64,000 nucleotides of DNA from Paraburkholderia ginsengiterrae. GTDB taxonomy: Bacteria; Pseudomonadota; Gammaproteobacteria; Burkholderiales; Burkholderiaceae. A program made the position numbers and the translations under genes. Every line of letters starts with the position of its first letter. The first letter of the stretch is position 1. The stretch is taken from assembly GCF_001645125.1 (NCBI RefSeq), contig NZ_LXKA01000098.1, positions 62,001 through 126,000 on the forward strand, in the 5' to 3' direction. This document shows positions 1 to 64,000 of this stretch, one piece after another. The notes under the pieces are model-generated. The model searched no databases. It was not told the DNA's origin and saw only the letters and a list, made by a program, of their open reading frames with translations.

Positions 1-1053
1 ACGCACGTCCTGATAGGCTGCATCAGCGATCTCGCCTCGCAGCTTCGCATCCACCACCAGCCGCTTCAACGCGCCATACCACGCGTCGACGCCGTGTTCG
101 ACAAGCAGTCCAGTATTCCCGTCGACAACCGACTCCCTATACGGTGATGTATTGGTATAGACGCCTGCGATCTTCAACGCACCATATTCACGATACTTGT
201 TATTGGTCTTGTAGAGGTTCGACACGGAGCCGGTCATCGGGGCAATCCCGATATCCAGCCCGCTCGACGCCTTGAGCGCAATGAATTCAGCGTAATCATG
301 GACTGTGGGCACGTACGTCACTCGCTCACGGCCGATCAATTCAGGTGGACAGTATCCGAAGAACACCATCGAAACCTGCGAAAACTCGGTGAGTAATCGA
401 TCGAACGCGGGGAGAATCTCAACGAAATCGGCGGCGCGCGACACGTTGCCGGCGAAACCGATGCGAACCTCGCCGGGCGCTTTGTCATGCGGTGCGACTC
501 GCTCAATCAACGAAAAATCGAACGGCGCATTCAGATGAACGACGTTAGCGCGCGGGAAACGTTTCCTGATGTAGTCGCCCAACAGCACGGAATTCACGAT
601 GACCGCTTTGGCGCCCTGGACCGCTTGTGCGAGCGCTTTGCGCACTCTGGGATACTGGTAGTACTGGGCGAGCCTGGTATTACCCACCAGCTCCCAGAAG
701 TTGTCATCGATATAGTACAAATACGGGACTCGGCGGGTCGCCATCCACGTGAGCATTGGTATCGCTGTAGGATCGCCCACCCGGCTCAGGATCACGGCCC
801 CGCCATTCTGAAGCACATCCGGGGTGAAATATGGCAGCAGGTATTTTTCGACCGTCCCTTTGCTGCCTAGCGCCTCGCGAATCACCCGTTCAACGATGTG
901 GTTGGTGGGAATGTCCCCTTCAATGATCAGCTTCACGTCGACCGGCAAGGACTCGCTGCCTGGCTCCGTCTGGCCCGATTTGCTTGCTTCGTGATGCGAC
1001 TTGGCCGCGTCATCCGCCATGCGAGCGTGGTCGTTTGCGTCTCGAGGGGTCAT
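1..1053 (-). CDS. glycosyltransferase, C-terminus cut by window edge
   Basis: Reading the minus strand from an ATG at 1053 gives 351 codons that stay open to base 1, so the C-terminus is outside the window. The protein looks like a GT-B glycosyltransferase. A region with YYIDDNFWEL (bases ~690-720) is followed by a Rossmann-like start, RIGFAGNVSRAADF, typical of the nucleotide-sugar half, and later by GLLVEHGVDAWYGAL, as in group 1 transferases. The first ~35 residues are polar and low in hydrophobics, so an internal ATG at 1020 is an alternative start. It follows wzt and wzm on the same strand and probably builds the glycan they export. Donor and acceptor are unknown. Confidence 0.8.
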   Translation of the reverse strand, partial: MTPRDANDHARMADDAAKSHHEASKSGQTEPGSESLPVDVKLIIEGDIPTNHIVERVIREALGSKGTVEKYLLPYFTPDVLQNGGAVILSRVGDPTAIPMLTWMATRRVPYLYYIDDNFWELVGNTRLAQYYQYPRVRKALAQAVQGAKAVIVNSVLLGDYIRKRFPRANVVHLNAPFDFSLIERVAPHDKAPGEVRIGFAGNVSRAADFVEILPAFDRLLTEFSQVSMVFFGYCPPELIGRERVTYVPTVHDYAEFIALKASSGLDIGIAPMTGSVSNLYKTNNKYREYGALKIAGVYTNTSPYRESVVDGNTGLLVEHGVDAWYGALKRLVVDAKLRGEIADAAYQDVR

Positions 1054-1217
1054 AGGTGCAGCAAGTCCATAAACGGGGACGCCGGGGCGTAGAGCATATT
1101 AAAGCCGCGGCGATCGACCAGCTCGTACACATAAACCGGTATCGTCGAACGGCACCGGAGCCGGCCGCGCAGCACTGCCGCGCGAACTACGATAGCAATT
1201 CGCGCTTATACCGATCG

Positions 1218-1973
1218 TTACTGCCCGGCTTTGCGCTCGTACTCAGCGAGCACGCGCTTCGCCGGACCATCCATCACTACTTCACCTTTGCGCATCCAGA
1301 TAACGCGCTCGCAAAAGGCCTGCAGCATCTCAAGACTATGGCTGGAAAAGACCAGAATCTTTCCCTGCTCCATGAACTCATGCATCCTGCGCTTGGCCTT
1401 GTTGGCGAACTGCACGTCACCGGCGCCCATGACCTCGTCCAGAAGCAGAATTTCCGGATTGATCGCCGTCGACACCGAGAAGGCCAGGCGGATGAACATA
1501 CCCGCCGAGTAGGTCTTGACCGGATAGTCCAGGAACTCGCCCAATTCGGAGAATTCGCCGATCTGCTGAATGCGCTCTTCGACCTGAGCTGGCGTCAAAC
1601 CGAGCAGCATGCCGCGAATCCGGATGTTGTCCCAGCCGGTCTGTGTCATTTCGAACCCGGTGGCGAGTTCGAACATCGCGGACACATGACCGCTGATCGT
1701 CGCCTCACCGGAGGTCGGCGGATAAATCCCGGCCATCACCTTCAGAATCGTGCTTTTACCCGCGCCGTTCAAACCGATCAGGCCGACCCGCTCCCCATGC
1801 TCGATATCGAGCGTCACGTTCTTTAGCGCGTGAACGACCCGGCGCTCCGTTTTTTCTTTTTTTCCAGTTCGACGAAACGCGTTGAGCACTGTGGACTTGA
1901 GACTGTCCTGGCGCGCCGACACGTCGAACTTCACACCCACGTTACGCAGGCTGATCCTCAAATCTTCGGTCAT
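1218..1973 (-). CDS. wzt: polysaccharide ABC exporter, ATP-binding subunit (Wzt/KpsT type)
   Basis: The 251-residue nucleotide-binding subunit powers export of a lipid-linked or capsular polysaccharide across the inner membrane with the adjacent permease. Walker A is GLNGAGKST (residues 67-75), the ABC signature core is YSAGM (155-159) and Walker B is EILLLDE (174-180). I chose the ATG at 1973 because it overlaps the permease stop as ATGA; an in-frame ATG at 2042 would lie inside the permease gene. The protein ends soon after the ABC domain. It therefore lacks the C-terminal carbohydrate-binding domain of long Wzt proteins, which suggests export that does not depend on a recognised terminal modification. 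Confidence 0.9.
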   Translation of the reverse strand: MTEDLRISLRNVGVKFDVSARQDSLKSTVLNAFRRTGKKEKTERRVVHALKNVTLDIEHGERVGLIGLNGAGKSTILKVMAGIYPPTSGEATISGHVSAMFELATGFEMTQTGWDNIRIRGMLLGLTPAQVEERIQQIGEFSELGEFLDYPVKTYSAGMFIRLAFSVSTAINPEILLLDEVMGAGDVQFANKAKRRMHEFMEQGKILVFSSHSLEMLQAFCERVIWMRKGEVVMDGPAKRVLAEYERKAGQ

Positions 1974-2782
1974 AACACGTATACGATCCGCTGCGACATC
2001 TTTCTCACGACATACGTTGCGACCAACCCCGCAACGACGCAATAGCCCAGCGCGACATAGATCACTTCGGCCGGCGGAGCTTCGCTATTGAGCAACGGAT
2101 AGCGCAGGATCTCGATAAGGTAATACAGTGGATTGAACATGTAGACGAACGCCAGCCCGCGGTCCTTGAGCATCGCGACGGTGAAAATCACCGGCGTCAG
2201 ATAGAACGCAATCTGGATCAGACTGCCCAGCAAATGCGGCAGATCCCTGAAGCGAACGCCAATATGCGCGACGATCACCAGATGAAAGAAATTGATGGTC
2301 AGGAACAGCAGAAAACACGGCACTGCCCAGAGCGCGCCCCACCCCACGTGGCGCTGATAGAGCGCCATGGCGATAAAGAACACCACCAGGCCCACAAAGA
2401 ACACCACCGTATAAGGCACGATCGCTCGGTACAGGTAAATGATCTTTGGAAACGCAAATTGCTTGATATAGCCTTCGGCGACGACAAACGCCGAGCAACC
2501 GTCCACCAGCGACGACGAGATAAACGTCCAGATCACGATACCCAGCGTGAGAAACGGCAAGAACTCGTTCATCGGCTGATGAAAGAGCCGCCCGTAGATC
2601 ACGCCAATTGCGGTGATGACCGCCCCCAGATTGATGAGAATCCACGCCGGACCAAGCATCGAACTCCGGAAACGGCTCTTGACGTCCTGAAGACCCATAT
2701 GGAGCCAGACCCGCCAAAGTTTGGCAGCGCTCACGAACTCCATCAAAGACGGACGAGCGCCGGCTCTGTTATACGTGATCAT
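1970..2782 (-). CDS. wzm: polysaccharide ABC exporter, permease subunit (Wzm type)
   Basis: This 270-residue inner-membrane protein has about six hydrophobic segments, for example WILINLGAVITAIGVIYG, TVVFFVGLVVFFIAMALY and FLLFLTINFFHLVIVAHIGV. It fits the ABC-2 permease family that pairs with Wzt. The N-terminus carries the cytoplasmic LQDVKSRFRSSMLGPAW segment typical of O-antigen and teichoic-acid exporters. Its ATG at 2782 overlaps the end of the acetyltransferase gene by 14 bases, and its stop overlaps the wzt start, so the genes are translationally coupled. The exported glycan is inferred from neighbours to contain dTDP-derived sugars. Confidence 0.9.
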   Translation of the reverse strand: MITYNRAGARPSLMEFVSAAKLWRVWLHMGLQDVKSRFRSSMLGPAWILINLGAVITAIGVIYGRLFHQPMNEFLPFLTLGIVIWTFISSSLVDGCSAFVVAEGYIKQFAFPKIIYLYRAIVPYTVVFFVGLVVFFIAMALYQRHVGWGALWAVPCFLLFLTINFFHLVIVAHIGVRFRDLPHLLGSLIQIAFYLTPVIFTVAMLKDRGLAFVYMFNPLYYLIEILRYPLLNSEAPPAEVIYVALGYCVVAGLVATYVVRKMSQRIVYVL

Positions 2783-3278
2783 TGATGCTTCGCTCCATTG
2801 TGATCATGCCGTCGGCGCGCGAAACCTCGGTGAAACCAAGCTGCACGTACAGGCGGTGTGCACGCTCATTGGTGTCGCGCACCAGCAGATACACCGATGC
2901 AAGCCCGAGCGCCTCGCGCGCGAACCCCATCAGCGCCTCGATGCCCTGGCGCATCAAACCCTGCCCCTGGAATTCCGGTGCGACGACGAAACGTCCGATC
3001 TCTGCTTTGCCCGCCACGGTGTCGATCCCATAGATCGCCACTTGACCAACACGCGCCTGGGTTGCCGCCTCTTCGACGATAAACACCAGGTCGTCCGCTT
3101 TATCGAGGTAGCGCGTGAACCAGCCGGCGTGCTGATCCCACTGCAGCACGTCGGCGGTGCCGAACTGCTGCCGCGCGCCGTCGCGGTTTCGCCACGCGAG
3201 CGTGAACGGCAGATCAGCTTCGGCGAGCAGCCTTAAACGAAGGCTGCCCGCCGCAAACGGCGGGTAGGCTTGCTTCAT
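2769..3278 (-). CDS. GNAT-family N-acetyltransferase, probably for a dTDP-amino sugar
   Basis: The 169-residue protein has the GNAT fold. The acetyl-CoA-binding segment spans about residues 97-113 (FVVAPEFQGQGLMRQGI), where QGQGLM matches the Q/R-x-x-G-x-G/A pyrophosphate loop. The C-terminal half has the usual VYLLVRDTNERAHRLYVQLGF strand and helix. The gene starts inside the stop of the DegT aminotransferase (ATGA at 3278), so the two enzymes are co-made. The likely role is N-acetylation of the amino sugar made by that aminotransferase, as WecD and VioB do for dTDP-4-amino-4,6-dideoxyhexoses. The exact sugar cannot be told from sequence alone. Confidence 0.8.
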   Translation of the reverse strand: MKQAYPPFAAGSLRLRLLAEADLPFTLAWRNRDGARQQFGTADVLQWDQHAGWFTRYLDKADDLVFIVEEAATQARVGQVAIYGIDTVAGKAEIGRFVVAPEFQGQGLMRQGIEALMGFAREALGLASVYLLVRDTNERAHRLYVQLGFTEVSRADGMITMERSINDHV

Positions 3279-4405
3279 TGTGCAGCGTAGCGCTTCACGA
3301 GGCCGGCGATCAGCTCGACGTCCTTGCGCGTGACGCCCATGTGCATCGGCAGCGACAGGATTTCATTGCTGGCTTGATGCGACTTCGGGCACTGGCCCTT
3401 GCCGTGCGCATACATGCGGTATTCGGTGTTATCGCGGTAGTGCACGCCCGGATAAACTTCATGCTCGTTCAGCGCAAGCATCAGCTCGTCGCGATTCTTG
3501 ACGCGAATCTGGAACAGATGGCGCGACGATTCGCAACCCTTGGTGATCGGCACGAGACGCACGTTGGCTTGATCGCCGAGCAGCTCTTCGTACCAGTTCG
3601 CCAACTGGCGGCGATACGAGTTGTCGTTGTCCAGATACTTGAGCTGCACGAGGCCGATCGCGGCCATGATCGAGTTGCCGTGATACTTGAAGCCGACTTC
3701 CTCGACGTCGTACATCCACTTGTACGCGCCCTGCGAAGCCGTACGTGCGTACGTGTCCTTGTTGATGCCGAGCCAGCTCATCTTGCGTGCGCGTGCATCG
3801 TCTTCCGCGTCGCGGAAGCAGATCATGCCCGAGTCAGCCGTCGGCAGGTTCTTGACTGCCTGGAAGCTGAACACAGTCACGTCCGCGTCATGGCCGACAT
3901 GCTTGCCATGGAAGCGCGTGCCCGACATATGCGCCGCGTCGAGAATCAGCACGAGGCCGCGGTCGCGGCACAGCTTCAGCACGCGCTCATACTGGCCGAC
4001 GTTGCCGCCGACACCGACGTAGATCACCGCACGCGTACGGTCGGTAATGCGCGCTTCGATGCTTTCCGGATCCAGGCAGAGCGAATCGTCGACGTCGGCG
4101 AACACCGGCGACAGCTGCGAGTAGAGAATCGCGTGATTCGACGACACGAAGGTCAGCGGCGTGGTGATGACTTCGTCGCCATCGGCCCAGTTGTGCTTGG
4201 TCTTCAGGAGTTCAAACGCCAGGTGCAGGCCAACGGTGTTCGAGCTCAGGAAGTGCGCATTCGGCAGACCCGTGTAAGCCTTCCATGCTTCTTCGAATTG
4301 ATTGGTCTTGAAACCGAGTCCGGTCCAGCCCTTCTCGAGGCATTCCTTGATCTCGTCGAGGCACTCTTGAATACGGAAATTGGGTACAAACAACTGGATA
4401 GCCAT
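3275..4405 (-). CDS. DegT/DnrJ/EryC1 sugar aminotransferase (PLP)
   Basis: The 376-residue enzyme is a PLP-dependent sugar aminotransferase of fold type I. The pyridine-nitrogen Asp lies in LILDAAH (D156) and the Schiff-base lysine is K185 in FSFQAVKNL. It probably converts dTDP-4-keto-6-deoxyglucose, the product of RmlB encoded upstream, into a 4- or 3-amino sugar with glutamate as donor. I placed the start at 4405 because AGGAGA lies just upstream; a longer frame to 4678 would run into rmlC. It lies between rmlC and the acetyltransferase on the same strand. Regiochemistry (C3 or C4) is not decided by what I can see. Confidence 0.88.
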   Translation of the reverse strand: MAIQLFVPNFRIQECLDEIKECLEKGWTGLGFKTNQFEEAWKAYTGLPNAHFLSSNTVGLHLAFELLKTKHNWADGDEVITTPLTFVSSNHAILYSQLSPVFADVDDSLCLDPESIEARITDRTRAVIYVGVGGNVGQYERVLKLCRDRGLVLILDAAHMSGTRFHGKHVGHDADVTVFSFQAVKNLPTADSGMICFRDAEDDARARKMSWLGINKDTYARTASQGAYKWMYDVEEVGFKYHGNSIMAAIGLVQLKYLDNDNSYRRQLANWYEELLGDQANVRLVPITKGCESSRHLFQIRVKNRDELMLALNEHEVYPGVHYRDNTEYRMYAHGKGQCPKSHQASNEILSLPMHMGVTRKDVELIAGLVKRYAAQ

Positions 4406-4427
4406 AAAGGTCTCCTCGTGAGGCGGG

Positions 4428-4979
4428 CTAGTTAAATAATTCGGCGTCGGCAAGTGCAGGCGCTGCGGCGTCTTTTTTAGACAGCAGCGGCTCACCCTCG
4501 AACGGCCATTCAATTCCAATCGCGGGATCGTTCCATCCCAGCGAGCGCTCGAATTCAGGTGCGTAGTAATCGGTGGTCTTATACAGGAATTCCGCGAAAT
4601 CGGACAGCACGACAAAGCCGTGCGCGAACCCCTCAGGAATCCACAATTGACGCTTGTTCTCGGCCGACAATTCGACACCCACCCACTTGCCGAACCGCGG
4701 CGAACTGCGGCGAATGTCGACCGCCACGTCGAACACGCGGCCGCTCACCACACGCACCAGCTTGCCTTGCGGCTGGCTGATCTGATAGTGCAGGCCGCGC
4801 AACACGTTGCGCGCCGAACGCGAGTGATTGTCCTGCACGAACTCGCGCTCGATGCCCGTGGCTTGTGCGAAAGCCTTGGCGTTGAAACTCTCGTAAAAGA
4901 AGCCGCGGTCGTCGCCAAACACCTTCGGTTCGAGAATGACGACTTCCGGCAACGCGGTCGGAATAGCGGTCAGATTCAT
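4428..4979 (-). CDS. rmlC: dTDP-4-dehydrorhamnose 3,5-epimerase
   Basis: The 183-residue cupin enzyme is the usual RmlC length and catalyses the third step to dTDP-L-rhamnose. The catalytic His sits in RGLHYQ (H64). The family signatures [23 protein letters not shown] and TTDYYAP are all present. The ATG at 4979 overlaps the rmlA stop as ATGA. The ~22-bp gap to the aminotransferase gene carries that gene's ribosome binding site. All four rml genes are present in the order B-D-A-C on the minus strand. Confidence 0.95.
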
Positions 4980-5857
4980 GCAACAGACTCCTGAAGAATG
5001 CGGTGCAAATAGGCACCGTAGCCGTTCTTGGCGAGCGGCTTGGCCAGCGCTTCGAGGTCTTCCGCGGAGATCCAGTGATTGCGGAACGCAATCTCTTCGG
5101 GGCACGCGACCATCAGACCCTGGCGCTTTTGCAACGTGGCGATAAAGACGGCGGCATCCTGCAGCGAATCGTGCGTGCCGGTATCGAGCCAGGCGTAGCC
5201 GCGGCCCATAATCTCGACGTTCAAGCGGCCGTTGCGCAGGTAGTGCAGGTTGACGTCGGTGATTTCAAGCTCACCACGCGCCGACGGACGAATGCCCGCC
5301 GCGATATCGCACACGTCGTTGTCGTAAAAGTACAAACCGGTCACCGCGTAGCTGGAACGGGGCGACTTGGGCTTTTCCTCGAGCGAGACCGCGCGGAAGT
5401 CCTTGTCGAACTCGACCACACCGTAACGCTCCGGGTCATGCACGTGGTACGCAAAAACTGTCGCGCCCTGCTCCTGCGAAGTGGCATGCTGCAACTGCCC
5501 CAGCAGATCGTGGCCGTGAAAAATGTTGTCGCCGAGAATCAGCGCCGACGGATCGTTGCCCACGAAATCGCGGCCGATGATGAAAGCCTGCGCGAGCCCG
5601 TCCGGCGAGGGCTGCACCGCATATTGCAGGTTCAAGCCCCAGCGCGCGCCATCGCCCAGCAGTTCCTCGAACCGCGGCGTATCCTGCGGCGTGGAAATGA
5701 TCAGGATGTCGCGAATTCCGGCCAGCATCAGCGTGCTGAGCGGATAGTAGATCATCGGCTTGTCGTACACCGGCAGCAGCTGCTTCGACACCGAACGCGT
5801 GATGGGATAAAGGCGGGTGCCGGAACCACCTGCCAGGATGATGCCTTTTCGTTTCAT
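4976..5857 (-). CDS. rmlA: glucose-1-phosphate thymidylyltransferase
   Basis: The 293-residue enzyme makes dTDP-glucose from dTTP and glucose-1-phosphate. The nucleotide-binding signature [13 protein letters not shown] lies at residues 8-20, followed by [20 protein letters not shown]. Start 5857 (MKRKGIIL) fits the family N-terminus; a frame extending to 5890 adds residues with no family match. It lies 33 bp downstream of rmlD and overlaps rmlC. Its product is used by RmlB and so feeds both rhamnose and the predicted amino sugar. Confidence 0.95.
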
Positions 5858-5890
5858 GATGGATCTCTCAGGTATGCGATGGAGGCACAA

Positions 5891-6832
5891 TCAACCGAGC
5901 AACCGGTGTCCCTCGACAAACTCGGCGAGCGCGCGATCCACGCCTTCGCGCCAATCGGGGAGGTCGATATTCAACGCCGCGCGCAGCTTCGACGTATCGA
6001 GTCGCGAGTTGGCGGGACGCGCGGCCGCGCTGCCGTAGTCGGCCGCTGCGATCGGCAAAACGTCTTCCGGCTTGACCGAGAGCGGAATACCGGCAGCGGC
6101 GAGCGTTTCGACAATATGGCGCGCATATCCGTGCCAGTTGGTTTCGCCCTGTGCGGCCAGGTGGTACACGCCGCTCGGCATTGGCGAAGCACCGTTCAGA
6201 TACTGGTGCACGGCGAGCGCCGTCACGTCCGCCAGTAGCGATGCGGGCGTCGGCGCGCCGACCTGGTCCGCGACCACGGACAACGACGTGCGGCTGCGCG
6301 CCGCACGTGCGATCGACTTGAGGAAGTTGCCACCCTGCAAGCCGAAGACCCAGCTAGTGCGGAAAATCCAGTGCGCCACGTCCACATTCTGCACCGCGAT
6401 CTCGCCGTCGAGCTTCGAACGGCCATACACGGACAACGGCGCAGTCGCGTCGTCTTCCAGGTACGGGGTCGCCTTGGCTCCGTCGAATACGTAATCCGTC
6501 GAATAGTGAACTATCAGGGCGCCGAGTGCCTTGGCTTCGGCCGCCAGCAGCCCCGGCGCCACCGCATTGACGGCGTGCGCGAGCTCAGGCGATGTTTCCG
6601 CGGCATCGACGGCCGTGTAACCACCGGCGTTGACGATGACCCGCGGCTTGACCGATCGCACCGTCGCCACAATCTGTTCCGCGGATGCCAGGTCGCAGGT
6701 GTCGCGCCCGACTGCCACGACGCGACCAAGGAGCGCCAGGCTCCGGCACAATTCCAGCCCCAGTTGCCCGCGGGCGCCAACTACGAGAATCGCGCCAGTC
6801 TCGCCTTCAGACCGCGACTCAAGGTCACGCAT
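5891..6832 (-). CDS. rmlD: dTDP-4-dehydrorhamnose reductase
   Basis: The 313-residue short-chain dehydrogenase catalyses the last, NAD(P)H-dependent step to dTDP-L-rhamnose. The Rossmann motif is VVGARGQLG (residues 17-25), the catalytic triad region is STD (111-113) and YGRSK gives Y136 and K140. The N-terminus is about 12 residues longer than usual. The start at 6832 overlaps the end of rmlB by 8 bases. The [10 protein letters not shown] segment is typical of RmlD. Confidence 0.94.
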
Positions 6833-7877
6833 AGTGCTGGCCTACCCATTTGCGGTACTCGCCCGACGTGACGTCGTTCACCCACGGCTGGTTGTCGAGA
6901 TACCACTGCACTGTCTTGCGCAGGCCCGTTTCGAAAGTCTCGGCAGGCCGCCAGCCTAGTTCGCGTTCGAGCTTGCGCGCGTCGATCGCATAACGGCGAT
7001 CGTGGCCCGGACGATCCTTGATGAAGGTCATCTGGTCGCGATACGAGCCTTCCGCCTTGGGCTTCAGTTCGTCGAGCAGGTCGCACAGGGTATGCACGAC
7101 TTCGAGGTTGGTTTTCTCGTTCCAGCCGCCGACGTTATAGGTTTCACCCGGCTTGCCGCTCGCGAGCACCTGGCGGATTGCCGAGCAGTGGTCGGTCACA
7201 TACAGCCAGTCGCGCACGTTCTGACCGTCGCCGTAGATCGGCAACGATTTACCTGCGAGCGCATTCGTGATCATCAACGGAATGAGTTTTTCCGGGAAAT
7301 GATACGGGCCGTAGTTGTTCGAACAGTTGGTGGTCAGCGTCGGCAAACCGTACGTGTGGTGGTACGCGCGCACCAGATGATCCGATGCGGCTTTCGTGGC
7401 CGAATAGGGGCTATTCGGCGCGTACGGGGTTGTTTCGGAAAACTGAGGATCTTGTGGACCGAGCGAGCCGAAGACTTCGTCGGTGGAGACCGCCAGCATG
7501 CGGAACGCCGACTTTTCGGCCTCCGGCAACGCGCTCCAGTAGGCGCGGACCGCCTCGAGCAGCGTGAAGGTGCCAACCACGTTGGTTTGCACGAAGTCAG
7601 CCGGGCCGTCGATGGAACGGTCAACGTGGCTCTCCGCCGCGAAGTGCACCACGGCGCGCGGCTTGTGCTCGGCCAGCAAGGCGTCGAGCGCGGCACGATC
7701 GCAGATGTCGACCCGGGCAAAAATGTGCTTGTCGCTTCCCTGAAGCGACTTAAGCGTGGCCAGATTACCCGCGTACGTGAGTTTGTCCACGTTCACCACA
7801 GGTTCGTCGCTTGCACCAAGCCAGTCCAGCACGAAATTCGCGCCGATGAAGCCGGCGCCGCCCGTTACGAGAATCAT
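6825..7877 (-). CDS. rmlB: dTDP-glucose 4,6-dehydratase
   Basis: The 350-residue extended SDR enzyme converts dTDP-glucose to dTDP-4-keto-6-deoxyglucose. It shows [15 protein letters not shown] (NAD-binding, residues 1-15), STDEVFG (131-137) and YSATK (Y158, K162). The ATG at 7877 has AAGGA upstream and gives the standard family N-terminus; an in-frame ATG farther up at 7991 adds an Ala/Gly-rich stretch with no family match. It is the first gene of the operon. Its keto-sugar product is the branch point between rhamnose and the amino sugar. Confidence 0.95.
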
Positions 7878-8436
7878 ACAAATCCTTAAGTTGTATTCGT
7901 GCGCCGCAGCATAGGCAGCGCGCCCCGCCCCACCTCCGCCGGCGCCTGCAGCACCGGCCGGACGCTCATTGAATGCGGGTCCTCGCAACAATCGGCTGGG
8001 ATACGCGGCCGTGCCTCATTCGGCAATGGAGACGAAGAGCACCACGGCCAGGCGCGCTTTTGACGCTTTGGGAGCGGAGATTATATGACAGCCAGCCCCC
8101 AAAACAATGCCCCCATACAACTTGATACATCGCACCGGAAGCAAAAAAACAGTGGGGGAAGCCCTGACCCATGCAAGCCTGACACAAGCTTGTGGTAATA
8201 ACGCGACTTAATCCTGCTATCTGGCGGGCGGGCTCGAGCGACCGGCCTGTGGGCAATTACAGGGAAGTTTCGGCGTAGTTTTCCGCTCGCTACAAACCGT
8301 TTCGGAATTTTCAGCGCAATTACACGAGAAAATTCCGACACCCAGATTCAATGGCATGGTCGCAAACGGGCACGCCATCCATATCGGGCAGATTTGCCGG
8401 GCATTACCTCTGCGAATCGACCTTCGGTAAAAATAA
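7878..8436. other. intergenic leader of the rml operon
   Basis: This 559-bp stretch separates rmlB from the upstream reductase gene and has no convincing coding frame. It holds a candidate sigma-70 promoter for rmlB (listed separately) and a perfect 12-bp palindrome CACAAGCTTGTG at 8183-8194. The part at 8100-8450 is more AT-rich than the flanking genes. The predicted rml transcript would have an untranslated leader of about 190 bases. Confidence 0.6.
8080..8107 (-). promoter_or_regulatory. candidate sigma-70 promoter for rmlB
   Basis: On the minus strand there is a perfect -10 TATAAT (8080-8085) and a weaker -35 TTGTTT (8102-8107), 16 bp apart. It points toward rmlB and is the best promoter-like pair I see in the gap. 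Confidence 0.45.
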
Positions 8437-9348
8437 CTAGGCCGCCAGCATCCAGCGCAGCGTCTCCATGAATGGAATCGATTCGACTTCCGGCACGAGC
8501 GTGCGCAGTTTCGCGGGCGAACCGGCCAGCATCTTGACATCGGTTTGCCGCACGAAGGCGGGATTGATCCGCACGTCGAGCTCGTGGCCTGTCAGATGGC
8601 TCGCCGCCGACAGGATGTCGCGCAGCGTATAAGGCGTACCGGTGCAGACATTGACCGTTTCGCCGGCGGCATCCGACTCGAGCAGCGCTTCATAAGCGCT
8701 TGCCACGTAGCGTACGTCGGAGAAGTCGCGCGCCACGTCGATATTGCCCAGTTCGATCGCCGGCTCGCGGCGCGCGAAGTGCTCGACGATTTTCGGCACC
8801 AGGAAGTTCGATGCCTGGCCGCGGCCGGTATAGTTGAACGGCCGCACGATCAGGATCGGCAGCCGGTCGAACCAGGTCCGCACCATGGTTTCCATGGCCG
8901 CCTTGCTGGCGGCGTAGTGATTGACAGGCGTGACCGGAAAGGTCTCGTCGATGGCGTCGCTCGTCACGTTCCCGTAGACGTTCGCGCTGCTCGCGATCAA
9001 CAGCTTGCGGGGCGTATGGCCGACCGCCGCGCAAGCCTCCAGCAGATTCAGCGTGCCGATTACGTTGACGCGGTAAAAGTCGAGCGGGTCGTCATGGCCC
9101 ACGAAGCTGATCGCGGCCAGATGAACGATGTAATCGGGCCGCGCGAACTCGATCACCCGCCGGCAGGCTTCGGGCGACGTGATATCGAGTCTGAGCTGCG
9201 TCGGCGTTTCAGGCGCGTTGCGCCCGGCGACCGTTTCGATCACAGTGTGGCCTCGGCCGAGCAGGTTATCGACCAGATAGCGGCCGGTAAAGCCGCTCGC
9301 TCCGGTGACGAGTGTGCGGATCGGTTGTCCGGCATGAAAAGACGACAT
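8437..9348 (-). CDS. rmd: NAD-dependent epimerase/dehydratase, likely GDP-6-deoxy-D-mannose reductase
   Basis: The 303-residue extended SDR has GASGFTGRYL (residues 16-25), SSANVYG (120-126) and YAASK (Y145, K149). Together with VRPFNYTGRGQASNFLVPKIV this closely resembles Rmd enzymes, which reduce GDP-4-keto-6-deoxymannose to GDP-D-rhamnose. The substrate needs Gmd, and the only gmd in the window is about 43 kb away at 52644. The start at 9348 has GGAGA five bases upstream; an ATG at 9372 is also possible. It is separated from rmlB by a promoter-bearing gap and may be a separate unit. GDP specificity is inferred. Confidence 0.75.
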   Translation of the reverse strand: MSSFHAGQPIRTLVTGASGFTGRYLVDNLLGRGHTVIETVAGRNAPETPTQLRLDITSPEACRRVIEFARPDYIVHLAAISFVGHDDPLDFYRVNVIGTLNLLEACAAVGHTPRKLLIASSANVYGNVTSDAIDETFPVTPVNHYAASKAAMETMVRTWFDRLPILIVRPFNYTGRGQASNFLVPKIVEHFARREPAIELGNIDVARDFSDVRYVASAYEALLESDAAGETVNVCTGTPYTLRDILSAASHLTGHELDVRINPAFVRQTDVKMLAGSPAKLRTLVPEVESIPFMETLRWMLAA

Positions 9349-9541
9349 GCTTTCTCCGTTCACGAGGATCATCCTGTTGTGCTGCAATATTGCGCCCACC
9401 GTTCGCCGTTCCGTTTGCCAGCGGCGCAGGGCGCGGTAGCGGCGCTTCAGACGGGCTATTATGTCACGCTGGCATGCTGCACTGCCCAATGCGGCACGCC
9501 GCGTGCGTAACAGCATGTATCAAACCGCACCCACTTCCTCG

Positions 9542-10438
9542 ATGACTCCCGCCACCACGTCCTCCGCCCTCTCCGACTTATCCGCCATGCCTGAACAGCG
9601 CCCGGTCCCGCTCGCCTTCGGCGATCTGCAAGGTTGTCGAAAGCCGTTCCAGCAGCTGCTTGCCAAGGCTGCGCCGCCGGCCGGCACGCCGCTCTGGTTT
9701 GCCGGCGACCTGGTCAACCGTGGCGCGGAATCGCTCGCCACCTTGCGCGATGTCATCGCGCTGGGCGATCTGGCGGTGCCGGTGCTGGGCAATCACGATC
9801 TGCATCTGCTGTCGGTGTCGGCGGGGATTCGCAAGTCGAAAAAAGGCGACACGATCGACGATATTCTCAGCGCGCCGGATGCCGCCGACCTGCTCGACTG
9901 GATTCGCCACCGTCCGCTTGCGCACTTCGCGGACGGCATGCTGATGGTGCATGCCGGCGTCTTACCACAATGGGATGTGAACCTGACGCTGGAACTCGCT
10001 GACGAATTGCAGCGGGCGTTGCGAGCGCCGAACTGGAAGGAAACGCTTGCCGGTTTGTACGGCAACGAGCCGAACCAGTGGACCCCGAAACTGAAGGGCA
10101 TCGACCGGTTGCGCGTGACCTGCAGCGCATTGACGCGCGTGCGCTTCTGCAATGCAGAGGGCGCGATGGACTTCAGCAGCAGCGGCGGCCTGAACGCCGC
10201 CCCGCCGGGTTGCATGCCGTGGTTCGACGTGCCATCGCGCAGGACCGCTGACGTGACGATGGTGGTCGGCCATTGGGCCGCGCTCGGTCTGATCTTGCGC
10301 GACGACCTGATCGCACTCGATTCGGGCTGCGTGTGGGGTGAAAAACTGTCCGCCGTGCGTCTCGCGAAGGATCCCGCGGAACGTACGCTGACGCAGGTGG
10401 ACTGCGAGTCCTGCCGGGTTCCCAACGGCGGAAATTAG
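9542..10438 (+). CDS. apaH: symmetrical bis(5'-nucleosyl)-tetraphosphatase
   Basis: This metallophosphatase hydrolyses Ap4A to two ADP. It carries the metal-binding motifs in order: FGDLQGC, GDLVNRG, GNHDLHLL and VHAGVLPQWD, with VVGHWA near the C-terminus. The start is uncertain: ATGs at 9515, 9542 and 9587 are all in frame and none has a clear ribosome binding site. The segment between them is Thr/Ser/Ala-rich. A start at 9587 (283 residues) would match the E. coli length best. The gene faces plsC, with a candidate bidirectional terminator between them. Confidence 0.9.
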   Translation: MTPATTSSALSDLSAMPEQRPVPLAFGDLQGCRKPFQQLLAKAAPPAGTPLWFAGDLVNRGAESLATLRDVIALGDLAVPVLGNHDLHLLSVSAGIRKSKKGDTIDDILSAPDAADLLDWIRHRPLAHFADGMLMVHAGVLPQWDVNLTLELADELQRALRAPNWKETLAGLYGNEPNQWTPKLKGIDRLRVTCSALTRVRFCNAEGAMDFSSSGGLNAAPPGCMPWFDVPSRRTADVTMVVGHWAALGLILRDDLIALDSGCVWGEKLSAVRLAKDPAERTLTQVDCESCRVPNGGN

Positions 10439-10495
10439 GCCTGCACCGCAGGCGCTTCCTGAAGGCGTATCCGGCTGAGTGAGGCGCCACAGACT

Positions 10496-10522
10496 CATGC
10501 CGGCTCGAAGCGGGCCGGCATG
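10496..10522. terminator. candidate terminator between apaH and plsC
   Basis: CATGCCGGC and GCCGGCATG form a perfect 9-bp inverted repeat around a 9-base loop in the gap between two convergent genes. There is no strong T-run, so intrinsic function is uncertain. Confidence 0.4.
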
Positions 10523-10528
10523 GCAAAA

Positions 10529-11362
10529 CTAGGCGGACCGGCCAGGCGGGTCAATCGGTTCGACCAGTGCCTCGTTGGCCGCGGGCACAGCATGCTGCCC
10601 GCCCTGCACCGCGCTGGTTCTCGCCGCGCCGCGCTGCATGTCCCGCAAGGCGGAGGCAACCACCGCTTCAGCTTCAGCGGCCAGCGTGCGCCGGTCCGCG
10701 CCAGGCGCGAGCGGCGCGCCGACGTAGACATGAGCGGTGAGCGGCCCGCCGCGCAGCAGCAGATTCAGCGAATCGCCGAGCGACAGATCGTCGATATAGG
10801 CCGGCGCGGTAGATTGCCTGCCGTGCGCGTCCTCGTACATGATGCACAGCGGCTGCACCGGCACGGAGGCCGACACGGCCGCCTGGAACATGTTCGCGTG
10901 AAATGGCAGCAGCGAGAGCCCGTTGGTCGTCGTGCCTTCAGGGAACACGCACATGAGCTCACCCGCGCTCAGGCGGTCGGCGAGTTCATGCATGATCCGC
11001 TTCGCGTCGCTGCGCTTTTCACGCTGAATGAACACCGTGTCCAGTTGCTGCGCGAGCCAGCCGACCACCGGCCATTGTCGGATCTCCGCCTTCGAAACAA
11101 ACGGCGTGGGCCGCCACGCATTGATCACGTAGATGTCGATCCACGAGATGTGATTGGCGACCACCAGCACGCCACGGTCGAGCCGCTCGCTGTCGTTGTG
11201 CACGACAAGCTGCATGCCGCACAGGCGCAGCATCTTCAGCGACCATTCGCGGTTGAGCGCATGACGCACGTCGGCGCCGGCTTTCGGAAAGCGGGTCGCC
11301 ACGATCCACATGCCGTGCAACAGATGCGTGATGAGACGGGCCTTGCGTAACGCGAGCTTCAT
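10529..11362 (-). CDS. plsC: 1-acyl-sn-glycerol-3-phosphate acyltransferase
   Basis: The 277-residue membrane-associated enzyme makes phosphatidic acid from lysophosphatidic acid. The catalytic HX4D motif is HISWID (H71, D76). The substrate-binding block is FPEGTTT (140-146), and VPVQPLCIMY follows as in PlsC. The C-terminal ~50 residues are an Ala-rich extension. It lies downstream of pyrX on the same strand, after a ~70-bp gap. Confidence 0.92.
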   Translation of the reverse strand: MKLALRKARLITHLLHGMWIVATRFPKAGADVRHALNREWSLKMLRLCGMQLVVHNDSERLDRGVLVVANHISWIDIYVINAWRPTPFVSKAEIRQWPVVGWLAQQLDTVFIQREKRSDAKRIMHELADRLSAGELMCVFPEGTTTNGLSLLPFHANMFQAAVSASVPVQPLCIMYEDAHGRQSTAPAYIDDLSLGDSLNLLLRGGPLTAHVYVGAPLAPGADRRTLAAEAEAVVASALRDMQRGAARTSAVQGGQHAVPAANEALVEPIDPPGRSA

Positions 11363-11434
11363 TGTCGGTGCGTTCCGTATTGGGTCGATAAACGTAGCAA
11401 TAAGCGTGGCAATAAGCGGGCGATGCTGCGGATA

Positions 11435-12715
11435 TTAACGCTGTTCGAATGCGACGTGACCGGAGACGATGGTCGCTCGCACGCGCGCCGGCAGTTCGTA
11501 ACCGAGGAACGGCGTGTTGTGCCCCTGGCTCTTCAGCGCACGCGGCTCGACGCGCCAATGCGCGTGCGGGTCGAATACGCAGAGATCGGCCACGCCGCCC
11601 ACGGCAATACGGCCGGCTCCGTCCAGCTTGAGCACATCGGCCGGCGCCGTGGTGATGCGGTTCAATGCCTTGGCGAGCGGCAAGCCTGCTTCGTCGGCCC
11701 ACTTCACCGTCAGCGAAAGGAACAGTTCCAGCCCGGTTGCGCCCGGCGTGGCCTCGGCGAACGGCAGCAGCTTTTCGTCGTCGTCGACCGGCGTGTGGTC
11801 AGAGCAGATCGCGTCGATCGTGCCGTCGACGAGACCCGCGCGGATCGCCTCGCGATCGCGCTGTTGACGCAGCGGCGGATCGAGCCGGAACTGCGCATCG
11901 AAATAGCCGATGTCGAGGTCGATCAGATGCACGTGATTGACGGTGACGTCGCACGATACCGGCAAGCCCTCGGCCTTGGCCGTGCGCATCAGCTCGATGC
12001 CCGCCGCCGACGACACGTGCGACAGATGCACGCGCGCCCCGGTCACCCGCACCAGTTCGAAGATAGTATGCAGCGCGATGGTTTCCGCCGACACCGGCAC
12101 GCCCGACAACCCGAGCCGCGACGCCAGCGCACCGCTCGCGGCCACGCCACCCTTGCCGAGATAAGCGTCCACCGGACGCAACCATACGGTGTAGCCGTAG
12201 GTCTTCGCGTATTGCAGTGCGCGCATCAGCACCTGGGTGTCGACCACCGGCACGTCGGCCTGCGAGAAGCCGATGCAGCCGGCTTCCGTCAGTTGGACCA
12301 TCTCCGTGATCACTTGCCCCTTGAGTCCGACCGTCAGCGCGCCCAGCGGGTACACGTGCGCCTGGTTCAGATTGCGCGCGCGGAACTTGAGCATCTCGAC
12401 GAGGCCCGGTTCATCGAGCGTCGGATCGGTGTCCGGCGGACACACGAGGCTCGTCACACCGCCCGCGAGCGCGGCGGCCATTTCCGATTCGAGCGTCGCC
12501 TTGTGCTCGTAGCCCGGTTCGCGCAATCGCGCGGACAGATCGACCAGCCCCGGCGCAACATAAAGGCCTTTGGCGTCGATCGTCCTGGCCGCGTGAAAGT
12601 CGGCGGGCGCGTTGCCAATGGCAACGATCTTGCCCGCTTCGATAAAAACGTCCTGCTGCTGTTCGGTGCCCGCTGCTGGATCGATCAGCGTGCCGCCTTG
12701 AATATGAATCTTCAT
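11435..12715 (-). CDS. pyrX: dihydroorotase-like protein, probable non-catalytic ATCase partner
   Basis: The 426-residue protein has the full dihydroorotase/amidohydrolase fold, but the metal-binding H-x-H of the first strand is missing. Where active enzymes have HVHLREPG this one has SARLREPG (residues 61-68), so both His are replaced by Ser and Arg. Later elements are kept: LSHVSSAAG and SDHTPVDDD. This matches the PyrC'/PyrX subunits that form a dodecamer with PyrB in Pseudomonas, and the gene sits 15 bp after pyrB as there. A catalytic dihydroorotase would have to be encoded elsewhere. The structural role is inferred from the family. Confidence 0.88.
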   Translation of the reverse strand: MKIHIQGGTLIDPAAGTEQQQDVFIEAGKIVAIGNAPADFHAARTIDAKGLYVAPGLVDLSARLREPGYEHKATLESEMAAALAGGVTSLVCPPDTDPTLDEPGLVEMLKFRARNLNQAHVYPLGALTVGLKGQVITEMVQLTEAGCIGFSQADVPVVDTQVLMRALQYAKTYGYTVWLRPVDAYLGKGGVAASGALASRLGLSGVPVSAETIALHTIFELVRVTGARVHLSHVSSAAGIELMRTAKAEGLPVSCDVTVNHVHLIDLDIGYFDAQFRLDPPLRQQRDREAIRAGLVDGTIDAICSDHTPVDDDEKLLPFAEATPGATGLELFLSLTVKWADEAGLPLAKALNRITTAPADVLKLDGAGRIAVGGVADLCVFDPHAHWRVEPRALKSQGHNTPFLGYELPARVRATIVSGHVAFEQR

Positions 12716-12730
12716 GCGCTGCCTTATTCT

Positions 12731-13756
12731 TTAATCGTGATTGCCCGCGACGATACCCATCACGGCCATGCGCACCGCGATACCGAAAGTCACCTGGTTC
12801 AGAATCACCGATTGCGGGCCGTCGGCCACCTGCGAATCGATTTCGACGCCGCGATTCATCGGGCCCGGATGCATCACGATCGCATCGGGCGCGGCGAGCG
12901 CGAGACGCTCCGGCGTGAGACCCCAGCTCTTGAAGTACTCCTGCGCCGACGGCAGCAGCGCGCCGCTCATCCGCTCGTTCTGCAACCGCAGCATGATGAT
13001 GACGTCGACGCCCTTCAGGCCTTCGTCGAGATTGTGGAACACCCGCACGCCCATCTGCTCGAGACCGCCCGGCAACAGCGTGCGCGGACCGATCGCGCGC
13101 ACTTCCGGCACGCCGAGCGTGGTCAGCGCGTGAATATCCGAGCGCGCCACCCGCGAATGCAGAATGTCGCCGACGATCGCCACACGCAGCTGCGTGAAAT
13201 CCTTCTTGTAGTGGCGGATCGTGTACATGTCGAGCAGCCCCTGGGTGGGGTGCGCATGACGGCCGTCGCCGGCATTGATCACGTGCACGTGGGGCGCACA
13301 ATGCTGGGCGATCAGATAAGGCGCGCCGCTCGAAGCATGACGCACGACGAACATGTCGGCGTGCATGGCCGAGAGGTTGTTAATCGTGTCGAGCAGAGAC
13401 TCGCCCTTGCTGGTCGAGGACGCGTTGATGTTCAGATTCAGCACGTCCGCGGACAGACGCGTCGCGGCGATTTCGAAGGTGGTACGGGTGCGCGTCGAGT
13501 TCTCGAAGAACAGGTTGAACACCGATTTGCCGCGCAACAGCGGCACCTTCTTCACTTCGCGATCGGTCACGCTGACGAACTGGTCGGCGGTATCGAGAAT
13601 CTGATTGACGATCGCCTTCGGCAAACCCTCGATCGACAACAGATGTTTGAGCTCGCCGTTTTTCGTGAGCTGCGGGTTGCCCTTCAGGAAGCCGTAACGG
13701 AAGCGCTCAGTGGCGCTGTCGGCGGAATCCTTAGGAGCCGGGGTGGCGGTGTTCAT
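12731..13756 (-). CDS. pyrB: aspartate carbamoyltransferase catalytic subunit
   Basis: The 341-residue enzyme joins carbamoyl phosphate and aspartate in pyrimidine synthesis. It has the carbamoyl-phosphate-binding loop ENSTRTR (residues 85-91), HPTQGLLD, and the aspartate-binding MHPGPMNRG. The ~20-residue N-terminal extension before the first helix is typical of the longer PyrB class that binds PyrX. No pyrI-like regulatory chain is nearby. It is followed by pyrX and preceded by pyrR on the same strand. Confidence 0.95.
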
Positions 13757-13865
13757 GGTGTACCTGCTTCAAATACGGGCTTCAACGTGATCGATGTCGA
13801 TGCGCACCGCGCACGACGGTGCCGGACGCGGCCGGCGCGGCTTCATGCGAGGCCTCGCGCCGCCT

Positions 13866-14408
13866 TCAATCGACGCGTGCTTCAGTGTGAAAGGTGAAAC
13901 GCGGCTGGCCCTGCGCGCCGCTCTCTTCTCGGGCCAGCACCAGTGTCGCGTCGGCGGGAATGTTCACCTGGGCGCCGACAAAGCGCGCCGCCACCGGCAA
14001 TTCGCGCCCGCCGCGATCGGCGAGCACCGCCAGCTCGACCGAGGCCGGACGGCCATAGTCGTACAGCTCATTGACTGCCGCGCGGATCGTGCGGCCGGTG
14101 TACAGCACGTCGTCCACCAGCACGATACGGCTCCCGTCGACGGAAAACGGCAAGGCGGTTGGGCTGGCCTGCGCGTGCAGACCTTTTTTCGCGTAGTCGT
14201 CGCGATGTAGCGCCACGTTCACCACGCCGAAGCTCGGCAGGTTCAGGTCGTGGGCCAGCCGCTCGGCAAGCCATGCGCCGCCGCTGTGGATACCGGCCAG
14301 CACGGCGCCTTCGGCGCCGCCTTGCGTGGCGCCCAGCCGGTCGCCATACGCCGCGCGAATCTGGTCGAGCAGCGCGTGATAGAGCGCTTCGGCGTCAATG
14401 GAACTCAT
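13866..14408 (-). CDS. pyrR: PyrR bifunctional pyrimidine regulator / uracil phosphoribosyltransferase
   Basis: The 180-residue protein has the type I phosphoribosyltransferase PRPP loop [14 protein letters not shown] (residues 94-107) and the [12 protein letters not shown] start typical of PyrR. In Gram-positives PyrR attenuates pyr transcription by binding RNA; in proteobacteria its regulatory role is less certain. The 109-bp gap before pyrB shows no clear anti-terminator pair by eye. Its start overlaps the end of ruvX by 14 bases. Confidence 0.92.
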
Positions 14409-14835
14409 GATGGTCGGAAAGTCCGTCTAGATATTGCTGAAGGATGATGCTGGCGGCTTCGGCGTCGAGCATGTCGGCGCGGCCTTTGCCGGCGCGGATT
14501 TCCGCCTTTGCCTCGACCGACGAATAACGCTCGTCGATCCACGTGACCGGCAGATTGAAGCGGCCGTTCAGCTGATTGCCGAAGCGCTTCGCAAGTTGCG
14601 TCATTTCGTGGGGCGTGCCGTCCGGATGCATCGGCAAGCCGACGATCAGGGCGTCCGGCTTCCACTCGGCAATCAGCTTGCCCACCTCTTCGAAGCGGTA
14701 TTCGCGGCTGCGATTCTGCACGATCACGAGCGGGCGCGCGCGCCTGGTCAGCGAATTGCCGACCGCCACGCCGATGCGTTTTTCACCGTAGTCGAACGCA
14801 AGCAGCGTCGCCTCACGTCCGGCCGGCAGGCTCAT
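14395..14835 (-). CDS. ruvX: RuvX/YqgF-family putative Holliday junction resolvase
   Basis: The 146-residue RNase H-fold protein shows [15 protein letters not shown] near the N-terminus (first catalytic Asp), [15 protein letters not shown] in the middle, and [11 protein letters not shown], which carries a further acidic site. Length and motifs match YqgF/RuvX. It is coupled to yqgE upstream (ATGA overlap at 14832-14835) and to pyrR downstream. The yqgE-yqgF-pyrR-pyrB-pyrX order is the same as in Pseudomonas. The precise nuclease substrate in vivo is not settled for the family. Confidence 0.92.
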
Positions 14836-15410
14836 GCGTGACCTGCCTCGCCCGACAACATGGATAGCGAAATGCCGAGCAATGCAAGGGCGGCTTCGAG
14901 GCGCTCTTCGGCCGGCACGTCGAAGACGATGTTCGGGTCGGCCTCGACAGTCAGCCAGCCGTTCTTCGAAATCTCTTCTTCGAGCTGACCCGCGCCCCAG
15001 CCGGCGTGGCCGAGCGTGAGCAGAAACCGCTCCGGACCCGTGCCGCTCGCGACCGCTTCGAGCACGTCTTTCGAGGTGGTCATCTCGAGACCGCCCGGCA
15101 CCGACATGGACGAGGTGTACGCGTTGCCGTCTTTCGGATCGTGCAGCACGAAGCCGCGCTCGGTTTGCACCGGGCCGCCGAAATACACGGGCACATGGAG
15201 AAGGGGCTCGATCTCGAGCTTGAGGTCGATGCGATTGAAGAGCGCTTGCAGGTCGATATCGGTCGGCCGGTTGATCACGAGGCCGAGCGCACCGCGCTCA
15301 CTGTGATCGCAAAGGTAGACCACCGTTCCTGAAAACGTCGGATCGGCCATGTTCGGCATGGCGATCAGGAACTGGTTGGTCAGATTGATGCGATCGGTAC
15401 TCTTGGACAT
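14832..15410 (-). CDS. yqgE: UPF0301 protein YqgE/AlgH
   Basis: The 192-residue protein has the AlgH fold signatures [31 protein letters not shown] and [14 protein letters not shown]. The family's biochemical role is unknown; its name comes from an alginate phenotype in Pseudomonas. Start 15410 ([14 protein letters not shown]) gives the normal N-terminus, while a frame to 15506 adds an unrelated basic stretch. It heads the ruvX-pyrR-pyrB-pyrX series. Confidence 0.93.
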
Positions 15411-15620
15411 AGTTCGGATTTTAGCAAAGACGATGCGGGATGGCGGGCTTTGAGCGTGGAACCGTGTGGCATGCCACGAAGGGGGCCGCCCGCCATCGAC
15501 GGCCAATCAAGTTCCACTCTATCACGCACGCGGGCCCTGGCCACCGCGCAGATTAGCGGTGTTTTGCGGCACGCCTGTTGTGACCCGCCGGGTGGTGCTG
15601 CGGTGCCCATGCCGGTGCCC

Positions 15621-15646
15621 GTTGCCATTGCCTGTTGCCATTGCCT
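15621..15646. repeat. two perfect tandem copies of a 13-bp unit
   Basis: GTTGCCATTGCCT occurs twice back to back in the non-coding gap (15411-15687) between yqgE and the FimL-like gene, with related GGTGCCC and GCTGCCT pieces on either side. No function is apparent; it could vary in copy number. Confidence 0.7.
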
Positions 15647-15687
15647 GCTGCCTCTGTGTCACCTGAGTGACCTGACACGCGGACCGG

Positions 15688-17103
15688 TCACGCACCGCCC
15701 TGCTCGATCGCCCGCGTCAACGCGCTCAACGCAGCGTTGCCGCCGGGCGGCGCCACGCCCGCGGCTACCTTATGCAGCGTCGCCCGCAAGGCCTCGGCGG
15801 CCTGCTCGAGCGTGCGCGCCGGGGGTGCGCCGACAATCACATGCGCGCGCACCGCCGGCGTCGACACGCCCGCATGCGCCCGACGGCGCCAGGCGAGCCC
15901 CAGCGCATCGGCCAGCAGCGCCACGTGGCCGAGGCCGAGCGCGCACGCGGCGGAGCCGAGCCGGTAGGCGGCGCCGCCCGCCTGCAACGCTTCGGTGGGA
16001 TCGGCTTTCTCCGGCTGATCGGCCGCTCGGGCATGCTCGGTCAGGGCGGAGATCGAGGCATCCGCCGTCTGCAGGAAATCTTCGTAGGCGTTCGCGTTGA
16101 CAGTCAGCAGACCCAGTTCGCGCGTCAATGTGGTGCGGGTGGCGGTGAACGCCTGTGCCTCAGCGGCGCCCGCTTCCCACAGCATTTCCGATGCCTGGGT
16201 GGCCGCCACGTGCCAATCGACCGTCAAACCGTAGTCGTGCAGCACTTCCACCTGATCGGCATCTTCCGCGGCGGCGCCGAACAAGGCGTAGTCGCGCCAT
16301 AGCAGTGCGAGCGTCGCGCGCACGAGGGAACGCGGCGCGAGTTCGATGCCGCGCGCGTGATCGGCCAGCGCGAGGTTGCAGCGGGCGTAGAAGCGCCGCG
16401 CGTCGGTCTCGCCGGTGGCGCGTCCGCCCAGCCGCAACGCCTTGGCGCAGGCCTTGGCGAGGCGCCAGAAATCGTAGGGATCGGGACCTGCGAGCTCGCC
16501 GAAAACGAGGTCCAGTTCGTCGAGCGCCGCATTGGTGGCGGCCAGCGCCGCCGCGCTGCCGGAATCCGGTTGCGAGCGCAACACCGGCAACAGCGCGCGC
16601 TCGTAGCGCGCCCGCAAATGGGCAAGCTGATCAGCCGGTTGCGCGTGCAGCGACACCGGCGGCACCGGCCGCGCGGCCAGCGCGAGATCTTCAAAGGCGA
16701 CCGTGGAACCGGGCGTGTGCTCGGACAGATGCGTGCTGAGCGCGCGGTAGTGATTGAACAACACTGGCGAGCAGGACAACTCGCGCAAATTGTGACGCTC
16801 GAGCGCCGCGCGAAAATCGCGCAAGGCCGCACCGAACACGGGCCGCGCGCTGTCTGCGTCGGCCGGGTCGCCCGCGGCGGCAAGCGGCGAGACCCGCACC
16901 AGCGCATCCGTGAAGCGCTGTGCGCTCAGCCAGCCGGCTCCGCGCAACGCTTGCGAAGCGCGAACGAGAGCCGACGTGCCCTCGCTACGCTGTTCGAAAG
17001 CGAGCAGCGCCTCCGCCAGCGCGAGCTCTGCAAGACGAACGGCGCCGCCGCGTGGATTCGGCAAGGCGTCGAAGGGAACGGGTGTGGCGGGTCGAAGAGT
17101 CAT
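15688..17103 (-). CDS. FimL/ChpA-like protein with degenerate HPt domain (tentative)
   Basis: The 471-residue soluble, Ala-rich helical protein is not one I recognise firmly. Near the C-terminus, AAYRLGSAACALGLGHVALL aligns with the HPt pattern H-x-L-K-G-S-A-x-x-x-G, but the phosphorylatable His position is Ala. That is what FimL, a His-less relative of the ChpA N-terminus, shows. It lies between yqgE and rubredoxin, where some beta-proteobacteria carry the pilG-pilI-pilJ-chpA twitching genes, none of which are here. I infer a remnant or specialised scaffold of that system. Start 17103 was preferred over an ATG at 17142. Confidence 0.5.
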   Translation of the reverse strand: MTLRPATPVPFDALPNPRGGAVRLAELALAEALLAFEQRSEGTSALVRASQALRGAGWLSAQRFTDALVRVSPLAAAGDPADADSARPVFGAALRDFRAALERHNLRELSCSPVLFNHYRALSTHLSEHTPGSTVAFEDLALAARPVPPVSLHAQPADQLAHLRARYERALLPVLRSQPDSGSAAALAATNAALDELDLVFGELAGPDPYDFWRLAKACAKALRLGGRATGETDARRFYARCNLALADHARGIELAPRSLVRATLALLWRDYALFGAAAEDADQVEVLHDYGLTVDWHVAATQASEMLWEAGAAEAQAFTATRTTLTRELGLLTVNANAYEDFLQTADASISALTEHARAADQPEKADPTEALQAGGAAYRLGSAACALGLGHVALLADALGLAWRRRAHAGVSTPAVRAHVIVGAPPARTLEQAAEALRATLHKVAAGVAPPGGNAALSALTRAIEQGGA

Positions 17104-17366
17104 GGGCAGGCGACACGAAGCTGACGGGCCGACGCCTGGCAACGCGCGCAGACTGCTCGGCTAACGCGCAAACCGGCGACAGGACAATGACAGACTACCG
17201 TTGCTAACATTGCGACAAGGCGCGGCCAAGGACGTTCCACACCGTCATATTTGGGGCAACCTTCAGCGTGCAGGGAGCGCGTTCGCCCCAACAGCGACCG
17301 GCCGCGAAACGCCGCGCCGGCGCATGCGGCACGCCCTCAGCCGGCCACGCCGGCTGCCCCTGCACT

Positions 17367-17537
17367 TCAGATCTGGACCATCTCGAAGTCTTCCTTGCGC
17401 GCGCCGCACTCCGGACAGGTCCAGTTAATGGGCACGTCTTCCCAGCGGGTGCCCGGCGCAATGCCTTCGTCCGGCAGACCGGCTTCTTCGTCGTAAATCC
17501 AGCCGCAAATCAGGCACATCCAGCTTTGATATTCCAT
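17367..17537 (-). CDS. rubA: rubredoxin
   Basis: A 56-residue protein read from the ATG at 17537. It has the two iron-binding Cys pairs, CLIC (C8, C11) and CPEC (C41, C44), with the conserved WIYDEEAGLPDEGIAPGT and WEDVP between them. Rubredoxins are small one-electron carriers with an Fe(SCys)4 centre, used by oxidoreductases and hydroxylases. It lies upstream of the FimL-like gene on the same strand and divergent from the ThiD-family gene. Confidence 0.95.
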   Translation of the reverse strand: MEYQSWMCLICGWIYDEEAGLPDEGIAPGTRWEDVPINWTCPECGARKEDFEMVQI

Positions 17538-17811
17538 TCTTGTGTCGCGTCGTAGAGTCCGTGGAAACGGGAGCCATGATGGTACCGTGTTGCCGCCCCA
17601 ATGCCTAGCAATCAGAAGCCCGCGATCGTAGCCTGCGGCGGCCTTTGGCTAGAGGTTTTCGTCGGCTCGCCGGACGATCTCGGCGCCATGCCGCGTATCG
17701 GCCGCACCGCCTCGAACCATGCGAAAAAACGCCCCCGCGACGGATTAGGCCGCATAATTGAGTCGATTGCGCACTCGCGCACCCAAATCCAGTTCCTTTT
17801 AGTCAACTTTC

Positions 17812-18672
17812 ATGCCCAGCGACACGCCTCCGATCGTCCTCACCTTCGGCCTCTCCGATCCCACTGGCGGCTCCGGACTGCAAGCCGACCTGATGACTCT
17901 TGCCAGCATGGGCTGCCATGGCATCTCCGTGCTCACGGGCTACACCGTGCGCGATTCGGCAAGCTGCGACGAAGTCACCGGGCTCGATCCCGAGGTGGTC
18001 GCGACGCAGGCCCGGATGCTGCTCGAAGACATGCCGGTCGCCGCGTTCAAGGTGGGTGCCTGCACGCGCGCGGAGGTGGTGAGCGCGATTGCCGAAGTGG
18101 TCGCCGACTACGACGACATTCCGCTGATCCTCGCCCCCGATTTCACGCTCGACGACGAGCACGTGCTCGCCGCCGACGAACTGCGCGAAGCGATCGCCGA
18201 TCTGCTCGCGCCGCAAACCACCTTGCTGGTGGCCGATTCGGCCACGCTGCTCGCGCTCGCCCAGCCGGACGGCGACGCCGAAGCACCGAGCCTCGACGCG
18301 GCCATTTCGCACCTGCTGTCGCAAGGCTGTGAATACATTCTCTCGACGGAAACCGGCACGCACCGGCACGTCAACACGCTCTTCAGCGAAGACGGGCAAT
18401 TGCGCCAGGACATGTGGGACCGCGGCAGCCATCGGATCATGGGCTTGACCGATACGCTGGGGTCGGCGATTGCGGCGCTGCTGGCTAACGGCCAGGAACC
18501 CGCGGAAGCGGTCCGTGAGGCGCAGGAGTATCTGTACCAGGCGGTACGCAGCGCATTCCGGCCGGGCATGGGCGCGTATCTGCCGGACCGGTTTTTCTGG
18601 GCGCGCAGCAGCGACGACGAAACGCCGCCGGCAACCGGCAAGGACGTAGCGCCCGGCGAAGCGCGGCACTGA
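17812..18672 (+). CDS. thiD: hydroxymethylpyrimidine/phosphomethylpyrimidine kinase family (ThiD-like)
   Basis: The 286-residue ribokinase-fold protein begins LTFGLSDPTGGSGLQADL and continues with MGCHGISVLTGYTVRDS, both typical of ThiD (HMP and HMP-P kinase in thiamine synthesis). The catalytic anion-hole motif is unusual. Where ThiD has GTGCT, this protein has GLTDT followed by LGSAIAALLANG, so the family Cys is Asp. Many ribokinase-fold enzymes use Asp there. The C-terminal ~30 residues are polar and extra. It may be an active variant or may have a different substrate. Confidence 0.8.
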   Translation: MPSDTPPIVLTFGLSDPTGGSGLQADLMTLASMGCHGISVLTGYTVRDSASCDEVTGLDPEVVATQARMLLEDMPVAAFKVGACTRAEVVSAIAEVVADYDDIPLILAPDFTLDDEHVLAADELREAIADLLAPQTTLLVADSATLLALAQPDGDAEAPSLDAAISHLLSQGCEYILSTETGTHRHVNTLFSEDGQLRQDMWDRGSHRIMGLTDTLGSAIAALLANGQEPAEAVREAQEYLYQAVRSAFRPGMGAYLPDRFFWARSSDDETPPATGKDVAPGEARH

Positions 18673-18759
18673 TTGCAGGCCAGGCGCTGAAGGAGTGAGC
18701 GCCTGCTGATTCGCGCACCACACGCTAGTACGCTGGCCAGGCGCAACTGCAAGCGCCCC

Positions 18760-18789
18760 AAAAAAACCCGCATCTCTGCGGGTTTTTTC
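18760..18789. terminator. bidirectional intrinsic terminator between thiD and groEL
   Basis: AACCCGC-ATCTCT-GCGGGTT forms a GC-rich stem flanked by an A-run on the left and a T-run on the right, so it can terminate both the plus-strand thiD and the minus-strand groEL transcripts. Confidence 0.88.
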
Positions 18790-18863
18790 TTTTGGGAAGC
18801 GCGCCTTGCAGCGCACTTCCCCACGCATTCCCAACTGAGCCCCGTAGCGGAGCCCAACCGGAA

Positions 18864-20847
<1,984 letters not shown>

Positions 20848-20919
20848 ACATACTCCTCTCTTGATTGAGACTGAAGAACGCTGAGAAAACCCAGCTGGCC
20901 GAGCCAACCGGCGATGTTG

Positions 20920-20946
20920 TTAGCACTCTCGTGCAGTGAGTGCTAA
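20920..20946. promoter_or_regulatory. CIRCE operator (HrcA binding site)
   Basis: TTAGCACTC (20920-20928), nine bases, then GAGTGCTAA (20938-20946): an exact match to the CIRCE consensus. It starts at the -10 box of the groESL promoter and extends downstream, so HrcA should repress initiation until heat shock. hrcA itself is not in the window. Confidence 0.97.
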
Positions 20947-20974
20947 TTATATGGACGGGTGGTGACAAATTCAA
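20946..20974 (-). promoter_or_regulatory. sigma-70 promoter of groESL
   Basis: On the minus strand a -35 TTGAAT (20969-20974) and a perfect -10 TATAAT (20946-20951) are 17 bp apart. The -10 abuts the CIRCE dyad. Confidence 0.88.
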
Positions 20975-21297
20975 GAAGCGTCGGAGAGGGGGTCTCGGAG
21001 GGGTATCGAGATTCGCTTAACTTTGAATTTTGCTCGCTTGAGCCTGAACTCCAAGGCTGCGCAGAAACGCGACCGACATGAATTATTCACAACGAAAACA
21101 ACAACTTGCGATCGCGTCACCACTTGCCTCGGAGCGCTCCTGAAGCCGGCCGCTACAACCTCACCGACCGTTGTCTGGGTGCGCATTACTGCGGTTTTCG
21201 CCTTCCCAGGGAATTCCCTATCGTCTTGTCGCCACAATAAATCAGACGAATGTAGCCAGACAACGAGGTCGAAGCTTTCAATACGTAAGGCGCGCGA
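20975..21297. other. non-coding gap between groESL promoter and araC-type gene
   Basis: This is 323 bp with no convincing gene or ribosome binding site on either strand. I see no terminator-like hairpin or repeat that I could support. Confidence 0.5.
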
Positions 21298-22287
21298 CTA
21301 CCGTTGTTCAACATGCAGATACCGGTAGTCGTTGTGCCGCATCTCCTGAGGCGTCATTTCATAGGCGCGCCGGAATGCACGGGTAAAGTCGGATGCACTC
21401 TTGAAGCCGACTGAATAGCCGACGTCCTTGATCGGCACGCCCGGAAATCGAACGAGCTCGTCAGCGGCGGCGCGCAAGCGAAGATGGCGGATATACGCAC
21501 CCAGTCCGCCCTCATGCTCGAACAGCCGATAAATCGTGCTGCGCGGAAGCCCCAGCGATTCGATGACGCTCTCGGGTGAAAGTTCGCATGTTTGCAGGTT
21601 GGTGCGGACGTACTGTCGCGCATGTTCGAACATGAGCGCGCGGTTGACCGCTCGCTTGCTGCCGCTCAACCCGGCCTCTTTCCCGAATGCGGCCACGATC
21701 AGATCAACGAGGCCGGAGAGCTTGCGATGCCCCTCCTCGAACGGCATGTACCGGAAGCTCTCGACTAGCGTCTTGGCACGCTCGACGATCAGCCGGGTGG
21801 CAGGCTCGCGCGGATCGAGCACGCGCCCGTGTATCGCCTCCGGGTCCGAGAACACGTGTCGCAACCGGTTGGCGGGCACAACGAGCGTGATGTACCGGCA
21901 CGCCTGCCGCCGCACGCGTACGGGTTGTCCGAGGTCCGTGGCAAGTATGCTGCCTCCACCCACCTGGTAATCACTGCTCCTCGCGAGCGTGGTCGCCATG
22001 TGCGCTTCGCCGTCCAGGAAGATGGTGAAACCGATGCCGCGCGCGTTATCGCGTGAAATGCGCGTGGCGGTGCGTTCGATCATGACATGATCGGTATAGG
22101 TGTCGCTGATACGAAATTCGCCGATATCGTAACGGTCGTTGATGCAGGCAAAGGGCTGTCGAACCTGTCCTCGTGACGGCACAATCTCGATAACCTGGCC
22201 AAGCTGCTCCCAATAACCCAGCAACTGCTGTTGCGGTGGCAGCCCGGACACATCGAATCGGTTATATACGATGCCATTCGCGAGCAT
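21298..22287 (-). CDS. AraC-family transcriptional regulator
   Basis: The 329-residue protein ends in a typical AraC HTH pair (about the last 100 residues): SPESVIESLGLPRSTIYRLFEHEGGLGAYIRH and IKDVGYSVGFKSASDFTRAFRRAYEMTPQEMR. The N-terminal ~200 residues resemble the AraC-binding-like domain of NphR/FeaR-type regulators (IGFTIFLDGEAHM). Inducer and targets are unknown. An in-frame ATG at 22338 is an alternative start; I prefer 22287 (MLANGIVYNRF). It is divergent from the LexA-box operon, with which it shares a ~366-bp AT-rich upstream region. Confidence 0.88.
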   Translation of the reverse strand: MLANGIVYNRFDVSGLPPQQQLLGYWEQLGQVIEIVPSRGQVRQPFACINDRYDIGEFRISDTYTDHVMIERTATRISRDNARGIGFTIFLDGEAHMATTLARSSDYQVGGGSILATDLGQPVRVRRQACRYITLVVPANRLRHVFSDPEAIHGRVLDPREPATRLIVERAKTLVESFRYMPFEEGHRKLSGLVDLIVAAFGKEAGLSGSKRAVNRALMFEHARQYVRTNLQTCELSPESVIESLGLPRSTIYRLFEHEGGLGAYIRHLRLRAAADELVRFPGVPIKDVGYSVGFKSASDFTRAFRRAYEMTPQEMRHNDYRYLHVEQR

Positions 22288-22588
22288 ATTGCGATCCCGT
22301 AGCAAAGAAGAACGATGACGCGCCCCGCCACCGCGCATCCAGTTAGCGCTTCAAATTGCGCAAGCTTAACTTAATATCGCCAATTCTCGACTGCACCGAT
22401 TCCGCGCGAATTGGTCGTGTATAACCCGTTCAAATTCCCCATTCATTCTGCATTCCGAAATTTATTGATCATTTTTCCACCGGTGCATGCGCGAGGTCAA
22501 CTGCAGCTCATCCGCGCGAACCGTAAGAAAAACGTCAGATACCGCCCGTTATCCGAAAGGTGCAATTCGAACCATAGAAACACCACAA
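22288..22588. other. AT-rich divergent intergenic region
   Basis: The stretch between the araC-type gene and the LexA-box promoter has no supported gene. It is clearly more AT-rich than its surroundings and contains AT-rich blocks around 22430-22475, as expected for a divergent promoter region. Confidence 0.5.
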
Positions 22589-22620
22589 TTGACTTGCGTC
22601 CCGGCCAAATACTGTATAAA
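22589..22620 (+). promoter_or_regulatory. candidate promoter of the LexA-box operon
   Basis: A -35 TTGACT (22589-22594) is followed by -10-like TGTATA (22613-22618, 18-bp spacer) or TATAAA (22615-22620, 20 bp). The -10 lies inside the first LexA box, the usual geometry for SOS repression. Confidence 0.6.
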
Positions 22621-22627
22621 TTTACAG
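22612..22627. promoter_or_regulatory. LexA (SOS) box 1
   Basis: CTGTATAAATTTACAG fits the LexA consensus CTGT-N8-ACAG exactly, with an AT-rich core. It overlaps the predicted -10 region. Confidence 0.85.
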
Positions 22628-22629
22628 TA

Positions 22630-22645
22630 CTGTTTTTTTATACAG
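22630..22645. promoter_or_regulatory. LexA (SOS) box 2
   Basis: CTGTTTTTTTATACAG is a second exact CTGT-N8-ACAG match, two bases after the first box and eight bases before the ATG of the next gene. The two boxes are 18 bp apart centre to centre. Confidence 0.8.
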
Positions 22646-22653
22646 GATCGGCC

Positions 22654-22935
22654 ATGAATCAACTCATCCGTATCTTGAACGACGGTGACCGCGAAACGCT
22701 TGCATGGTTGCGCAAGCATGTCGGAGACCTGCGCGTGACTGCCGCTGCGCGGCATCTGGGGAGCAACGGCAAGCCATACGTGTCGGCGGTGTGCCGCTAT
22801 CTCGGCGTACGTCCGCCCGCGCCTCGTCAGCAAAGCCGGCCGGTTGAAGACTGCACGGTCGGTGATAACTATCTTGCCCAGATCCGCCAATTGCTGGCAC
22901 AGAGAAACGAAGCGTCGTTGAAGCACCCGCGTTGA
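22654..22935 (+). CDS. unrecognised 93-residue protein under tandem LexA boxes
   Basis: I do not recognise this family. The protein starts MNQLIRILNDGDRETLAWL. The central segment VTAAARHLGSNGKPYVSAVC, ending in RYLGV, has the spacing of a helix-turn-helix, so DNA binding is plausible. The C-terminal third is polar. AGGATCGG precedes the ATG. Its promoter has two perfect LexA boxes, so it should be induced by DNA damage. It is followed after 37 bp by a second unknown gene with a strong ribosome binding site, and the two very likely form an operon. Longer in-frame starts (e.g. 22411) would translate through the promoter and are rejected. Confidence 0.72.
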   Translation: MNQLIRILNDGDRETLAWLRKHVGDLRVTAAARHLGSNGKPYVSAVCRYLGVRPPAPRQQSRPVEDCTVGDNYLAQIRQLLAQRNEASLKHPR

Positions 22936-22972
22936 CGCCGCGAGTTGCCGCGAGTCCCCAGGAGATAACAAT

Positions 22973-23362
22973 ATGATTAACGATTCCGCTCTTGATATGG
23001 ATGTCCACGACACCCATCCTGTCGCTCCCGAACGCGCACTTCGCAGCGCGTCGCTCGACCTCCAGCAGATCATCGCTACGGTCGCAGGCCGTTACCTCAA
23101 CAATGGTCGCCGGCAATACTCAAATGGCGCGCAATCACCGACCTGGCGCACGCTGCAGACAATCGACGAACAGGTCTTTGAGAATCGCGGATTCCGGGCG
23201 CGACACGATGACACAGTGCGCTCGACGTTCGTCCGGTTTGGGGACAGCCGTTTGTCCGGGATAGATCTCGACGAACCCGTCGACTGGCGACGTGACGACG
23301 ACGACTTGCCGGCCGTGTATCTGCTCGTGCGCGCATTGGTACAGGCCGACGCCACCGCGTAG
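22973..23362 (+). CDS. unrecognised 129-residue acidic protein, second gene of SOS operon
   Basis: No known family comes to mind. The protein is soluble, acidic and rich in Asp (DWRRDDDDLPAVYLL near the C-terminus), with a likely helix LDLQQIIATVAGRYL near residue 35. AGGAGA lies seven bases before the ATG, which is strong support for translation. It lies 37 bp after the 93-residue gene and should share its LexA-controlled transcript. A helper or partner of the HTH-like protein is possible but unproven. Confidence 0.65.
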   Translation: MINDSALDMDVHDTHPVAPERALRSASLDLQQIIATVAGRYLNNGRRQYSNGAQSPTWRTLQTIDEQVFENRGFRARHDDTVRSTFVRFGDSRLSGIDLDEPVDWRRDDDDLPAVYLLVRALVQADATA

Positions 23363-23416
23363 AGGCACCGGCCACGGCGAGGCGCTGCATGGCTCACCCG
23401 GCGCTACTGCCGGCTA

Positions 23417-24652
23417 TCAGGTTTTCGCCTGCTGCATCATCCAGCGCCGGTATTCGCGCGTGCGCGCCACATCAGCCACCTGTTGCAGAATCAGCGCTCG
23501 CAATGGCGACACGCTCGGATTGGGCGTCTTGCCCTGACTCAGTCTGCGCAACTGAAACTTGACGGCAGCCATGTTGGCGAGGGAAGCCAAAGGCTTGTTC
23601 TTCCAGGTAATCGGCAAGAGCGCCGGCGCATTCTCCTTGCCGCCACGCCATTCACGCGGCAGATTCGGATCGATCGCCAGGGCCGTTCCGATACCCACCA
23701 TGTCGACCCCGCTCCTGATCACGTGTTCGGCAACAGGACGGCGGCGAATGCCGCCGGTCACCATCACGGGCATCCTCGCTACCGTCCGGATGTCGCGGGC
23801 GAACTCAACGAAGTAGGCTTCACGGGCAAGCGTGCGGCCGTCACGCGCGTCTCCCTGCATGGCGGGGGCCTCATAGCTCCCGCCCGACAACTCAACCAGA
23901 TCAACGGCCAATTCGTTGAGCAGCCTCACCACCTGACGGGCGTCATCCGCACTGAAGCCGCCGCGCTGGAAATCGGCGGAATTCAGCTTAACGGCCACGG
24001 CGAACTCGGGAGAAACCACCGCGCGAACGGCCTTGACGATCGCCAGCAACAGGCGTGCACGATTCTCGAGCGAGCCGCCCCATTCATCCGTCCGCTGATT
24101 CGTGAGAGGCGAAAGAAACTGGCTTAGCAGATAGCCGTGCGCTGCGTGGATTTCGACGCCGGTAAATCCGGCCAGCTCTCCCAACCGAGCGGTGCGGGCA
24201 AAGCGCTGAATAACATCCTCGATGATTTCCCGCGTCATCGCATGAGGCGTGTTGAAATGCCTGGACATCTTGCCCAGAGCCAACGGTACCGCCGAGGGTG
24301 CCCAGGTCCGCTGCCCGAGATTAGCCCGCATCTGGCGACCGGGATGATTGATCTGCAACCAGAATTGCGCCCCCTTGGATCGACCGATCCGCGCCCAACG
24401 CCTGAACTCGTCGAGGTGCCTGTCGTCTTCGAGCACCACGCCCCCTGGGCCCGTCATCGCGCGGCTGTCCACCATCACGTTACCGGTAATCAGCAGCCCC
24501 GCGCCGCCATCCGCCCACGCCTGATAGAGACGCATCAGTTGCTCGGACGGTGCATGGTCCGCATCGGCCATGTTCTCTTCCATGGCGGCCTTGGCGATGC
24601 GGTTGGGAATCGTTGACCCGTTGGGTAGTGCCAACTCGTCGAACACGTTCAT
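23417..24652 (-). CDS. Old Yellow Enzyme-family NADH:flavin oxidoreductase
   Basis: The 411-residue FMN-dependent TIM-barrel enzyme has OYE landmarks: NRIAKAAMEENMAD near the N-terminus, QINHPGRQ, VEIHAAHGYLLSQFLSP with the substrate-binding His residues, NQRTDEWGGSLENRARL, and VMVTGGIRRR near the phosphate site. Such enzymes reduce activated C=C bonds of enones and other electrophiles. It has a MerR-type promoter (24680-24710) with its -10 box 28 bp from the ATG, and GAGGTGAA as ribosome binding site. It probably belongs to the local MerR regulon. Confidence 0.9.
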   Translation of the reverse strand: MNVFDELALPNGSTIPNRIAKAAMEENMADADHAPSEQLMRLYQAWADGGAGLLITGNVMVDSRAMTGPGGVVLEDDRHLDEFRRWARIGRSKGAQFWLQINHPGRQMRANLGQRTWAPSAVPLALGKMSRHFNTPHAMTREIIEDVIQRFARTARLGELAGFTGVEIHAAHGYLLSQFLSPLTNQRTDEWGGSLENRARLLLAIVKAVRAVVSPEFAVAVKLNSADFQRGGFSADDARQVVRLLNELAVDLVELSGGSYEAPAMQGDARDGRTLAREAYFVEFARDIRTVARMPVMVTGGIRRRPVAEHVIRSGVDMVGIGTALAIDPNLPREWRGGKENAPALLPITWKNKPLASLANMAAVKFQLRRLSQGKTPNPSVSPLRALILQQVADVARTREYRRWMMQQAKT

Positions 24653-24679
24653 GGGTTCACCTCGTTTGATCGTGGTTCG

Positions 24680-24710
24680 ACTTTAAGGTTGAAGTCAACT
24701 TTAATGTCAA
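24680..24710 (-). promoter_or_regulatory. MerR-type promoter/operator A (OYE gene)
   Basis: The minus strand has TTGACA (24705-24710), a 19-bp spacer and TAAAGT (24680-24685). The spacer region holds the near-perfect dyad TTAAGGTTGA-AG-TCAACTTTAA (24683-24704, one mismatch). An over-long 19-bp spacer with a central dyad is the hallmark of MerR-activated promoters. Confidence 0.8.
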
Positions 24711-24847
24711 TACCCTTTGTGAGGTGAAATGCTCGCTGTACAAACGGCAATTCGCTCAACGCTCGAGCGTTTCGCAGTGTGACTTGATGAACCCCTATAC
24801 GAAGGCAGGCGAGCGCCGGAAGGCAAACCTTCCGACGCCCGTGACTA

Positions 24848-25678
24848 TCAGCTTCGCACGAACGCTAGCAAATCTGCGTTGATCGTTTCGGCATTGGAGG
24901 TGGGCATGCCGTGCGGGAAGCCCGCGTATGTCTTCAGCGTGCTGTTCCTGGCCAGCTTCGCCGACAGGAGACCGGAGTCTGCATAAGGAACGATCTGATC
25001 GTCGTCGCCATGCATCACCAGTACGGGAATCGTGGTGCTTTTAAGGTCTTCGGTGAAGTCCGTCTGCGAGAAGGCGACGATGCCGTCATAGTGGGCCTTG
25101 GCGCTACCCATCATGCCCTGCCGCCACCAGTTCCAGATCACGCCTTGCGACGGTGTCGCACCTGGGCGGTTATAGCCGTAGAAAGGGCCGGCCGGAACGT
25201 CGTAATAGAACTGCGCGCGATTCGCCGCGAGCTGCGCCTGGAGGTCGTCGAAGACCTGCTTGGGGAGACCGCCTGGATTGCTCTCCGTCTTGACCATGAG
25301 CGGCGGGACCGCACTGATGAGCACCGCCTTGGAAACGCGGTCCTCCCCATGTCGCGCGACATAGTGGATCACCTCGCCGCCGCCCGTGGAGTGGCCCACA
25401 TGAATGGCCTTCTGCACGCCAAGGTGGTTCACGACTGCTGCCACATCATCGGCATAGTGGTCCATGTCATGCCCATCCCAGACCTGACTGGAGCGCCCGT
25501 GGCCGCGACGGTCATGCGCGACGACCCGATAGCCTTGCGCCAGAAAAAACAGCATCTGGGCATCCCAGTCGTCGGCGCTTAGCGGCCAGCCGTGATGAAA
25601 GAAAATCACCTGCGCATCCCGTGGCCCCCAGTCTTTGTAGAAGATGTCAACGCCATCCTTCGTCGTCACATATGCCAT
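24848..25678 (-). CDS. alpha/beta hydrolase, non-haem chloroperoxidase/esterase type
   Basis: The 276-residue hydrolase has the nucleophile elbow GHSTGGG (S97), the acid residue in MHGDDDQIVP and the terminal His in GFPHGMPTS. The oxyanion segment HHGWPLSADDW is typical of the cofactor-free haloperoxidase/esterase group. The true substrate is unknown. AGGAGA lies upstream of the ATG. It lies between the OYE gene and promoter B, from which it could be transcribed with a ~230-base leader. Confidence 0.9.
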   Translation of the reverse strand: MAYVTTKDGVDIFYKDWGPRDAQVIFFHHGWPLSADDWDAQMLFFLAQGYRVVAHDRRGHGRSSQVWDGHDMDHYADDVAAVVNHLGVQKAIHVGHSTGGGEVIHYVARHGEDRVSKAVLISAVPPLMVKTESNPGGLPKQVFDDLQAQLAANRAQFYYDVPAGPFYGYNRPGATPSQGVIWNWWRQGMMGSAKAHYDGIVAFSQTDFTEDLKSTTIPVLVMHGDDDQIVPYADSGLLSAKLARNSTLKTYAGFPHGMPTSNAETINADLLAFVRS

Positions 25679-25912
25679 GTTTGATTCTCCTGAGTAATGC
25701 GTGAGCTTTCAATCAGTGATGTGAATCGTGACAGTTACCGCCCGGCAGTCGAGCCCAGCTCCTTTTCAAAAGGGGTAAATAACCTGAGGTGAATATGGCC
25801 GGGAAGGCGCTCCTACATGCGGCGCGTTAGCGGCGCACTTCGGAATACGCGACCCGCGAAGCGGTGTTCCCCGCCGAACCGGTTCGCCTGATTTCTCGCC
25901 GAACCGACAAAC

Positions 25913-25943
25913 ACTGTAGGATTAAAGTTAAGGTTAGTGTCAA
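25913..25943 (-). promoter_or_regulatory. MerR-type promoter/operator B (toward hydrolase)
   Basis: The minus strand has TTGACA (25938-25943), a 19-bp spacer and TACAGT (25913-25918). The spacer agrees with that of site A at 12 of 19 positions, but the dyad is weaker. It is the least certain of the four sites. Confidence 0.55.
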
Positions 25944-26080
25944 TGCTTTTTTCAGATGCCGTATGAAAATCGGCGAACGGACGAAGCTCCGCGACCCTTG
26001 CCTCGCCACGAGCTAAACCAGAATAAACGCGCACGAGCGGCCGCATTAGAAGCGAACCTCCACTATCCATATCTGGACGC

Positions 26081-26111
26081 TTGACCTTCAAGTTGAGTTC
26101 AACCTTAAAGT
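26081..26111 (+). promoter_or_regulatory. MerR-type promoter/operator C (decarboxylase-reductase-merR operon)
   Basis: TTGACC (26081-26086), a 19-bp spacer and TAAAGT (26106-26111). The dyad TTCAAGTTGA-GT-TCAACCTTAA (26087-26108) agrees with site A at 17 of 19 spacer positions on the opposite strand. It drives the operon that ends with the MerR gene, so autoregulation is likely. Confidence 0.78.
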
Positions 26112-26185
26112 GCTGATAGCCGGCTGTTGACCGGCATGCCTCAGGCACCGCGTGGCGGGATATTCATCGAGAAAGGTCAACGAAC

Positions 26186-27091
26186 ATGGATAGGCGGTTT
26201 ACACAGGTCGATTTCGGACCGCACAAAGTCGACGTACCCGCAGGCGGGTACTATGACCGTTTCCGGATGAACCCAAACCTCGATGAAGTGGCTCGGGATC
26301 CCGCCGCGGGGAACATCGACTACTTTCGCAGGATACCGAAGCATCTGGTCGAATCGCGAGTAGGCCCGACGTGGGCGCCCAACTTCTACTACCGCACCAG
26401 CAATATCCAGCTGCTCTTTCTGGCTCCGCTCGCCAGGCTGCGCGCGATGCTGCCGGCACCGCTCGAACCTTTGCGGGCATTCCCGGGTTATGGGCTGGTG
26501 GCGCTGACCTTCTTTTCGTACGCCGTTTGCGATAACGATCCCTACGACGAAGTCTCCGTTGCAGTGGTGATCCGCCGCCCCGGCGCGCGAGGTTCCCACA
26601 CGCTGGAACTGCTCGATTCCATGCGCCGCCGCAGTTTCCACGCACATGTGCTTGCGTTGCCCGTCACCACGGAAATTGCACGGGTACGCGGGGTGTACGG
26701 CTACCAGTTGCCCAAGTGGTGCACGGAGATCGGCATGAGCATCGGTGCCGATGTAAGGGCCCATATAGCCGGCCCCAGTGGCACGCCGGACCTGACCCTG
26801 AGTGCGCCGCTTCCGGCCCTGCGCAATGTCGCGCCCCAATCCCATATGGGGACGTCCACCATGATCAATCTGGTCGACGGACAATGGCATCAGGCCACGG
26901 TTCAAACCAACACGCTCTCGTTCGCTCAGCGCCTGTTCCCGCGAGACGTGAAGCTGTTGCGCAGTGGCGGCCCGCTGAGCCAATTGCTCGACGGGTTGGG
27001 TGCCTCGACCATCGTTCGTCTGGACGTGGTCAAGGACGCGCAGGTGGTTCTGAATCTGCCAACGCCGTTAAAGGCTTTCGACTGTGCTTGA
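26186..27091 (+). CDS. acetoacetate decarboxylase-family protein
   Basis: The 301-residue protein resembles the acetoacetate decarboxylase fold. YDEVSVAVVI is followed by the block GVYGYQLPKWCTEIG, whose Lys (K177) is at the position of the Schiff-base Lys of true decarboxylases. It is longer than classical enzymes, with an extra N-terminal ~60 residues. Many relatives are not decarboxylases and act on other keto compounds, so the reaction is open. It is the first gene after promoter C and is followed by a reductase-like gene. Confidence 0.72.
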   Translation: MDRRFTQVDFGPHKVDVPAGGYYDRFRMNPNLDEVARDPAAGNIDYFRRIPKHLVESRVGPTWAPNFYYRTSNIQLLFLAPLARLRAMLPAPLEPLRAFPGYGLVALTFFSYAVCDNDPYDEVSVAVVIRRPGARGSHTLELLDSMRRRSFHAHVLALPVTTEIARVRGVYGYQLPKWCTEIGMSIGADVRAHIAGPSGTPDLTLSAPLPALRNVAPQSHMGTSTMINLVDGQWHQATVQTNTLSFAQRLFPRDVKLLRSGGPLSQLLDGLGASTIVRLDVVKDAQVVLNLPTPLKAFDCA

Positions 27092-27153
27092 ACGCAAACC
27101 AGAACGCGTGATTTCCAGCCGCCCAAAACAATAAACCCGTGAGGAAAACGTTC

Positions 27154-28401
27154 ATGACCGCTCCGGACTATGACGTTGTCGTGTTTGGCGCCACCAGCTT
27201 TGTCGGCCAGATCCTGACGCGATACCTGGCCGAACACTTCGCCAGTCAGACCGAAACCTTGCGCTGGGCCATTGCGGGCCGATCCATGACGAAGCTCGAA
27301 GAGCTCAAGCGCTCGCTGGGCGCGGCGGGGCAATCCCTGCCCATCATCGTCGCCGACTCTGCCAGCGAAACCCAGTTGCGAGCCCTGTGCGCACAGACCC
27401 GCGTGGTGGTGTCCACCGTCGGCCCTTACGCCCTCTATGGCGAACCGCTGATCAAGGTGTGCGCGGAAACAGGCACGGACTACTGCGACCTCACTGGCGA
27501 AACACAGTGGATCAGGAAGATGGTCGGGAAATACGAGTCCACCGCACAGCAATCGGGCGCACGCATCGTTCATTGCTGTGGCTTCGACTCGATACCTTCG
27601 GACATGGGCGTCTGGTTCCTGCAGCAACAGGCGAGGCGGCTATGGAATGCCCCGGCCACCCGCGTCAAGATGCGTATCAAAACGCTCAAGGGCGGCGCAT
27701 CGGGCGGCACGGTCGCCAGCGTCATCAACGTGGTCCAGGAAGCCGCGGCCGATCCGTCCTTGCGCAAGCAACTGCTTGATCCCTATGCCCTCTGCTCCCA
27801 AGGTCACGACTTCAAGGCGCGCCAGCATTTTGTCAAATCGGCGGAATTCGATACCGACTTCGAAGCATGGATCGCCCCCTTCGTCATGGCGGCTATCAAC
27901 GAGCGCGTGGTTCACCGCTCCAATGCTCTGTCGGGCAAGGCCTATGGCAGTCAGTTCACCTATGACGAAGCCATATTGACAGGAACAGGCGTCAAAGGCC
28001 GCCTGCGAGCGCTCGCGATCGTAGCCGGTCTCGGTGCATTCATGGCGGGTATCGTCATGAGCCCCATACGCCGCCTGATGGAACGCTTCCTGTTGCCCAA
28101 ACCCGGTGAAGGTCCCAGCCCTGAGGCACAGTTAGCCGGTTGCTACGATCTGCGTTTCTTCGGTCGAACCGACGACGGGCACACCTTGCGTGTGAAAGTC
28201 ACCGGGGATCGCGATCCGGGGTACGGCTCGACTAGCAGGATGCTGGGCCAGGCGGCGATCAGTCTCGCAATGGATCACGTCGAGGACGGTATCAAGACTG
28301 GGCGTGCCGGCGGCTTCTGGACACCTGCCACGATGTTCGACGAACGCTTCATCGAGCGTCTGACGCGCTATGCGGGTTTGCGTTTCGAGCTGTTAAGTTG
28401 A
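27154..28401 (+). CDS. saccharopine dehydrogenase-like / trans-acting enoyl reductase-family protein
   Basis: The 415-residue protein starts with a Rossmann motif, YDVVVFGATSFVGQILTRYL, and has CGFDSIPSDMG, the signature of the membrane-associated trans-acting enoyl reductase group in the saccharopine-dehydrogenase-like family. A hydrophobic stretch, ALAIVAGLGAFMAGIVMSP, lies around residue 290. The start at 27154 has GAGGA upstream. Relatives act in lipid or polyketide reduction, but the substrate here is unknown. It lies ~60 bp after the decarboxylase-like gene and 36 bp before the MerR gene, so the three are probably one operon. Confidence 0.78.
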   Translation: MTAPDYDVVVFGATSFVGQILTRYLAEHFASQTETLRWAIAGRSMTKLEELKRSLGAAGQSLPIIVADSASETQLRALCAQTRVVVSTVGPYALYGEPLIKVCAETGTDYCDLTGETQWIRKMVGKYESTAQQSGARIVHCCGFDSIPSDMGVWFLQQQARRLWNAPATRVKMRIKTLKGGASGGTVASVINVVQEAAADPSLRKQLLDPYALCSQGHDFKARQHFVKSAEFDTDFEAWIAPFVMAAINERVVHRSNALSGKAYGSQFTYDEAILTGTGVKGRLRALAIVAGLGAFMAGIVMSPIRRLMERFLLPKPGEGPSPEAQLAGCYDLRFFGRTDDGHTLRVKVTGDRDPGYGSTSRMLGQAAISLAMDHVEDGIKTGRAGGFWTPATMFDERFIERLTRYAGLRFELLS

Positions 28402-28437
28402 TGGTCAGATCAATTCAGGCCAAGGAGTATCCGAACC

Positions 28438-28923
28438 ATGAAAATCGGCGAACTGGCGGAGCGCACGGGCCTTGCCCCTTCGCGCATCCGTTTCTACGAA
28501 GACATCGGCCTGCTGAAGGTCGAGCGTGAGTCGAACGGCTACCGGACCTATCCGAGTCAAACCGTGCTGTTGCTCAACCTGATTACGGGTGCGCAGCAGG
28601 CCGGTTTCAGTCTCGACGAGATTCGCACGCTGCTGCCGCCCGATCTTGCGCAGTGGCAGCATGGCTCGCTGGTCGACACGCTGCGCAGCAAGGTGCAGGA
28701 CATCGAGGCGCTGGAGATGCGGCTTGCGCAAAGCAAGGCGCATCTCGTCGCGCTTCTGGCGGAGATCGAGGCGAAACCCGCGGAAATTGACTGCGCCACC
28801 AATGCGAAGAGAGTGCTATCGCGGTTACGGTCAGGGGAACTGGAAAGCCCGGTTCTCGCTACCAGCGACGTCACAACACTTCGCAAGGCAACCCGGCGCC
28901 GACCGGCCAGGTCCGGCAAATAG
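28438..28923 (+). CDS. MerR-family transcriptional regulator, single-Cys type
   Basis: The 161-residue activator has the MerR N-terminal winged helix MKIGELAERTGLAPSRIRFYEDIGLL (residues 1-26), followed by a helical dimerisation coil (about 75-115). It has one Cys, C119 in EIDCATNAKRVL, just after the coil. This resembles the thiol-sensing NmlR/AdhR and SoxR-like regulators more than metal sensors, which need more Cys. It is the last gene of the promoter C operon and is convergent with the DJ-1 gene. I infer that it controls sites A to D. Confidence 0.88.
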   Translation: MKIGELAERTGLAPSRIRFYEDIGLLKVERESNGYRTYPSQTVLLLNLITGAQQAGFSLDEIRTLLPPDLAQWQHGSLVDTLRSKVQDIEALEMRLAQSKAHLVALLAEIEAKPAEIDCATNAKRVLSRLRSGELESPVLATSDVTTLRKATRRRPARSGK

Positions 28924-28971
28924 TCGATTCGGAGCCTGCGCAACACTGCCGCGTTGGCCCCCTGCCGTCGA

Positions 28972-29655
28972 TCAGAGCAGTGCCGCGACCTGCTCGGCCG
29001 TCGCCTTGGCCGATTGCGGATTCTGGCCGGTCACGAGGCGACCATCGGTCACGACCTTGGAGACGAACGGCAGCAAGGCTTTCTCGTAGCGCGCACCGCG
29101 TCGGACCATCTCCTCTTCGGCGTTGTAGGGCACTTTTTTGGCGACTCCGGCCAGCACCTCCTCCACCCACGAATAACCGGTGACCCGGCGCCCCGCGACC
29201 AGCAGCTTGCCGTCCGACAGTGGCGTGTTGAGCAGGCCGCAATAGCCGTGGCAGACCGACGAGACGATTCCGCCGCGCTCGTAGATGTCGCGTGTGAGCC
29301 GTTGCAGGCCCGCATCATCGGGATAGTCCCACATGACGGCGTGGCCGCCGGTGAAATAGATCGCATCGAAGTCCGCCGGATCGATCTGATCGGGTCGGGC
29401 AGTGGTCGATAAAAGCGTCTGACGTTCCTTATCCGCCAGCCACTCCTTGACGGAAGCATCGGCAAGCGGCCACTTGAGCGAGCGAGGTTCCAGAGGGGAA
29501 ACACCGCCCTTTGGACTCACGAGGCGCTGCTCATACCCTTTCCCGGCAAAGACATGCCATGCATGTGTCAACTCGGATAGCCACAGGCCGGTCGGCTCAG
29601 CCTGGTCGGCATAGTTGGCGACGTTGCTGACGACGTGAAGAATGCGCTTGGTCAT
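28972..29655 (-). CDS. DJ-1/PfpI-family protein (Hsp31/glyoxalase III-like)
   Basis: The 227-residue protein has the DJ-1 nucleophile elbow SSVCHGYCGLL (C135, next to H136) and the conserved acidic residue E28 in GLWLSELTHAW. The large insertion and the FTGGHAVMWDYPDD segment match the Hsp31-like class, whose members convert methylglyoxal to lactate or act as chaperones. It is transcribed from MerR-type promoter D. With OYE and the hydrolase it supports an electrophile/aldehyde stress function for the cluster. Confidence 0.88.
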   Translation of the reverse strand: MTKRILHVVSNVANYADQAEPTGLWLSELTHAWHVFAGKGYEQRLVSPKGGVSPLEPRSLKWPLADASVKEWLADKERQTLLSTTARPDQIDPADFDAIYFTGGHAVMWDYPDDAGLQRLTRDIYERGGIVSSVCHGYCGLLNTPLSDGKLLVAGRRVTGYSWVEEVLAGVAKKVPYNAEEEMVRRGARYEKALLPFVSKVVTDGRLVTGQNPQSAKATAEQVAALL

Positions 29656-29727
29656 GTCGAAAATCCCTTTTCCTCTACCAACGAATGATGACGCGGACGG
29701 GTCGCTACGACTCGTCCGGCAGTCACA

Positions 29728-29758
29728 ACCATAACGTTGAAGTAAAGCTGAAGGTCAA
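29728..29758 (-). promoter_or_regulatory. MerR-type promoter/operator D (DJ-1 gene)
   Basis: The minus strand has TTGACC (29753-29758), a 19-bp spacer and TATGGT (29728-29733). The spacer agrees with that of site A at 14 of 19 positions, including GTTGAAGT. The -10 box is ~73 bp from the ATG. Confidence 0.68.
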
Positions 29759-29807
29759 GGGGTTTTAATGGCTTGGCTTCGGCGTCACATGCCAGCGGCG
29801 GCGCCTG

Positions 29808-30113
29808 CTAGCTCCACTTCGACCCGATCGTCTCCAAGCCGGATTTCGCCAGGTCTGCCGGGAGCATCACGACGCGAAACTCGCAGTCGGCGTTGAACTT
29901 GAGAAAGAACGGCTCCGCAAATGAGGGAATCTGCGACGGATCATCGAGGTTGATGATGAGCACGGCTCCGCGCCCGCCGTTTTGCTCAGTAAAATACGCC
30001 GCTTCCGGTTTCGTCTCTTCAAGTATCTTCGCTATCAGTTCCCCGATCGTGCCGTCGCGCACAAAAGCGTTGAAGGGCTCGTGGGGAAATCGTACGTTGA
30101 GAAGCATGCGCAT
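29808..30113 (-). CDS. small conserved-looking protein of unknown function
   Basis: The 101-residue protein starts MRMLLNVRFPHEPFNAFVRDG and alternates strands and helices like a small dimeric alpha-beta barrel (ferredoxin-like) domain. The segment AYFTEQNGGRGAVLIINLDDPSQIP is characteristic, but I cannot name the family with certainty. AGGAGA lies just before the ATG. No operon partner overlaps it. Confidence 0.72.
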   Translation of the reverse strand: MRMLLNVRFPHEPFNAFVRDGTIGELIAKILEETKPEAAYFTEQNGGRGAVLIINLDDPSQIPSFAEPFFLKFNADCEFRVVMLPADLAKSGLETIGSKWS

Positions 30114-30249
30114 GGTCGTTCTCCTTGCCTGCGGCTGTAAAAGAACCGCTCAAGCATAAGAGATCTCCAGTGTTAGTTTTGTGACCTCGCCAACACTCCC
30201 CGCGCGTTGGTGCGGAGTCGATCGCAATAACCGATGGCTTGCGTCCTGG

Positions 30250-30720
30250 TTAGCTGAACGGCGCCTTTTCCGGTTCGGCCGCATACTTGTCCCGGATCGC
30301 GTTCACGCAGTGCGTGAACCGCGTGCGGAAACCGACGGGATCGGTGCTCGGCGGCGTGAGTCCCTCCGTCGTAACTTTCCATCCGTCCTCCGTCCGAATG
30401 GCATCGAGATCGAACGAAGCACCCGGCTCGTCCTCGAGAATCACGGTCTCGCGCACCTCGCGGCTGCCGGCGCGGATGATCGCCTGACATCCCTGGCGAA
30501 GCCCCCCCGAGATATGCGCTTTGCCGCTGTTCGGAGCAACGTTATCCGGAGCGGCGCCGTACATGCGCATGGTGATGAATTGAGGCGGCGTCCCGGCGGT
30601 AACGAATGCGACGTCGGTCTCCGATATGCCGTCGCTGCAGCCGCTGACCAGGCTGGAAATCGCAACCAGCATGATCCCGGCACATGTATATCGGAGGCTC
30701 GAAGTGTCGTGGCGTGGCAT
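30250..30720 (-). CDS. putative lipoprotein
   Basis: The 156-residue protein has a lipoprotein signal: a hydrophobic stretch (YTCAGIMLVAISSLVSGC) ending in a lipobox, with the lipid-modified Cys at about residue 28. The remainder is polar, has two further Cys, and shows no family I recognise. It is probably an envelope protein of unknown role, flanked by gaps on both sides. Confidence 0.65.
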   Translation of the reverse strand: MPRHDTSSLRYTCAGIMLVAISSLVSGCSDGISETDVAFVTAGTPPQFITMRMYGAAPDNVAPNSGKAHISGGLRQGCQAIIRAGSREVRETVILEDEPGASFDLDAIRTEDGWKVTTEGLTPPSTDPVGFRTRFTHCVNAIRDKYAAEPEKAPFS

Positions 30721-30901
30721 GGTTCATCCATGAATAGACGGTCTGCAGCCGGTCGTTAGAACCGCTGCCGAACTCGCCAAACACTTTGGACATTGCCGTG
30801 TGAGCGTATTCGATTGCTAACGTGCGGGCTTACGCAAATGCATAACGGCATGCGTGAGCGATTCTTTAGATAAAGCCCGTTGGACTGGCTGAATCGCCGC
30901 T

Positions 30902-31765
30902 CTACGCACCGTCCGCCTCTTCATAGCTCGCGAACAACTGACATACGGCTCGCTGATCGAGACAACCGTGCAGCAACTCGCGGAACCGGTGATCGCAGAA
31001 GCGCTGCGCAACATCGGCCAGCAGCCGCAAATGCGTGCTGTTCGCCCATTCCGGAACGAGCAGAACAACCACGTCGCTCACCGGTTTGCCATCTGGCGCA
31101 TCGAACGGAACCGGCTTCGCGGGACGGACATAAAAAGCCATGGCCTGGCGCAGCGTTCGTATCTGACCGTGTGGAACTGCCACGCCCTGGCCGAGGCCGG
31201 TCGAGCCCAGCGCTTCACGTGCCGCGAGCCCGGCGGTGACGTCCGCAGCGGGGAGCCCATAGTCCTGCTCGAAGAACTGTCCGAACTGCGTGAACAGTGT
31301 CTCCCGGTCGGCCGCTTCCAGACCCAGCAGAACGTGACGCGGTGCAAGCAGTTGCGCGAGGGTGCTCCCTTTTTCGGCCGCTTCAACGCTGTCGGCGCGC
31401 GCGTGCGGCTCACCATCCATCAGATCCCGCCACGCGTCTGTCGGCGCGGCGGGGATTTCAAGCAACTGTCCCATTTCGGCGGCCGGCGCCAGATGCGCGA
31501 GCCGTTGAATCGCACCGTTGACTGCTTCCCTCGGCAGATAGAGCGATAGCCGCACGCGGCCCGTTCCGTGCAGTGGTGCGACGCGAATGGTCCATTGCTG
31601 ATCGCCACAGTCCCGGATCAGCGCCTGGCGCAACGGCGTGGCGTGCTGCGCGTCCAGAGTGACGCGCATCATGACGTTGCGGCTGGGCGCCGCCCGCGAG
31701 CGGCCGTCGGGCGGCGTTTTACCCATTCCGAGAAGGGTCCGTAGACCAACCAGCGCGCGGGTCAT
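30902..31765 (-). CDS. PTS EIIA (fructose/nitrogen type) domain protein with ACT-like N-terminus
   Basis: The 287-residue protein has a C-terminal PTS IIA-2 domain (about 135-285). The phospho-acceptor His is H199 in GVAVPHGQI, within the family block REALGSTGLGQGVAVPHG. The N-terminal ~100 residues are not IIA. MMRVTLDAQHATPLRQALI and GRVRLSLYLPREAVNGAI look like beta-alpha-beta units of an ACT-like or similar regulatory fold. No PTS permease lies nearby, so a regulatory role like PtsN is more likely than sugar uptake. AGGAGCC precedes the ATG. It is divergent from the GYD/glutamine synthetase set. Confidence 0.75.
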   Translation of the reverse strand: MTRALVGLRTLLGMGKTPPDGRSRAAPSRNVMMRVTLDAQHATPLRQALIRDCGDQQWTIRVAPLHGTGRVRLSLYLPREAVNGAIQRLAHLAPAAEMGQLLEIPAAPTDAWRDLMDGEPHARADSVEAAEKGSTLAQLLAPRHVLLGLEAADRETLFTQFGQFFEQDYGLPAADVTAGLAAREALGSTGLGQGVAVPHGQIRTLRQAMAFYVRPAKPVPFDAPDGKPVSDVVVLLVPEWANSTHLRLLADVAQRFCDHRFRELLHGCLDQRAVCQLFASYEEADGA

Positions 31766-32026
31766 GGCGGCTCCTGTGCGTTATCTGTTATCAGGTTAAC
31801 CGGATCGCCATCAACTTGGCGTAAAAATTGCCGCCGGTCGCCAACCCGAGCAGACGACGTAACCCGAACCGACCTCACGGGCAGCCAATCAGCCGGTAGC
31901 AAGCGATTCCATTGCCTACACTCAGGTTACGCGCAAAACACTTTCGAGCAGCACGATCGCCGTAGCGTTCGCGCTGGAGCTTGCGCGTGTGAATTCCTAC
32001 CCGTGTCAACCGTAAGGGGAATCGTC

Positions 32027-32320
32027 ATGGCAACTTATGTGGTGCTTGCTCAATTCACCGATCAAGGTATTCGCAATGTCAAAGCCAGCCCGCAGCGCGC
32101 AGGTATGGCAGCGGAATTGGCCAAGTCGTTTGGCTGTGAAATGAGAGAGATCTATTGGACGGTTGGCCAATATGACATTGTTACGCTCGTCGACGCACCG
32201 GATGAACAAAGCTTCGCGGCCTTCGGCTACGCACTCGGGTCCGCGGGAAATGTCCGCACGCAAACGCTGCGTGCTTTCACGAAGGACGAATTCAGCGCGA
32301 TCGTCAGCAAGGTCGCCTGA
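32027..32320 (+). CDS. GYD-domain protein
   Basis: The 97-residue protein has the GYD-domain pattern: YVVLAQFTDQGIRNVKASP, CEMREIYWTVGQYDIVTLVDAPDE and TQTLRAFTKDEF. GYD proteins are small ferredoxin-like proteins of unclear function, often near nitrogen or stress genes. The start at 32027 has AGGGGA upstream. It is followed by a 69-residue gene and glutamine synthetase on the same strand. Confidence 0.88.
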   Translation: MATYVVLAQFTDQGIRNVKASPQRAGMAAELAKSFGCEMREIYWTVGQYDIVTLVDAPDEQSFAAFGYALGSAGNVRTQTLRAFTKDEFSAIVSKVA

Positions 32321-32381
32321 CTCACGCAATCATCGGCACGCGAACCGTGTGCTTTCCGCGACTCAATTTCACGAGGTCACT

Positions 32382-32591
32382 ATGAACGCTCAAGCAAACG
32401 ACGGCGAAGACGTGCGCGCATTCGTGCAAACGGCCGAGCAGTCGGGTTCGTATGTCTGGGTCATTACGCTGGTCGACTTTGGCGCACAAAAGGTCAAACG
32501 CTCGCTCGTTTCGGACGAGACGTTCGCCATGCGCGCCGCGGCTCAGGACGCCGGCGATGCCTACCTGAAAGGGCTGGCGGCAGACCGGTAG
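32382..32591 (+). CDS. small protein of unknown function upstream of glutamine synthetase
   Basis: The 69-residue protein starts MNAQANDGEDVRAFVQTAEQ and continues SYVWVITLVDFGAQKVKRSL. I do not recognise the family. GAGGT lies before the ATG and codon use matches the neighbours, which supports a real gene. It lies between the GYD gene (61 bp) and glutamine synthetase (~80 bp) and may be co-transcribed with them. Confidence 0.6.
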   Translation: MNAQANDGEDVRAFVQTAEQSGSYVWVITLVDFGAQKVKRSLVSDETFAMRAAAQDAGDAYLKGLAADR

Positions 32592-32672
32592 GCACACCTG
32601 CGCCTTCCTGTTTTCGCGCGCAAGCCGACTACAGCTGGAACGGGGGCAAAGGGCCGCCAGAGGAGGACGTCA

Positions 32673-34178
32673 ATGTCCACAACGCACAAGGCTTCCGGAT
32701 TACCGTTCGAGGTATCCGTCGAAGCAGGCAGTTACAGCGTGACTCGACCCGCAAGCGCGAGCGATGTGATCGGCCTGTTGCAGAGCAATAATATTCAGAT
32801 CGTCGATCTGAAATTCACCGACCTGCCCGGACTCTGGCAGCACTTCTCGATCACCCTGCCTGAGGTTCACCCTGACCTGTTTGACGCGGGGATCGGTTTC
32901 GACGGCTCGTCGATTCGCGGCTTCCAGGAGATCCACGAATCGGACATGCTGCTCAGGCCCGATCCGGCCACGGCCTTCGTCGATCCGGTTTGCGAAACGC
33001 CCACGCTGTCGCTCATCTGCGACGTGGTCGATCCGGTCTTGCAGCAGCCGTATTCGCGCGATCCACGCTACGTCGCGAAAAAGGCGGAGAACTATCTGTG
33101 TCAGACCGGAATCGGCACGACGTGCTATATCGGTCCCGAGCTCGAGTTCTTCATCTTCGACTCGATCCGCTTCGGGCAGGACCAGCATTGCGGCTTCTAC
33201 TACGTCGAGTCCGCCGAAGGCGACTGGACCACCGGACGCGACGAGGGTGCGTACGGCGGCGGCAATCTCGGCTACAAACAGCGCTACAAGGAGGGCTATT
33301 TTCCGGTTCCGCCTCACGACACGCTCCAGGAGATCCGCTCGGAGATCACGCTCGCACTGCAGCAAGCCGGCATACAGATCGAAGTGCATCACCATGAAGT
33401 CGCGACCGCCGGGCAGAACGAAATCGACATGCGGTTTGCCGCGCTCACCCGGATGGCCGACAACGTGATGATCTACAAGTACGTCTGCAAGAACGTCGCG
33501 CGCCGCCACGGGAAAGTGGCGACTTTCATGCCGAAGCCGCTGTTCGCCGACAACGCCAGCGGCATGCATTGTCACCAGAGCCTGTGGCGAGACGATCAGA
33601 ATCTCTTTTACGACGCCAACGGCTGGGCACTCACCTCGGACTTGTGCCGCTGGTACATCGGCGGCCTGCTGCAGCATGCCCCCGCGCTGATGGCCTTTTG
33701 TGCGCCGACAACAAACTCCTACAAGCGTCTGGTGCCGGGATACGAGGCGCCCGTCAATCTCGCGATGTCGCAGCGCAACCGTTCCGCTGCGGCGCGCATT
33801 CCGATGTACTCGGATTCGCCGGGCGCGCGGCGGGTCGAATTCCGATGCCCGGATCCATCGGCTAATGCTTACCTGGCTTTCGCGGCGATGCTGATGGCGG
33901 GCCTCGATGGAATCGAAAACCGGACCGATCCGGGCGACCCGCTCGACCGCAACATTTACGACCTTTCGCCCGAAGAAGCGAGCACCATCCGGCAGGTGCC
34001 AGGCTCGCTCGAGGCGGCGCTCGCGGCACTGGAAGCCGACTCCGGCTTTTTGCGCAAAGGCGACGTTTTCACCGACGACGTGATTCAGACGTGGATCAAC
34101 TACAAGCGCACACGCGAAATCGATACGATCAAACTGCGCCCGCATCCCTGGGAGTTCTACCTGTACTTCGATACCTGA
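32673..34178 (+). CDS. glnA: glutamine synthetase type I (additional copy)
   Basis: The 501-residue enzyme ligates ammonia to glutamate. It has GIGFDGSSIRGF, the metal-binding GPELEFFIFD, the NEIDMRFA and SGMHCHQSLW blocks, and APTTNSYKRLVPGYEAPVNLAMSQRNRSAAARIP. An adenylylation-type site is present: Y429 in NIYDLSPEE. The N-terminus is ~25 residues longer than usual. A perfect AGGAGG precedes the ATG. No glnL/glnG or nac genes follow, so this is probably a second glutamine synthetase rather than the main glnA. Confidence 0.92.
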   Translation: MSTTHKASGLPFEVSVEAGSYSVTRPASASDVIGLLQSNNIQIVDLKFTDLPGLWQHFSITLPEVHPDLFDAGIGFDGSSIRGFQEIHESDMLLRPDPATAFVDPVCETPTLSLICDVVDPVLQQPYSRDPRYVAKKAENYLCQTGIGTTCYIGPELEFFIFDSIRFGQDQHCGFYYVESAEGDWTTGRDEGAYGGGNLGYKQRYKEGYFPVPPHDTLQEIRSEITLALQQAGIQIEVHHHEVATAGQNEIDMRFAALTRMADNVMIYKYVCKNVARRHGKVATFMPKPLFADNASGMHCHQSLWRDDQNLFYDANGWALTSDLCRWYIGGLLQHAPALMAFCAPTTNSYKRLVPGYEAPVNLAMSQRNRSAAARIPMYSDSPGARRVEFRCPDPSANAYLAFAAMLMAGLDGIENRTDPGDPLDRNIYDLSPEEASTIRQVPGSLEAALAALEADSGFLRKGDVFTDDVIQTWINYKRTREIDTIKLRPHPWEFYLYFDT

Positions 34179-34343
34179 AACGAGGGGCTGGCCGGCCGTG
34201 ATCGCGCGCACAGGTGCGCTCCCGCCCCTGTATCCGGGTGACTATAATTAAAGCGGTCACCTTTACTTCAGGTGGGCCTGGCTCAGGCGGTAGCCCCCAA
34301 ACAGGACGTCGACCCGAACGGGTTCCGCCGCGGGGAGATTCAC

Positions 34344-34790
34344 ATGTTCAAACATCTGTTGGTACCGACCGACGGCTCGGCGCTCTCCAAGGCCGCCATT
34401 CAACTCGCGGTGAAACTCGCGGCGGAAAGCGGCGCCAAGGTGACGGGGCTCCACGTCATCCCTGAATTCCGGGTGCTCGCGTACGGCACCGAAATGATCG
34501 CGGACAACGAAGACCGCGTCATTCAGGCCGCCCGGCACCATGCGGACGACTATCTCGCGGTCATCACCAAGGCGGCGGCACAGGCAGGTGTCGAATGCAA
34601 TACGATTGCCACAAACCGCGCCCATCCGTACGACGCGATCATCAACGTCGCCGATGAACAGGAGTGCGATCTCATCGTCATGGCGTCCCACGGTCGAAGC
34701 GGCATGCGCGCGCTTTTGCTGGGCAGCGAGACCCAGAAGGTCCTCACGCACAGTCAGATCCCGGTGCTCGTTGTTCGGCAGCCGGCGTAA
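34344..34790 (+). CDS. universal stress protein (UspA family)
   Basis: The 148-residue protein starts MFKHLLVPTDGSALSKAAI and has the ATP-binding signature ASHGRSGMRALLLGSETQKVL near the C-terminus, so it is the ATP-binding type of Usp. Start 34344 is supported by GGGGAGA upstream. It follows glutamine synthetase by ~165 bp on the same strand and may be a separate unit. Confidence 0.93.
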   Translation: MFKHLLVPTDGSALSKAAIQLAVKLAAESGAKVTGLHVIPEFRVLAYGTEMIADNEDRVIQAARHHADDYLAVITKAAAQAGVECNTIATNRAHPYDAIINVADEQECDLIVMASHGRSGMRALLLGSETQKVLTHSQIPVLVVRQPA

Positions 34791-35101
34791 TGCGGCGCTT
34801 CTGCGAGGAGATTGAGAGCAATGAAGCGCGCTCGCTTCATCAAGTTCGGCGTGGCGGCAACGCCCAAGGGTATTCCTTGAGTTTGTCGCCATTTCACGAC
34901 GTTGTGTCCTGATTCGACTGCAGGATGGCGGTTTCGCGCGCTATGACCGTGTATTGCGCTGACCATACACAGTGTTACGCTGAGGAAAGCAGCCTTCGCG
35001 ACAGTGAGCCGCCATTGCGCGGCAGAATCGTCAGCAATCAGAACACACCGCGAAGCGCTATTGCCTACGAGAGGCGAAACATCGCTGCGGGAGCGACTGC
35101 G
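34791..35101. other. non-coding gap after uspA
   Basis: About 310 bp with no gene I can support. A frame runs through it from 34925 into the next gene, but that gene's signal peptide begins at 35102, so the upstream part is taken as untranslated. Confidence 0.5.
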
Positions 35102-35668
35102 ATGCAAATCAAAACATATGCCGTACTGACATTGGCCGTAATTAGCAGTGCTGCCTTCGCATGGCAGCCGCTCACCTATCCGGTCAGAAGTCAGGGCCCC
35201 TATCAGCGCAGCATTGACAACGCAACCTGCTTCGCCGCGGCAACCAAGGAAAGCAAGGTTAACATCGTTCGCGAATCGCAGATTCCGCCACGCAAACCGG
35301 CTGCTACCCACGCGTCATCGACCGGCGCGCCGTCGCGGCCACCCTTGCCGTCCAGCACCTTTTCTGCCATGCCGCCGGGCGCGAGCATGCCGGCCGCCGC
35401 GGCCGCGCCTGGCGCCAGCGCGCCGGCGGCAACGACCACGGCGGCGACAGGCGCTTCAGCGCCCAACGCGGCGAGCGCGGTTCCGGCCAGCACCGCCACG
35501 GCCGCCACAGCGGCATCGGCAGCGGGTGGGAGCGGCACGGCGGAGACGACAGCTGAGGCATCCGGCGTGAAACTGCCGCCGCTGCCGGCTCCGGAGCCGC
35601 CCATGACGCGGTATTGGGCCGCGTATGGTGCGTGCATGCAGGCACGGGGTTACGTCGTCGTCCAGTAA
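35102..35668 (+). CDS. secreted Ala/Pro/Thr-rich protein of unknown function
   Basis: The 188-residue protein has a clear signal peptide, MQIKTYAVLTLAVISSAAFA, with cleavage after Ala-20. A middle region of ~90 residues is almost entirely Ala, Pro, Ser and Thr and is probably disordered. The C-terminal end, TRYWAAYGACMQARGYVVVQ, resembles the tails of small envelope proteins with a conserved Cys. One further Cys follows the signal peptide, so a disulfide is possible. A strong terminator follows at once. Confidence 0.7.
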   Translation: MQIKTYAVLTLAVISSAAFAWQPLTYPVRSQGPYQRSIDNATCFAAATKESKVNIVRESQIPPRKPAATHASSTGAPSRPPLPSSTFSAMPPGASMPAAAAAPGASAPAATTTAATGASAPNAASAVPASTATAATAASAAGGSGTAETTAEASGVKLPPLPAPEPPMTRYWAAYGACMQARGYVVVQ

Positions 35669-35676
35669 CGGGGCAT

Positions 35677-35705
35677 CCAGGCGCAGTAACTGCGCCTGGC
35701 TTTTC
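35677..35705 (+). terminator. intrinsic terminator after the secreted protein
   Basis: A perfect 10-bp stem, CCAGGCGCAG-TAA-CTGCGCCTGG, is followed by CTTTT. Confidence 0.8.
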
Positions 35706-35748
35706 TGGATGGCGGCGGTGGCATTCGACGCCCATATGCGAAACGGCA

Positions 35749-37437
35749 ATGCTTAGCGATTTGACTTCCTATCGGCACGATTCTCCCCGATGCGGACACT
35801 GCGGTAGTCCGCTGAATGGCCGTTTCGCGCGCTGTCCTTCGTGCTTCCGGCTTACCAACGATTCGCTCAGCTTGCATTCCGTGCAGCCTCCCGTGCTGCA
35901 CGTCCGATTCAACGATTCCCCACCGATACCCAGACACCGCGTGGCATCACGCAAGATCTGGAGGCCGTCGTCGCGCGCGCTGGTCAATGTCTACGACACG
36001 GTTGAAGATGTCGAAGCGGTCGTGATCCCCGCGCCGCTTCATCAGCGTCTGCGGCGGCCGCTCTTGCTGGGTGCTTCGCTGGTGGTGGCGGCGTCCGCGG
36101 TGTATCTCGGTTTCGTTCACGGCAATGACTTGAGAGTCGGCACGCCTGTCGCCGTGTCCGGCAAAGTGCAGGAGCAAAACGGAAAGGCGGTGGCTGCGCT
36201 GCCTCAGAAGGCCGTCACTGCTGCCGCTCGGAAGCCAGTCACTGCGGGCATCCAGAAGCCTGCAACTACTGTTGCTCAGAAACCCGTGACGACGATCACT
36301 CAGAAACCTGTAACTGCTGTCGCGCAGGCGCCCGCAACTACTGTCGCTCAGAAACCCGCGACGGCTGTCACCCAAGCGCCTACAACCACTTTCGCTCAGA
36401 AGTCCGTAATGGCTGTCGCCCAGCCGCCTGCAACGACTGTCGCGCAAAAACCCGCAACTGCTGTCGCCCATGCGCCTACAACTAATGTCGCTCAGAAATC
36501 CGTAACCACTGTCGTCCAACCGCCTGCAACCGCTGCCGCTCAGAAGTCCGTAATGGCTGTCGCCCAGCCGCCTGCAACGACTGCCGCTCAGAAACCCATA
36601 ACCGCTGTCACCCAAACGCCTGCAACCACTATCGCCCAGAAATCCGCAACCGCTATCGCCCAACCGCCTGCAACCTCTACCGCTCAGAAATCCGTAGCCG
36701 CTGTCGTCCAACCGCCCGCAACCGCTATCGCTCAGAAATCCGTAGCCGCTGTCACCCAAACACCTGCAACTCATGCCTCGCAGAAACCAGTAACGACTGT
36801 CGCCCAGACGCCCGTCACCGCGACCGCTCCGAAGCCCTCGACGGTTGCCTCGCAAAAACCCGCACCTGTCGTTGCACAGCAGCAGCCTACAACCATCGCC
36901 ACCGCGCGACCCGCACCCGTGAGCGCCCCGCCGGTTCCGCCCACGGCTGTACGCCGCGCCACCTCCGTCGCCAACGTCGCCACAGTCGCCTCCATCAGCC
37001 CCGAAGCGGCGCGTAATCCCGGCAGCAGGACAGCAGCCAATCAGCCGGACAAGCCGCGCGTGGACGTGTCGCGGCACATCCGAGCCGCGCGCATCGATTT
37101 GCAGGCCAACAATCTGACGGCGACCAAAGCGCGTCTCTCAGCCGCCATCGCGGCCCAGCCGGACAACCGCGACGCATTGAACATGCGCTCGACGGTTCGC
37201 ACGCGCGAACAGCAGCGCGACGCACTACTGAGTCTCGCGCGGGGCTGCGGATATATCGCGCACTGGAACTGCGTCGCGCACAACGCCGGCATTGCGCTAA
37301 ACATCGATTCGAGCAGCAAGGAAGCGCAGCGTCTCGCCGCGCTCGCCAAACGCGAAACGCAATTGCAGATGCCACCGCCGGCTGAACCCGTCGCCGAGCA
37401 GCCACCCGAGACGCGCGATGTGAGCGGCCATCATTGA
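35749..37437 (+). CDS. membrane protein with zinc ribbon and 8-residue tandem repeats
   Basis: The 562-residue protein has an N-terminal zinc ribbon (CGHCG then CPSC, residues 15-33) and one membrane segment (LLLGASLVVAASAVYLGF, about 105-122). Next come 29 tandem 8-residue units of the type AQKPATAV/AQxPATTV (about residues 151-382). The C-terminal domain begins around 435 (VDVSRHIRAARIDLQANNLTATKARLSAAIAAQPDN), looks TPR-like and has a Cys pair region. This predicts a type II membrane protein with a cytoplasmic ribbon and a long periplasmic stalk carrying a helical head. The family is unknown to me. Start 35749 (MLSDLTSY) was chosen over 35614, which would lie across the preceding terminator. 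Confidence 0.75.
   Translation: MLSDLTSYRHDSPRCGHCGSPLNGRFARCPSCFRLTNDSLSLHSVQPPVLHVRFNDSPPIPRHRVASRKIWRPSSRALVNVYDTVEDVEAVVIPAPLHQRLRRPLLLGASLVVAASAVYLGFVHGNDLRVGTPVAVSGKVQEQNGKAVAALPQKAVTAAARKPVTAGIQKPATTVAQKPVTTITQKPVTAVAQAPATTVAQKPATAVTQAPTTTFAQKSVMAVAQPPATTVAQKPATAVAHAPTTNVAQKSVTTVVQPPATAAAQKSVMAVAQPPATTAAQKPITAVTQTPATTIAQKSATAIAQPPATSTAQKSVAAVVQPPATAIAQKSVAAVTQTPATHASQKPVTTVAQTPVTATAPKPSTVASQKPAPVVAQQQPTTIATARPAPVSAPPVPPTAVRRATSVANVATVASISPEAARNPGSRTAANQPDKPRVDVSRHIRAARIDLQANNLTATKARLSAAIAAQPDNRDALNMRSTVRTREQQRDALLSLARGCGYIAHWNCVAHNAGIALNIDSSSKEAQRLAALAKRETQLQMPPPAEPVAEQPPETRDVSGHH
36199..36894 (+). repeat. 29 tandem 24-bp units (coding)
   Basis: The 24-bp units alternate in two types, giving a 48-bp higher-order period. 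The units are diverged, but one 47-bp stretch recurs exactly at 36393 and 36537, 144 bp (three 48-bp periods) apart. This suggests recent duplication or conversion inside the array. Confidence 0.9.
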
Positions 37438-37476
37438 CCGCCCGTCGCGCTGCCGTCAGGCCAGCGTGGCAAACGC

Positions 37477-38574
37477 CTATGAAAGTTCGCGCGCGGCGTC
37501 CTCACGGGCCGGGGCGGCGACACACACCTGATGCGCAATCGCACGATAGCGCGCGGCGGTATCCCCGAGCGTAAGACCAGCCAGCGAGCGTTGCGCTCGC
37601 GCCTGCCCTAGCGCCGCGACCACAGCGTCGGCATAACACAGCACATCGTCGGTATCGATCAGTTGGACGCCCGGATATCCGGTGGCGAAGGCAAACGCCG
37701 GAATGTTGCTCGCCACGATCGGCACACCGGACGCAAGCGCCTCGAGAAACGCCACGCTATGCGCCTCGGAGCGTGACGGCATGACGAACACGCTCGACTC
37801 CGCCAGAACTGTCGCAATGTCGGCACGGGGGCCGGCCACCACGACGCGCTCCGCAATGCCCAACGCTCTCGCCTGCGCGACCACCACGTCCTGATAAGAC
37901 GGATCCTCGACAACCCCATACAGCGTGAGGCGCGCGTCTCTCACGCGCTTGAGGACCTCGCTGAAAGCGCGCACGGTCAGAAGCTGATTCTTCACCGGCG
38001 CATAACGGCCGACCTGCACCACCTGCGGTCCATGGCCGCTGCGCGCAACACTATCCGTGAAGGCAAAGCGCCCGAGGTCCACCCCGTTCGGCACCACGGT
38101 GATCGAAGGATGAGGCCCGATGGCCTCGGTGTAATCCGTCACCCCTTGCTGCGATACGCTGATCACCGTCCGCGCCCGCGCCGATAGAACAAGTTCGATG
38201 CGCCGGAACAGCGGCCGCTCGAAGTCGTTGATCGCCGAATGCATGACGTAGACAACCGGCACGCTCACCGGCAACGCACGCGCGTAGAAGGACGGAATGG
38301 TGGCGTGCGCGAAAATCACATCCGGACGGAAGCGCCGCACCGCGACGAACAGATTCCACAGCTTGCGCGGCATGCGGTGCCGCCGCCGCGGAAACCAGCA
38401 TTGCACGCCATGACGCTGCAGATCGTCATGCAAAGACGCGAAGTCGGCGTGCGAAGGCAGCAGCGACGCCACGCACGCCGTCATACCCGCGGCGCACTGA
38501 TCGAGCGCGAGGTCCTTCGCGAGCACTTCCGCTCCCGATAAACGGGGAGCCAGAACCAGATGAAACACGCGCAT
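37477..38574 (-). CDS. glycosyltransferase family 4
   Basis: The 365-residue GT-B enzyme starts MRVFHLVLAPRLSGAEVLAKDLAL. In the C-terminal half it has the GT4 donor-site block VFVMPSRSEAHSVAFLEALASGVPIVAS and VVPNGVDLGRF in the middle. It transfers a sugar from a nucleotide donor to the EPS lipid-linked unit at the cytoplasmic face; the specific sugar is unknown. Its ATG shares one base with the stop of the flippase gene upstream (TGATG), so the two are coupled. The repeat-protein gene converges on it. Confidence 0.88.
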   Translation of the reverse strand: MRVFHLVLAPRLSGAEVLAKDLALDQCAAGMTACVASLLPSHADFASLHDDLQRHGVQCWFPRRRHRMPRKLWNLFVAVRRFRPDVIFAHATIPSFYARALPVSVPVVYVMHSAINDFERPLFRRIELVLSARARTVISVSQQGVTDYTEAIGPHPSITVVPNGVDLGRFAFTDSVARSGHGPQVVQVGRYAPVKNQLLTVRAFSEVLKRVRDARLTLYGVVEDPSYQDVVVAQARALGIAERVVVAGPRADIATVLAESSVFVMPSRSEAHSVAFLEALASGVPIVASNIPAFAFATGYPGVQLIDTDDVLCYADAVVAALGQARAQRSLAGLTLGDTAARYRAIAHQVCVAAPAREDAARELS

Positions 38575-39797
38575 CACGGCGTCCTTGCCATCAACGTCCT
38601 GAACAACATCCACGCCGCGGCAAAGCCAAGGCCCAGCGTCATGGACCAGGCAATACCCGTCACCCCCCACCAATGAACGGCGGGCGGCACGCTCAACAGC
38701 AGCACGACAACCTGGATCACCGACGCATGCGCGGTCGCCTTCGCGTCGCCGACCGCGCGCAGATAAGCGACCAGCACCGCGATCAACGCACCGATTGCCA
38801 TGTTGATCACGAGGATTCTGAACAGCGGCACCGCCGGCAGCCACGCCGCGCCGAGAATCAGCGAAAAGAGCGGCTCGGCCACCAGCCTCAGCACCTCGAC
38901 GAACACAGCCAGCCCGATCGCGATCAGCAGCAGGTAGAGCTTGATGATCCGCGCCGCCGCCTGCGGACTTCTGCGGTGATGCGCGGCGAAGGTGGGGAAC
39001 AGGTACTGCGACATGGCGATCGCGGCATCCGCGAGCAGCATCTGCGCGAGCCGCGACGACATCTGATAGGCGCCCAGCTGCGCCGGGCCCAACAGCTTGC
39101 CGACCACGACCTTGTCGAACTGGTTGAGCAGCAGATTGATCACGCTGCTCGCCCAGATCCAGCGGCTGAAACCGACATAGTGGCCAATTCCCGACCACAC
39201 TGCGCGAATCGGCGGACGCGGATTCATCGTCGCCCACGTCAGCGTGCTTTTCAGGCTCTCGCCGGCCACGAGGCCGATCAGCACCGAGACCGCCCCCACG
39301 CCGAAATACGCGAGCGCGAGTCCGATCGAACAATCGACGAACGCCGCCGCCACTTCCACCCCGGCAATATGCTGGAAGCGCCGCTCACGCTGCACCACGT
39401 AATACGCGGGCGAAGCCAACCCGCGCAGCAACGGCAGCAATGCGGCGAGCTGGATCAGCACGAGCGAGCCGCTCAGATGGAACTGGCTGCTCAGCAACGG
39501 CGCGAGCGCCACCAGCAGCAGCGAAATGAGGACGCCTCGCGTCGTCAACGTCGTCCACACCGCGCCGAGTTGCGAACGTGTCGGCGGATGTTCGCCTTGA
39601 ATCACCGCCTGCGCGAGGCCGGTGTCGGAGAGCGCCTCGGCAATCGCCACCGCGAGCAGCGCAACGCTCACGCTGCCGATCGCAGCCGGCCCGAGCATCC
39701 GGCCAATCGCAAGGAATTTGATCGCCACCAGTCCACGCACGGCGAACTGTTGCAGCAGGACCCACGTCGCCGCACTCGCGCCGAAGCTGCCCGCCAT
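38574..39797 (-). CDS. wzx: polysaccharide flippase (Wzx, MOP superfamily)
   Basis: The ~407-residue membrane protein has about 12 hydrophobic segments and the N-terminal pattern of Wzx/RfbX flippases (GRMLGPAAIGSVSVALLAVAIAEALSD), which move undecaprenyl-linked repeat units across the inner membrane. The start is uncertain: I give ATG 39797 (MAGSFGASAATW), but the frame is open to an ATG at 39911 that adds a basic 38-residue leader. It sits upstream of a GT4 gene on the same strand in the EPS locus. Confidence 0.85.
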   Translation of the reverse strand: MAGSFGASAATWVLLQQFAVRGLVAIKFLAIGRMLGPAAIGSVSVALLAVAIAEALSDTGLAQAVIQGEHPPTRSQLGAVWTTLTTRGVLISLLLVALAPLLSSQFHLSGSLVLIQLAALLPLLRGLASPAYYVVQRERRFQHIAGVEVAAAFVDCSIGLALAYFGVGAVSVLIGLVAGESLKSTLTWATMNPRPPIRAVWSGIGHYVGFSRWIWASSVINLLLNQFDKVVVGKLLGPAQLGAYQMSSRLAQMLLADAAIAMSQYLFPTFAAHHRRSPQAAARIIKLYLLLIAIGLAVFVEVLRLVAEPLFSLILGAAWLPAVPLFRILVINMAIGALIAVLVAYLRAVGDAKATAHASVIQVVVLLLSVPPAVHWWGVTGIAWSMTLGLGFAAAWMLFRTLMARTP

Positions 39798-40152
39798 CGA
39801 GAACGCCGGTAACCTGATCGCCCGCAAGCTGTTTCTCCGTCGAAAACGCAGCGCTGTGAAATCAGCCGCGCCGCGCGATGTCAGACATCGCTGCGAACGC
39901 CACCGGCGCATAATGAGTTAGGTCGCCTTGCGAAGCTGGCGAAGTCTTTCATCGGAACATGCACGACCTTACCGCGAGCGGATCGGCAACAACCGCCATC
40001 AGCCAGGCCCGTTCAGCCGAAGCCGGCGGCCGCTGGTACGGTGTCGCACAAAGCGCGCCAACTCAGCGGGTCCGCTCGTGCCGGCGATGCTACCGTTGTC
40101 CGGCTGGCGCCACGCGCGCGCCTTCCAGCCGGTACTTTTTTCCGCAACGCAC

Positions 40153-41358
40153 ATGGCAACCGACGCAATGGAACAAGACTACGTCCTGATTGTGGAACCG
40201 AATCTCACTGGCCACCGTTGGCGCTATGTCGAGTGGATCATGCAGGCCTGCGCGGAGGCCGGTTATCCGTGCATGCTCGTGACCGAATGCGCCAACGAAG
40301 ATCACCGGCTGCCACGGCAGATCACCGCCGCCAACCGCCCGGACCAGCAGATCGCCTTCGTCGATCCTGACGAGCGGCCCCGCAGCCGCCTGCGCGAGCC
40401 CAACGACTACTGGCGCTTTCACCACTATTTCTCACGCGTGCATACGATCATCAGCCGCATCCAGGCGATCCGTCTCGTCGTGGTGCCGTACGTCGACTAT
40501 TTCTTCTATTCACTGCCGTTTCTCGGCTCGCCTTTCGGCAACACGCCGTGGATCGGCATTACGATGCGCGCGACGTTCCATCATCACAAGGTCGGCATCA
40601 AGGCGCCCGATCGTCCGGTCGTCAATGCAGTCAAGGCGCAGCTCTTCAAACGCGCGGTCCGCACGCCCGGTCTGCGCACCCTGCTGACGATCGATCCCAC
40701 CTTGCCGGAATGGGCGGCGCACCATACGTCGAAGCGCAGCGCGGCCGTCGCTTACGTGGCCGACCCGTTTCCCGACGAGCGCGCGGAAGACCCCGCGCTG
40801 GCCCGCGAGCGCCTCGGACTGGATCCCGCGCAGCGCTATCTGCTGGTGTACGGCTCGATCACCGAACGCAAGGGAATCTACGAACTGGTGCACGCGTTGA
40901 CGCGTCTCGAGCATGCGCCCGCGCTGATAGTCGCCGGCGAACAGGACGAGAGCACGCGTCATTTCATGCGCAACAACGTGCGCAGCCTCAACCCTGCGCC
41001 GGTCGTGCTCGACACCTTCATTTCCAACGACACGGAGCGCGACCTGTTCTCCGCATGCGACGCGGTATGGCTCGGCTATAAGGGGCACTACGGCATGAGC
41101 GGCGTGCTCGTGCAGGCCTACCGGTTCGGCAAGCCCGTGATCGCCACGGAAGACGGTTTGATCGGCTGGTTCAGCCGGCGCTGCGAACTGGGACCGATTC
41201 TGAGCGACCTGAGCTCCGCCTCGATCGGTCGCGCGATTACGGAGGCCATGACGTCGTGGCCGCACGAGCCGCAGGCCGTGTCGTCCACGCACGAAGATCT
41301 GTTGTCCCGCAACACGCTCGGGCAATTCAAGCAGACCTTGCTGCAGCAGATGGCCTGA
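40153..41358 (+). CDS. glycosyltransferase (GT-B fold)
   Basis: The 401-residue protein has an N-terminal half starting YVLIVEPNLTGHRWRYVEW and a C-terminal donor domain beginning RYLLVYGSITERKGIYELV. The VWLGYKGHYGMSGVLVQAYRFGKPVIAT block corresponds to the GT4 nucleotide-sugar site. It probably adds a residue to the EPS repeat unit. The frame is open farther upstream to 39928, but that segment is basic and Arg-rich and looks untranslated. Divergent from wzx and convergent with the acyltransferase gene. Confidence 0.82.
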   Translation: MATDAMEQDYVLIVEPNLTGHRWRYVEWIMQACAEAGYPCMLVTECANEDHRLPRQITAANRPDQQIAFVDPDERPRSRLREPNDYWRFHHYFSRVHTIISRIQAIRLVVVPYVDYFFYSLPFLGSPFGNTPWIGITMRATFHHHKVGIKAPDRPVVNAVKAQLFKRAVRTPGLRTLLTIDPTLPEWAAHHTSKRSAAVAYVADPFPDERAEDPALARERLGLDPAQRYLLVYGSITERKGIYELVHALTRLEHAPALIVAGEQDESTRHFMRNNVRSLNPAPVVLDTFISNDTERDLFSACDAVWLGYKGHYGMSGVLVQAYRFGKPVIATEDGLIGWFSRRCELGPILSDLSSASIGRAITEAMTSWPHEPQAVSSTHEDLLSRNTLGQFKQTLLQQMA

Positions 41359-41384
41359 TTCCGCGCAGCTCCCTGGAAAAACAC

Positions 41385-41413
41385 GAGGCGCTCATCATGA
41401 CGATGAGCGCCTC
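41385..41413. terminator. bidirectional terminator between convergent EPS genes
   Basis: A perfect 12-bp stem, GAGGCGCTCATC with a 5-base loop and GATGAGCGCCTC. On the minus-strand side it is followed by a TTTTT run, so it best terminates the acyltransferase transcript. Confidence 0.82.
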
Positions 41414-41441
41414 GCTATACATAACACGGAATGGCGGTCCG

Positions 41442-42626
41442 CTACGTCGGTAGCTGTCTTTCTTCGCCACGTGCCGGGGGCAACGGTTCAACCGTCGTCA
41501 CGGGCACTTCCGCGCGCACCGCACTGCTGCGCTTTTCCGGGAACAGCGCGTTGCGCATCAGCAGGAACGGGTATTCGATCGCACGCGTGGTCACGTAGCC
41601 GATTGTGATCGCAATAGCAGACTGTGCCGCAATCGCAAGAATCCAGATCAGGCTCGGCGCGAGGCCCAGTGCAGTCGCCTTGCGAATCAGGATGTCGCCG
41701 GGCGCGAGCGCGAGCGAATGCCACAGGTAAATGCCGTACGAGTAGAGGCCGATCCACGCCACGCCGCGATAGATCCACGACTTGCTCAGCGACCCCGAGT
41801 ATTCCAGCACCAGCACGATCAGCGCGGCAAAGCCGATTGCCTGGATCGTGTAGCCGATGCTTTCGTCGAGCGCGAGATGCTTCGTGGCCAAAGCAAGCCA
41901 TGCGCAGAGCAGGAGGACGCTGACGATCAGAAGCCATTTGCGCTTCGCGAGCTGCTGATAGACGCCGGGCTTCATCCAGTAGATCGCGGCGAGAATCACG
42001 CCGATCAGCAAGCTGTCCATACGATATTGCGTGTAGGCAAAGGCTCCGTCCAGATTGCCGCCCGCCACGGCGAAGCAACGCGCGGTGAGCACCACTGCGC
42101 AGATGCCGGTCAGGATGCTCACGATCGTCCACGCGCCCAGACGCCAGCGCGCGAATAGCAGCAGAATCGCCGGCAGGAACAGGTAAAAGTGTTCTTCGAC
42201 CGCAAGACTCCAGGTCTGCGTAATCGACGTCCCCAGATAGTTTTGCAGGTGGGTCAGGTTCTGGACCAGGAACGTATTCAACGGATGGCGTCCGGCCAGC
42301 ACATGAAAGACGATCAGCACGTAATACGCGGGCCAGATGCGGAAAATCCGCCGCACAATAAAGCGCCGCGCGTCGACGTGACCGGTTTCGGCGTACTGTC
42401 GAAGCAGCAGGCCGCCGACCAGAAAACCGCTGAGCGTGAAGAACAGGTTCACACCTTCCCGGCCGAAATTCTTCAGCGGGTATTCGATGATCTGGATCAG
42501 ATAATTGCCGGTATGAACGGCGTGAAAGTGAAAGCCCATCACCGCGATAATCGCGATGCCGCGCACGAAGTCGAGCTCGACTGACCGGCCGGCTTTTGAG
42601 GGTCTCGCCCCGCCGAAAAATTTCAT
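41442..42626 (-). CDS. acyltransferase 3 family membrane O-acyltransferase
   Basis: The 394-residue multi-spanning protein begins ELDFVRGIAIIAVMGFHFHAVH, the catalytic-site region of the OafA/NodX family, and has RRIFRIWPAYY, EEHFYLFLPAILLLFA and GIYLWHSLAL. It transfers an acetyl or similar acyl group to sugars of the polysaccharide at the membrane. About ten membrane segments are visible. The start at 42626 (MKFFGG) has a GGGGGA ribosome binding site; a much longer frame to 43004 is not supported. Divergent from the polymerase gene. Confidence 0.88.
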   Translation of the reverse strand: MKFFGGARPSKAGRSVELDFVRGIAIIAVMGFHFHAVHTGNYLIQIIEYPLKNFGREGVNLFFTLSGFLVGGLLLRQYAETGHVDARRFIVRRIFRIWPAYYVLIVFHVLAGRHPLNTFLVQNLTHLQNYLGTSITQTWSLAVEEHFYLFLPAILLLFARWRLGAWTIVSILTGICAVVLTARCFAVAGGNLDGAFAYTQYRMDSLLIGVILAAIYWMKPGVYQQLAKRKWLLIVSVLLLCAWLALATKHLALDESIGYTIQAIGFAALIVLVLEYSGSLSKSWIYRGVAWIGLYSYGIYLWHSLALAPGDILIRKATALGLAPSLIWILAIAAQSAIAITIGYVTTRAIEYPFLLMRNALFPEKRSSAVRAEVPVTTVEPLPPARGEERQLPT

Positions 42627-42907
42627 TTTGGTCCCCCTGTCTTCTTTCGAGGGCGCGTGGCCCTGTTTGCATCTTCGGTGCCAGCAAACGTGCGTGCGCG
42701 CCAACTTCAAGGCATTGACCGACAACCTGCACAAATATGCGAATGCGTCGTAAAGGTTACCCTTTCTCCTGTCGCCAGAACCCAGGCAATGATCGACTAA
42801 TGCGGTCCAGGTCACTAACCACCATAGAGATTCCTTCACAATAACCCGATGCGAGACCGTCTGCTGTAGACCGACGGCAAAACGAAGGCGACGGGGAGGA
42901 ATCAGTA

Positions 42908-44404
42908 ATGCGCCACCAGTACGGAACGCCCTGGATCTGGATTTTTCTGCTGCCGCTTGCGCTGGACTATAAGGCGACCGACGCAAATACGGGTCACTTC
43001 GCACAGTTCGTGTTCGTCATTCCGGCGTTCGCGGCGGGGCTCGCCCTCCTGCTGATCGCGCCACGCTTTCACGAGCGCTCGCGGCTGCGCTCGCTCGTCA
43101 CCTGGAGCGTGCTGCTATGCGTGCTCGGCAGTATCGTCGCCCAACTGATTCAGGGTAACGACACCGGCAATTATCTGCGGACCCTGTTGCCGTTCCTGCT
43201 CTTTATGCTGGGCTATCTCGTGGCGTGCCGCCCGTGGAGCGAATCGCGCATTACCCAGTTCGAGAAAGCGCTATTCGTGGGCAATGTCATCAGCCTCGTG
43301 TTCACTTTTGTCTACGGTATCCTGACGAGCGGCGATTTCGAAGAAGTGCGCTACCGCATCGTCTCCGTGACACTGCTGGGCCTGCAGGGCGTGCTGCTGC
43401 ACGAATTCGTCGTGGCGAAGCGTTTTTCCGCCACCACCGTCGCGATTTTTGCCGCCTCCCTCGTCGTCGAATTGCTGAGCGTGACCCGCAGTCTGCTGGT
43501 CGGCACCGTGCTGCTGTTCCTCATCGCCATGGCCCTGAGCGCGCCGACGATGCGGCAAATCTGGCGCGCGGCCAACCGCAGCATCGTCATTGGCGCGGTG
43601 CTCGCCGGCATGGCCGGCGTCGCGATGCTGGCGTTCCCGACGGTCGCCGAACACTGGACGCAGCGTATCTTCGCGTCCGAGGAAACGCGCTCTGGCAAGG
43701 ATCCGACCACGATCACGCGGCTCGCGGAAATGCGTGACCAATACGACCAGGTGACCGCGGAGCCGGAAACGCTATTGTTCGGCGAAGGCTACGGTCACTA
43801 TTACCACTACTCACCCCTCTATCTGCCGGATCTTGCCGATCAGATCAGCGAGCAGGACTTCTACGCGATCAATGAATATGCGGCCGGTCATAATTTCTGG
43901 GTCTATCAATTATTCGCCGGCGGCCTCGTATTCGGCATCGCGATGCCGTTGGCCACGCTCGCCGCACTGGCAGTCTGCTTCTTCTCATATCGCTACTGGC
44001 GCTCGGTCGTGCCCGACGCGCCCATGCTGCCCGTGCTCGGGCGCGCCATCATGCTGTTCGCCGCGTTGCCGGCCACCTCGATTGGCGGCAATCCGCTAGG
44101 GCCGCGATTTTCGGGTCTGGTATTCGGTGTCGCCCTCGGCTTGATGATCGCCACCCATGCGCGCTTGCAGCGCGCGCTGCCGGCACGCGTGAGGCGCAGC
44201 AGGCCCCGGCCGCCGTCGTGGCGACCGGAGCTCATGCCCGAACTGCCAGGCCGGATCCAACCCGGCACGGGCCGCGCCGACCTCGCCGCCACGCTTGGCA
44301 TGTCGCGCACGAGCAACAGTGCTTCCGATGCCGGCTCGCTCGGCGCGCTCGTGCCGCACACCTCGCCCGCGCATCGCCCCAACCGACCCAATATCGTCCG
44401 ATGA
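42908..44404 (+). CDS. wzy: O-antigen ligase/polymerase-like membrane protein (Wzy candidate)
   Basis: The 498-residue protein has about ten to twelve membrane segments and one large periplasmic loop (about residues 245-325). The loop contains RLAEMRDQYDQ and GEGYGHYYHYSPLYL, followed by EYAAGHNFWVYQLFAGGLVFG, an arrangement typical of Wzy polymerases and WaaL-type ligases. It is followed, with ATGA overlap, by a GT4 gene. In this locus a Wzy role is more likely than ligase. The C-terminal ~60 residues are a polar extension with no membrane segment. GGGAGGA precedes the ATG. Confidence 0.78.
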   Translation: MRHQYGTPWIWIFLLPLALDYKATDANTGHFAQFVFVIPAFAAGLALLLIAPRFHERSRLRSLVTWSVLLCVLGSIVAQLIQGNDTGNYLRTLLPFLLFMLGYLVACRPWSESRITQFEKALFVGNVISLVFTFVYGILTSGDFEEVRYRIVSVTLLGLQGVLLHEFVVAKRFSATTVAIFAASLVVELLSVTRSLLVGTVLLFLIAMALSAPTMRQIWRAANRSIVIGAVLAGMAGVAMLAFPTVAEHWTQRIFASEETRSGKDPTTITRLAEMRDQYDQVTAEPETLLFGEGYGHYYHYSPLYLPDLADQISEQDFYAINEYAAGHNFWVYQLFAGGLVFGIAMPLATLAALAVCFFSYRYWRSVVPDAPMLPVLGRAIMLFAALPATSIGGNPLGPRFSGLVFGVALGLMIATHARLQRALPARVRRSRPRPPSWRPELMPELPGRIQPGTGRADLAATLGMSRTSNSASDAGSLGALVPHTSPAHRPNRPNIVR

Positions 44405-45615
44405 AAATCCTCCACCTGCTTGCAAGCGTCGACCCGCGCGCCGGCGGTCCGGTTGAAGGCGTGCGGCGCAGCGGCGTAGCCATGCAGGACGCCGGGCACG
44501 AGATCGAAGTTGCCACTTGCGACGCCCCAGGTGAAGCTTATCTGTCGGCCTTTCCGTTTCCGGTCCACGCGTTCGGCCCCACCAGCAGCCGCTACAGCTA
44601 CAGCGAACGCCTCGGGCCGTGGCTCGCCGCCAACGCGAAGCGCTTCGACGCGGTGATTGTCCATGGCTTGTGGCAATACCACGGCCTCGCCGCGTGGAGA
44701 GCACTGCGCCGCAGCGAGGTGCCGTATTACGTGTACGTGCACGGCATGCTCGACCCGTGGTTCAAGGAAGCCTACCCGCTCAAGCATCTGAAGAAGTGGC
44801 TGTACTGGCCGTGGGCCGAGTACCGCGTGCTGCGCGACGCGCGCGCTGTCCTCTTCACGACCGAGGAAGAGCGCACGCGTGCGAGGCAGTCGTTCTGGCT
44901 GTACCGGGCGCGTGAACGGATCGTGCCGTTCGGCACGGCGGTGCCGCAGCTCGAAGCAGCGCGGGTGCGCGAGGCCTTCCTGCAATCACAACCTGGCTTG
45001 CGCGGCAAACGCATCGTGCTGTTTCTCGGCCGCGTGCATGCGAAAAAAGGCTGCGATCTGCTGATCGACGCGTTCGCGCGCGTCGCCGGCCGCGACCGAA
45101 CGCTGCACCTCGTGATCGCCGGGCCTGACGAAACAGGTTGGACCGCGACGCTGCATGCGCAGGCACAGGCGGCCGGCATTGCGCATCGCGTGAGTTTGCC
45201 GGGCATGCTGCAGGGCGAGCTCAAGTGGGGTGCGTTTCATGCGAGCGACGTGTTCGTGCTGCCTTCGCATCAGGAAAACTTCGGCGTGGCGGTTGCCGAG
45301 GCGCTCGGCTGCGGACTGCCGGCGCTGATCTCCGACAAGGTCAACGTGTGGCGCGAGATCGAAGCCGACGGCGCGGGCCTGGTCGCGGCCGACACGGTGG
45401 ACGGCACCGAAAAGAATCTCGTGCGCTGGCTCGAACTCGACGACGCGGCGCGCGACGCGATGCGCGCCCAGGCAACCCGCACCTTCAATGCGCGCTTCCG
45501 GATCGAGACCATGGTCAATGCGCTGACCGCGCTGCTCGAGACAAAAGGCGCTCACGGCGACGCGCGCGGGAACCGGCTCACCACGTTGCGCGAAGCGTCC
45601 CAGCAAAGCCGCTAA
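44401..45615 (+). CDS. glycosyltransferase family 4
   Basis: The 404-residue enzyme starts MKILHLLASVDPRAGGPVEGV. It has the acceptor-side GGP loop and the GT4 donor block SDVFVLPSHQENFGVAVAEALGCGLPALIS. RIVLFLGRVHAKKGCDLLIDAF marks the start of the second Rossmann domain. The ATG overlaps the polymerase stop (ATGA), so the two are translationally coupled. A near-perfect terminator follows. Confidence 0.9.
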   Translation: MKILHLLASVDPRAGGPVEGVRRSGVAMQDAGHEIEVATCDAPGEAYLSAFPFPVHAFGPTSSRYSYSERLGPWLAANAKRFDAVIVHGLWQYHGLAAWRALRRSEVPYYVYVHGMLDPWFKEAYPLKHLKKWLYWPWAEYRVLRDARAVLFTTEEERTRARQSFWLYRARERIVPFGTAVPQLEAARVREAFLQSQPGLRGKRIVLFLGRVHAKKGCDLLIDAFARVAGRDRTLHLVIAGPDETGWTATLHAQAQAAGIAHRVSLPGMLQGELKWGAFHASDVFVLPSHQENFGVAVAEALGCGLPALISDKVNVWREIEADGAGLVAADTVDGTEKNLVRWLELDDAARDAMRAQATRTFNARFRIETMVNALTALLETKGAHGDARGNRLTTLREASQQSR

Positions 45616-45660
45616 CGCGCGACGGTCGCGATAGCGGGCGCTCCCGCGAGTGTTCCACCC

Positions 45661-45699
45661 AAACGAAAACGGCGCGCTTGCTGCGCGCCGTTTTCGTTT
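45661..45699. terminator. strong bidirectional terminator
   Basis: A perfect 17-bp inverted repeat with a 5-base loop (TTGCT). The stem has a GC-rich centre (GGCGCGC) and A-rich/T-rich outer arms. It separates the plus-strand GT4 from the minus-strand GMC oxidoreductase gene. Confidence 0.93.
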
Positions 45700-45714
45700 G
45701 CGCTCATTCTCCGC

Positions 45715-47454
45715 TCACGGTTCCTTCATGAACGGCGTCAACGTGGACGCCGCAATGGGCAGCGTGCCGACCTGAGACGGCCCCTGATTCGGCATCGTGG
45801 CACTGTTCGCGGCCTCGACCCGCGTATCGCCGACCACGCTCGGCAAATCCAGTTGCCGCACCAGATGGCCCGCCAGACGCAGCGACAATGCGGCAATCGT
45901 GATGGTCGGAAAATTGGCGCCGACGGTCGGAAACACCGAACTGCCGCCGACATACAGATTGCTGATGCCGTGCACCTTGCAATCGCGATCGACCACGCCC
46001 TCGCGCGGCGAATCGTGCATGCGCGTGGTGCCCATGTGGTGCCATGTACCCTCCAGTTTCGCCGGCCACGCCCGGCCTTCGAGCGGCGCGTCGAGCTGAA
46101 CGTCGGCCACCTGCGCCGTCTGCAATTCCTGCGCGAACAGCTGGAAGGTTCTGTCGAAGGTGCGTTGCACCTGTTCGCCGAGACGCCACTCCACCCGCAC
46201 GCGCGGCATGCCGAAGCGGTCGCGCTTGTCGGCCGACAACGTGACCCGGCTGTCCGGGTTAGGCACGGCTTCGACAATGGCCTGCAGCGTCACGTCGGTG
46301 ATCAGCGCCGGCAATTGCAGGAGCCGCGCCAGACCGTAACCCACGGTGTGCAGCGGATGCGCGACCATGGTGCCGATATCCCGCTTCAGGCTGCGGCCGG
46401 GCTGATCCTTGCCCATCAGCGCTTCCTTGCAATGGATCAACGCCTCGGAGCCCGCACTGCCTTCGCCGTACCACTTCGAGTAAATCCATACGCGCGAATT
46501 CAGCAGCTGCTCGCGTTCCATCCATGCCTGGGTCGGCGCAAACTGCGACGAGATCTTGGTACCGTGCGCGGAGACCGCGGCATTCTGATAGTGATACTTG
46601 ATGTCGTACAGCTTGTTGCGCGCGACGCCGGGACGGAACCGCACCCGCCCCGACATCATGCGCGGATGATCCATGAAATAGCGGCCCACCAGATCGTTGG
46701 CATTGCCGAGGCCATGGGCCTGGACATCGTTCGATGCAAGCAGCAGGCGCGCGTTTTCAATGCCGCCCGTGGCCAGCACGAAAATCCTTGCATTGACCGA
46801 CAGCCTGCGTCCGCTGATCGTGCCCACTCTTACCCGGGAAATCGTCGTGCCTTGCGCATCGGCGTCGATATTGAGCACGTTCGCGTGAAGGAACACGCGC
46901 ACCCGCGTCGAGCGCGACAGTTCCTCGCGATACACCTTGCCGAAACGCACGGGCGGGCTGAACTGCGCGACCGTATCGCGCAGGTCGCCGGTCGCGAGCG
47001 GCAGACGGCGCACGTCATGGCGTCCGATCTCGCGCTCCCAGTAGGCCGGGTCGAAATTCTGCGGGCCGAGTTTCAGCAGTTCATGCGTGCGCGCGTAGTA
47101 CGGGGCCAATTCATCGAGGCCGAACGGCCAGCCGCTATGCGCGATCCAGTCGCGCTTCTCGAAGTCCCACGGATCGAGCGGACGGCACCAGCCGCCCCAG
47201 CAATTGCTGCTGCCGCCGAAGTAGCGGCTGCGCGAGCCGTCCGCGAAGGTATAGGGAAGCCCGATGTTCTCGCCGCGGTAGAGGTCGCGGGTTTGATCGT
47301 CCGGACCGAAGCCACCGCTTTCCAGCACGCACGTCTCGACGCCCGCTCTCGACATCTCGAGCGCAAGCGTGATCCCCGCCACGCCGGCGCCGATGATGCA
47401 CACCGTCGTCTCAATGACGGTGTTTTGTTCAACAGTACGCGTATCGATGAACAT
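45715..47454 (-). CDS. GMC-family FAD-dependent oxidoreductase
   Basis: The 579-residue flavoprotein has an FAD-binding motif CIIGAGVAGI (residues 19-28), FGGSSNCWGGWCRPL, and a C-terminal GMC block GTTRMHDSPREGVVDRDCKVHG followed by NLYVGGSSVFPTVG. GMC enzymes oxidise alcohols or sugars. Placed in an EPS locus, it probably oxidises a sugar residue or a lipid-linked intermediate, but the substrate is unknown. No secretion signal is visible. It lies downstream of the acetyltransferase gene region on the same strand. Confidence 0.85.
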   Translation of the reverse strand: MFIDTRTVEQNTVIETTVCIIGAGVAGITLALEMSRAGVETCVLESGGFGPDDQTRDLYRGENIGLPYTFADGSRSRYFGGSSNCWGGWCRPLDPWDFEKRDWIAHSGWPFGLDELAPYYARTHELLKLGPQNFDPAYWEREIGRHDVRRLPLATGDLRDTVAQFSPPVRFGKVYREELSRSTRVRVFLHANVLNIDADAQGTTISRVRVGTISGRRLSVNARIFVLATGGIENARLLLASNDVQAHGLGNANDLVGRYFMDHPRMMSGRVRFRPGVARNKLYDIKYHYQNAAVSAHGTKISSQFAPTQAWMEREQLLNSRVWIYSKWYGEGSAGSEALIHCKEALMGKDQPGRSLKRDIGTMVAHPLHTVGYGLARLLQLPALITDVTLQAIVEAVPNPDSRVTLSADKRDRFGMPRVRVEWRLGEQVQRTFDRTFQLFAQELQTAQVADVQLDAPLEGRAWPAKLEGTWHHMGTTRMHDSPREGVVDRDCKVHGISNLYVGGSSVFPTVGANFPTITIAALSLRLAGHLVRQLDLPSVVGDTRVEAANSATMPNQGPSQVGTLPIAASTLTPFMKEP

Positions 47455-47675
47455 CCAGTGCTCCCATCTTTAGCACGCATTTTTTGAGCGCGTCACGGCC
47501 GGGCAGCAAGAGCAGCCGGACAAGCCACGCACACGTCGCAGCCGGAAACTTCTATGGCTTGCCGCGAGCGCCGATCAACTGGCACGATAGACCTTCCCCG
47601 CACGGCAACCGGCGTTTCCGGCAATACGACCTCGGTCTCCTCAGCGTACAAACGCTGCGGGTTTTTGTCTGTGGT

Positions 47676-48296
47676 TCAGGTCACGGAGTCAAACCGTTTC
47701 CGGATAAAGCGGCAAGGGTTTCCGCCATATACGCCTTCAGGTTCCAGCGAACGGTGCACGACCGACAACGGCGTCACCACCGCGGAGCGGCCGATCGTCA
47801 CGCCCATTTGCACCACACACTTCGACGTGATCCACACACCGTCTTCTATAACGATCGGCGCGACGCGTAATTCCATCGTGGTGCTCATATCGTGCGAGCC
47901 GGTAGTAAGAAACGTGCCCTGAGAAATGCACACATTCGAGCCGATGCGAATCGGCGCCTGGTTGTAGATCCAGACGTCGACACCGAACCAGCACTTGTCG
48001 CCCACTTCGAGGTTCCACGGCGCCTTCACGCGCAGCGGATGCACGAACCGGCAACCGGTGCCGATCTTCGCGCCGAAGAGGCGCAATAACGCCACGCGCA
48101 CGAACGACAGCGGCAGCAGTTTGTTGTTGATTACACAGGCTTCGACCACAAACCAGATAAGCTCGATCAGGGCGCTGCGCCTCGCCTCGTAATTACCCTT
48201 TCCGGCCTGCCCCAGATCGATGACACGGCCCTTCTCGCCTGCCGCCCCGGCGCGAGGCAAGCCCCCAATCTGCGGATCGTCGGCAATGTTACCCAT
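47676..48296 (-). CDS. wcaF: WcaF-like hexapeptide-repeat acetyltransferase
   Basis: The 206-residue protein has left-handed beta-helix hexapeptide repeats (IGTGCRFVHPLRVKAPWNLEVGDKCWFG and IRIGSNVCISQGTFLTTGSHD) with the catalytic His in the GSHD block. It resembles WcaF, which O-acetylates colanic acid building blocks. Start 48296 (MGNIADDPQ) has GGAGAA upstream; an ATG at 48314 is also in frame. About 220 bp separate it from the GMC gene downstream. The sugar acetylated here is not known. Confidence 0.85.
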   Translation of the reverse strand: MGNIADDPQIGGLPRAGAAGEKGRVIDLGQAGKGNYEARRSALIELIWFVVEACVINNKLLPLSFVRVALLRLFGAKIGTGCRFVHPLRVKAPWNLEVGDKCWFGVDVWIYNQAPIRIGSNVCISQGTFLTTGSHDMSTTMELRVAPIVIEDGVWITSKCVVQMGVTIGRSAVVTPLSVVHRSLEPEGVYGGNPCRFIRKRFDSVT

Positions 48297-48481
48297 CAGC
48301 TTTCTCCGAACCACGAACAGTGGTAAACATAGGCAGGCCTGCGAACTATCTTCTCACCATTATGTTGCGGTGCCGCGCGTGACCTGACCGCGTGGCTGTG
48401 CAGGCAAGCGTTTTGGCGCTTATACGCGTACAGGTTGGCGCACGATAGCTGTATATCGACTGCATCTCTCCGGGGACCACA

Positions 48482-48997
48482 ATGACCACCTTGCTTCGGC
48501 ACACCGCCACCGGCATGTTTCTCGCGATCGCCTCGTGCACCATGCCGGTGTTCGCGCAGAACGCCGCGCCCAAACCGGCTGCGCCCGGGCCGGCCGTCGC
48601 CGCGACGACGCCCACCGGTTATGGCGCCCCGCTGCCGCCTCCCGTCGACCGGCGTGCCGCGCAGCGCACCAGCGAGCAGACCTTGCTCGGTGCTCCGCAG
48701 GAATACAGCGCCGACGGTATGGCGCAAGGCAACACCGACGACGCCCAGCGCACTGCGCTGCTCAACGAACAGCGCATGACCGTGACCGGTCCCGGACAAG
48801 CCGCAAAAGCCGGGCCTGCCAAGGGGCTGCGCAAAGCACCGGCGGCGAAAGGTCAGGCGAACGGCCAGGCGCGCGTAGCCGGCCAGCCGGCACGTCAGAA
48901 TGCGGCCGACGGTTTGATGCCGCAAGGCGCGGCGAAAGCCGCTTACGCCGATCCGTACGATGCCGGCAAGCACGCTGTCTATCGTTCCCCGTGGTGA
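48482..48997 (+). CDS. secreted/periplasmic protein of unknown function in the EPS locus
   Basis: The 171-residue protein has a signal peptide (about MTTLLRHTATGMFLAIASCT, then MPVFA with cleavage before QNAAPKP). The mature part is rich in Ala, Gly, Pro and Gln and low in hydrophobics, so largely disordered. The last residues, DPYDAGKHAVYRSPW, look more ordered. It is the only plus-strand gene among minus-strand EPS genes between 45.7 and 60 kb. No family recognised. Confidence 0.65.
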   Translation: MTTLLRHTATGMFLAIASCTMPVFAQNAAPKPAAPGPAVAATTPTGYGAPLPPPVDRRAAQRTSEQTLLGAPQEYSADGMAQGNTDDAQRTALLNEQRMTVTGPGQAAKAGPAKGLRKAPAAKGQANGQARVAGQPARQNAADGLMPQGAAKAAYADPYDAGKHAVYRSPW

Positions 48998-49028
48998 TAT
49001 CTCATTCATGACAGACGCGCGCGCCGGA

Positions 49029-50363
49029 TCAATCCGGTGCGGCCTCCTCTGTGGCGGCCGGTTTTCGCCTGCGCCGCAGCACGACCCCTGAAGGCGTCGC
49101 GCCGAATGCCGGCGCCGCCGCTTTGATACGCCGGCCTCCCACCGCGCGCGAGAGCATCGCAAGCCGCTCCTCGAAGGTGCGAATCGTCGATTCCGGCGAG
49201 AACGTGCGCTCCGCATAAGCGCGCGCGGCTTTGCCGAGCGCCGCGCGGCGTTCGGCATCGCCGGCCAGCACCGTGATGGCCGCCGTCAACGCCTTCACGC
49301 TGTCCGGCGGAACGACCACGCCACGCGGCGACACCGCTTCGTAAAGCGCCGTGCCGCGACGCGCCATCGCCACGGTTGCGCGGCCGCTCGCGAACATGCC
49401 GGTGAGCTTGGACGGCATGACGAGATCCGCCGCATCGCCGCGTTGCGGCAGCACATGAATGTCAGCGAGATTGAGCAGCTCGTTCAGGCGTTCCCCCGGC
49501 TGCAGCGGAAGAAACAGACAATTCGTCAGCCCCGCGCAGCGCCGGATCAAACTTTCCTTCGCGGCGCCGCAGCCACAGAATACAAACGTGATGTCCGTAC
49601 GCGCGGCCAGCGCGACCGCGGTGTCGGCGAGCGTTTCGATGCCCTGCTTCGCACCCATGTTGCCGGAGTACAGCACCACTTTCTGTCCGGGCGGAATGCC
49701 AAGCAGCTCCCGGTAATCGCTCGGGCGCGACAGCGGAAAGATCGCCGACACATCGACCCAGTTGGGCAGGCAAACGACCCGCGACGGCGCGACCCCCTTG
49801 GTCATCGCGCGCGCGCTCATCTGCCGCGTGATCGACGACACCACATCGAAGCGCCGCAGCAATACGCTTTCGATCCAGCGGGCCACATGCGCCACGCGCG
49901 AGCTTTTCAGAAGGCCCAGACCAAATGCGGCGTCAACCTCGTAGTCCTGAATATGCAGCCACGTGTTGGCGCGCGCGGCGCGTGCCAGCATCAACGCGCC
50001 CGGCGCGCACATCAGGGCCGGTGCGACCAGCATCACCGCATCGGGGCGCCACAGCGCCTGCCACGCGAGCAGCGGCAGCGAACTCGCCGCAAAGCTCGCC
50101 AGATGCAGCAGCCGCGTCAAGCCGCCCGGATGTGACGGCACCCACAGCGGCGCGCGCCAGATCTCCACCCCGTCGCGCATTTCACGCTGATACCGCCACG
50201 AAGCGTAGCCCGTCCCGACACGCCAGTCCGGGTAGTAGGGCGGCGCGCACACCACGCGAACTTCGTGCCCGCGGCTGGCCAGCAGCACGGCCATCTCGGC
50301 CGTGTACTTGCCTACCCCCGTCAGCTCGGGCGCGTAGTTGATGCCGTGGATCAATATCTTCAT
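49029..50363 (-). CDS. wcaI: WcaI-like glycosyltransferase (GT4)
   Basis: The 444-residue enzyme starts MKILIHGINYAPELTGVGKYTAEMA. With YYPDWRVGTGYASWRYQRE it matches the WcaI/WbuB group, which adds fucose or a related sugar in colanic-acid-type synthesis. The donor domain has VVLYSGNMGAKQGIETL and LPQRGDAADLVMPSKLTGMFASGR. The C-terminal ~40 residues are a basic extension. It is the last gene of the minus-strand block that contains gmd and fcl, which fits use of a GDP-sugar. Confidence 0.85.
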   Translation of the reverse strand: MKILIHGINYAPELTGVGKYTAEMAVLLASRGHEVRVVCAPPYYPDWRVGTGYASWRYQREMRDGVEIWRAPLWVPSHPGGLTRLLHLASFAASSLPLLAWQALWRPDAVMLVAPALMCAPGALMLARAARANTWLHIQDYEVDAAFGLGLLKSSRVAHVARWIESVLLRRFDVVSSITRQMSARAMTKGVAPSRVVCLPNWVDVSAIFPLSRPSDYRELLGIPPGQKVVLYSGNMGAKQGIETLADTAVALAARTDITFVFCGCGAAKESLIRRCAGLTNCLFLPLQPGERLNELLNLADIHVLPQRGDAADLVMPSKLTGMFASGRATVAMARRGTALYEAVSPRGVVVPPDSVKALTAAITVLAGDAERRAALGKAARAYAERTFSPESTIRTFEERLAMLSRAVGGRRIKAAAPAFGATPSGVVLRRRRKPAATEEAAPD

Positions 50364-50418
50364 TATGGCTGCCAGAACAAGTTAGAACGTCGCGCGCTCG
50401 ACACGGCCTTCAGGCGAA

Positions 50419-51561
50419 TCAGTCGCTCAACATCAGTGCACAGCCGCGGGCAATATTGGCCGCGGCGGAAGGCGGATCGAAGCGGCGAATCACGTCCATG
50501 CAGCGGCGCGCGGTGCCGCCCGCATCCGCGAAGGCTTCCATGGCTTTGAGCATCGTGCGCTGCAACGCGGGGACGTCGCCCGCGGTAAACGCATAGCCGC
50601 TCACACCGTCGATCACCAGCTCCGGCACGCAGCCGCAACTCTCGCTGACCACCGCCGGGCAGCCGTGCGCGAGCGCCTCGTTGACCACGAGTCCCCACGG
50701 CTCGCTGTAACTGGGCAGCACCATGCAGGTCGCGCCGTAATACTCGCGTGTCAGCGGCTCGTCCTGCAGACTGCCGGCGAACGTCACCGCATCGCCGAGT
50801 GCGAGATCGGCCACTTTGGTATGCAGCACATCGGCCATCGGCCCCGTGCCGACAATGCGCAACTTCGCCGCCGGAATCCGCCGGCGCAAGCCGGCGAACG
50901 CCTCGATCAACGTGCCGATGCCTTTCTCCTCCGAAAGACGCCCCACGTACAGAAACACCGGCGGATTGCCCGCCCGCGCGGCGACGCGCTCGACCAGCGC
51001 GCGTTCGGGCGAGAACGAACCCGGCAACGCGGCCGCCTGGCACGGCACGAAGATCTTGTCGCCCTTCGCGCCGAGCGACAGCAGATACTCGCGGCTGCGC
51101 TCACCGAATCCGAAGTAGCCGTCGCAGAGCGCGAAAAACACCCGCTTTGGAATCGACGTCAGCAGCTTCTTGGGCCGGTCGCGCGCCGTCGAATCGCAGA
51201 ACACCGCACGGCGCTTGCCGGTTACGATGCACGCCGCGAGCATGGCCCAGTATTCCGGACGGTGATAACCCGGCAGCACGATCAGATCCGACTTGGTGCG
51301 CAGGACTTCCCAGGTGAGCCGCGCGATCAGCTTCAACGTCGGCACATCCTCATAGCAGCCGTCGAACAGCTTTTGCATGGGATAGCGGTGAAACGAATAG
51401 TCGACATCGGAAAAACCGACCCGATCGTGCTCCGTATCCGCGATCTGCACCATCGAGTAGTGAATTGCTCCGGATGCCGAAATGTTATGCAACGCAGAAA
51501 ACACGACACCCTTATGGCGCGACCACACGACGTTGTGGAAGATCGTGACTGACGCTGTCAT
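50419..51561 (-). CDS. glycosyltransferase family 4
   Basis: The 380-residue GT-B enzyme has PVFLYVGRLSEEKGIGTLIEAF at the start of the donor domain, and CMVLPSYSEPWGLVVNEALAHGCPAVVS with the conserved E-x7-E spacing. The acceptor half begins MTASVTIFHNVVWSRHKGVVFSAL. Start 51561 was chosen over 51669 because the added residues are basic and show no family match. It lies between fcl and wcaI on the same strand. Donor unknown. Confidence 0.88.
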   Translation of the reverse strand: MTASVTIFHNVVWSRHKGVVFSALHNISASGAIHYSMVQIADTEHDRVGFSDVDYSFHRYPMQKLFDGCYEDVPTLKLIARLTWEVLRTKSDLIVLPGYHRPEYWAMLAACIVTGKRRAVFCDSTARDRPKKLLTSIPKRVFFALCDGYFGFGERSREYLLSLGAKGDKIFVPCQAAALPGSFSPERALVERVAARAGNPPVFLYVGRLSEEKGIGTLIEAFAGLRRRIPAAKLRIVGTGPMADVLHTKVADLALGDAVTFAGSLQDEPLTREYYGATCMVLPSYSEPWGLVVNEALAHGCPAVVSESCGCVPELVIDGVSGYAFTAGDVPALQRTMLKAMEAFADAGGTARRCMDVIRRFDPPSAAANIARGCALMLSD

Positions 51562-51678
51562 TTTTATGCCACTCCTCGAAATTTCGTCCCGTGTGCAACG
51601 CGCCCGGCGCGCCTGCACAGCGTCTCCTGCGGTCCGGTCCTTCAGCTCAAAAACGCGTCGAAGCGGCAATCCGTGCGC

Positions 51679-52638
51679 CTAAGCCTGCATGGCGGCAGCG
51701 GGCGTCGAACCGGCTAGCGATTCGACGAACCCGCGATAGGTGGACGCGATGCCGTCCGCCAAAGCGGTTCTCGCCTGCCAGCCCATTTGCGCGAGGCGCG
51801 AGACGTCGAGCAGCTTGCGCGGCGTGCCGTCGGGTTTCGACGCGTCGAACACGAGTTCTCCCTCGAAGCCGACCACCTTGCAGATGCACTCGGCCAGCTC
51901 GCGAATCGACAGATCCTCACCCACGCCGACGTTGAACAGGCCATCGGTCACGTTGTGCTCGAGCACGAACAGCGTGGCCGCGGCCAGATCGTCGACGTGC
52001 AGGAATTCGCGGCGCGGCGTGCCCGAGCCCCACACCGTCAGCGTGGCGTCGCCGTTCAGCCGCGCTTCGTGCGCCTTGCGCAGCAGCGCCGGCAACACAT
52101 GGCTGCTGTTCAGGTCGTAGTTGTCGTTCGGGCCGTACAGATTGGTCGGCATCAACGCGACGTACTGCGTGTTGTACTCGCGGTTGTACGCGTCGCACAG
52201 CTTGAGGCCCGCGATCTTCGCGATCGCATAGGCGTCGTTGGTCGGCTCGAGCGGCGAGCTCAGCAGATACTCTTCGCGGATCGGCTGCGGACATTGCTTC
52301 GGATAGATGCACGACGAACCGAAAAACACCAGCCGTTCCACCTTCGCGCGGTAAGCCGCGTGGATCACGTTGGTTTCGATCACGAGGTTTTCATAGATGA
52401 ACTCGCCCGGCTGAGTCGCATTCGCGAGAATGCCGCCCACACGGGCGGCCGCGAGCAGCACCACGTCGATCGGTTCGCTTTGGAAAAAGCGGTTCACGGC
52501 CGCCTGATCCGTGAGGTCGAGCTCCGCCCGCGTGCGGGTAATCACGTTGTGATATCCCTCGGCGGCCAGACGCCTGACCAGCGCGGAGCCGACCATACCC
52601 CGGTGCCCCGCGACGAAGATGCGTGCTTGTTTGTTCAT
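51679..52638 (-). CDS. fcl: GDP-L-fucose synthase
   Basis: The 319-residue bifunctional epimerase/reductase turns GDP-4-keto-6-deoxymannose into GDP-L-fucose. It has GHRGMVGSALVRRL (Rossmann, residues 11-24), FFGSSCIYPK with the catalytic Ser, and YAIAK (Y137, K141). The NLYGPNDNYD block is family-typical. It lies 5 bp after gmd on the same strand, so the two steps are made together. Confidence 0.95.
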   Translation of the reverse strand: MNKQARIFVAGHRGMVGSALVRRLAAEGYHNVITRTRAELDLTDQAAVNRFFQSEPIDVVLLAAARVGGILANATQPGEFIYENLVIETNVIHAAYRAKVERLVFFGSSCIYPKQCPQPIREEYLLSSPLEPTNDAYAIAKIAGLKLCDAYNREYNTQYVALMPTNLYGPNDNYDLNSSHVLPALLRKAHEARLNGDATLTVWGSGTPRREFLHVDDLAAATLFVLEHNVTDGLFNVGVGEDLSIRELAECICKVVGFEGELVFDASKPDGTPRKLLDVSRLAQMGWQARTALADGIASTYRGFVESLAGSTPAAAMQA

Positions 52639-52643
52639 CGCAA

Positions 52644-53762
52644 TTACTCGTGATGTTCCAGTGCCGTGAATCCGGCCAGCGTGACCAGCGCGTCGCGGCG
52701 TGCAATCTGATAGTCGGCGCGCACCATTTCCTTGACGAGCGAGGCGAACGAGGTGGTCGGCTGCCAGCCGAGCTTCGCGTGCGCCTTCGACGGATCGCCC
52801 AGCAGCGTCTCGACTTCGGCGGGCCGGAAATAGCGCGGATCGACGCGCACGATCACGTCGCCGGGCGACATCTTGATCTCGCGCCCTTCCACCTTCTCGA
52901 CGATGCCGACTTCATCCACACCGGTGCCTTCGAACCGCACGGTTACGCCCAATTCGGCCGCGGCATGCTGGACGAACTGACGCACGCTGTACTGCACGCC
53001 GGTCGCGATCACGTAATCCTCCGGATGATCCTGCTGAAGCATGCGCCACTGCATCTCCACGTAATCGCGCGCATGACCCCAGTCGCGCAGCGCTGACAGA
53101 TTGCCGAGATACAGCGTCTTCTGCATGCCGACCGCGATGCGCGCGACGGCGCGCGTGATCTTGCGCGTCACGAAAGTCTCGCCGCGCACCGGCGATTCGT
53201 GATTGAACAGAATCCCGTTGCAGGCAAAGAGCCCATAGGCCTCGCGATAATTCACCGTGGTCCAGTAAGCGAACAGCTTGGCGACGGCGTACGGACTGCG
53301 CGGATAGAACGGCGTGGTCTCCGACTGCGGCACCTGTTGCACGAGTCCGTACAGCTCAGAGGTCGAGGCCTGATAAAAACGCGTCTTGTCCTGAAGCCCG
53401 AGAATCCGGATCGCTTCCAGAATCCGCAAGGCGCCCAGACCGTCCGCGTTGGCCGTGTATTCCGGTTCCTCGAACGACACCGCGACATGGCTCTGCGCGG
53501 CCAGGTTGTAGATCTCATCCGGCTCGACCCGCTGGATCACGCGCAGAATGCTGGTCGAGTCGGTCAGATCCGCGTGGTGCAGAAAGAGTCGCTGATCCGG
53601 ATCGTGTGGATCGCGGTAAAGGTGGTCGATCCGGTCGGTATTGAACAGGGACGTCCTGCGTTTGATGCCATGCACGTCGTAGTCTTTGGCGAGCAGCAGC
53701 TCCGCCAGATACGACCCGTCCTGTCCAGTGATGCCGGTGATCAGCGCGACCTTACGTTTCAT
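52644..53762 (-). CDS. gmd: GDP-mannose 4,6-dehydratase
   Basis: The 372-residue enzyme converts GDP-mannose to GDP-4-keto-6-deoxymannose. It shows [19 protein letters not shown] (residues 6-24), [10 protein letters not shown] (130-139) and YAVAK (Y158, K162), plus [24 protein letters not shown] precedes the ATG. Its product feeds Fcl next door and probably the Rmd homologue at 8437. It follows wzc after a ~75-bp gap. Confidence 0.96.
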
Positions 53763-53836
53763 GGAGCGTTCTCCTCGTTTAGCTTGTCTATTGCCGTGCC
53801 AGGATCCCGTTGAGCGGCCGGCCGCAGGCCGCTACT

Positions 53837-56074
53837 TCAACCGGCGATGCTGTCGTACCCGTAGTAACCACCCTGATAGCCCGAACCGAGGAATGCCCCT
53901 TCCTGCGGCACGTCGGTCAGCAACACGCCTCTGAGCGCCACGCCGCCGTTGCGCAGCCGCTTGGCCGTCTCCAGGATCTCGTTGAGCGGATGGCGGCCGT
54001 GGCGCACCACCAGCAGCGTGGTGCCCGCGTACTTGCCGATCACGGTCGAGTCGGTCACCGCCAGAACCGGCGGCGTGTCGACGATCACGAGGTCATAGTG
54101 CGACTTCAGTTCGTCGAGCAGCGTTTCGAAGCGCTTGCTCATCAGCAGCTCGGCCGGATGCGAGGGCAGCGAGCCCTTCGAGAGCACGTCGAGGCCGGGC
54201 AGCACGTCGCGCTGGATCATCGAGCCCAGGTCGCCTCCGTTCAGCACATCGGACAGACCCGGCTGATGCGCGACGCCGAAATGCGAGTGCACGTCGCCGC
54301 GCCGCATGTCGCCGTCGATAATCAGCACGCGCTTGTTCGCGGAGGCCACCAGCGCCGCCAGATTCACCGACAGGAACGACTTGCCGGCGTCCGGCCGCGA
54401 ACCGGTGATCATCACCACGTTGTTTTCAGCGTGGTCGAGCGAGAGCTGCAGCGAGGTGCGCAGATTGCGCACACCTTCCACGGCGATGTCTTCCGGCGCC
54501 TGTTGCGCGAGCACATGCAGGCCGCTTCGGCGCAGCATGACGTTTTCCTGCAGCTTCAACTGGTTCTGACTGCGCGGCACAGCCGCGAACACCGGCACGC
54601 CGAGCACTGATTCGAGTTCGTCCGGACGCTCCACGCCACCGTACATGGCGCGCTTGAAGAAGGTCAGCATGATGCCGAGCACGAGGCCGCCGCCGAGCGC
54701 GATCAGGATCGCGATCACGCGCTTCGGACGCACGGGTTCGTCGGGCGTTTCGGCGAAGTCCACCACGCGCACGCTGCCCACTTGCCCGGCCTTCGCCACG
54801 CGCAGTTGCTGCGCGCTGTTGAGCAGATTGGTATACAACTCCGTGTCGACGTGCACGTCGCGCAACAGACGCAATGCGGTCTGCTCCGTGTCCGGCATCA
54901 CCTCCACGCTGCGGTTCATGTTGGCCTGGGCACCTTGCAACGCCGCGATCTGCGCGTCGAGTGCGGCCACCGCCGGGTGACTCGCCGTGAAGCGTTGCGA
55001 CATCTCCGCGCGCTGCTGCTGCAGATCGAGCAGCTTGGTCTTGTTATCGACGATCTGTTGCAGCAGCAGGCGGCTTTCCTCACCGAGGTCGACCGTGCCA
55101 TGTTGGTTGCGGAACTTGTTGTAGCGCTGTTCGGCTTCGTCGAGTTCCTTGCGCAAGCCCGGCAGTTGCTGATCGAGGAAGGCCAGCATGTGCTCCGCTT
55201 CGGTCGAACGGCTCTCGACGTCCTGCCGCACGAACTCGCGTGCCATGCTGTTGACGATCGCCGCGGTCAGGCCGGCGTCGCCGCCTTCGAGACTCGCGCG
55301 AATCACGCCGGACTGCAGCGTGGTTTCCTGCACGACCATGGCCTTTTGCAGCCGGTCCACCGTGCTCAGCGTCGAAGCGCGCTGCAGTTCGAAACGCGAA
55401 CCGGGCGCGCCGGTCAGCTTGTCGACGTGCAACGCGATCGGGCCGTCGGCGGTATCCGTTTGCACGGTCTCGCCGACTTTCCCCGACAGAATCGCAATGC
55501 CGTTCTTGTCGCGCAGCACATACGCTCCTTCATTGCCGGCAATCAGCGTGAAGGTCGTGTCGTACATCTCCTTCGAAGTGTCGAACTGCGACACCGCAAT
55601 GCTCTCGTTACCCCATGCATAGCCCGACAGGTTGATGAACTGCGGCAGCTTGAAGCCCCACTGCCCGTTCACCAGCCCCGCGATCATCCCGCCAATGATC
55701 GGCAGATAACGCGGGGTGGCCGTAATGTCGAGGTGCAGCTTCTTGACGGTTTCTTCCGTGACGAGACGCGACTTCAGCAACTCGATCTCGGCCGCCGTCG
55801 ACGGCTTGGTGTCGAACATGCCGGTCAGCGGCGGCAAGGCTTCCTTGCCGTTCGCATTGTTGGCATTGGCCGTCTTGTCCTCGACGTGGAACAGGACATC
55901 CGCGCGATACGTCGGCGGCGCGAGGAAGGCGTACGCGCACCCCAGCGCGAGCGCGATCAGCGTCACCATTACGATCGTGCGCCAGCCCCGCACGATCGTC
56001 CGCAGATAATCCGACAAATGCAGCTCGTCCGGTCCGGACACGTCGATATAGCGGTTTTCGAAGTTGATTGCCAT
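53837..56074 (-). CDS. wzc: Wzc-type bacterial tyrosine kinase / polysaccharide co-polymerase
   Basis: The 745-residue inner-membrane protein has the Wzz domain, with membrane segments near residues 35-52 and ~455-475 and a long periplasmic coiled-coil region between. The cytoplasmic BY-kinase domain follows. Walker A is TGSRPDAGKS (K565), then VLIIDGDMRRG (Walker A') and DLVIVDTPPVLAV (Walker B). The tail is a Tyr cluster, GSGYQGGYYGYDSIAG, the autophosphorylation site. It controls Wzy chain length and export with Wza. Start 56074 is the first ATG; a GTG lies just upstream. No Wzb-type phosphatase gene adjoins it. Confidence 0.95.
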   Translation of the reverse strand: MAINFENRYIDVSGPDELHLSDYLRTIVRGWRTIVMVTLIALALGCAYAFLAPPTYRADVLFHVEDKTANANNANGKEALPPLTGMFDTKPSTAAEIELLKSRLVTEETVKKLHLDITATPRYLPIIGGMIAGLVNGQWGFKLPQFINLSGYAWGNESIAVSQFDTSKEMYDTTFTLIAGNEGAYVLRDKNGIAILSGKVGETVQTDTADGPIALHVDKLTGAPGSRFELQRASTLSTVDRLQKAMVVQETTLQSGVIRASLEGGDAGLTAAIVNSMAREFVRQDVESRSTEAEHMLAFLDQQLPGLRKELDEAEQRYNKFRNQHGTVDLGEESRLLLQQIVDNKTKLLDLQQQRAEMSQRFTASHPAVAALDAQIAALQGAQANMNRSVEVMPDTEQTALRLLRDVHVDTELYTNLLNSAQQLRVAKAGQVGSVRVVDFAETPDEPVRPKRVIAILIALGGGLVLGIMLTFFKRAMYGGVERPDELESVLGVPVFAAVPRSQNQLKLQENVMLRRSGLHVLAQQAPEDIAVEGVRNLRTSLQLSLDHAENNVVMITGSRPDAGKSFLSVNLAALVASANKRVLIIDGDMRRGDVHSHFGVAHQPGLSDVLNGGDLGSMIQRDVLPGLDVLSKGSLPSHPAELLMSKRFETLLDELKSHYDLVIVDTPPVLAVTDSTVIGKYAGTTLLVVRHGRHPLNEILETAKRLRNGGVALRGVLLTDVPQEGAFLGSGYQGGYYGYDSIAG

Positions 56075-56123
56075 TTTGGTCACCCAGCAAAGCCCGGCGG
56101 TTCAAGGTCACGTTGCACGTTTA

Positions 56124-57257
56124 TCATTTCGCAAGAACTGCACCCGTTACAGCAGCGTTAATCGCCGGCAGCAACAGATTCAACACACGATTGAAGCGGA
56201 CCAGGCTGCCTTGACCCACGTACACCACGTCCTTCGGCTGCAGTTCGAACTGGTTGGCGAGCACCATCGACACCGGCGAGGTCGCGTCGAGGTGATACAC
56301 CTGCGGCGAGTCGCTGGTCGAATTGCGGATCACGAATAGTTGCCGTGGCGCGGACGTGTTCGAGTCGAAGCTGCCGCTGTCGGAAAGCGCCTGCGAGAGC
56401 GTCAGCGAGCCGTTGCGCATCGGCAGGACGGTGGCCGGCTTGTTGACTTCGCCCATCACGTAGACGCCGCTGTCTTCGCGTGCCGCCACGCGCACCATGT
56501 CGCCGGGCTGCAGATAAATGTCCCCTGGGTTGTGGCCGTGCTTGATCAGGTCGTCCACGTTAAGCTGATAAGTGACACCATTACGGACCAGGTCCACGCG
56601 GCTGCGGTCGGCAGTCCCATTGAAGCCGCCGCTCAGGCCGATCGCGTTCGTCAACGACATCGGCACGTCGTTGAACGATTGAGCGCCCGGCAAGCGCACT
56701 TCACCGTCGACATAAACCTGCGACGCGCGGAACGACGCGACGCGCACGGTCACCTCAGGCTTCTGGTAGACCTTGCTAAGACGCTTGTACAGTTCCTTCT
56801 GGATCGTCGCGACGTCCTGGCCGGCCACGTGCACCGTGCCGGCATACGGGAACTGCACATCGCCGTGTTCGTCGATCAGGAAACCGGGGGCCGCATCCGT
56901 CGTCTTGGAGTTTGCCGCGGGCTGACCGAGCGCCGCCGCGAGTTCCGGGTGATCCCACACGACGATCTGCAGCACGTCGCCGGGGCCGACGCGGTACACC
57001 GGCGGTTTGCCGAACAAGGCCAACGTCTGCGGCGGGATCGTCGCGGACGACTGGTTCATCTTGCGCAGCAGCGCGAGATTGATGTCGGTGATCGGAATCT
57101 GCTGTTGCGCAGACGGATCCGTACTGTAATCACCACCCGTGTCCTGAATCGCCGCCGGCGTAATCATCCGCTGGCCGGGTACAGCTCCGCATCCGGAGAT
57201 CAGTGCCGCAGTAGCGAAAACCAGAATACTTCCCGTGCGTATACCAAGCGAGCTCAT
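56124..57257 (-). CDS. wza: Wza-type outer-membrane polysaccharide export lipoprotein
   Basis: The 377-residue protein has a lipoprotein signal ending ALISGC (C23). It then has the poly-export domain (YRVGPGDVLQIVVWDHPEL) and SLBB-type beta-grasp repeats (SQVYVDGEVRLPGAQSF and SGVYVMGEVNKPATVLPM). It forms the octameric outer-membrane channel for EPS export and works with Wzc. A perfect AGGAGG lies before the ATG at 57257. The C-terminal LLLPAINAAVTGAVL helix would span the outer membrane, as in E. coli Wza. Confidence 0.95.
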   Translation of the reverse strand: MSSLGIRTGSILVFATAALISGCGAVPGQRMITPAAIQDTGGDYSTDPSAQQQIPITDINLALLRKMNQSSATIPPQTLALFGKPPVYRVGPGDVLQIVVWDHPELAAALGQPAANSKTTDAAPGFLIDEHGDVQFPYAGTVHVAGQDVATIQKELYKRLSKVYQKPEVTVRVASFRASQVYVDGEVRLPGAQSFNDVPMSLTNAIGLSGGFNGTADRSRVDLVRNGVTYQLNVDDLIKHGHNPGDIYLQPGDMVRVAAREDSGVYVMGEVNKPATVLPMRNGSLTLSQALSDSGSFDSNTSAPRQLFVIRNSTSDSPQVYHLDATSPVSMVLANQFELQPKDVVYVGQGSLVRFNRVLNLLLPAINAAVTGAVLAK

Positions 57258-57324
57258 AGTATTTCCTCCTTGTGCCACGACGTATTCCTCGGGGGAGTTA
57301 GCGCGTGGCAGGCTTGTTAACTAC

Positions 57325-58710
57325 TTAGTAAGCGTTTCGATGCACCAGTCCGGCGACTATCGTCGCGCCGATAATCCGCATGTCGAGCGCGAACGACCAA
57401 TGCCCCAAGTAATACAGGTCATGTTCGACACGCCGCTCCATCTTCTCGATGCGGTCGGTTTCGCCTCGAAAGCCGTTTATCTGCGCCCACCCCGTGATAC
57501 CCGGCTTGATCCGATAGCGATTGATGTAGCCCGCGACCACTTTCTGATAGAGGTCGTCGTGCTCGAGTGCATGGGGACGCGGTCCTACGACCGACATGTC
57601 GCCACGCAACACGTTGAAGAATTGCGGCAGCTCGTCGAGGCTCGTGCGGCGCAGAAATGCGCCCACTTTCGTGACGCGCGGATCGTCGCGCGTGGCCTGG
57701 CTGAGGGTGCCTTTTTGCTCGGTATGCAAACGCATCGAGCGGAACTTGTAGATCGTGAATACGCGGCCGTCCGCGCCTTTGCGCTTCTGTTTGAACAGCA
57801 CCGGACCGCGCGACGAGAGCTTCACAGCGATGGCAATCGCGAGCAGGATGGGCGCCAGCCCGAGCAGCGCCGTCGCCGCGAACAGGCGGTCGAAGATTTC
57901 CTTCTTCAGCATCGAACTGGCGGACAGCGGCGAGGCGACCAGGTTGATGGCCGGCACGCCGAGCAACTCGATCACGCCGCTGCCTTCGAATAGCGCAAGA
58001 CTGCGCACGTCCGGCATGAAGCGGATGTTCACGAGATCGTCACGAAACTGGCTGACGAGCGAGCAGATCAACGGCTCCTCGGCAAGCGAGAGCATCAGCC
58101 AGAGTTCGTGCACGTCGTTGGTCCGCATATAGCCTGCCAGCGCGTCGACCGTGTCGAACACGGGCACGCCCGGACTGGTGACGGGAGAGACGTCCGGCCG
58201 CGCGTTGAAGACCGCGGTGGCGCGAAAGCCGCTGGTCGGCGACGAACCGATACGGCGGATGATCGCGTCGCACTGTGAACCGCTGCCGACAATCGCCACC
58301 TGGTGCAGGTTCATACCGGCGCTGCGGGCGCGCGCCAGCACGGCGTGGGCGATCAGCCGGTAGGCGATCAGCAGTCCGCCGGTCACCGCCGTCCAGTAGG
58401 AAAACCACAGCCGCGACACGAAGTCGGCACGATGCAGCGAATACATGAGCACGAGCGCGCAGGCCTGCACCATCAGCCATGCGAGCGACACCTGGCCGGT
58501 CAGCGCCAGCTTGGAGCGGCCGCGCCACGAGTCGTACACCCCGAACGCCGGAAAAATGGCCAGCGCGAAAGCGGCGCAAAACATCACGAGCGCCCAATAG
58601 AACCCGGTTTGAGCGAGGTAATCAAAGCGAATCTGCGACGCAACCGCCGCCCCCGCCAACACCAACGCGACATCGAAAATTCGCGCGAGTAAATCCTGAA
58701 ACTTGCGCAT
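57325..58710 (-). CDS. wcaJ: undecaprenyl-phosphate sugar-1-phosphate transferase (WbaP/WcaJ type)
   Basis: The 461-residue integral-membrane protein starts the EPS repeat unit by moving a sugar-1-phosphate (glucose in WcaJ, galactose in WbaP) onto undecaprenyl phosphate. The N-terminal part has four membrane segments and a Rossmann-like middle domain ([18 protein letters not shown]). The C-terminal catalytic domain has [41 protein letters not shown] and [23 protein letters not shown] precedes the ATG. It lies between manC and wza on the same strand. Confidence 0.92.
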
Positions 58711-58763
58711 TTTGCTTACCTCGTTCTTGCCGTTCTTGTCCGCAATAAGTTGTGGCGTGCTGT

Positions 58764-60332
58764 TTACGAGCAGCGGCCGTAGTTGTCGTTGAACCTCACA
58801 ATGTCGTCCTCACCGAGATAGGTGCCAGACTGGATTTCAATGATCTCGAGGGGTACCTTCCCCGGGTTCTCGAGCCGGTGACGCGTACCGAGCGGGATGT
58901 AGGTCGATTCGTTTTCACTCAGCAGGAACTGCTCCTCGCCGCGTGTGACGAGCGCCGTGCCGCGCACGACCACCCAGTGCTCGGCACGGTGGTGATGCAG
59001 TTGCAGCGAAAGCTGCGCGCCCGGCGTCACGACAATGCGCTTGACCTGAAAACGTTCGCCGTGGTCGATCGAATCGTAAAAACCCCACGGGCGGCGCACC
59101 TTGCGATGCGCGTCGGCCTCAGGCGCGTGCTGCGCCTTGATGCGCGACACCAGCCCCTTCACGTCCTGCACGTGCGAGCGGTCCACCACCAGCACCGCGT
59201 CGGCGGTTTCGACCACTACCACGTTGGTCGTGCCGACACAGGCAACCAGCCGCCCTTCCGAATGCGCGTAGCTCGACACCGCGCCCTCGAAGGTCACCCG
59301 GCCGCGCCCGGCGTTGCCGTTGACATCCTTCTCCATCGCGGCCCACACGGCGTCCCAGGAGCCCAGGTCCGACCAGCCGGCATCGAGCCCCACAACCACA
59401 CCGGCGGGTATCGCCGACTCATTCGTCGGCTCATTCGCCGGCGTGCCGTTTGTCTGACCTGCTTCGTCCGTCTCCGTCAGACGCTCCATCACCGCGTAGT
59501 CGATCGAATCGGCCGGCGCGCTGAGGAACGCGTCCACCAGCGGACGGAAATACGCGCCTTCAGTGCGCCCGCCGCTGAACGCGCGTTCGCAAGCCGCGTG
59601 CATCTCGGGTTGCAGACGCTGCAGGGTGTCGAGCCACACGCTCGCCCGGACGATGAAAATGCCGCTGTTCCACCAATACGTACCCGCCGCGACGTACTGC
59701 GCCGCCAGTTCTTCCGCGGGTTTTTCGACGAAGCCGTCGATCACATGACCGCCGCCCGCCAGTTCCGCGCCAATGCGGATATAGCCGAAGCCGGTGTCGG
59801 GCCGCGTGGGCGGCACGCCCAGCGTCGCGATCGCGCCCTGCTCCGCGTAGCGCGCGGCGCGCTCCAGCGCAGCCTGCAGGGCGCATACGTCCGCGATCGA
59901 ATGGTCCGCAGGCATGACGACCAGAATCGCATCGCCACCCGCGGCCGCGAGCGACGCGGCCAGCGTCAGCGCCGGCGCTGTATCGCGCCGCGCCGGCTCG
60001 ACAATAAGACGAGCGTCGACGCCATTTTCATGAAGTTGTTCTGCGATCACGAAGCGATGTTCTTCGCCGCACACGATGATCGGCGAGGCATCCACGTTCC
60101 AGCCGGCGGGAAATCCACACATGCGCCGCGCGGTAGCCTGCAGCAGCGAGTCGGAACCCACTACGTCGATCAGTTGCTTCGGATAGTTTTCACGCGACAC
60201 CGGCCACAGCCGCGTGCCCGAGCCCCCTGCCAGAATGACCGGGACGATGCGCGTACAACGCGCGCCGGCCTTCCCGGCATTCGCACCGTTCGGGCCGGTC
60301 GAACCGCTGCTTACAGCTGCCTGAGTCAACAT
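58764..60332 (-). CDS. manC: mannose-1-phosphate guanylyltransferase / mannose-6-phosphate isomerase
   Basis: The ~522-residue bifunctional enzyme supplies GDP-mannose. The N-terminal pyrophosphorylase domain has [24 protein letters not shown], and FGYIRIG and FVEKPAEE follow. The C-terminal cupin has RPWGFYDSIDHGERFQVKRI and LHHHRAEHWVVVRGTA (isomerase, metal-binding His residues). About 25 extra residues precede the catalytic domain. Start 60332 has AAGGA upstream. The product is used by Gmd and probably by mannosyltransferases. Confidence 0.93.
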   Translation of the reverse strand: MLTQAAVSSGSTGPNGANAGKAGARCTRIVPVILAGGSGTRLWPVSRENYPKQLIDVVGSDSLLQATARRMCGFPAGWNVDASPIIVCGEEHRFVIAEQLHENGVDARLIVEPARRDTAPALTLAASLAAAGGDAILVVMPADHSIADVCALQAALERAARYAEQGAIATLGVPPTRPDTGFGYIRIGAELAGGGHVIDGFVEKPAEELAAQYVAAGTYWWNSGIFIVRASVWLDTLQRLQPEMHAACERAFSGGRTEGAYFRPLVDAFLSAPADSIDYAVMERLTETDEAGQTNGTPANEPTNESAIPAGVVVGLDAGWSDLGSWDAVWAAMEKDVNGNAGRGRVTFEGAVSSYAHSEGRLVACVGTTNVVVVETADAVLVVDRSHVQDVKGLVSRIKAQHAPEADAHRKVRRPWGFYDSIDHGERFQVKRIVVTPGAQLSLQLHHHRAEHWVVVRGTALVTRGEEQFLLSENESTYIPLGTRHRLENPGKVPLEIIEIQSGTYLGEDDIVRFNDNYGRCS

Positions 60333-60420
60333 ATTCGCATTCCTTAAGATTTCATTAAGTCTGCAGAAATACGGACCGCTGGCCGCGCCGCACGCGGCCA
60401 TCACGGATGGCCCCGTCGCG

Positions 60421-61410
60421 CTACTCGCCGACCAGTCTGCGGCTCTGGATCCGAAACTCGGTGGGGGAAATCCTCATCCGCTTGCGGAATACCTTCGCGA
60501 GACGGTCACCGTTGCCCATGCCGGTGCGCCGGGCAATCTTGTCGACCGGCAACTCCGATTCGGTCAACAGACTGCAGGTCACGGCAAGGCGTTCGTGCAG
60601 TAAAAAACTAGAGGGCGTGATGCCCATTTCCATCTTGAAGCGGCGCAAAAAGTTGCGCTCGCTCATTGCCGCAAACTGCGCCGCGTCGGCGATCGAAATC
60701 GCCTGCTGGCAGTTTTCCTGCAGCCAGCGAGCCGCCGCGCGCACCTTGTCGCCGGGGCTCAACGCGCCGTCTTCACCCAGCAGCGGCGCGAGGTTCGCGC
60801 ACGAATCGGCCAGCAGACGCTCGGCAACCGTGCGCGCCGTGGCGCCGCCCAGATCGCGCTTGATCATGGCGAGCGCGCTTCTCATGGATTCGAGGCGGTC
60901 GCCCGTCTCCGCGCTCTGTTCCGGCTGGCGCGCCAGCAACGCCGGCGGATTGAAATCGCCGCCGTCCTTGCTGTCCCGCACATACGCCGCATCGAGCAGC
61001 GTGCGGCCTTCGCCGATCGGCCGGATCATGCCTGTATTGCGGCGCACACGGCGCAGCCACGCGATCAGGCGCTCGTCATCGGCAGCCGCGAATGCGCCCT
61101 TGCCGCCCGCAACGTACAGCGCATCGAAACCGCCGTAGTGGCGCGCGTCGAGCCCGTCCGTCCAGACACGCAGCCCGGCCGACGAAGTCACCATGCCGCC
61201 ATCGGCCGACAGGAAAGAAACGTCGTACAGCCAGCCGCCCGAACCGGACGAGGCCATTTCGTTCGCTGCCTGGAAGACCTCGGCAACAACGCCTGCGCCC
61301 TGGAGTGAGCAGTCGTTGAACATCAGTATTGCGATGCGACGCATACCCTTGTTCGGAGCGTGCACCCAGCGCAGCATTGCAGACTCGAGACTCGCGCAGG
61401 TCATAGTCAT
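60421..61410 (-). CDS. GlxA-type transcriptional regulator (DJ-1/PfpI + AraC HTH)
   Basis: The 329-residue protein has an N-terminal DJ-1/PfpI-like domain (about residues 23-190, beginning RRIAILMFNDCSLQGAGVVAEVF) and a C-terminal AraC HTH (about 225-325) with ISIADAAQFAAMSERNFLRRFKMEMGITPSSFL and IARRTGMGNGDRLAKVFRKRM. It lies directly upstream of manC (88-bp gap, same strand), which makes it a good candidate for the EPS regulator, perhaps on the same transcript. The ligand is unknown. Confidence 0.85.
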   Translation of the reverse strand: MTMTCASLESAMLRWVHAPNKGMRRIAILMFNDCSLQGAGVVAEVFQAANEMASSGSGGWLYDVSFLSADGGMVTSSAGLRVWTDGLDARHYGGFDALYVAGGKGAFAAADDERLIAWLRRVRRNTGMIRPIGEGRTLLDAAYVRDSKDGGDFNPPALLARQPEQSAETGDRLESMRSALAMIKRDLGGATARTVAERLLADSCANLAPLLGEDGALSPGDKVRAAARWLQENCQQAISIADAAQFAAMSERNFLRRFKMEMGITPSSFLLHERLAVTCSLLTESELPVDKIARRTGMGNGDRLAKVFRKRMRISPTEFRIQSRRLVGE

Positions 61411-62204
61411 CCTCTCACCAGAAAACGGATCTACCTGTCACCTTGAGCGGCCGCACAGAGATGCATGCCCTGTGCCGTGCATCATAGGTAGCACTAATCA
61501 AGCATTTAGCCGCCACGACCGAAAGTGACGACATGTTGGCGTATGAACAGGACGATCGGCCAGGGATTTTCGGCACAAACTGCCAATGCAGGCTTTTCAC
61601 CGAATTAATTGCCGATTCCACACATGAATGAACTGCTATTCTGCGAATGGTAATGCAAGTAAAAAATCCATTTCGTTCGGCAACGCACACACCGCGGCCA
61701 CCCGAAAACGAAGGAGTTTCAATTTATTCCATCCGCCGCCCGGCCGGTTCGAGGTAACTTTTCCCCATCACGCGGCTGCCGTGAGCGTATGTCCCTTCCA
61801 TGCACCAGTATTTACCACCCCGCGGCGCCAGCACTTCTTTCCTCTGACGATAAAGATCCGGGATGGCTATGAGTAAAGCTTGTAACCAATATAAGCAATT
61901 TAGAGTGCAACAGATTTTATTAATTGTGAGATTTTGAATCTCATGAATATAAACACGGCGATTAATGTTTCAAACATGAAACATGGAAATTAGACAACTT
62001 TGTCCACCCGGCAATAGGCGGGCCAATGGCGGAATGTGCCGAATACGAACCGGGTCATTTCCGCCAAAGGATTGCGGAAATGCACTATGCGATTTCCGCA
62101 ACACATCGCGACGGGAGGTGTACCCAGGCGGGTCCGACCTGGTGTACTAGTAGTTGGACGACGTGATGTCGTCGAGGACATACCGCGATCCACACGGGGC
62201 ATCT
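61411..62204. promoter_or_regulatory. AT-rich regulatory region upstream of the glycoside hydrolase
   Basis: About 790 bp without a supported gene. It includes an AT-rich core (about 61620-61990) and three inverted repeats: TGAGATT-TTG-AATCTCA (61927-61943), ATGTTTCA-AACA-TGAAACAT (61965-61984) and CATTTCCGC-N9-GCGGAAATG (62056-62082). A further ATTTCCGC copy lies just downstream (62092-62099). The first two look like operators, the third like an RNA hairpin or operator. I could not find a convincing sigma-54 or sigma-70 promoter. Confidence 0.6.
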
Positions 62205-64000
62205 ATGGCGAATGCAGGTGAACAACGCGCGCGGCGAACACTGACCGGCTTCCTTGCCGCCCGTGGGCCGCGGCTGCATATTTTACGTGTTGCGGCCTCG
62301 GCAGCGGCGCTGCTTCTGCTCGGCCTCTCCGCCGGCCAATGCGGCGCGGCTGATGCAGGGACGGAAGCGAATGGTGCGGACAAGACCACGTTCCGTGCCG
62401 ACGGCAAAACATGGACACCGTGCGCGGCGGAAAACGGCAACTGTGAATTCAGCGGCACGCGCGATGTGCTGTACGGCACGGCGAAGCAGCATGTCATCAA
62501 GACATTCTCGAACGGCGCCGAATGCAACAACGGCGTGTTCGGCGACCCTGCTCCCGGTGAGGATAAACGCTGCGCCGTTGCACAAACCGCGGGCAGTGCC
62601 ACCAGCCGTGCCACGAGCACGGCGGCCGCGCCGGCGGCAGGTCAGGATGCGGCGCCGACTGCCGCACTGCAATCCGCCCCGCGCTCCGATCTGAAGGCGC
62701 CGCCTGGGCAGGGCCTGCGCTGTTCTTCGGCACCAACCTTGCAGGCGAGCGCACCGGCGAACGGCGATCTCGTCGAAGCCGACACGCCGAGCGACGGCAC
62801 TCGGCTATTCCCCGTGGCCAAACCGTTCGCGCTCGTCTTCACCACACGCCCGGCCCAAAGCGATACGCTCGACTGGCAGATACGCGACGCGTGGAATACC
62901 GTGCGCGCGAGCGGACGCTTCCCGGTGGCGGCGGGGGCGACGCTGTCCACGCTGAGCTGCGCCTCCACCGTGGCCGGCTACTTCGCGGTGTCCGCTTCGC
63001 TCGAACACGGACACGGGCAACTCGAATCGCGTGGCACGCGTCCTGCTGGTATCGCTACGTTCGGCGTATTGTCGGATCTTTCCGCTGCGCTACCCGCCGT
63101 GCAGTTTCCGTACGAGGACCTGCACCGATTCGGCGGACAGGGCACCGCCTATCTCGCGCCGGGGCAGCACTGCTGCGACGGCGACGGCTACCGGCCGGTC
63201 TACACCGCGCTCGGTCTGTCGTGGGTGAACGACAATCGCAACTGGTATGTCGAGGAGCCGAAGCAATCAGGCACCTTCGCTCCCGCGACGAAGCAGCTCG
63301 CGCCCATCTTCCGGCGCGGCGACCTCATGCGGCTGATCCAGCTCGACGGCATTCCGCAGTGGGCGAGTCCGACCGGCAAAGAGACCCATAGCTATGCACC
63401 GACCTCGCTCGCGCAGATGAAGGACTACATGGCCAAAGTCGGCACCGAGTCGAACCGCGTGCGCATGACTTATTTCCCCAAACAGCGCGACAACTACTAT
63501 CAGGTGACGTGGGAGCCGGACGCCGACGGCGGGTTGCCGTGGCGCGACAGCGACGCGAATTTCATCGCGATGTACAAGGCGGTCTGGGAAGGCATCCATC
63601 AGAACGATCCGCATGCGGTCGTGATGGGGCTGACCTATTCGTCGGTGCAGGGGAACGTGAAATGGATGCGCCGGCTCGGACCGCAGGGAATCGGCCGCTA
63701 TATGGATGGCATGACGGTTCACGGTTACTACGATATCGGCACGACGCCGTCGCATCCGCCTGAGCGAGTCGCGGATAACGGCAATCAGGGCACCGTGCCG
63801 GGTGCGCTGCCCGCCTCGATGCGCGCCCTGCGCCACGAACTGCGTCAGTACCTCAAGCCCGGCGCGCCGCTATTCGTGACTGAAACCGGCATTAGCTATG
63901 ACATCGGCGCGTCATATGGCAAGAACTACCCGGGCGCAAACGTGCTCTATGCGCAGGCCGCGGTCACGGCGCGCACGCACCTGATTCTGCTCGGCGAAGG
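62205..64000 (+). CDS. secreted TIM-barrel glycoside hydrolase, C-terminus cut by window edge
   Basis: A plus-strand frame is open from an ATG at 62205 to the end of the window (598 residues visible). After a basic start, a hydrophobic stretch (LHILRVAASAAALLLLGLSA) acts as signal peptide or membrane anchor. A Cys-containing ~100-residue domain (DGKTWTPCAAENGNCEF) and an Ala-rich linker follow. The later part looks like a GH clan A barrel: YQVTWEPDADGGLPW carries a candidate acid/base Glu and PLFVTETGISYD a candidate nucleophile. PslG-like (GH39) enzymes are placed similarly in EPS loci. An ATG at 62166 is an alternative start. Confidence 0.78.
   Translation, partial: MANAGEQRARRTLTGFLAARGPRLHILRVAASAAALLLLGLSAGQCGAADAGTEANGADKTTFRADGKTWTPCAAENGNCEFSGTRDVLYGTAKQHVIKTFSNGAECNNGVFGDPAPGEDKRCAVAQTAGSATSRATSTAAAPAAGQDAAPTAALQSAPRSDLKAPPGQGLRCSSAPTLQASAPANGDLVEADTPSDGTRLFPVAKPFALVFTTRPAQSDTLDWQIRDAWNTVRASGRFPVAAGATLSTLSCASTVAGYFAVSASLEHGHGQLESRGTRPAGIATFGVLSDLSAALPAVQFPYEDLHRFGGQGTAYLAPGQHCCDGDGYRPVYTALGLSWVNDNRNWYVEEPKQSGTFAPATKQLAPIFRRGDLMRLIQLDGIPQWASPTGKETHSYAPTSLAQMKDYMAKVGTESNRVRMTYFPKQRDNYYQVTWEPDADGGLPWRDSDANFIAMYKAVWEGIHQNDPHAVVMGLTYSSVQGNVKWMRRLGPQGIGRYMDGMTVHGYYDIGTTPSHPPERVADNGNQGTVPGALPASMRALRHELRQYLKPGAPLFVTETGISYDIGASYGKNYPGANVLYAQAAVTARTHLILLGE

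Follow-up and report, generated by a model that had tools for sequence, protein, structure and literature searches.

A candidate SOS operon with tandem LexA boxes joins a CppA-like gene and a DUF2471 gene in Paraburkholderia ginsengiterrae

Two LexA-regulated hypothetical genes, hypA and hypB, were predicted in beta-proteobacteria in 2012, and the available text of that study describes one as lacking homologues outside multi-chromosome beta-proteobacteria and the other as exclusive to Burkholderia (PMC3323433). CppA, from gonococcal plasmid pJD1, has transcripts that increase in anaerobiosis, according to a report whose available text gives no function for it (PMC3032703), and a CppA relative was noted earlier in Burkholderia terrae in the available part of a genome paper (PMC4122924). 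Our literature search found no paper naming DUF2471; both DUF2471 and CppA are known as names, and we found a function for neither. Colicin-type genes carry tandem LexA operators over their promoter, an arrangement from which tight repression is expected. The operon described here, in a 64-kb stretch of P. ginsengiterrae DNA analysed as a whole (the window), likewise has two adjoining boxes over its promoter, but it differs from colicin-type systems in containing no recognised killing, immunity or lysis gene. A reading of this locus from sequence alone had called it a good candidate for an undescribed DNA-damage response module; given the 2012 prediction, the module may not be wholly undescribed. 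Compared by description in the available text of that study, the distribution of CppA-like and DUF2471 genes could be compatible with that of hypA and hypB, which are possibly these two families. The joined operon, its conserved double operator and the clamp-like tails described below did not appear in our literature search at the level of paper listings. The features of the operon are as follows.

22587..23357, + strand: unit of ~771 bp from the promoter to the end of ORF2, defined by blastn; the block is conserved and most flanks differ between species
22589..22594, + strand: TTGACT, a -35-like hexamer lying at the margin of the conserved block, by sequence
22612..22627, + strand: LexA box 1, CTGTATAAATTTACAG, exact match, 25.1 bits, conserved in homologues
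22630..22645, + strand: LexA box 2, CTGTTTTTTTATACAG, exact match, 24.0 bits
22654..22935, + strand: ORF1, 93 aa, CppA-like family with an HTH-like helical core, from the ORF, a profile and a structural model
22960..22964, + strand: AGGAG, likely ribosome binding site of ORF2, by sequence
22973..23362, + strand: ORF2, 129 aa, DUF2471 (PF10616), Pfam 32.9 bits against a cut-off of 25

Both boxes match CTGT-N8-ACAG perfectly, and they are separated by 2 bp (centres 18 bp apart), together spanning 22612-22645. By sequence, box 1 overlaps a TATAAA-like -10 element and box 2 a Shine-Dalgarno-like AGGA at 22644-22647, upstream of the ORF1 ATG. The positions of both boxes are those given by the sequence-only reading; the 93- and 129-residue ORFs and the acidity of the second product (pI 4.9) were also as it had stated. 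TTGACT is present in many, but not all, close homologues, and the adjoining CTTGCATCC is better conserved. A consensus promoter scan called no promoter on the + strand at the operon, TTGACT included.

We scored candidate sites with a matrix built from the genome's own boxes at lexA (2), uvrA-like, imuA-like (2) and splB-like genes, excluding the DUF2471 site and the recA box, which has the same sequence as box 2. With this matrix, the next-best 16-mer in the window reaches 9.1 bits, compared to 25.1 and 24.0 for the operon boxes. Exact CTGT-N8-ACAG occurs three times in the window where 0.45 is expected, and three or more occurrences arose in 1 of 100 shuffles. We judged the third, at 8247-8262, to be a chance match; its centre is GC-richer, and its matrix score is not among the ten highest in the window. 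A LexA protein with LexA_DNA_bind and Peptidase_S24 domains is encoded in the genome, where LexA boxes also precede the genes for RecA, LexA, a UvrA-type protein, a radical-SAM (splB-like) protein and two imuA-like products.

The double operator is a recurrent feature of CppA-like genes. About 147 CppA-like places were found in genomes of the family, of which 110 were examined. We counted operators at 129 distinct loci, all from this family and with the window among them (135 rows before exact repeats were merged; the partial ORF1 matches L018, L159 and L160 and L214, which lies outside the main group, were dropped). Tandem LexA boxes are present at 102 of these loci, a single box at 21 and none at six, so that one or both operators are kept in 123 of the 129. 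In 79 of the 102 tandem loci, both boxes are perfect, with a spacing of mostly 18 or 19, and at least 10 of the 21 single-box loci retain a second site with two mismatches. As a control, the tandem criterion was applied to 3336 further pieces from these loci, of which 10 passed. A search of 200 genomes for the 2-bp-spaced tandem pattern, allowing up to one mismatch, identified 38 places in 37 genomes, 26 of them at a CppA-like gene and 12 not, with no reversed-pattern control among the matches listed. The copies outside the main group (L214, L270-L274) have no box. Unlike ORF1 of the window, the pJD1 CppA gene has none within 144 bp upstream, and four further distant copies have none within 200 bp. 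The predicted operators, their conservation and the genome's own LexA make the operon look like a member of the LexA (SOS) regulon, consistent with the LexA-type control proposed initially for the two-gene unit.

The sequence-only reading had recognised neither protein, but both can be placed. Although ORF1, a basic protein (pI 10.3), has no significant Pfam or NCBIfam match, its family profile matches gonococcal CppA at 56 bits, a sequence-profile relationship echoed by distant plasmid relatives annotated 'cryptic plasmid protein A'. CppA-like relatives occur in 137 of 300 genomes of Burkholderiaceae. A broader profile matches 10 of 300 genomes drawn from the order, namely four of the same family (source genome included), one of another family (L214) and five with weak, unrelated proteins; at class level, 1 of 274 genomes matches, which is the source genome itself. 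Plasmid records contributed 28 matches. The dN/dS values of 0.10-0.23 in 16 comparisons indicate that ORF1 is under purifying selection. ORF1 appears truncated in L018.

The predicted structure of ORF1 (pLDDT 78) has helices at residues 10-22, 25-38, 43-50 and 67-88 in an HTH-like layout, in line with the HTH-like core suggested earlier, and a fold search with this model gave no significant match. Such a protein could be a secondary transcription regulator, turned on by LexA cleavage and then switching other genes or silencing its own replicon. The helical model and basic character would suit this role, as would a weak profile-profile similarity to GerE/LuxR-type HTH domains (score 16.7, where 20 column shuffles gave no more than 13.7); however, the hhalign probability of that alignment is 5.5, no fold match was significant, and the clamp-like tails of some relatives are ill-suited to a plain repressor. 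We consider this explanation unlikely.

These tails bear on the reading that we prefer, an operon acting on the replication or repair of damaged replicons. The pentapeptide QxxLF is the general clamp-binding consensus in the available text of an earlier report (PMC12309361). QxxLF or QxxLPF occurs in or near the C-terminal tails of 18 of 130 CppA-like proteins (L118, L121, L214 and the repeats L072, L200 and L204 excluded), after linkers of variable length, a count from related proteins rather than independent events and for a pattern fixed after the motif had been noticed; shuffled tails give a mean of 0.16 motifs and a maximum of 2. The longer form, QxxLPF, also binds the clamp. Neither form is present in the first 82 residues of CppA-like proteins. 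All 18 motifs fall within 38 loci of one genus (g3), a second batch of which (L220-L233) was taken after the motif had been seen and chosen by genus, not by tail, and 0 of 92 other loci have one. The ORF1 protein of the window is itself without such a motif.

ORF2 belongs to a family with LexA links of its own. Its dN/dS of 0.15-0.28 in 12 comparisons indicates that it, too, is under purifying selection; in L010, ORF2 appears broken. We examined 79 of the DUF2471 places found in family genomes. Of 88 DUF2471 matches (a count that leaves out L001-L019 and includes the repeats L023/L039, L077/L200 and L082/L204), 71 have a LexA box within ~330 bp upstream, which in three cases (L071, L082 and L204) is the operator of a preceding ORF1, and 17 have none. 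Seven of the 17 stand behind ORF1 and probably share its operator, eight form a divergent subgroup, and the remaining two are L190 and a row truncated at a contig end, L198. Proteins of the divergent subgroup (L197, L199, L202, L203, L205, L206, L207 and L209) are mostly short, at ~96 aa, and their genes lie in other contexts; we found no LexA box upstream of them. A LexA box of their own is present at most of the stand-alone DUF2471 genes examined. The window copy (L072) is a divergent second copy that follows ORF1 without a box of its own, unlike a stand-alone copy elsewhere in the source genome that has one. As judged from these upstream sites, the window operon joins two families that are separately LexA-linked. 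Because relatives of both genes carry LexA sites across many related bacteria, the operon looks like a real, uncharacterised part of the DNA-damage response.

The neighbours of these relatives offer clues to a possible function. When DUF2471 is unpaired with ORF1, the next gene is tyrosine-recombinase-like in 40 of 43 rows (L039 and L282 being the same gene and L287 being cut by a contig end), and no such gene lies within 600 bp downstream in any of the 28 ORF1-paired rows, the window included. The catalytic set of tyrosine recombinases is R-H-R-H-Y; by eye, the recombinase-like protein beside DUF2471 seems to lack several of these residues. In the source genome, outside the window, a DUF2471 gene with a LexA box is followed by a tyrosine-recombinase-like gene (L282:8586-10187), an arrangement shared by the 39 other such rows. 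ParB lies ~6 kb from the pair in the source genome, and Rep3 and KfrA genes accompanied by a ParA-like match are close by, which suggests the origin region of a secondary replicon. ParB matches are also present in L288, L291 and L308 and absent from the other seven stretches of that set.

Other copies lie beside genes for mutagenic polymerases. On a B. vietnamiensis plasmid (L293), imuA is preceded by an exact LexA box and followed in order by genes for an imuB-type polymerase, a dnaE2-type polymerase, H-NS, DUF2471 and an integrase; the 250 bp upstream of DUF2471 contain no box. A B. ambifaria plasmid (L281) has a similar order, with the two polymerase types, H-NS, DUF2471 and an integrase on a stretch that is cut upstream. 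Two of the four plasmids with the H-NS-DUF2471-integrase order are without imuB and dnaE2 upstream, and one of those two is boxed before DUF2471. In L296, the order is ORF1, DUF2471, an imuA-like gene, an integrase-like gene, a hypothetical gene and a UvrD-like helicase gene, and the sole exact AT-rich LexA box in 11 kb sits upstream of ORF1; imuB or dnaE2 relatives were not found in those 11 kb. A toxic or mutagenic function, as first considered, stays conjectural: the neighbours of relatives point to replication and repair, with mutagenic polymerases among them, but we saw no killing function.

Together with the clamp-like tails, these neighbours favour a predicted role in replication or repair, and we give an even chance to an SOS-induced two-gene operon that acts on the replication or repair of damaged replicons. 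In undamaged cells, LexA would bind the two adjoining operators and cover the -10 element and the ribosome binding site; upon damage, LexA self-cleavage would release expression of ORF1 and ORF2, presumably from one transcript. ORF1 would then act as a small, basic, HTH-like factor binding DNA or the replisome, perhaps through the clamp in relatives with the tail motif. DUF2471 would be its acidic partner; elsewhere, members of this family follow LexA boxes in the company of a tyrosine-recombinase-like gene, or are found next to genes of the imuA-imuB-dnaE2 type. Both proteins may act on replication or repair of the damaged replicon. A more far-reaching scheme, which we put forward tentatively and hold to be possible but doubtful, makes CppA-like proteins Burkholderiaceae-wide SOS effectors that restrain or redirect replication at the clamp or origin of damaged chromosomes and plasmids, makes DUF2471 a second effector associated with the imuABC mutasome as well as with recombinase-like proteins, and makes the window operon a travelling unit that joins both. 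Genes of two uncharacterised families carry LexA operators in many genomes, and in one of the families the operator is double. Relatives in both are linked by genomic position to replication or plasmid maintenance, to recombinase-like proteins or to mutagenic polymerases. Should they prove to be SOS effectors, they would be new actors in a response known mostly for classic repair genes. Gonococcal CppA now has relatives whose context can be tested.

A product that stops growth would be well served by tight tandem operators. Those of the operon would fit a SulA substitute, an inhibitor of division or replication that is expressed early and halts the cell until repair is complete. SulA (PF03846) was found in 2 of 100 family genomes, with one match above the cut-off and covering positions 40-75 of 91 only, and it was not found in the source genome, whereas an E. 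coli control was positive. However, neither protein showed similarity to a known inhibitor. In addition, the imuA-like product of L296 has a weak SulA match, and with two imuA-like genes in the source genome the absence of SulA says little; we find an inhibitor rather improbable.

The operon also behaves as a unit separable from its surroundings. In 16 related loci (L001-L016), DNA similarity to the window spans ~22587-23357 and mostly ends there. With the window, these 17 loci fall into 13 upstream and 13 downstream neighbourhood groups, compared over at most 4 kb per side (for L008, only ~290 bp downstream). The unit has thus changed place or been inserted anew; the junctions displayed showed no ends of mobile elements. 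At window positions 18760-23362, the unit adjoins groESL, as it does in L003, L004 and L012, and L018 has part of that side. Alternatively, a maintenance gene of plasmid origin might be carried along by the SOS response without any role in host repair. This would account for a unit at many sites and for a family member on gonococcal pJD1, as well as for the 3 of 10 annotated plasmid CppA-like copies that have rep or par genes nearby; none is obvious at the other seven. Against this origin stand the presence of CppA-like genes in 137 of 300 family genomes, including all 40 listed DUF2471-bearing genomes of genus g12, and the purifying selection indicated in the window's group, and we give it little credence.

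Of the homologue features anticipated at the outset, the boxes are kept, whereas the pairing is mostly lost. Among 136 CppA-like loci (repeats included), 25 are paired with DUF2471, 110 are solo and one is too short to tell; among 300 family genomes, 83 have both families, 54 only the CppA-like family, 82 only DUF2471 and 81 neither. As most CppA-like loci are without DUF2471, the two proteins need not work together, and the obligate pairing of a toxin-antitoxin module is not observed. A tightly SOS-controlled lethal pair of the toxin-antitoxin or bacteriocin type, suggested by two small genes for a basic and an acidic protein, a double operator and a unit at many sites, is very improbable given the solo CppA-like genes, the common stand-alone DUF2471 genes and the lack of a match to either protein in the PADLOC defence-system library.

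LexA-like sites also occur in other settings. Five same-genus genomes (G185:C30, G139:C120, G132:C14, G108:C36 and G030:C30) have a similar tandem site away from CppA-like genes, consisting of CTGTATGCGTGTACAG or CTGTATAGGTGTACAG, 2 bp, and then a sequence beginning CTGTTCGC. In the source genome (L022, L026, L029, L030 and L032), LexA-type boxes lie upstream of genes for a FAN1-like nuclease, a LigT-like phosphoesterase, a DUF4130 protein and a DUF5131 protein, and also upstream of one gene that matches no Pfam family.
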